64,000 nucleotides of DNA, taken from NCBI RefSeq assembly GCF_037975245.1, contig NC_092573.1:924001-988000 (forward strand). The letters run 5' to 3'. Below, in pieces: positions 1 through 64,000 of the stretch. Made by a program: the position numbers and the translations under genes. Each line of letters opens with the position of its first letter. Position 1 is the first letter of the stretch. Source of the DNA: Apostichopus japonicus. Its lineage: Eukaryota > Echinodermata > Holothuroidea > Aspidochirotida > Stichopodidae. The notes beneath the pieces were generated by a model. It searched no databases, was not told the origin of the DNA, and was given only the letters and a program-made list of their open reading frames with translations.

Positions 1-667
1 GGTTGTTCACCTTACCAATTTGAGTGATAAACTTGTCTTTGCAACTGAGGAATGTCTTCTATCAATTTTTTAACTCTTTTTTGGTTAGAACCATTCTGAA
101 TTGAACTTGAACATTAATCTGCAAAGTCCCTTTTGAATATATTGACAACAAATTAAATATTACAGCCATATTTAAGAGACATCATATCACTGGGTATGGC
201 AACTTTAATAACTTTAAAATGCAAGGGTTTAGCATATTTATAAAACACTTGGTAATTTTTATTCTGCTCTTAGCTTGTGACAGTTTCATGAATAAATTCA
301 ACTCCCTTGTTTTAAGTTCCTTCTGGATGAAATGAATGAAAGTTTGATGTTGTAAATATTCAAGATGGATTTTCACCTGTTTTACATATTCACTTGATCA
401 AAACAGAATTATGCAGGAAATACAACATCCACAGAAAGCTAATCTTTCTCATCCATGCATTGGGCACACCTCGAATTTCATCTGGTGATCTGAGACTGAC
501 AAAAACTCCTCATTGAGCAACCAAAGCTATCCTTGAGGTAGTACTGAAGAAAAGCTGGCTACTTTCGGAGAAAGCACTGGCATTACCTTTCATTACACAC
601 AGAAAAATAGGAATGTTACATATGCAACATCATAAATATAATTTTTATCACTTTTAGTAGAACATAC
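1..667. other. SCAPER intron, running off the left edge
   Basis: This stretch lies downstream, in gene orientation, of the last SCAPER exon in the window. That exon ends in phase 2 at a GTATGT donor at 662-667. I searched the minus strand for the next expected SCAPER segment, which in human follows the KAK tripeptide, and found no matching reading frame with a usable acceptor. The short ORFs here show no family resemblance. I see only AT-rich intron sequence. Confidence 0.6.
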
Positions 668-3600
668 TTTGCCTTGTGCTGAGAGTCGGGTACTTGGAGC
701 TTTGACGGTAAATTGTTTTCATATTCTTTTCCTCTCAGTGCCATCCTCTGCCTGAGTTTCCGAGCCCGCTTCTTACAGGCCCTCTGTCTCTCCTTCTCTG
801 CTAGTTCTTTGGGATCTGACTGTCCTGAAGAAGCCTCAACGACTGACTTCAAGGCAAAATTCTCCTACAAGAAGAAGATAATGGTAGAGAATCTATGATG
901 CAATAATGATGCGATATATGGCATCATAGGATATGACGTACCCTGTTTCCACGCAGTGGGAACTGCCTGTTATCTCTAACTAACATTTTTGATGGGAAAC
1001 AAAGTTTTAATTTCAACAGAACTGAAGAGAAATGATGGAGAGAATTGTTTCTGTTTCTTTTAATCCAAACTATTTATCTTACATATTGTTTGTTGAAGCA
1101 CTCTGGTTAGCACTCTCACTGGCAACCATCCCTTTGATATCCATACATTGTGATTTCACAGACTGTCTGTTCACTTCATACATGAAGACAAACCTTAACA
1201 TAACATAAGCATAAAACCTTAATATGTAGAATGGTTGTATTAATCTTTAAAGGGGTTGACTTTGCAATATCACCTAGTAAGGGACATGGACACATCTTTC
1301 TAATCCATCTTTCTAATGAATACTGAACAATAAATATGACATCAAAAAGATGTCACCTTTCCCACGTACCCGTTGCTTACAAAACTGTGTCTTAGCCAAC
1401 AGTTGGCGACAAGATATTAGTTTTGGTTCTTTTCCTTCATTTCTTTTATATTTGTTGAGTAAAATAATAAATGGCAGTGAACTTACCATTTCTTCCTCTG
1501 TCATTGAGATACCTTTGTTCTTCTCCAAGATGATTTCTCTGTGTTTTCGTCCCCTAAGGTGGCTCAACAGGTAAACTTCGGATGGGATCTGAAAGGCAGA
1601 CGTTAAATGAAAACAACTAGATGACAAGATTCAATCCAACTACGTTCTACCTTTCCTGTTACCTATGCCAGGATAGTTTATTCTCAAATGGTCCACTACC
1701 TGTTCAGAAATATGCATATTTCCTCAAGAATGCCAACTCTGTGATTATAGTCCAAAGTCAAAAGAAAAGAGAGAGAAAAAGATGTCTGGTATGAGCTGAT
1801 ATGTAAGACTCCTAAAATATAAGCATATAGGGCAACTATATATATTGTCATCATTTGTATGCATATTTTCCATGTGAATTGCCTCACAAATCTAAGCCCA
1901 AAAGACATTTGTTTGTCTTCTACTTTGCTTCCCACTTAAAAAAAAGGGATATATCTTTGTCAAAGCCTATTCCACTGTCAGTGTCTGAAGAGAAAATCAT
2001 GTTTTGTCTGGCAGTACCATGTAGATCTGAGATGTTCCATCAGAGATATATAACTGAATTTCGGTATGATATTCGACTTACAAGAACATTACAGAGGGAA
2101 CAGAACTTCTTCTTTGTGTAAGGTTTCTGTTGGGGTGCTACGTCGCTGGTCCTATAATGCCGCAGCATGCTCAGCTCGATGGCTTTCTCCCGTTTCTGCT
2201 CCATCAGCTGGCTGTGCCGTCTCCTGGTTTCATCATGCTATCGGGGAAACGAGAGAACGTTCTTCAATAACTTCAAGAAAGACAACAACATATGGAATAC
2301 AATGACAGCATTGATTACAATTGTCGTTCAGGTTGACAAAATGGGGACATCAAAAACGTTTTGAGCAGTTTCTTTACCCTTTGCTGGATTTTCTTCTGCA
2401 TTTCTTCTTCTTTAGCTTGTTGTGCAGCTTGCAAGGCAGACATTCTCTCCTCCCGATCCCTACAACAAATGAAAAAATAAAAATATAATGAAAACAAGAG
2501 CATCAATGATGCAGTATCTCAATACTGGAAGTTCTAATTTCGATTCCTAGTTTCATATCTTTGCTCTGTCTCTACAATTATCAATATCAATATATATAAT
2601 ATTTTTGGTCATATAGTTTGACGTCAATGACAACAGTCAAATAAGAAGAGGCGAACAACTCGACCATATTCTTGATGCCCACCTTGAGAAAGCTAGGCCT
2701 ATCGACCTACTGTACGTTACTGTAGACTGTAGTGGTGACTACCATCAAAACTGTGTACACTTCCAAGTATCAAAACAACCCACGTTTTTCCTTCTCAATA
2801 ATTTTGACATGAAGATTTTGTGGATTTATGACTTGGAAAAAATAATGTACAAGTAGATTACAAGTTTTTAATTGAAAGTGATGGGTGGCCTCCTCCTCCC
2901 CTTATAGCCACCCAGTTCCTCTCCATTTTAGTATTTTCTTTTAATTCTTTGAATATTTGATATCAAACATCACAGGTTCAAAAGAAAGCTAAACATACTT
3001 CTTATAACCTTATAAATAGTTATACATCTTATATCCTTATAAATAAAATAGGGATGCACCGGAAATCCGGATCTTTTTCAAAATCTGGCCTGAATCATCC
3101 CTTAAAAAGGTGTTGGTATTAACTTAAATCAATGTAAACTATTTCCAAAAATTAATAAAAACATTCAAAGTAAGGAAACATTAGGTTTAACATGTTTAAT
3201 TTAATTTTCTCAATGGTCTGACCCACTGTTTCTAAAGATCAACCAAAACAATACAACTACTGTAATTATATGAAGCTATATACAGTACAACAAATAAAGT
3301 TTGCAGTGAAATCATTTCTTGCAGCCTTCATCAGTTTAATATTGTAGTTATTTTATTAAAGAATGTAGATTACACCACTTCAAGTAATATTTAATCTCAT
3401 AAATTGGGTCTTAATTTCACCTTCTTTGTAATATGCATATACCTCACCTAAGATTTGCTCCTTGTTTCATACTTCTACTTCTTATTAATGATTTCTTTTG
3501 TGTAATGAAAAAATCCGGTTCCGGCCGGATTTTATCCGGCCGGATTTCATGTACTATCCGGCAAAGTCCGGTTCCGGCCGGATCCAAAAATTTGGATCCG

Positions 3601-6600
3601 GTGCATCCCTAAAATAAAACATAACCTTATCCAATTTTTATAGTCTTATAAAAGTTGTGATGCTATGGCTGGCTCCTCTTTTATACATACTCCAGTGAAA
3701 ATAAAATGTGATAGATTATAATTTTTGTTCTTAATTCTTTTTTTGTTGGGGGGGGGGTTAAAGAAATATATCAAACAAGCTGTTAATTCATAATGATGCT
3801 TCGTTCTAGATATGCACAATATACACTCTATTCCAAATTAATAGTTGTTGTATTATCCCATTCACATTATGTTAAATTTATGGAGTCACAGTTAAAATAT
3901 AAGTTGGAAACTTAAGTTAAAATTAAAACACACTGTAAGGCAATCGAACAAACTTACTGTACCCTGGCCCAAAACTGCCTGAACACCACCAGTACAATGC
4001 TAATGTGGCCATTACTAAATGAAAGTCTCATATAGGATGCACTACTGTAGGCCTAGCCTAAACTTGTAAACACAACAATGTGTATACATAATTATACAAA
4101 AATACCTGATGGGCAATCAAACAAACTTATCATGACTCTTGCTCTGAAAAACTACCTGAACAACAGTACAATCCTTAAATTGATATTACTAAAACCATGG
4201 AGCTATAAAAAGACGAAGTCCTAATATAAATTAAATGCAGTACGACAATGTGTATGAAATTAGTGTGCAATAAATTTTGAAAATTGGTCGAGAGGGTGGC
4301 CATTTTCGTATATCTAACATGTAGCTGCCATGAGTCCTAACCAATCTGCTACAAACCAGAATTGGAGGCGGGGCTTGAGTCATTGCCAATCTGCTACAAA
4401 CCAGACTTGGAGGCGGGGCTTGAGTCATTGCCAATCTGCTACAAACCAGACTTGGAGGCGGGGCTTGAGTCATTGCTAATCTGCTACAAACCAGACTTGG
4501 AGGCGGGGCTTAATCATCAAAAACAAGGAAACAAACAAGTTTTGGAGCGTGTGCAAAAAAGCCTTGGTTCAACAGTTTTTCAGAGGGATTTGGCCAAATT
4601 TGGACATAAATCGGTGAAAAAGTCATGGAATGAGATACAATTCTGGAATAAAAAATAGTAACTTTTGTTGGCCTATATGATATATGCTTGCTCTGGAAAT
4701 TTCAGAGAAAAAGAACTTTGTATGAAGACGCTGAAAAATTTTTAAGAGAAGAGAGAGTCCCACTTACTGTTACAATATCTCTATACATGTAATGTATTGA
4801 GATAAAAACACTGTGAGTCAAGTAAAATCTGTCACTGGTTTAGGCAACAGGTTGTGTTGGCAGTTTAACTTCTCTGACTGTGGGGATAGGCTTGAACAGG
4901 TTGAGCTAAATAACCGTTTTGTTACATTATGTCATATCTGATGTCCAAAGGTCTGCCATAGGTGCAGTCTTTTCAAACCGAGTAATACTTAGGCTAGGAC
5001 CAATATACTACCATACAGATGTGCCTAGGCCCAATCTACTACCATACAGATGTGCCTAGGCCCAATCTACTACCATACATATATGCCTAGGCACAATCTA
5101 CTACCATACATATGTGCCTAGGCTAGCCCAATCTACTACGATACAGATGTGCCTAGCTTATCTAGCATACAAATTATTATCAAACCTAACTGTTGAAGCT
5201 CATTACCAGATGACAACACCTCTTGAACAATTAAAAAACAAAAAAAACACCTTCATTATCATTTCTGAAACAAAAACATTACAGGAGCTGGACTAAATAT
5301 TGCAAAAAGTGGTTATCAAATGTAATCAGTTACTTTAAAAAATATCTCTCTACATAGAAAACCCCCCCAAAAAACAGAAAAACAAGATGGTTAAGAACCT
5401 TTTAAGGACCCACTTTGCCCCAGATTTAAATCAGTACTACACACAGGAGACATTTCTTTCTTTGTCGTACCTGGCTTTCTCCTTAGCTGCCATCTCCCTG
5501 GCCATTTCTCGCTGATCCCTCATTTGTAACATCTTCTCCTCTTGATTCTTCCTGTGTTTCTGAATAGCCTCCATCTTGGCTAGCCGAGCCTCTTCCAGAT
5601 GTTTCTTTCTTTCCTAAGGGACAAAAATGGCAATGCTAGTGACTTACAAGAATTATAGATAGAAATCTAACCTCTGACCTTGTGCATCATTGCTTCAGAA
5701 ACATTGCCATAATATCAGCTTACCATCGAATACACCAATTGTTTATGTACAATTGTAAAGATTTGAATTATTGCTCACATCCATATTGTAACATCAGTTA
5801 GTCCTAGTCAGGAACAACTCCATATCCACTGAACTTGCAGTTTATTTGTTTCTTACTCAGACTGCCTCAAGTTTCCATATCAAATTATTAACATTTAGTC
5901 TGTTACAAGTAAAGCCTTAAAAAAATAACTTCCCAAAAATTTACTCACATTTTACTTTCTGTATTTCAATTTGCACAAGCTCAGAAACCATTCTCAATTA
6001 TGTTAATTGGTCATATTTACTTGAAAAGCTATAGAAGGCATTTCCAATTTATTTATTCATAGTTGCTTCTAGGAAACTGTTGCTTTAATGAATTTATATT
6101 TGCTGTAAATTAATATTTATTGTTACCAGTGAAGCATTAGTAACAAAATTACTGATTTAATCAAAGTATCTTGTAGTTACCTGTGTAGCCTTCAGTTAGC
6201 AAACACTACCAGTTTCTTACACATATTACCCCAAGATACCGATGCACCCTCAAGTGTTTCCAACATATTTACTCATAGTTACCTCAAGTTAAACTGCACA
6301 TCCTTAAGATAGTGTTCACAATAATATATTCATGGTTACTTGTGGTTACCTGTACAGCCTCTTCTTTGGCTGCTTTCTCCTCGTTCTTTCTCTGCCTCTC
6401 CTCCATGATGTCATTATACCTTGCTTCGTGTCCTTGGTGGCGTGCCAGAATGTCGTGTCGCTTATTAGAGGCCTCCAATGAGTTTATAAACGCTATTTCA
6501 TTTGCCTGTGAGAATAGATAAGACAAAGAGTGTACTATATAAACTCCACTAAAAGAAACAAAGTAACATAAATGCAAACAATAAGAAGAGATCAAACAAG

Positions 6601-9600
6601 TAGTATCCCACTATCTTAGACATTTTGGTTATCAAGTTTATCAGGCCAATCTATTATTTTTCAGAGAGGATGGTGAAAAGCTTCACAAAGAGTATTACAG
6701 TGACCTACTGCGACCCCTGTACCATAAGACCTGTTCAGTGCTCTGATTAAGAGATCTGTATGGCCATTGAAAACAATAACTATTATCCAATGAATATAAC
6801 AATGGAGCAATGAAAACAATATCCTATATGTTCCTTGCAGGACTTATTATCAATACTGAAATGGCGGACGACAATTCATTCTTACCCCCCCCCCCCCCAC
6901 ACACTTCCACCTGTTGTTGAAAGAGCCAACAAATTCTCATCTAACTCCCATCTCCTGTCCTTTCCTCACCTTGCCAAGCAATAATACATCACAGACTCTG
7001 ACAACCTGTGGTGTCTACCTTACCTTACGTCCCTCTATCATAAAGCCCTATAACAGATACTTTCTTTTATAACAGTGGAAAGAATACTCCACTTTGTATC
7101 TGAGGGGAAGGTATAGCCTGCTTGGAGCCTGGGATGATTTTGACCTAATGACCTATGACCTTACCTTTGCCTCCTCCTCTTGTGCCTTCTTGACAACCAT
7201 CTGCAGTTGTCTCTGTCTCATCTCCTCGGCACGTTTCTGCTTCACGTCCAGCTGATCCTTCTTCTTGGTCAGCAGATAGTCTTTCCATTTACGAACTTCC
7301 TCAATCTGATAACCAAATAAAAACAAAACCAAAATCAGATTAAAAAATATATATAAATATTTTTGGGAAATTAATGAAACAAAGTTCATAACATATTTTG
7401 TGCTGGGGGAGGGAAGAGGAGGGAGGTAGGCGGTGGGAAGAGGTGTGGATGAGGAGACAAAGTTTTTTAACAGAACCAACTTACTTTCTCATGGAGGACT
7501 TTTAGTTTCCTGTTTTTCTTATCTTGCATTTGTTCTCTCTTCTTCTGTGCCTTCACTTGTCTGTCTTCATGCCTTTTCTGAGATTCAGCTTTGCTCCTAA
7601 AGGTAAGAATAAACAAACCACAATACCAAAATAACATTGAAATATTGAATCATTTGTAGGACTGTGAAATTGATGTGGGGTGTGTGGATGGGCTGTTACA
7701 GAATTAGTGCAAATGTATTCCTGTACCAGTTTCACATGCAAACGTTATTCCAGGAGGTGTTAAAGATCATGTCCAATTGGTATAAAACCATTTTCACCGA
7801 ACTTCACATAAGGCACTATATATTAAAAACATATAGCCAAGACCAACATATTGCAAATCCTTCCTTTCGTCTTATTTATCTCTTTTCATCTTACATATTT
7901 TCTATATAGTTACTAGCTTTGTTAACGGTGTCCTATTTTCTTGTCATCATTCATATGTTTATCCCACTCGTCTTGGTATGTTGTGTAAGTTTTGTCCCGG
8001 TTTATGACAAATAAATTCAAACCCAGATGAAATGGCAACATTAACTCATTAATGACCTTTGACCTTCATCACAAACAACAATATGCTACGGCTGCTCCCC
8101 GCCTTTCCTATCTCGATGATCTCAATCCATTATCGGATCTTTTAAGCGATATAACTTACCTCTTTCGAGAAGGTGACGAGAGTTTTTCGTGCATGTGCAG
8201 GGCATGACCCGGTTCTCTGGATTCAATGGTATCGTCGACGAGTTCTGCCCACGACATGACGGAGTACCTTTCAAATTCTGCAGAGACGTCACTCCAGTCA
8301 AGCGTTCTCTGGGATGATTCCATAGAACTTAAAGTATTCTGTTCAGGAAAATGATAAGAAAAATCACCACTTGGAACAACAAAAATTCTGAATATCTGAT
8401 ACGACAGCTCTAATATTAATGCAGGATATGTCACTATTCTTCAAACTCAACTGTTAGGAGTAAAGACGAGCTCAAGTTTTAATAACAAGTTGTATTTCTT
8501 TTTCCTAATTTCTTTTGACTCAAAACTGTTACAGCAGCTTCTTTTTTCTTCAATTTGGTCCAAAATTTTGTCAAAAATACGGAATATTATTGGAAATTAT
8601 ATATACCATAAGATCGCATATCGACCAAGCCAAGACACAGTCCTACACGTTTTTACCAAATGAAGTTTAATTAAGCAAGTAATGACTGTTTCCACTAGGT
8701 TTTTTGAACTTTGTTGCCCAAAGGACGAAAACAAATTTTTAAGGAGACTCACCCCATAATCACTCTCGCCTTCGTCCGTCTCCACCAAGATCAATTTACT
8801 CTCTTCTTCCTCTATCTGTTTACTCAGGGTCTCTTCCTCTGCGATCGCCTCTGCGATAGCCTCGTCTTGACATTGCTGCTCGGCCTGGTTCTTGGCATCA
8901 TTGTCCTCCTCCTCCTCCTCAATCACTGCCTCTCGGTCATATTTCTCCAACTGCTCCGTTAAGGTCTTCTCGTCATCGTCTGAATCACCATCCTATCATG
9001 GCAAACGTAAGAATACAAGAAAGTTAAACCCAAACATCGGTAACCACACATTTTTTAAAACTCAAGATCTATGATCAGAACTGAGACCGTTTTGTATGTG
9101 TAGTTACCCCTTAAGATCTACCCCAACCTTGACAACCACAGTCTTCATATATATTCTACCCTTACAATGTGGCCTGATTAAAGAGAGAAAAGTAATTAGT
9201 GTTGTTAGGTCACTATGTGAGCCCTACTTTAAAACAGCGAGGTTGCCAATACCCATCCTGTCGATACCTTCTCTACAGTTCACTCAAATGAGAACCATAA
9301 CTTAGGCAAAAAGAAGACCATTAGAGGTATTGGCTACTACATGCTCTTAATGGACCAGGTAATACTGACAAAAATGATGAGGGGGGACTACATGATCACT
9401 ACCATGTCAATTGCTAACAAACAATATTTCCATTCTCTGCAAAAGAATAGGGGGTACATTGTTGCCATGGAAAAATTGACATTAGGCTGCAAATGGATGA
9501 CAACATTAGATGTAATGGAAGATGTAGGATGACATGAATGTTATTTTATGTTCAAAACTGGAACATAGAGCATATTACACAAGGCTTTGATAATTAGAAA

Positions 9601-12600
9601 TTATCTTTACCTTTTCCAATGCAACAGCCAGTATTTCTTCTTCTCCTTCTGCTTCTTCTAAAATCTCTTTACTTTGAGCTTCTGTAAGCGAATTCACAGG
9701 TTCAACCACTTTACCTAAGGTGAATGAAAAATAACATAATAACATCAATCTCTCAACTGTACTTCCATCAATAAACTCTATGAAAGATACTACTACAATC
9801 TAACACATAAAGGCAGTGTAAATGAACCTACTTTTCACAACACAAACATTTCTGTCAGTTTCTCCACCAATGGTTTACACAATATAAATATTCAAGAGGA
9901 TATTAATTGGTAACATTTAACAAAGAAAAGAAAAATTGAATCAAACAGTATAAATATTCAAGAGGAAAGTAATTAGTAACATTGGACGAAGAGAAAAAAA
10001 CTTGAATCAAACAAAGGCAAATTTACCCATTTTTTCATTCTTTTCTGTTAGACATTTCTGACTAGTTGATGTAATGCAGAACCTTACACTGTCTTGTAAC
10101 ATACACGACACAGCAACAGGTAAGTCAAAATTCTACCTTACTTTGTCCCCTTACGATATTTTTGCTGCCAAACTGACTTATTACATAGCATAATTAATTG
10201 GAAATGCTTCACAAACATACACTGACAAAACTATTGCAAATGTAAAACTTTCAAATTCCAAATTTTGTGAGACACATACATTAGCTTTTTCAGCTTGTAA
10301 CATCTTCCATTTCATTAAACTGACATTTTCAAACCAAAGAAAGCATTAATATAGTGCAGAGAAATGGGGTTACCAAAAAAAGGTCAAAGAAAACGCAGGA
10401 AAAACGTTACAATGGAATGTAACAAAGATACATAAAACCTGACTCAAAAAATATCACATGAAATGTTTGATCTATTATTGAATTAAAACAGGAAGATATT
10501 TTTTTACCCATTTCTAATATTGCAGGATCACAATCTTGAATGTTTGGTTTAGGCAAACTCTTCATTATTTCTTCGCTTTGATTGGTTTCTTTCGTATCCA
10601 CCCCCTTCATGACTACTTTGACCACTTCTGGTTTGTTCTCCTTTTCGCTATCTGCCCTTTCTCTTCGGTAATTCTTGCCAGTTGTTATCCTCCTCGAGGA
10701 AGCTTGTGGAGAGTGTTTGGATTTTCCCGATGAAGGCCGACCTCTATTCGGTTTGCCTCTGTGGACTGTTTCCCAGCCCTCTTCATCTGGTAAAAAAGAA
10801 AGCCAAAAAAAAAAATGAATAAATAAATAAAATTAGTAGAACATTCTGACGCAGAGCCTTTTTCTGGAATCTTATGTCCTTTGTTCTTAATAACCATCCA
10901 CGGCTAGAGATGGCCTACAGAACATATCCACATTGCTAGGCGACTCGATAGTTTGCGCTGGAGATGAGTCGACGATCATGGCAGGGCTGTTTCTTGCTTG
11001 TCGCATGTTTCACTATACTGATACTGGCAGCTATTGCGATAGTAATATTGGATATCAGTTAATGCCAATACCAGCTCATCTGTAGTCTACGATGATAACA
11101 AAAATGCTACGAACGCAGCATAACTTGAAAATACCTAAGGCAAAGTTATAGTTTCAAACGAACATATGTTCCAGGATATAATTTTGTGTTCAAATTTTGC
11201 ATGCAGTGTTGATGGCTCTGAACTTTGTCTCCATTAAAATACTAAGGTTCCTGCAATAAGAAAACTAAAAAAAACTGTTGTACATCTTTGCACTCAAGTG
11301 TAGCAATTTGCCCAATTTGTCCAGCAATTGGCAATGTGATAACTGAATCAATTAATCCCCATGTTTCAGCCCACCAAACTTTGTTCATGCAAAAGCAATA
11401 TATGAAATAACAGAGAATTTATGGGGAAAAAATTCTCCAATTTTGTGTTAAACAATCTTATCAAGTTATTGAAATTCCTTACCATCTTTCTGGCTTTCTT
11501 TAACTGTGTCTTCGTTGGCTGCTTTCGTTAATTCTTCATTTTTTCTGTTCTTTGGATCATCAATTAGCTGCATGGCTCCAGGACTAGGAGGGGCCATGAC
11601 AGGGACTGGTTTCACAATCTTCTTGCCCTTCACCCTGTCAGCCCAACTCGGCTCATTTGAAGCTAACCCAGATGGCTGTGCAGAGCTACAAATATGACCG
11701 ATGACATTTATAACCAAAAATGCTGAACATAGTAAAATTCAAATTCGTTATTTTCTTATTTTTCAAAGACATTTTTCTTTTACTCCCTATCAACTTCACT
11801 TCAACCAGAAAGCTCATAGGCTTTCTGATTTCCTTATTTAAACTTTTTGTAAACTCTGTTACCTGATTGATAGAGAAACTGAGTTAAATTTGTCTAAGAA
11901 CTATTAAGTCAGAACCAATGCATTAGAGAGTCTGATTTGTAACACCCATTTGTAGACAACACCTAAATCACTGATGAGGATTGTACAATGCATAAGTCAT
12001 ATGCCAAACACAGCACAGAGTCTTCCTGTGTGGAAGTCACATAAATGCACACTGTACAGATTATGGACACTTTAATACATAGTTGAGCTAACAAAATCTG
12101 TACTGCCACCAACCCTTTAATGAATGAAAGCTACGAGGCTTCATGTTATCCATTTGTGAAATATTTACAAAAAGTTTGACTTCTGCGACCACTTGAGGTC
12201 AAGTACCGACCTGGATTTATCTTGTCCAGAGAAGTTAAGACTTCTACTGACTGGGCTAGGGGTTTGTCTCTCCCTTGCATCCACAGGAGAGGCAGTTCCC
12301 GTCAGCCGATGAGGGGAAGACTTTCGGACTTCCCATGCTAATGAACGAGGTCTATAAATGAGGAGGTTTTAAAGATGAAGTAAATTGTCAGGATTTTTTT
12401 AATTTTTCAAACGTAAAAAATTTAAATTGTACAACTTTATTTCCATGTTCTCAGACAGGTGAACCATCTGTCTGCATTTGGTGAACATTTCTGCATTGTG
12501 TTGTTGAACACAAGGAGGCAAGCCTTCTATCTGATTTAGCCTTATATGTGTATTACTAAATCCATTTTGTACTTGAATAAAGGTCACTTGAGATTGATAG

Positions 12601-15600
12601 TTTGGAATTCTATGTGCACTAAGTAATGTACAATGAATTGCATTTGTCAAAGAAATGGAGGTGGCTACCGACATCTACAGTATTATAAGTAATATATACA
12701 GTATGTACGTACTATACAGACTATTTTATCATGTAGTGAAATAGGCATATACTATAGTTAGTACATCAAGCTAATGTATGTCCTATAATTAGTGTAATAC
12801 TATATAGGGCAGCATGCATGGCAACCAAAACAGGGCTCTGACACTGACAGAAAGACAGGAACAATTGACAAAAACAAGCAAAATAGTTTTTGTTCTTACA
12901 GTACTTCATAAAGCATAGCTACTATAACAGAACCTATCATATTAGAAGTGTTCAATTATCACTATTAATCAAAAATCAAATTTCTGATCGGAAGCTAGGA
13001 GCTTAACATAGTGCCTAAATACACTAAACTATTACAAAATCCAAATCCTCACATGACCTATAAATAACAAACTACCCAGCTTCAGTGTCAAGCCCAAATC
13101 TGGCCCAACATCCTACCTGAAGTCAAAGTCCTACTTGAAATTGTACCTTACCCGAAGCTAAATAAAAAATGGACCTTCAGAAATCTTATCATGATTCAAA
13201 CTATGCCAAACCTGAGTCCACATTCTATCAGAAAAGGATCTCTACCTGAACCTATGATATCAACTGAACCTTCACCACCCTGAAACTAAACCACCCCACA
13301 CCTACACCACCAGAACCTTCACCACCCTCATTAACCTACACCACCCTGAACCTCAACCACCCTGAACCTCAACACCCGAACCTATGCCTCCCCAAACCTA
13401 CACCACCGAACCTTCACCACCCCAAACCTTCACTACCCAAAACCTTCACCACCTGAACCTTCACCACCCTCCTGAACCTACACCACCCTGAACCTCAACA
13501 CCCTGTACCTACACCACCCGAACCTATGCCTCCCCAAACCTACACCACCCCAACCCTGCACCACCCGAATCTCCGCCACCTATCACTCGAACTTATCAAC
13601 AACCAAGCCCCTGAACTGAATTTATAGGAACCTATTACTATACCACTCCTAGGCCTAGGCCCTACCTGGATCAATGTTTAGCTACTGTATACCAGACACC
13701 ATGCCTGGCCTGTTTTTTTTAGCCATCCAATGTTTTTCGATTCACTTCACTACACAAGATATTTTTTTAACATTTCAAGACAATTTCAGATGCTGATTTT
13801 CATCAAAAGCATCACATTGTGTCGGTTTGATTTAAACTGCCCTTTGTGTACTAACTTGAAATCATTTGAGAATTATATTATATTATACTTGATATGCATT
13901 ATCTTCTACATGACCCATAAGCAAATGAATTTCTTTAGCATAATTTATTCATTTCTTAGAACAAATTGTGATGGTTTGGTGTAAATGCCCTTCGTGTTCA
14001 AACTTGAAATCATTTGGGAATTATCCACAATAGTGATTCAAATGAATTGCTTTAGGATAAATTTATTAATATGACATGTTCAACCATAGTGCTGTTTGGC
14101 AAGGGTGGAGGCGTGGGGGGAGGGGGGAGGATGGAGGGGGTGTAGCCATGACTCAAGCAGGGTAGATAGTGCAATTAGCACCAACATGCTAGATATTGTA
14201 CATTTGCTTTGAATACATACATACCATAGTACAAAGTGTCAACATGTATCCCATGCATTAGGTACACTGAAATCATATCTCTTTGTTATAAGAGCATTTT
14301 GTATAATTTATTTGTATTTTTCTTTCATTAAAAATTCTAAATGATTACAATAGTACTTTATTAAATACAATATCCGATTGAAGATGTATTTAAATGGCAC
14401 TATCTATACCCTAGTAACAACAGCTTTGGCGACGCATGTACAAAACATTAATAACAAGAACGTCAAACACAACTAACTGAAAGCGGAACAAAACAGAAAA
14501 AAAATAGATTAGGGAGAAGGATGATGAGGTTAAACATGAAGGCCAAACCTTCTACTGGTAGGCATCTTGGCATCACCAGGCCAACTCGGTGTTCTGTTCT
14601 TAGCTGGAGATGACAAAGACTTCCTCACCTCCCAAACCAGAGATGTTGGTCTAAAGAGAGTTGTTAGTGGTTAAAACAGAACAGAAACACACAAAGAAGA
14701 AAAAAAAAAGTAAAGAAGAAGAAATGACAAGAAAGTGTTGAAATCATTAAAGAAATAGCAGCTAACTGAACAAAGTACAGTTCTATCTACATTGTGCAAA
14801 ATTGAATACGCATGATCTTCAACTAACTCCGTCAACAAAATTATCAAAATTTTTCAAAATGAACAAAAAGCTTTAAATTCTAAAACTGAATCTCCTAAGT
14901 ACCACATGTTACTGTCTACCTACTAATAGCAAAATTAGATATGGTAGCATTATGCATGAACTTCAAACTAGCTTCCAGAACTACTCAAGTGTTTACAATA
15001 TCGATTGGATGCAAAGTTCAACCTGTTTGATTCAAACTAGCATCCAGAACTACTCAATTGTTAAATAACAGCGACTGTATGCAACATTTAACCAGTTTGC
15101 CATGGCATCTAACCAAAGTCCAATATTCCCTTTATTTTTTATGAATACTGTAACTAATCTATGCCCCTCCCCCCCCTCCCTCTTCCCCTTCCCGCCCACT
15201 CTTCAGTGAAAGTGTGTCTTACTGCTTGATCACATAATATGCTTGATAACAAGTCCAGTTTTCTCCAAAGCAACTTTTTATACCAATATGCATAGCAAAT
15301 GGAAAATGTCAACATCAATCGCACTGAGATTATTTTGCATGTAAATTCAGAACACTGCTAGACTTTGATGCACTAGAGAGACACTCACTTGATCAGATAC
15401 ACAAACATACACTAATGCTAACAAGGGAACATCCAATGAAACACGTAACAGTGACAGAGTAGTAATCAAAGGTTTTCTTTTTATATGCTGTTGTCAAATC
15501 TATGTGATGTATTTGATTGCTAGAAAATGTGACTATGAATTAACATACTTTTCTTCATCTTTAAAAGACTTTGCCTGATATTCTTTGCCAATTTTTCTTT

Positions 15601-17403
15601 TTTCTATTTTCTTCTTTTTCCCTTTTTTTTGTCAATCTTAACATTACAGTAAAACCAAGTTAAAATATTGTTAAAAACAAAAGCTAAACACAACAAGGGC
15701 CACAAATCATTTTCTGATTACATGTTTATTATTTATCATATGTACATGTGAGTCAGAACTGAAAGAGAGAAAGCTCACTTTAAAGTTTAAAGTGAATTTT
15801 CTTTGAAGTACAAACTATTAAAGAAAACTTATAAAAGTAATATTTTTACTAAAAATTCCTCCACAGCAAAACAAGTTAGGCCATGCAAAGAAAAACACAG
15901 CAATGTGCAAGCAGCATGCTATAACTGTACTCAGTCTAATCTGAGAACATGCAACAATGCAAAGGAACACAGCAAGCAGTGACCGAGGTCTAACATACTT
16001 GTTATTCTCGTCAGCATTCTCAAAATCTTTCTGGACGTTGATCCTCTTAATCAGAGCATCAAAATCTTGTGTTGCACTTTTTAATATCATAATCACTTCC
16101 TGTAACAGAAGAGATCAAGAAAGAGAAAGTTGAATATAAAATTATGTCTTGAACAAAAGGAGAAATATTAAATAAGTCAATCGTTCTATGATGAAGATTA
16201 TCAAACTTGTTTAAGATGAGGGCGGTTTATACCCTGAAATCCTACTGGAGTTAGAAATCAGTTTACAATGCATGCATATTCTTATTTTTCAAACATGAAT
16301 ATTCAAGATATGGCTTGTAATCCTGAGGTCGAATGTACAAGTATTACTCTATAGCCTAGTTATATGCCCGCCTGGGAATTGTTAAAAGTCAAGGAACTAA
16401 AGAAAGTTTTTACAATCTAAATTCTTTCCAATGCATAAAAATAAAGAGATATCTGTTCATGGCTTTTATCCTTATGCAGAGAGAAACCCTCACCTTGCAT
16501 TCTACGATGCTCTCGTCGACTTCACACGTCTGGTAAATTTCATCCACAGCTCTTTGTAAATTGTCAAAGAGGAATGCCCAATATCTTGCTCTCATATCCA
16601 CTTTCGTCATTCTTTGTTTCTCTGACCCACTGCTGCTCTTGTCCCCAGCACGACTCTCTCCACTGGATGAGCTTTTGTTGTCCGATGAAGACATCAGCTT
16701 CTTTGGCGATTTGGGAACTTCTGATTTGCTCAGTGTGTGAGGTCTGTTCTTCCTCTTGGGTCTCACTTGATGACCTTGTGATCAAATCCAAAGACATTGT
16801 GTCTCATTAAGTGAACAATAAAGCATCATCTTCATTGAAAACAATGCAGTACTGACATATTAAGGAATCTGAATAGCAAGGGTGCTGGTTACATGGTGTG
16901 GTAGAAGTGTAAAAGTTTAGATGTTAATATGAGGAATTTTACCTTGCCTATGGCCATCACTGTCATCGCTGTCTTCTACGGGAACATTCCAAGTTATCAG
17001 ATTGCGGGCCATACGTCCCTCTTCCTTTACTATGGACCTGACATTATCAAAGCTTGATGTACGTTGGTAATTCTATAAGAGAGAGATGCGAATTAGATGA
17101 TATTTTAACTTTATTTATAACTTTATTCAAATCACTTTACACATCTTAGACCTGTAACAATACAGCGGTAGGTTCTTATTGTCTTTTATGAAAATAATGA
17201 AGGCAACAATGTACAAAGTCTAAAACCAAATCATCACTACACATATACTCTCTACGAACCTTTCCCTTTTGGCGATGGCCACCACCACTGCCATCAGAAC
17301 GCTTCCCTTCCGATCCATTGGAAGCACCACTTGAGCGTCCTTTATTTCCAGAGTTTGACCGCCGGCGTGAGGACGACTCACTCATGCTGAAATTCTCTTT
17401 ACC
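668..17403 (-). CDS. SCAPER: SCAPER (S-phase cyclin A-associated protein in the ER), 5' part, 19 coding exons
   Basis: Human SCAPER binds cyclin A/CDK2, is ER-associated, and has been linked to cilia and tubulin mRNA autoregulation. Coding exons in gene order: 17385-17260, 17072-16943, 16774-16494, 16099-15999, 14650-14549, 12351-12211, 11685-11483, 10786-10508, 9714-9611, 8992-8753, 8338-8160, 7596-7485, 7305-7165, 6505-6350, 5613-5471, 2459-2378, 2237-2082, 1588-1487, 864-668. All phases agree, giving about 991 residues so far. Diagnostic segments: YQRTSSFDNVRSIV (exon 2); RARYWAFLFDNLQRAVDE (residues about 147-164); PSWADRVK (exon 7); EEGWETVHRGKP (exon 8); HMHEKLSSPSRKR (exon 11); KKAQEEEAK-ANEIAFINSLEA (exons 13-14); and a C2H2 finger (residues 886-908). 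Residues about 630-840 are a Lys/Glu/Arg-rich coiled coil, and exons 9-10 are acidic. The chosen start lies 18 nt inside an exon whose acceptor ends at 17404, so an untranslated exon lies upstream. The exon 1 donor (GTTCGT) is weak and is the least certain junction. Confidence 0.95.
2082..2237 (-). CDS. SCAPER: SCAPER exon 17: end of coiled coil and first half of the zinc finger
   Basis: The exon has an acceptor at 2238-2239, a GTAAGT donor at 2081-2076, 156 nt, phase 0 at both ends. It encodes a basic/acidic helix beginning HDETRRRHSQLMEQ and ends FCSLCNVL. The two Cys (residues 886 and 889 of the model) complete a finger with His902 and His908 in the next exon (1588-1487: VYLLSHLRGRKH). The spacing is C-x2-C-x12-H-x5-H, as in U1/matrin-type fingers. 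Human SCAPER has the same finger. The finger is therefore split by an intron of about 490 bp. Confidence 0.93.
3049..3611. mobile_element. hAT-like MITE with 8-bp target-site duplication
   Basis: The left end TAGGGATGCACCGGA is repeated as an exact inverted copy at the right end (15 bp). The 563-bp element is flanked by the direct repeat AAATAAAA at 3041-3048 and 3612-3619, an 8-bp target-site duplication typical of hAT transposons. The right half contains clustered CCGGCCGGAT motifs, a subterminal repeat pattern common in hAT elements. There is no transposase ORF, so it is non-autonomous. Confidence 0.85.
4342..4510. repeat. 45-bp minisatellite, about four copies
   Basis: The unit begins CAATCTGCTACAAACCAGA and contains GGAGGCGGGGCTTGAGTC. 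Copies are nearly identical and the last is partial. Because 45 is a multiple of three, both strands carry open repeat-encoded ORFs (15-residue periods). These are artefacts of the repeat. Confidence 0.9.
4990..5158. repeat. 31-bp minisatellite, about five copies
   Basis: The unit is approximately CCCAATCTACTACCATACAG plus ATGTGCCTAGG. Copies differ by a few substitutions and the fifth carries a small insertion (GCTAG). It lies in a SCAPER intron. Confidence 0.85.
9884..10015. repeat. Two-copy tandem duplication of about 68 bp
   Basis: The segment with TATAAATATTCAAGAGGA, then AATTGGTAACATT and TTGAATCAAACA, occurs twice in a row with substitutions. It lies in the SCAPER intron between exons 8 and 9. 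The rest of that intron is plain AT-rich DNA. Confidence 0.8.
12211..12351 (-). CDS. SCAPER: SCAPER exon 6: duplicated 'WEVRKS' exon, copy B (orthologous copy)
   Basis: The exon is 141 nt, phase 2 in and phase 2 out, with an acceptor at 12352-12353 and a GTCGGT donor. It encodes PRSLAWEVRKSSPHRL, a Ser/Thr/Pro-rich linker, then SRSLNFSGQDKS. Both ends match the human segment just before SWADKV, so this is the copy most directly comparable to the vertebrate exon. It joins exon 7 (11685-11483) by splitting a Ser codon. Exon 5 can join exon 7 by the same split codon. Confidence 0.85.
13260..13600. repeat. Degenerate CCTACACCACC-type minisatellite
   Basis: Short degenerate units such as CCTACACCACC, CCTTCACCACC and CCTCAACACCCT with GAA spacers run for about 340 bp, strongly C-rich and G-poor on the plus strand. 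It lies in the 2.2-kb intron between the two WEVRKS exons of SCAPER. No frame is open across it. Confidence 0.8.
13808..14090. repeat. Diverged tandem duplication with a 148-bp period
   Basis: The block containing AACTTGAAATCATTTG (from 13853) recurs near 14001. The flanking TTGTG...GGTTTG and CAAATGAATT...CTTTAG...ATTTATT segments also repeat in order. It lies between the two WEVRKS exons of SCAPER. Confidence 0.7.
14549..14650 (-). CDS. SCAPER: SCAPER exon 5: duplicated 'WEVRKS' exon, copy A
   Basis: The exon is 102 nt, entered and left in phase 2, with an acceptor after a pyrimidine-rich tract at 14651-14652. It encodes PTSLVWEVRKSLSSPAK and ends MPTSR. The next exon (12351-12211) opens with the near-identical PRSLAWEVRKSSP and later carries SRSLNFSG, which matches the single human exon (PTSLAWEVKK...RRSLNFGG). 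This exon therefore looks like the extra copy. Because its length is a multiple of three and its phases equal those of its partner, it can be included, skipped or swapped without a frameshift. The donor is GTTTGG, weaker than consensus, which fits regulated use. Confidence 0.75.
14965..15105. repeat. Two-copy tandem duplication of about 68 bp
   Basis: TTCAAACTAGCATCCAGAAC followed by TACTCAA, then a GATTG-GATGCAA block and AACCTGTTTG, appears twice with substitutions. It lies in the SCAPER intron between exons 4 and 5. Confidence 0.7.
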
Positions 17404-20400
17404 CTGCAGATGAGGGAAAACATGGATGGGTTTATGAACACTTTGATGCATTTCTTTGCACCCAAAATTAACCGAATCACAAGATGAAAATATCTTAGGT
17501 AAAATATAGTTTTTAATGTTAATTAGGTTAGATCTACAAACATCGAGTAACGTGCTATGATGTTGCTGCAATCTTACACCATGCATTATTTTATTTTTGT
17601 CCGGGTAATTTTTTGAGGTACTAACCATGCAAAAATGGATATATATATACACTCCTTTCATTAGTGCTGGGAAAAATTACTTGAGCTGGGGATTGGGCTA
17701 TTGACATAAGTTGATAAGTATTAATGTTAAATATGGTACAAGGCCTATTATTTAAGGTAATTTTTGTATTCCCTTAATTCCCATAGTACTGTGTCACACA
17801 TATGTAGCTGCACTGATATACAGTATGTAAAATTGCAACTACTTTCAAATGCAATATTTATCTACACAGCTTGGATGAGAATGACTAAAATGGGAAATAT
17901 GGAAGCAACACAGAATGATATGTCATACCTTACTCCTTAGAGCAATAGGCAATGTGCTATCTTTGTGAACTTGTTTGCCAAGCTTAAGCACATTTTGAAC
18001 TAAGACCCTTCAGGAATAACTGTCATTAGGCCTACATATATGACAGGAACTGATGAAAGTGTTCATCATAATAGGTCTAACTGCAGTATCAAACAAGGCC
18101 TAGGCTAGAATTAAAGCCAAAATGTGAGAGATAATCATTGCTGTTACCCGTTACTAGCTTAAAAGATCATAGACCTAAGTGCTTTACTTCTAGCAACAAA
18201 TCGTTACTGTATGCAATCTAGTCTAGGGCCTAATTGTGGTCCACAGACTAGCCAATGGTAAGAAGGCCCTACTGTCACACTCAGAGTGACTGTAGTGTTA
18301 GTTTTAACCTAACATTGGACAGTGACTAAATTGTATTGTCAGTAACTAGGATTAGCCTACTGTAAGTTGTTTGTACCATATTTATAATTATATTGACAAG
18401 TGGAGTAATGTATAGGCCTAGCCTAGGCTCATTTGAGTTGACAAGCAATACAAATAATCATTGTTCAAAAAAACGTCTTTAAGGGCTTATGTGCTACAAT
18501 ATTATTTCCATTACTGTGAGTTTGAAAAGCTAAGTAACATTAACACTGGTAAATTTACCCGTATTCTGTAACGTTAGGCTGGGTTCGTGTATATACGTAC
18601 AGTTACTTTGTTAGTCCTAATGTTAACTTACAACATAACTGTTACTGTGTTAGACTGAATTACGAACCTAATTTCGAAGACGAAGTAGCGTAATACTTAC
18701 GGATTTTAGTCTAGCCTAGTACGAAGATAAATTATCCAGATTGTCCCTACCGAATCAATATAACTGTTGCTAATCTGGATTACAATTTTTGGTCATCGGT
18801 AAGTTGCAACCGTACAATTGCGGACCAAATTACGAAGCTCACCGTGTTTATAATCAGACGGATTGTTGGATTAAGCAAAATACCACAAATTGCAGTGTTT
18901 TGTTCCCGGGCACTACATTGGACAATATTCACAGTCCTGCAGTCAATACGCCAATCAGATTAGTCGACACAATACAATATATAATTCATTTGGGTCTACA
19001 GGTACACTACAAGACCCCATCGTTTCATGTTTCCTTAATCATTAGGTGAAATTGATTTTATCATTTTACACCTCGAAAAGTCCTTACTTCACAAAAAAGA
19101 TGAGGTTTCATCATAGTTACTTTATCTTTAGCATATTTGTTTAAATTTGGGCGGCTGTTATTTAAATTGCAGTCAACCTGCCTAATAATAATTATACAGT
19201 AATGTACGTGCCTGTAGTCCTTGTAATCAAACACTTGGTCTCCAATCGGCAGGCAGGCCCTTAGCCAGTGGCGGAGCGTCCATACAGTCAGGGGGGCAGA
19301 TGCCCCCCTGCTAAGGGCAGTGGCGGAGCTAGGGGTATTGGTCAAGGGGGCGAGAATGGTCTGTAGGGGCGCTTCCGACACTATCTAAGCGGAGCGCCAC
19401 CATGGGTTGGCGCGGAGCGTACCAAAATTTTTGAGTAAAGATACTCCCTAGATCGCCGGAAATGACCCTTTCCGGGCCTTGCTAATTTGCAGATAAACGA
19501 AGAATAAATAGGTGTCATCGCCCAAAAAATGTGACAAATGTCAATAGGTAGATGAGAGCGCAATAGAAAAGTCAATAATCGCGAATAAGTAAAAAGTGGT
19601 AAAAAGCTGAAAAGGGCGCCAGCAGTCCATTTGAGTCTGTCAGGGGGGCATCCGCCCCCCCCCCCCTGACTGTATGGTCGCTCCGCCACTGGTCGTGGCG
19701 ACGGATGCGGGAAAATGTTACGGTGCTGATACCTTCTTTTGACTTTTTTGACGGCGAAGTTCAAATGGCGGTGGTTTGGGGTGAGAGGGGAGGGTGGAAA
19801 TCTCACTATCCCCTCCCTGAATACGCATCTTATACCTTCGTGGACTATCATCCATGTATATTATATTGCCGTGACGAAGAAGGGTACCCATGATGGATTC
19901 TTCGCGAATTCCTGCTTGTACATACATATATACTTACATACAGAGTAGTTGCTGTCTATACAGTCTTAGCAGACTCAAGGGATAGCAATCTGGCTAGCTG
20001 TACTACAGAAATTCTGCTGATTTCCCAGGGAACTGCGTGCTTTTTGTGTACGTACTGGGGACTGGTAGACTCAGTGAAAACAAGGGCTAAGTTTGATCTG
20101 ATGTTTGTCCTTAATTACGTTAATACCATTTACTAACAGTCAGGGAGCACATATATTGCATAATATCGTCAAGTTTGATACCTTCTGCATTCGAAACTGA
20201 AGTTTGTAAACTGTACCGTTTAATGTGACTGCATCTCTGTAGGGTGCCATGCAATTTACCAGTGACACTGACAGCAACTTTTCACGGCCAATGATCACCT
20301 GATACTGTGTAATGCGTTAGGCCTGTTCACTATTGGCTTGTCAGAGAATATCGCCGTTTCTTAGTGTAACCGTTATTGTAGCTAGCAAAGGCTTTGGGAC

Positions 20401-20441
20401 TAGGCTGGTACAACTACATCATCAATTGAGACAAGTAGATT
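17404..20441. promoter_or_regulatory. Divergent intergenic region (SCAPER and TM6SF promoters, no coding sequence seen)
   Basis: SCAPER runs left from here and the TM6SF gene runs right, so both promoters must lie in this 3-kb interval or just inside it. An acceptor immediately 5' of the SCAPER start exon (17404-17409, CTGCAG) implies an upstream noncoding exon. Minus-strand GTAAGT donors at about 18695-18700 and 18626-18631 are candidates for its end. The only other structure is the TIR element at 19265-19692. ORFs at 19381-19948 are frames of that element and its flank. Transcription start sites cannot be fixed from sequence alone. Confidence 0.6.
19265..19692. mobile_element. Non-autonomous TIR element (CAGTGGCGGAGC type)
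   Basis: The left end CCAGTGGCGGAGCGTCCATA with CAGTCAGGGGGGCA is matched by an inverted copy at the right end (TGACTGTATGGTCGCTCCGCCACTGG, given here in two pieces: TGACTGTATGGTCG and CTCCGCCACTGG). A second CAGTGGCGGAGC start lies inside at about 19318, so this may be two nested copies. I see no convincing target-site duplication around the outer ends. No transposase is encoded. Confidence 0.7.
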
Positions 20442-34956
<14,515 letters not shown>

Positions 34957-36058
34957 TGAAGGAGAAGAGAGGGAGGAATCAGTAAAAATATGAAGGAATT
35001 GGTATCGTTCATTAGGGATGAAGTTCAATTCTGAAATGAATTTCAGTTTGTTTCATGTCATTGCACTCATGCATTAATAACCAAGCATTAATTTTTGATC
35101 CGGAGAGTTGGAAAAAAGTTTTGTAACGGCAGGCGTGATTTTGTTGAAAGAAGAGAAAGAAAGCCGGTGTGCATTTTAATATCAGAAGATTCGTGAAATA
35201 TGATTACGATCATTTTCTTTGTGCATCGTTGGGTTTTGACTAGGGAACAGGTGCTTACTAGAATATGTCTGCAGTTGTATTGTGTCTTTGAGTGGTCCCA
35301 TGGGGAAATGAAATGAGGATATGTTATGTTACGTTACATTACATTACATTACTTTCTGTAAAGTCTTGTCAGCGATAGCACATCCTTGCTGAATGTGTCT
35401 GTAGAAAGTAAGAGTATAATTTTGATAATTGTTATACAAATAGCTGTTTGAAAATGAGATAGGGCAGAGGTTGCCATAGAGAGTGTCAGTTGCCAGAAAC
35501 CACATTGCACTCTTGGTTTTCAATGTCAATACATTATTCCCTCGGAGAAATATGTCTCAGTCGTCATACAGAAATTGTATGGACAATTTCTCTGAATGTT
35601 AGATTCAGGCACCGTAGTATCCATAGAATGGAATATTGCCAGTATTAAATTCTGGTCATGCCACTCATTGAAATCAGTTTTGTGAAATTATAACAGTGCC
35701 TGATATATAATGGGTTTTCTGTTTCATTTGCATTGTAAAATAATTATCATAGCCAGAGCAGTATTATTTACAGGTAGACAATTTTACCTAATCATATAAG
35801 TTCATTTTTTTTTAATTCATGTCTGTCATTAGAATACATGGATTAAATGAAATTTTCTTCAGGAAAACAAACATTTTGTCCAAATGGGTACTGTATGCCA
35901 TTTCTATAGAAATGAGTTAAAAAGGACCAAATTAAGTACTATTTGTAGTGTTCACATGTTGTTTGAAGGGGCCACAATTTTGCAGCTTAGATAGAGGTGA
36001 TTGTTGGATGTGATTAGTGAAGAATGTAGATAAGGTCATTTGAAATCTTATTCTGAGA

Positions 36059-36064
36059 AATAAA
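36059..36064 (+). terminator. Possible polyadenylation signal for TM6SF
   Basis: AATAAA lies about 1.1 kb after the stop codon. Other weaker hexamers occur nearby, so the real 3' end is uncertain. Confidence 0.3.
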
Positions 36065-36884
36065 TCAAGTAATTTTATGTAATAGTACAGCATATAAAAA
36101 TGTGGATTAGTTAAACCAACTATAAGAATCTTTTACCAAAGACAGTCTTATTTATGTTTTTAGCTTTCATGTAATGGAAATTTATCAGTTTTCAGTTTTT
36201 TTATTAATGGAGCCACAAGAAATGAATGATTGACTCCCTCTGTTTACTTTTTGTATCTCTTTGTTTGTGTGTGCTAGTAACCTCGATGATCAGTAAACAA
36301 TTTTGAAAAATTTAAGTTGGTAGAAAAAACTAAGACAAAATAAAAAAAAAAAATACTACAATTCTGTAATGATCAACTATAAAGCATGCCTGACAACTTT
36401 GTATTCAACTTATTTTAATTTGTAGCTAGTATGTTTTCTCTTGGACTTTTGTTACTTGTGTTGGTTACTTCAGGGAGAGGGATCATTGTATTGCAAAACG
36501 TGGTCTCTGACTTTTCCAATAGGGTAATTTATTTGCACGCTGCTTTTATTCAAACTGTTCTAGTGGATCAAACAGCAGAGTAAACCATAATTGATTACCT
36601 GCAGTGATGCATTGTTACTAAATTGATGTTGTATTTTCAGTTTGGTATTAACATGTCATTTATCTGCTCAGTACTAGGTAATATCTCACCATGTATGTGA
36701 AACAATAATTATCAAGCTATATTAGTAAGTAATAGATTAGTAATGCCAGTGCCTACCTTCATTTCTTTACCTACATATTAAGTTAAACACTTTGCACTCA
36801 GTAACTTTCTATTATAAAGTGGAATCACATGTACATATTACACTTTTGTATTGTATTGTATTGGCAATGGGTTATAAACCAAAT

Positions 36885-37140
36885 GTTCTTCAAACTTTTT
36901 TACCTATAGTGATCACTTCAAATATTGGTAATACACCAGCAAGCTTCATCAATGTTTATTATCAGCAGTATCACTACGGCACTGATTTATCAACCGAACG
37001 TTCTTCAAACTTTGTTACCTATGGTGTTCACTTCAAATATTGGTAATACACCAGCAAGCTTCATCAAACTTTGTTACCTATAGTGATCAGTTCAGTTACT
37101 GTTTATACTTCAGCAATCTTTACCAAAGTTTGTTACCTAT
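36885..37140. repeat. Imperfect tandem repeat, two to three units
   Basis: GTTCTTCAAACTTTTTTACC, then TATAGTGATCACTTCAAATA and TTGGTAATACACCAGCAAGC, recurs about 120 bp later with substitutions, followed by a shorter third copy. It lies in intergenic DNA. Confidence 0.75.
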
Positions 37141-40100
37141 TGTTATAACTGTTGCACTTTGTTATTCATGATATGCCAATTTTTTAACTTCTGTGATCAC
37201 TTTGGTACAGTTATAGACCACACTGTATAACAAACTCATTAGCCTCATTGTTTTCGCTACACAAGTTTAAGGTGATACTTTTACAAGCACTGTACTGGCT
37301 TGTGCGAACTAGTGCGAACTAGTAAGAATTATTTAGTCAATACCGTAATTTCTCAGCTTTCATATTAATGATTTTGTGCATATTGATTCTGTACATTTAT
37401 AAGATATCAGCATCTTCATTACTATGTAAACCTGTGCGCTTTCTCACCATCTTTTGAAACATGCTTTCATCTTGTCATCACCTGGAGTCATCAATGTATT
37501 CTCTATGTTAATATGATGTCAGTGGCCACCCTATGTACAAACTTCAATCTTTTACTGCCTATTTTATTGATTATTGTTACTGTCAAGATGTCAAACCGTT
37601 TTAATATTTAATCCTCTACCTTCCCATATCCTCCATATTCTTCCACCCGATATATGTTGCTGATGTGTAATGTCGTTTGATAGTACTTTCACATTCTTAC
37701 CATTCGTAGTTATTGAGGTTCACTTCCAGTTTTAGATCAGGAATAGTCAACAGTCTAGTGGATACCGACAAAAGCCATTCTCATGAGCCAACCTGTTGCC
37801 GCCACTGGGCTGCAGTATTTGCCTTTGAGTAAGTACTACTCCTTAAAATGAGAAACTCCTTTGATACTAAAGTTTCAGTTCATGGCTAGTCAGCAAAAAG
37901 GGAGTACACTGTGATGATATTGCACAATGTGAGTAATTTTGTTTGTCAACAAAGAGGGTCATTGGAGGGTGAAGTTATGTCACTATATGACCAGTTCTTA
38001 AATGCCATATCTTTGTTTTTTTTTTAAAAGGCTTTCAGTTTGTGTTGCTGCTGTAGTGTACTAATTTTGGAGATGGAATGGGTTGTAACCAGTGGAACCA
38101 AATGTAGGGATGATGGGAAGGCCATAATGGGTTTTGTCTTTCTTTGCAAACCTGGATCGGTAATTAGTAACTGCTATTAGTATTGATTACAGTATTCCAT
38201 CTTATATTGGTAGGTATTTTTAAGCATTTTAAATGTTACCAGAAGAAAATAATCAAACAGGTTAAAACCCCCCAAAAAACCAAAAAAAACAGAGGTAATT
38301 AATTGTTTGTATTATGCAGCTTTTCTAATAGTTATTAGACCTTTTTATAGTTTTTCTGATAACTTTAAACTTTAATTCCTATGCTGGTATGTATGTTTGC
38401 CGTATCAGTCAAGTTTGTGACAGCTGTGACACTTTCAAGATTTGATGGAAGTTCTTCAAACTATCCTTGTAATTAGCATAAGACTATAGCACACAGTATG
38501 AAGGATTTAAATCATTGCTGAATGTTTGCAAAGAACATTCTTGTGAAGCTAATGTATGCCAACATAAAACTGTGCTTGGGACTCTTATATTTGTTCAAGA
38601 CTTTATCATAAACGAAAGCTTTTTAATAAAAAAAATTCTAAATAATTTTAATGAAATGCACAGAACAATATGTATAAATACTGTTGATATGTCTTAGGTG
38701 AAAAGTTAAAACTAAAGAATATAAATGCAGAATTTTTAAGCTTGCTAACATTGTACATTTTGGAAAATTTATCCACAAATCTCCTGTAAAAATGCTATGC
38801 AATAGTTCAGAGTTAGCTTCAATTTGTTGAGTTTCTGTTTACTGTCAGTTTTATGACAGATAAGAAGATTTGATAATATTTCTCATCTCTTTTAAGAAAG
38901 AAGAATTGTTGGGTTTTTTTTTTTTTTCATTTTAAATAAATAATTCACTTTTGCATATTCAGGTTCAGTCATAACCTAGATCAGAAACCGGCTGTATTTT
39001 ATCAGTGGAATGAAAAGTTTTCTCCAGCATTGTATCGAACTTTGAAGGGCATCGATACAGTCACCCCCCCCGCTCTCCCCCGCTCCCCCCTCTCCCTCCC
39101 TATACAAGGATTTAATAATACCACAGGTTAGTTGCACTTCATATATTAAACTGGATATATATACCAATCATATGGCACTTTAGTTTGTATCAGCATTCCT
39201 CAATATGGACATATATGTGTTATGCTATATTTGGACAAGGATTGATAATGTCAAAAGTCATTTTCATGTTATCCATTAAAATAGGTTTCGATCCAGTAGG
39301 TAAAATGTGGGGCAGGGAGGGTGGGGGTGGTAGGGAATGGTGGCAGTGACTCAGAACAGAAACAAGCATTATATTTTTCAATTTCATTAAGAATTTTTCC
39401 CACATATTGTATGAAACTTTGAAGGACATCAATACAGTGGGGAGGTGGGAGACCTTTGCCTCTGAATTCAAGTCTGGGATGCAAGATAATCTTTTACTGA
39501 CATTGATGACTATAAAGCTTAACTGTAGATGGTCAGTTATTTGCATACTAGGATCTGGGCATTTTGTTCAGCAGGGCATCATATAATTGGCTTTATCATT
39601 CAAAATTCAAAATAATAAGCTACATTTAGTCATTCGTCGTGATTAAAAAGTATGTATATGTTCGTATTCTCTTGGACTCTGGAATGCTAGTAAGTTTATA
39701 GAAAGCTCCAATTGGGCAGCTAGCTTGCTTGATAGCAATTTATGCCCCTGTCGATCCACCCCTGGGTTGGTAACATTTGAAAGGAGGACAATTTATTCAA
39801 TTGTAGGTTATTATCTTTCATTTTCTCTTCATGCTGTAGGTTATTATCTTTCATTTTCCCTTCATGCTTGTTGTGATTTATTTTGCAGTTGTTGTATATT
39901 TAGCACTCTCTATATGTAACTATATCAATATTAATTAAACTACTGGGCTTAGATCATTAGATGCAGCTGCCCACTAGTGTTTTTAAATTGTTTCCTAATC
40001 TTTCACAATGTATAGTAATGTTATAACAGTTTCATTTAAATCAGCAGAAATAAAAGAATAAAAGTGTGTTGCAATCATTTTTGTCTGATATATGAATATT

Positions 40101-40154
40101 TATTGCCTTTTCTCTGTCAACACCTTATTATATATATATTTATATATATATATA

Positions 40155-40250
40155 TTCAAACCTGAGCCTCCCGTTTCATATGCGAACACCCTAACCACTA
40201 GGCTATGGACGCTGATTGTATGTCCAGAGGTGCGGTAAGGAAGGTCGTAA
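40155..40250 (-). repeat. tRNA-like dispersed repeat, second copy
   Basis: On the minus strand this reads GACCTTCCTTACCGC, then CTCTGGACATACAATCAGCG and TCCATAGCCTAGTGGTTAGG, closely matching 30010-30072. The T-arm is damaged (GGCTCAGGTTTGAA). It is embedded in AT dinucleotide repeats, as is the first copy, so these are members of one family. Confidence 0.8.
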
Positions 40251-40865
40251 TAAATATATAGTTATATATACACATATATAGTTATATTTATATATATAGT
40301 TCTATATATATATAGTTATAAAATTATATATAGTTATATTTATATAGATAGATATATACCTATTTATAGATATTTATATATATATATCTATATATAAACA
40401 CTCAGAAAAATACCATCAGGGAAAACACTGATGTGCAGGGAAAACACCTTCAGAGATCGAGGGACATTGGTCTAATGTTGGGTTTGTCCACCGCAATTCA
40501 ATTGTACATGAGTCACTTTGGAATATTTGCCACATGGAAGGAACCGATGTAATTGAGGAATATTATAAGACACATGGATCACTGAATATTGTTTTTGCTT
40601 GACTGATTCAGTGAGTGTTTTTTATATCTCTGGCAATTCTCCTGCATCTTGCATTTACAAACCCGAGCCTCTAACATCTTCATTTGGCAATAATATATTT
40701 AGTTCGATGGTGATAGTCATAAGAAATGGCAATTGCCAATAAAAACCGATGAAATAAGTGTAACAAGTAAATGGATTTAATTTAGTAAATGCAGACCCTG
40801 TCATTGTATGCACTGAGAGAGTACACGAAATCAATTATTTTTTCAAGGGTACACGATAAAATAAA

Positions 40866-41060
40866 AATTGCTCAGTTGGAATGAAGTGAACAATTGAAAC
40901 ATTTTCAGAAAAAATGTTGAATTGACGAGATCTGATAAGTGGTCAATTGAACATCTTGGAGAAAATTGTTCAATTGCTCAGTTGGAATGAAGTGAACGAG
41001 ATCTGATAAGTTGTCAATTAAACATTTTGCAAAAAATGTTCCACTGCTCAGTTAAAGCAA
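40866..41060. repeat. Two-copy tandem repeat of about 105 bp
   Basis: GCTCAGTTGGAATGAAGTGA then a CGAGATCTGATAAG and GTCAATT-AACATTTT block occurs twice in succession; a third GCTCAGTT begins at about 41045. Nothing else is recognised around it. Confidence 0.75.
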
Positions 41061-41209
41061 CTGAGCAATCCAACATTTTTCTGATTTTTGATAAGATATT
41101 ATCTTGTTATCTAAACAATTTACTGATAAATGCTGACTTATTTGGGCAAATTTTTCTTATGTTAATGGCCTTTTTAAGCTTCCGTAGATTGGTGTATCTA
41201 TAAACGATC

Positions 41210-41309
41210 TATGACGTATTATTGACTTGCCCTCAAATTTTCGTGGCATATAACATGAAATTCGCTCAGCAGCCACATAAGCAAGTGGTGAATTTACTTT
41301 GGCAGAAAG
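41210..41309 (+). other. PRRC1: Candidate 5' noncoding exon of PRRC1
   Basis: The exon holding the PRRC1 start codon has a good acceptor at 44131-44135 (pyrimidine-rich, TACAG), which requires an upstream exon. A strong donor, GCAGAAAG/GTGAGT, lies at 41309/41310. The left boundary given here is nominal. Other donors could serve. Confidence 0.35.
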
Positions 41310-42244
41310 GTGAGTAATTTTTGGTAAGACTAAGATAATATTTCAGCTAGTGGAAGGACATAACTGGTAGAATAATTGCATTATGAAAAAATGTATTTGA
41401 ATGGGAAGATGGCAATGTTAAGCTGCATTCTGAGCTAGCTTTTGGCTGTATTTCTTATTTTTTAGCACAACGTTCGCTGACTACCTGTCGTACTTTTTCG
41501 CAAGTACGGGTTCCGCTAACACTAACTTTTTAGTAATTAATAACTCTAGAATTAGAAATACCAACCAAGATAATCACCAATGCACCAAATGATCATTTCA
41601 AAAGTTAATCTACGTTAATGACAGTGTTTGTTAATGCCTGTCTGTATTTCTTAGTTTAGTTATTGCGTACCTCTGCTAGTTGAAACTAGCTAGATGTAAC
41701 TAACTACAAGTACAAATAGGCTACAATTTACAAATGAATGCAATTTCACCAAATTAGAGTTTGTGTCTTAGCCTAACATGTAATAGTTGCAGCATGTACT
41801 ATTATAAGTAACATACGTTCATGGCATAATCCAAAGGCACTTACGTGGTATAAAATTTTTGTATACTTATAACAGGGATCAAAGTCTTATTCTACCCTGA
41901 ATATTTTTGTAAAGTCTGTTCAATTAAATAGTATGAAAAGTTTGTTCCATTAAATAGCGAGGTGTCAATATGCATGCTTTTGTATGTTGTATGTTGTTGA
42001 CACCAACCATGCTCAGGGATCCAAATACATGTGAGCAAGTTCCCACAATAAAGACAGTACATATATACCCTAGTGGTGGCAGAGACAAGTGTTTGGTATA
42101 TTGTGTACACCAATACTTCACCATCCATGGAGTATATGGAGATTATGGACACCAGGGAGGTAGCCAAACTTTTAATGATCATATGGCATCATTTCAGACA
42201 ATGGAGTGAAATCCATTCAGATCAGTAGTGTGCATAGGCTTAGC

Positions 42245-42361
42245 CAGCAGCTGGGATTCATGCACCAGATTATTAGCCTTTCCTTGAACTTTGTGAATCC
42301 ATGGACTGGCATCCCCACACAGACTAATGAGAACCACTGGAAGAAACCCAAATGGTCATGA
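42245..42361 (+). pseudogene. Possible relic of an IS1595/Merlin-type (ISXO2-like) transposase C-terminus
   Basis: One open stretch reads GFMHQIISLSLNFVNPWTG, then IPTQTNENHWKKPKWS before a stop. The pattern N-F-V-(N/D)-P-x-T-G-x-x-T-Q-T-x-E-x-x-W resembles the end of the DDE domain in ISXO2-like and Merlin transposases. Upstream frames are interrupted and I could not recover the rest. No terminal repeats were identified. This is a motif-level suggestion only. Confidence 0.4.
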
Positions 42362-42715
42362 CTCTCATGAAATTGATGGCGCAGGGACTAAACGGGGATC
42401 ACCTGCCCCGGCACTTGAATGAGCAGCCAGGGTAGAGTACAAAGTCACTTATTCAATAAGCAATGGCCTATTACTTGTGTTATAAGGAAGCTCTGAAGGA
42501 TATATTTAGTTGGTAGAGCACAGGATCTATGTGTTGTAAGGTCACCATGTAATAGCGCCCATTGAAGACTAAAATTTCTTCTATTTATATTTAAAAATAT
42601 TTCATCAGTTATTATGCTTATCATTGCAACAAATTGCTGCATTGTCAGAGATGATCGAGTGACAAAAGAAATAGAATGTCACTTACCAAGTACCATTTGG
42701 TTTGGGACTACATTG

Positions 42716-44045
42716 GGGAGAGCATTATGGTCAAGTGGTTAAGGCAGTGGACTTGTGATCTAAGGTTTGCAGGTTCGAGTCCTGGCCAGATCAATACCTT
42801 GTGTCCAGTGGCGTCACCAGACTTTTCAGTCTGGGGGGGCACAGGGGGGGCACCAGCATTTGATGGGGGGGCACTTAGGTGGATATACAGATCGCCGTCC
42901 TGGGAGAGGGTCTAAGGGGAGGGGGTGCCCCCCTCCCCTTTGGAAAATTTTCGCATACGGAGGATGGGCTAGATGCAAAATGGTGCCACATTTGATGCTA
43001 TATTCGATCTGAAGATATCTCCAGAAATTGCTATTTTTGAGGTAATGATTTTAACAACGCGCAGAATTTTGCAGAGGATATGAACCACATGCTGTCGATA
43101 TTATGCCTAACCCTATCAATAGAACCTACATTTGTTGAATTAATGTGTGCATGACCCCCGACTCCTTTCTTGTCCTTCTCGTTTTCTCTCATTATCTATT
43201 AAGATGTAACAAGTTCCAGCATCGTTATTGGCTCCTATCAGGGATCTCACCATGCAATCCAAAGTTTGATCACACATCGAGTATGGCTCAGTATGCAGGT
43301 GTGAACATTCGCCATTTGTTCCTACAAGCATCTGACCTCAAATGACCTCTGCACCCCCTACACAACAGGGTTAATATATGGGTCCACAAATATAGGCAAG
43401 CATGGTGCCTGCGGACCCTCACATTCTCACATTTCGTCAGCTCCTAACCTGTCAACCTCAGACCAAGGCAACATACTGCAGTACCCTCCCTTCTTGCGGA
43501 CGTGTACAGCTTCTGGTATGGCGTGAGCACTGACACATTCAATGTAAATATCGACACCTGTTGTGATGGCGCGGGTTACGACTTCAATACCCGATGGTCA
43601 AGGATAAACTTTTTCATTTTTTCACAGCTCATTTGAAGAAAATACGAATTACTGTGCTTCTTTGTCCTTATGAAAAACCAACTCAGATGATGGGAGTTGA
43701 ATATAACAATATATATATATTTTTTTTACCAACCCAAATCTCAGATGGGGGGCACTCGGGGGGCACTAGGTTTTCCAGGGGGGGCACGTGCCCCCCTTGG
43801 CGACGCCACTGCTTGTGTCCTTGGCAAGGTACTTTATCTCCAATGCCTCTCTTCACCCAGGTGTATAAATGGGGACCTGTGAGATAAACTGTCAGATGGG
43901 CGCTGTTCAGCTGCTGCTATGTGGTGGGATTGTCTCTATGTTTGACAGGTTATTGTTGACCAGGGTAATATTGTGATGCGCCTTGAGCACGGTTATCGGT
44001 GGATATGTCTGCGCTTTATTAATCCACAATATTATTATGATTATA
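42716..44045 (+). mobile_element. tRNA-derived SINE, split by a nested transposon
   Basis: The head (42716-42805) has A-box-like TGGTCAAGTGGTTAAGG and B-box GGTTCGAGTCC at tRNA spacing. The body resumes at 43820 with TTGGCAAGGTACTTTATC, then CACCCAGGTGTATAAATGGG, and ends in an ATTATTATG-type tail near 44040. Removing the element at 42806-43811 and one target-site copy restores a continuous SINE of about 320 bp. The strand is set by the box order. Confidence 0.8.
42806..43811. mobile_element. 1-kb non-autonomous transposon nested in a SINE, 8-bp TSD
   Basis: The ends are CAGTGGCGTC and its inverse GACGCCACTG, with further inverted similarity in the adjoining GGGGGGCAC-rich stretches. It is flanked by CTTGTGTC at 42798-42805 and 43812-43819. 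The TIR start (CAGTGGCG) is shared with the element at 19265-19692, so they may belong to one superfamily. Internal ORFs do not resemble a transposase. Confidence 0.85.
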
Positions 44046-44135
44046 TTACATTAACAGAGTACATTAGATATCATTTGTACAAAAAGTAGTCTGTAGTATT
44101 GATTATTTCAGTCTGTTTTTTTGTATTCCCTACAG

Positions 44136-49198
<5,063 letters not shown>

Positions 49199-49478
49199 AA
49201 GAAGAGTACTATCCTTATAGCTAGATCGATAATCCAGCAATCCGTTCAGTGAACAATGAGACGATCAACAAGCACCATGGAGTCATCGGTCACTGGTCTT
49301 GAAGTTCATCGTAAACGTGAGTTCCTCCTCGTCTGTCAATTTTACATCTAGCAGCGATGCCAGCTAATTCAGTTAATTCATTTCTGTAATTTATTTTGAT
49401 ACTGATGATATTCTAAGAAACATTGATAATGGTTCCACAGTGTTGATTTCTTTTTCATTAATATGAGCAATTGATCTG

Positions 49479-49484
49479 AATAAA
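49479..49484 (+). terminator. Possible polyadenylation signal for PRRC1
   Basis: AATAAA lies 280 nt after the stop codon and is followed by a GT-rich stretch (TGTTGATGATTGGTC). It also lies at the edge of a repeat array whose units contain AATAAA-like words, so use is uncertain. Confidence 0.45.
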
Positions 49485-49489
49485 TGTTG

Positions 49490-50450
49490 ATGATTGGTCA
49501 TTTAAATATTGATAACTGATCTGATAAATATTTATAAATTATCTGATAAATATTAGTCAGTGAACAGATAAATATTGAGTGATCTCATAAATATTAATGA
49601 TCTGAAAAATATTAATGATTGATCTGATGAATATTTATAAGTGATCTGATGAAAATGAATCAGTGATCTGATAAATACAAATGTTTGATCTGATCATTGT
49701 TAAGGTGGATGATTGGTCTGTTAAATATTGATGATTGTTGTGATAAATATTTACAAGTGATCTGATAAAAATTAGTCAGTGAACAGATAAATATTGAGTG
49801 ATCTCATAAATATTAATGATCTGAAAAATATTAATGATTGATCTGATGAATATTTATAAGTGATCTGATGAAAATGAATCAGTGATCTGATAAATACAAA
49901 TGTTTGATCTGATCATTGTTAAGGTTGATGATTGGTCTGTTAAATATTGATGATTGTTGTGATAAATATTTACAAGTGATCTGATAAAAATTAGTCAGTG
50001 AACAGATAAATATTGAGTGATCTCATAAATATTAATGATCTGAAAAATATTAATGATTGATCTGATGAATATTTATAAGTGATCTGATGAATATGAATCA
50101 GTGATCTTATAAATACTAATGCTTGATCTAATCTTTAATAATGTTGATGATTGGTCTATTTAATATTGATAATTGATCTGAAAAAAATATTTATAAGTTA
50201 TCTGATAAATATTAGTCACTAAAATGATAAATATTATGAAGTGATCTGATAAATATAAGTCAGTGAACTGATAACATGTAAAGAGTGATCTGATAAATAC
50301 TAGTGGTTGATCTGATGAATATTTATAAGTAATCTGATAACGACAAATTACCGATGTGATCAATATTAATGAGTGATCTGATGAATATTTATGATTGATT
50401 TCATACATATTTGATGATTTTTCCAATAAATATCAGTGTTTGGATTAATA
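49490..50450. repeat. GATCTGATAAATATT satellite-like array with 219-bp higher-order unit
   Basis: Degenerate monomers of roughly 22-28 bp based on GATCTGATAAATATTNATNA fill about 950 bp. Within it TGAACAGATA recurs at 49561, 49780 and 49999, exactly 219 bp apart, and the intervening monomer order is copied almost perfectly. The array is thus two-level: old diverged monomers and a recent higher-order amplification. Confidence 0.9.
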
Positions 50451-51380
50451 ATCTGGAAAGTATAGATAATTTCCAAGACAGTTGACGAAACAATTATTGA
50501 TAGTTATTGTTTTATATAGTCATGATTTAGCATGCTAACTGATGATTGTTTAGTTATTCAATATTGATGATTAATCTTTTGTAATAGTTATGGTAAGGAT
50601 GATAAGTACTAAGCAAGTGACTTGCAACTTCTGATTGTTTCAGCCATTAATTAAAGATGATTAGTCTGATATCGTTACGGTGCAGTCAAGCTGTATGTTC
50701 ATGTACTTAAACTGTTACCATACACTAGGTTTACACTTTTTGTTGTTATTTTTGTTGTTGTTGTTGCATTAACTAATATAAACATTCTTGGAAATTTTGT
50801 TCCAAATATTTGCTGTTTACTGTCTCTAAATATCTCATACCACATTGTCTGTTTTTACGCTATTGGTAAAAAAATGTTTCCTCAATTTTCTGAAAGTCTC
50901 TAAAAAAAACATGTTGGTAAACGTGACATTTTTTTTTACTATCAAGTCAACCAAAAGTGTACTTATTATTATAAGGACCGTAATGTGTAAATTGGAACTC
51001 TTGATATACAGTATGTAAGAAGAAGAAGAAAATGTCAATCTATTGCTTTTAATATCTACAGTTGGTCTTCCAGTTGTGAATCCATTGTCAGAGAATTCTG
51101 TGCAAGGTGACCTTTGGTTAGGTTCCTACTGTACTCTAGACGATATTTCTGGTACTGTTTTCTAGTTTATCGGTATTTGTTCAGTCATGTTTATGTTTTT
51201 AAGTTAAGTCAATTTCTTCAAACTTGATATTTTGACGGTTTGAATACAAACAAGTTCAGTGAAAGATGACATCATAGATGGACACCACTGATAATTTATG
51301 TTTAATCTACAGTACTCTGATTTACCTTTCATCCATCTCTGAAAGAGAACTTTGAATGAGTTGTTTATATATATGTTCCT

Positions 51381-51500
51381 TATTGAGTGTTGTTATTGGT
51401 AGAGGGGTCAGAGTTCATTTCAGCTCGCCCACTAGTGGGTAAAATTATGTAAACCTTGCAAAGCCAGCTGGCACTTGGATTATGCCTAATGAAACACAAA
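51381..51500. repeat. Dispersed repeat fragment, related to 53881-54005
   Basis: GAGTGTTGTTATTGGTAGAG then GTCAGAGTTCATTT, an AGTGGG-AAATTATG block and GCCAGCTGGCACTTGGA matches 53881-54005 block by block at roughly 75-80% by eye. The rest of the element is not delimited. Confidence 0.65.
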
Positions 51501-52369
51501 ATAGTATCATATATAAAAAATTGAAAGAAAAAATATCAAATTCCTAACAGACATTACATCATGACTGAACATTACTTGCTTTATGGATCTGCTTATGGAA
51601 GGTTTAATATGAAGTGAGCTACAGTATTGGAAAAACCAAAAAAAGGCCAATAATGTGCTTTAAAGTTGAGATGACAACTCTTGCTGTAATTTGTAAAACC
51701 ATCGTTAGATATCTGACCTATTGGAACAACAAATTTTCAGAACTATACCGTTAAAAAGTAGAAGAATGGCTGGAACTTGGAAATCTTGCATATCCAGGTT
51801 CCAAAGTTAGGAGAGGTCCAGTTATTCCATATTTTACTGTAATAAAATATAAACATGAAGAATTGTTTGTATTCTCGCTGAATGAAATGTTTAATAACTG
51901 CTTAATCTTGCTAAGAACAAGATGTAAAATATTTATTCAGTTAATCAAATAGTTTACAACATTCCATCAGATGGAGGTGTATTGTTTCCATACAAAATAT
52001 AGAGTCACACATTTATTGAAACTGCCAGCTGATATTATAAGCCAAGTTGTTTCTGTTTACTGTCATTTTACCCCCCCCCCCCCCTTTTGTTTTTTGTTTC
52101 AACCTTATGTTCACAAAGTGGACTTGTGATATATATGTTTTCTAGCTCAAGGCAATATTTAAACTAACTTGTCTAATTGCTGGATCATTTATGTTTTTAT
52201 GTAGCTTCAACACTCATGCTTAGGGACATACACAACATTAAAAAATGGATACATGTTCTGTTAAAAGATAGTAGAAATATTGTAGAATCAAGGTAGAAAT
52301 GAAAACAAAAACACAGTTTACGTTTTACAGTATAAAGCCTGGGTATGATATCCTATGACATGGATATCC

Positions 52370-53165
52370 TATGATATGGTATAATTTAATGTGTAATATG
52401 GTATAATGTATATGATATCCTATGATATGATATAATATCATGTGTAATATGGTATAATGTATATGATATCCTATGATACATGATATAATGTGATATGGTA
52501 TAATGTATATGATATCCTATGATACATGATATAATTGTAATATGGTATAATGTATATGATATCCTATGATACATGATATAATTGTAATATGGTATAATGT
52601 ACATGATACCCTATGATACATGATATAATGCATAATATGGTATAATGTATATGATATCCTATGATACTTGATATTATGTGATATGGTATAATGTATATGA
52701 TATCCTATGATACTTAGTGTAATGTGTAATATGATATAATGTACATGATATCCTGTGATACTTGATATAATGTGTAATATGGTGTAATGCATATGATATC
52801 CTATGATATATACTTGATATATTGTGTAATATGGTATAATGTACATAATATCCTATGATACTTGATATAATGAGTAATATGGTATATTGTACATGTTATC
52901 CTATGATACTTGATATAATTTGAATATGGTTTAATGGATATAGTGTGTAATATGGTATAATGTACATGATATCCTATGATACTTGATATAATTTGAATAT
53001 GGTTTAATGGATATAGTGTGTAATATGGTATAATGTACATGACATTCTATGATACTTGATATAATGTGTGATATGGTATATGATATGATACAATATGTGA
53101 TATGATATCCTATTATATAATTTGGATGTGGTACAATGTACATTCTATGACATAATATATGATAT
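52370..53165. repeat. 46-51-bp AT-rich satellite-like array, about 16 copies
   Basis: The unit is roughly TATGATATCCTATGATACTTG plus ATATAATGTGTAATATGGTATAATGTA (given in two pieces of the 47-bp period). GATATCC occurs at 52414, 52465, 52511, 52558 and onward. Long ORFs on the minus strand (Tyr/His/Ile-rich) are repeat artefacts. Confidence 0.92.
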
Positions 53166-54300
53166 AATATTGTAGTTTGGCCAGTTCACCAAGTCATAAA
53201 GACCATGCTTATACTTTCTGCCTGATCCATCCTCCCTGTTGGGAACTACTGTGTGAGTCATATCTTTTTATCTTTTGTCCGTTTTGCCTCCAAAGAGGGA
53301 TTCTGCTTGGATCAACTCTCCTTGTTATCTAAAGATAAGGGTTTTTTTTTTCTTTTATTTTTCACTTTCATTTGCTTGAGGCTGTTCTTGCAATGTTTTC
53401 TTTTTCTTTTATTTCGCAACCTTTTTTTTGTTGGTTGGGGAGGGGGGGAGTTGTTTTGTAGCTCTTATTGACCTAAATACCGGTAGCTTTCATTCTCATT
53501 TACATAATTGGTTGTAAGATTTCAAGACTTAAGCTAATCAGCATAAGCCTCTTATAGGCTTCTTCCAAATAAATCCAACAGAACTGAAATGGTTTGTCAA
53601 TACGTGTCATGCTTTGTTTTCAAGTTTTTGGTTTTCAATTGTAAATTAGTTATTACTTACTTAATGATTGCATCATTAAGAGAATGAACTGACCCCGACA
53701 AATCGCAAGGGAAACAAAAGGGCCCAATTAATTTGTTAATACTTTCCGAATATAGTGGTCTGTTTGTTTGCATATGTATCTGATATGTGTGTGTGGGTGT
53801 GACATTTTGGATTGTAAGCATGACAATCCCAACATGTCCAGCTTGTATGAACTTGATACTTAATAAGTAGATGTTCCGTAATGAGTGTTGCTATTGGCGG
53901 AGGTCAAAGTTCATTTGAGGCGGCCTCAAGTGGGCAAATTATGAAAACCCTGTATAAAGCCACTTGGCACTTGACTTTTGCCAGAATCAAACAACAGTAT
54001 GTACTTGACAAACGAACCAAAGTTGCTTTGTGGATCCCCTCAAAGGCGAGAGTGATATTGACCAATGACAAGGCTTTTGAGGTTTTATCTGCAGCAATGT
54101 CGGGAATTATTGTCACAGCAAAGTAAAACAGAGTATCTGTAATCATATCGCTCTGAAAGAATTTATACTAAATAGATGGCGCTATCAATGAATAAATCAT
54201 GACAGATATGTTCAAATCAAACAGCCTGCTGAAAGTTGCGTAAGAATGAGAATAGAATTTCCGAACAACGGAGAAACGTGATTAACACACCAGACCAACG

Positions 54301-61787
<7,487 letters not shown>

Positions 61788-64000
61788 GAGAAGGGAAGAG
61801 CTTGTAGGCTGAATTTTAAATTAAAAATGTTTGGACTTTCATAAAATATGAGATTTATACGTTTCTTTGTGGACTTTATCAGTTACCGAGTGTTATTTAG
61901 ACGGATTTTATTTAGACGGATTATTTAGAAGGATTTCCTTCCATAGTTAACTTTTTATTCTGAATATGGATATATATATATACATATATTTATACCTTAG
62001 GATGCTACTGCAAATGAAAGTTACAAGGGTCTTTCTTCGTTCAGCATAAATATGAGAGATTATGACTCCAAGAATATTACTCAAGTAGTTAGCTGTTAGT
62101 TCACTCGTTGCCATGGTTTTCTTACATTTTAATTTGTTTAGTTTTAGCTGCCCTGAATGATTTGGTACCACAGAGGTATTATAATTGTAAGCACAAAGAT
62201 GGGCTGTGTTCTCAATTCAGGGATTTAATTGTGTTGGCTTTATGCAGATATGTAAGATAGCATTTTTATATGAATATTTACATGTACATTACTGCTGAAA
62301 AATCAATACCTGAATTTGTAGCTTGTCGTTTGATAACAAGAATATAAACTACAGGAAATAGTGATCCACATGAGCGAGAGAGAGATCTAACTAGATTGAC
62401 GGTTATTCTTATTGATGAATCCATGATGCCGTGGGAAAGACAAGTATCACCTCTTTGAGATGGTTTACTCCACTATTAGTACGAGCAATTTCCCAATTTA
62501 ATCATATCACACTCGTGGTGTGCATTGAACTCCTTACGTTGCTTTGCATGGCATTTATGCAATGTGAGTTTTATTAAATTTTTGAGTTCTAAATCATTTT
62601 CTAGTTTGAAATGATTAATTGATAAAAATTATTCATGTTTTGCAGTTGAAATATTTCCTATTACTCTCACACATCTCAGCATCTTGAACTCATTGCTATA
62701 TCATATCCCACTTTGTGCAATGCTTAGAAGGTTTCAAATATACCAAGTATTACATGATTTTGAAATTCATGTCCTTGCTTCCCTGTGTCCTTGCATCAGG
62801 TTGTCTCTTGAGAGAAAGTCATCTTTATCTCCCATCTTTTATTGGTTTCAATAAATTGTTGGTTACCAAAAGCTGTAACTTCTAAAACGTGTAATTATTT
62901 CAACGATTCGGATACGAACAAGTTCTCAGACACTAGTGGTTAGGATTGAATAGAATAAGTTCTTGCTAATTAAAGCTTTTCTTCAATTTTTTGGACAAAT
63001 TTTGGAGATAGTGCCTTGTTTAATTTATTGCAATCTTATTTTTTAGTAACATTTGGTAGGTTTTTGTAAAAAACATGAGAAGTTGAATTATCTTTGTAGA
63101 TACAGATATGATCGGACCAGTGATATGTACAATCCACGAAAGAAAGCTTTTCTGATATAGAAACAAAGAAAGCTAAGATGAGAAAAATTTTAATTTATTG
63201 CTTTAGAAAAAACAATTAACAGTGCTGACTCAAGGAAGAATGAATACAAACAATTACCAATTATTAAATCTTATATTAAGACAATCCAAATATTTAAAAC
63301 CTTTATTCACCTGATATTTTTTAACTATATCACACCCTCACCCATCAAAGAAATACAATGCCATCAGCCATTTTAAGCCGCATTGACAGTTATTGAATTG
63401 TAGCATATATTTAAAAAAAAAAGAAAAAAAGAAGCTCCCTACAATAGATTTTCATTTCTGAAGGAAAAACTATTTAGCGTTATGAAAACTGAGATAGTTC
63501 TGTAGCCATTTCCACAAAAAATATGGCTCAAAAGCAACAACTTTTTCTCATTTTGATCAAATCTAATATGTTTGATGATATATTAAGTATTAAAATCAAC
63601 AGAAAACTGGGGAATTGTAAACAAATTGATATATATATATTGTAAAGACATTTCAGGACAAATTACCACAGGAATTAAAACCCTCTACCTAGACCTGTAT
63701 TCTGGTTGGCATTCCTTTCTAGCCAAAATATTCTTAGTTCTTTCAAAGTGTGAAATAATGGTCAAATTACCAACAACCACCAAACTTCTCTGTATAAAAT
63801 GCAAGTAACACTTCAGAGAGAATTGAGCCCTTCCATCTTAGTTTTAATTAGATGTAAAACATTTGTTTCACAATGTCAAATGAAAGAAATCTTTCAACTA
63901 AAATAAGCTTTAAGGGAAATCAATGTAAACGTGAACAAATTTATACATTTTTTAGGTACTGTTTTGATAGTAGTTTGCTCAATTAATACATGGAAAAAAA
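61788..64000. other. IDH3A 3' flank, no further gene seen
   Basis: AT-rich sequence without recognisable coding exons on either strand. The IDH3A 3' UTR should occupy the first part. AATAAA at 62850-62855 is a candidate polyadenylation signal about 1.06 kb after the stop. Short TA runs occur at 61971-61981 and 63630-63641. Confidence 0.6.
62850..62855 (+). terminator. Possible polyadenylation signal for IDH3A
   Basis: AATAAA is followed by TTGTTGGTT, a GT-rich element of the kind found downstream of cleavage sites. There is no transcript evidence. Confidence 0.4.

What the first reader, a model, noticed from the sequence alone, without database searches (positions are those of the whole stretch)
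12211..14650. Tandemly duplicated, phase-matched exon pair in SCAPER: candidate mutually exclusive exons
Exons at 14650-14549 and 12351-12211 both start by completing a split codon and then encode PxSLxWEVRKS. Both are phase 2 to phase 2 and multiples of three (102 and 141 nt). Human SCAPER has one such segment. Duplicated, phase-compatible neighbouring exons are the classic substrate for mutually exclusive or cassette splicing, so the linker after the N-terminal domain could vary between isoforms. The 2.2-kb intron between them holds repeats that could form RNA structure.
Basis: partly seen in the sequence, partly recalled or inferred. Interest (0 to 1): 0.7.

Follow-up and report, generated by a model that had tools for sequence, protein, structure and literature searches.

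The report
Duplicated SCAPER exon, possible cyclin-docking switch
In this genome one small exon of the SCAPER gene exists as two old, still conserved copies side by side, only one of which carries the site that binds cyclin A in the human protein, so choosing between them in splicing could switch that binding on or off; whether the cell does so has not been tested.

Summary
Exons 14650-14549 (102 nt) and 12351-12211 (141 nt) of SCAPER (minus strand; one locus found in a 671.6-Mb genome) are phase 2-2 and homologous: 0 of 5000 shuffles reach their alignment score. Nine of 11 residues match although 13 of 33 nucleotides differ, so both copies are old and constrained. Either completes the SCAPER_N domain. 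Both keep WEVRK and a CDK-type S-P-x-K/R site; only exon 6 carries RSLNF, aligned with the cyclin A-binding RSL of human SCAPER. Exchanging the exons would therefore remove cyclin A docking.

Mutually exclusive splicing is not shown: intron 5 is long, the donors look U2-type, and both exons together stay in frame. A 14-nt perfect complement between intron 4 and the end of intron 5, the longest of 156 intron-by-acceptor pairs, would loop out exon 5. That favours exon 5 as an optional exon, with strict exclusivity as a sub-case. Exon 5 has the longest AG-free tract of 13 acceptors, and a strong decoy acceptor follows it. No RNA data or second species were available. A known kind of event with a sharp, testable consequence.

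The parts
15999..16099 (-). SCAPER exon 4, upstream exon, part of SCAPER_N; its donor CAA|gtatgt has the weakest U1 pairing of 14 SCAPER donors
14549..14650 (-). exon 5: extra copy, 102 nt, phase 2-2
14620..14634 (-). WEVRK in exon 5
14599..14610 (-). SPAK, CDK-type S-P-x-K site in exon 5; no RxL cyclin motif found in the 4-5-7 peptide
   Evidence: patterns recalled
12211..12351 (-). exon 6: copy that keeps the whole human-like segment, 141 nt, phase 2-2
12321..12335 (-). WEVRK in exon 6
12306..12317 (-). SPHR, CDK-type S-P-x-R site in exon 6
   Evidence: pattern recalled
12231..12245 (-). RSLNF, aligned with the cyclin A-binding Arg199-Ser200-Leu201 of human SCAPER
11483..11685 (-). exon 7, downstream exon (PSWADRVK)
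15553..15566 (-). candidate docking-like element in intron 4 (TTTTAAAGATGAAG)
12367..12380 (-). its complement CTTCATCTTTAAAA, ending 15 nt before exon 6
14530..14541 (-). CTTCATGTTTAA just after the exon 5 donor, similar to the element before exon 6 and able to pair with 15553-15566 (-10.9 kcal/mol)
14477..14548 (-). 72 nt from the exon 5 donor to the best-scoring decoy acceptor in SCAPER introns 1-13, with a branch-like CTAAT about 40 nt from the donor (by eye)
14653..14761 (-). 109-nt AG-free tract before exon 5, the longest of 13 acceptors

Best explanation
An old tandem duplication copied the SCAPER exon that encodes the end of the SCAPER_N domain. Exon 6 kept the whole segment: domain end, CDK-type site and cyclin A-docking RSLNF. 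Exon 5 kept only the first two. I infer that exon 5 is an optional, regulated exon. By default exon 4 joins exon 6, helped by pairing of intron 4 with the 3' end of intron 5, which loops out exon 5. In some cells exon 5 is used. If it replaces exon 6, SCAPER keeps a complete SCAPER_N domain but loses cyclin A docking; if it is added, the protein has two WEV/CDK-site modules and one docking motif. Shown: duplication, phase, constraint, motif distribution, complementarity. Inferred: alternative use, the looping, and the effect on cyclin A binding in this animal. The confidence covers alternative use in any form, strict mutual exclusion included.
For: Homology: 0 of 5000 shuffles. Constraint: 9 of 11 residues kept with 13 of 33 nt changed; NG86 gives dN 0.13 and no dS value (-1), read by me as saturation; of 73,722 neutral simulations with at least 13 changes, over six distances, none keeps nine residues. 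Either exon completes SCAPER_N (PF16501): the match runs to profile position 93 of 98 with 61.0 bits (4-5-7) and 64.1 bits (4-6-7), and both exons' first residue falls on human-chain residue 176. Cyclin motif: human RSL 199-201 (passages of PMC10403363 and PMC11203295) aligns with exon 6 RSLNF; the RxL pattern (recalled) has no match in 4-5-7. Pairing: a 14-nt run, longest of 156 intron x other-acceptor pairs (next 12) and of the 12 pairs of the same layout (next 8); 2 of 300 shuffles of intron 4 reach it; the 14-mer occurs exactly only at these two places in the window. Exon 5 has the longest AG-free tract of 13 acceptors (109 nt) and the fourth weakest donor of 14 by U1 pairing.
Against: No transcript evidence; one species only. 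The pairing was noticed in a listing before it was tested. Runs of 14 or more also occur in 5 of 2012 overlapping windows of the same geometry on this strand (the real site may be among them) and 7 of 2012 on the other, and another perfect 14-nt inverted repeat lies inside intron 6. Intron 4 is the second longest of the 13 introns, which favours long runs. The duplex energy of the exon 6 flank with intron 4 is ordinary (61 of 300 shuffles at least as low). The exon 5 flank pairs with intron 4 unusually well in energy (0 of 300 for 100 nt, 6 of 300 for 60 nt) but not in longest run (28 and 20 of 300); I ascribe this to purine/pyrimidine tracts. Exon 5's acceptor scores low (4.1; only exons 3 and 7 lower) but exon 6's is 7.0, and exon 4's donor is weaker than exon 5's. 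Exon lengths divisible by three are common here (6 of 13), so phase alone says little.
Confidence: 0.57

Rival explanations
1. Strict mutually exclusive splicing (the first reader's view; a sub-case of the best explanation, its odds counted within those): each transcript carries exon 5 or exon 6, never both or neither, enforced by competing RNA pairings or protein factors.
For: Meets published preconditions; in a Drosophila X-chromosome survey such candidates were judged very unlikely to be reannotated as constitutive or differentially included (PMC3228551 passage). One domain end can be filled by only one copy. A second, weaker complement to the same intron 4 element lies just after the exon 5 donor (-10.9 against -16.1 kcal/mol). 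MXE clusters tend to show pairing of flanking with internal introns (PMC6071210 section 3).
Against: Intron 5 is 2197 nt, the donors are GT sites without a U12 look, and both exons together stay in frame. Both pairings enclose exon 5, so neither would obviously favour it. The exons differ by 13 codons and align weakly in their second halves. MXEs with known structure lie in folded domains (PMC5740500 section 7), whereas most of each exon lies after the SCAPER_N match.
Confidence: 0.27
2. Both exons are constitutive: SCAPER of this lineage simply has two WEV/CDK-site modules in a row, and exon 5 adds 34 residues to the linker.
For: Both exons keep frame in combination, both are constrained, and a linker should tolerate a repeat. 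Needs no regulation.
Against: If the WEV segment packs once into SCAPER_N (not tested), the second copy would be expected to drift, yet both are kept. The 14-nt complement, the long AG-free tract and the nearby decoy acceptor would be coincidences.
Confidence: 0.33
3. Exon 5 opens an unproductive or shortened form: its donor joins the strong decoy acceptor 72 nt on, or is not used and polyadenylation follows in the intron, giving an early stop.
For: The decoy is the best of 490 intronic AGs scored and outscores 12 of 13 real acceptors. Joining exon 4 or 5 to it gives a stop as the second codon; read-through of exon 5 stops after six codons; AATAAA lies at 14362.
Against: Donor to branch-like site is about 40 nt, under the 50 that PMC5740500 treats as steric interference. 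AATAAA occurs five times in intron 5, unremarkable in AT-rich DNA. It would not explain the conserved exon 5 peptide unless the short protein is used.
Confidence: 0.07
4. Exon 5 is a decayed copy no longer spliced.
For: No transcript data to exclude it; weakish donor and acceptor.
Against: Intact frame and splice sites; nine of 11 residues kept under heavy nucleotide change.
Confidence: 0.03

Closest known systems
Candidate mutually exclusive exons from tandem exon duplication (WebScipio-type candidates; Dscam, 14-3-3 zeta, Mhc)
   Same: Neighbouring internal exons, same phase and frame, homologous at the residue level, length difference within the default 20 codons.
   Different: Splicing pattern unknown; lengths differ by 13 codons; second halves diverged; the copies are not interchangeable because only one holds the cyclin motif.
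Docking-site/selector RNA pairing (PMC6071210, abstract and section 3 read)
   Same: An element in the left intron is perfectly complementary over 14 nt to one next to a duplicated exon, with a weaker second partner in the internal intron.
   Different: No demonstration, no conservation data; the second partner lies after exon 5, so both pairings enclose exon 5 rather than pointing to one exon each.
Alternative exons that carry binding motifs in disordered segments (PMC3437557, outline and abstract seen)
   Same: Exon choice would add or remove a short binding motif (RxL) and a phosphorylation-type site.
   Different: Here the alternative arises from a duplicated exon that also completes a domain; use is unproven.

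Membership tests
SCAPER (gene) | SCAPER_N domain PF16501 | tested here: met
   162.6 bits against a cut-off of 25
SCAPER (gene) | Similarity to human SCAPER through the N-terminal segment | tested here: met
   8bpo_s2, E 4.2e-33
SCAPER (gene) | Cyclin A-binding RxL after the N domain | tested here: met
   Sequence met in exon 6 only; binding not tested
Mutually exclusive exons | Neighbouring homologous exons of like phase and length | tested here: met
   length limit from PMC3228551
Mutually exclusive exons | Exactly one exon per transcript | not testable with these tools
   No RNA data held
Mutually exclusive exons | U2/U12 conflict, short intervening intron, or frame break on joint inclusion (sufficient, not required) | tested here: not met
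   2197-nt intron and open joint frame; donors judged by eye. 484 human clusters are put down to other mechanisms (PMC5740500 section 7)
Docking/selector splicing | Complement between a single docking element and elements beside each variable exon, beyond chance | tested here: inconclusive
   14-nt run best of 156 pairs, 2 of 300 shuffles; duplex energy ordinary, 61 of 300; second partner weaker
Docking/selector splicing | Pairing conserved among relatives | not testable with these tools
   No relatives held; none found in viral contigs or prokaryote genomes

The most novel reading that the evidence does not exclude
An exon duplication turned the cyclin A docking of SCAPER into a splice-controlled switch: exon 5 in place of exon 6 gives a SCAPER with a complete N domain and CDK-type site but no cyclin A docking, separating its cell-cycle role from tubulin mRNA control, with a competing intron pairing as the selector.
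Probability: 0.22. Interest if true: 0.6.

Novelty: new member of a known kind. Interest (0 to 1): 0.42.

Why it matters
In human cells the N-terminal part of SCAPER is largely dispensable for tubulin autoregulation and the RSL mutant had no effect on it (PMC10403363 passages), so the cyclin A role and the tubulin role can be separated. A natural exon choice that removes only the cyclin-docking motif would be a ready-made separation-of-function form, and would show how an exon copy with part of the motif content becomes regulatory.

Tried and rejected
Chance resemblance of the two exons: rejected. Paralogous gene, retrocopy or third exon copy: none found in the own genome, best candidates only, or in the window. 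Known RNA family in 11400-16800: no match at gathering threshold. Tandem repeat 13264-13566 as a structural element: listed, not pursued. Strong pairing energy of the exon 5 flank with intron 4 (0 of 300): set aside as purine/pyrimidine low complexity, by my reading, without a separate test. Similarity of 100-nt exon flanks: of six pairs only downstream-of-5 with upstream-of-6 stands out (6 of 1000 shuffles); upstream-with-upstream and downstream-with-downstream, which a simple tandem copy predicts, do not (177 and 772 of 1000). Distant-branch-point enforcement as in OGDH (PMC7969005, search listing only): I see no support for exon 6, whose AG-free zone is 81 nt. Relatives: none in viral contigs or prokaryote genomes. 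Naming the species from the assembly size: one paper search, no hit. SCAPER with mutually exclusive splicing: one search, four papers, each naming SCAPER once, not read; I make no claim of absence from print.
Full report
What is there. The window lies at C13:924001-988000 of an unnamed 671.6-Mb genome in 35 contigs; that it is an animal is my inference from its genes. The minus strand carries SCAPER: the SCAPER_N domain scores 162.6 bits against Pfam PF16501 and the N-terminal part matches human SCAPER, PDB 8bpo_s2, with E 4.2e-33. I placed 14 exons between about 17.4 and 6.35 kb by reading AG/GT borders. The gene probably runs on: an ORF at 1630-1313 has a zf-met match just under Pfam's cut-off (20.3 against 21.2 bits). 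The two exons in question are 14650-14549 and 12351-12211.

Is the resemblance real. Yes. After removing the K that exon 4 helps to encode, the local alignment score is 54, reached by 0 of 5000 shuffles. In the window each is the other's best non-self match. A search of the own genome with a 186-residue segment gave five matches of five scored candidates, one for each of exons 3-7; no paralogue, retrocopy or third exon was found.

Age and constraint. In the 11-codon block 13 of 33 nucleotides differ but 9 of 11 residues are the same; NG86 gives dN 0.13 and no value for dS, which I read as saturation. In neutral simulations over six distances none of 73,722 runs with at least 13 changes kept nine residues. 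The block was chosen because it is alike, so this test leans towards constraint; but the match begins exactly at the splice site in both exons. The duplication is therefore old and both copies have been kept as protein. Of six comparisons of 100-nt flanks, the two that a simple tandem copy predicts to be alike are not (177 and 772 of 1000 shuffles as high).

What each exon does to the protein. The SCAPER_N match runs to profile position 93 of 98 whether exon 4 is followed by exon 5 (61.0 bits) or exon 6 (64.1 bits), so either exon can supply the domain's end. Both then give a CDK-type site, SPAK or SPHR (pattern recalled). The cyclin A-binding motif of human SCAPER is Arg199-Ser200-Leu201 (passages of PMC10403363 and PMC11203295); it aligns with RSLNF of exon 6. 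The 4-5-7 peptide has no match to the RxL pattern (pattern recalled). In human cells the RSL mutant had no effect on tubulin autoregulation and residues 2-350 were largely dispensable for it, so such an isoform could keep that role.

How it might be spliced. Nothing enforces mutual exclusion by itself: intron 5 is 2197 nt, the donors are GT sites without a U12 look by eye, and all tested joins keep the frame. This does not exclude it: of 629 human clusters five showed U2/U12 conflict and 57 possible steric interference, and 484 were put down to other mechanisms (PMC5740500 section 7). Intron 4 holds TTTTAAAGATGAAG (15566-15553), perfectly complementary to CTTCATCTTTAAAA (12380-12367) just before exon 6. 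Among 156 combinations of a SCAPER intron with another exon's 60-nt acceptor flank it is the longest run (next 12), and among the 12 with the same layout the next is 8. Shuffles of intron 4 reach 14 in 2 of 300; overlapping windows of the same geometry in 5 of 2012 and 7 of 2012 on the two strands. Against it: intron 4 is the second longest intron; the best duplex energy of that flank is ordinary (61 of 300); another perfect 14-nt inverted repeat lies within intron 6; there is no comparative evidence. The pairing would bring exon 4 to exon 6 and loop out exon 5. A similar but weaker element (14541-14530) follows the exon 5 donor and also encloses exon 5. This is why I lean to exon 5 as an optional exon rather than a symmetric choice.

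Further signs around exon 5. It has the longest AG-free tract of 13 acceptors, 109 nt; exon 13 has 95 and exon 6 has 81. Its donor is the fourth weakest of 14 in U1 pairing; exon 4's is the weakest. The best-scoring decoy acceptor among 490 intronic AGs lies 72 nt after its donor and outscores 12 of 13 real ones. The scoring matrix was built from those same 13 sites, so the scores are rough, and the decoy's position was not tested against chance. Splicing into it from exon 4 or 5 gives a stop as the second codon. A decoy this close could hinder use of the exon 5 donor; this is inference.

Verdict. Observation confirmed; duplication and constraint near certain; alternative use of exon 5 a little more likely than not; strict mutual exclusion about one in four. 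It is a known kind of event, made more interesting by the cyclin motif.

Noticed in passing
61180-61458: On the + strand an exon of an NAD isocitrate dehydrogenase alpha-like gene (Pfam Iso_dh, E 1.3e-18; PDB IDH3 alpha chains, E about 3e-17). I recall human IDH3A lying near SCAPER on the same chromosome arm, which would be old linkage; not checked.
   Followed up: partly
27103-27495: A + strand ORF that reads like part of a multi-pass membrane protein (TM6SF-like by my recollection); the 79 residues given had no Pfam match at E 0.1.
   Followed up: partly
14362-14548: After exon 5: stop on read-through, best decoy acceptor of the SCAPER introns scored, and AATAAA at 14362; a possible truncated SCAPER form.
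   Followed up: partly
13264-13566: Tandem repeat with units of about 16 nt in intron 5, G-rich on the transcribed sense.
   Followed up: no
28600-30200: Several strongly similar ORF fragments in both orientations, suggestive of inverted or dispersed repeats.
   Followed up: no
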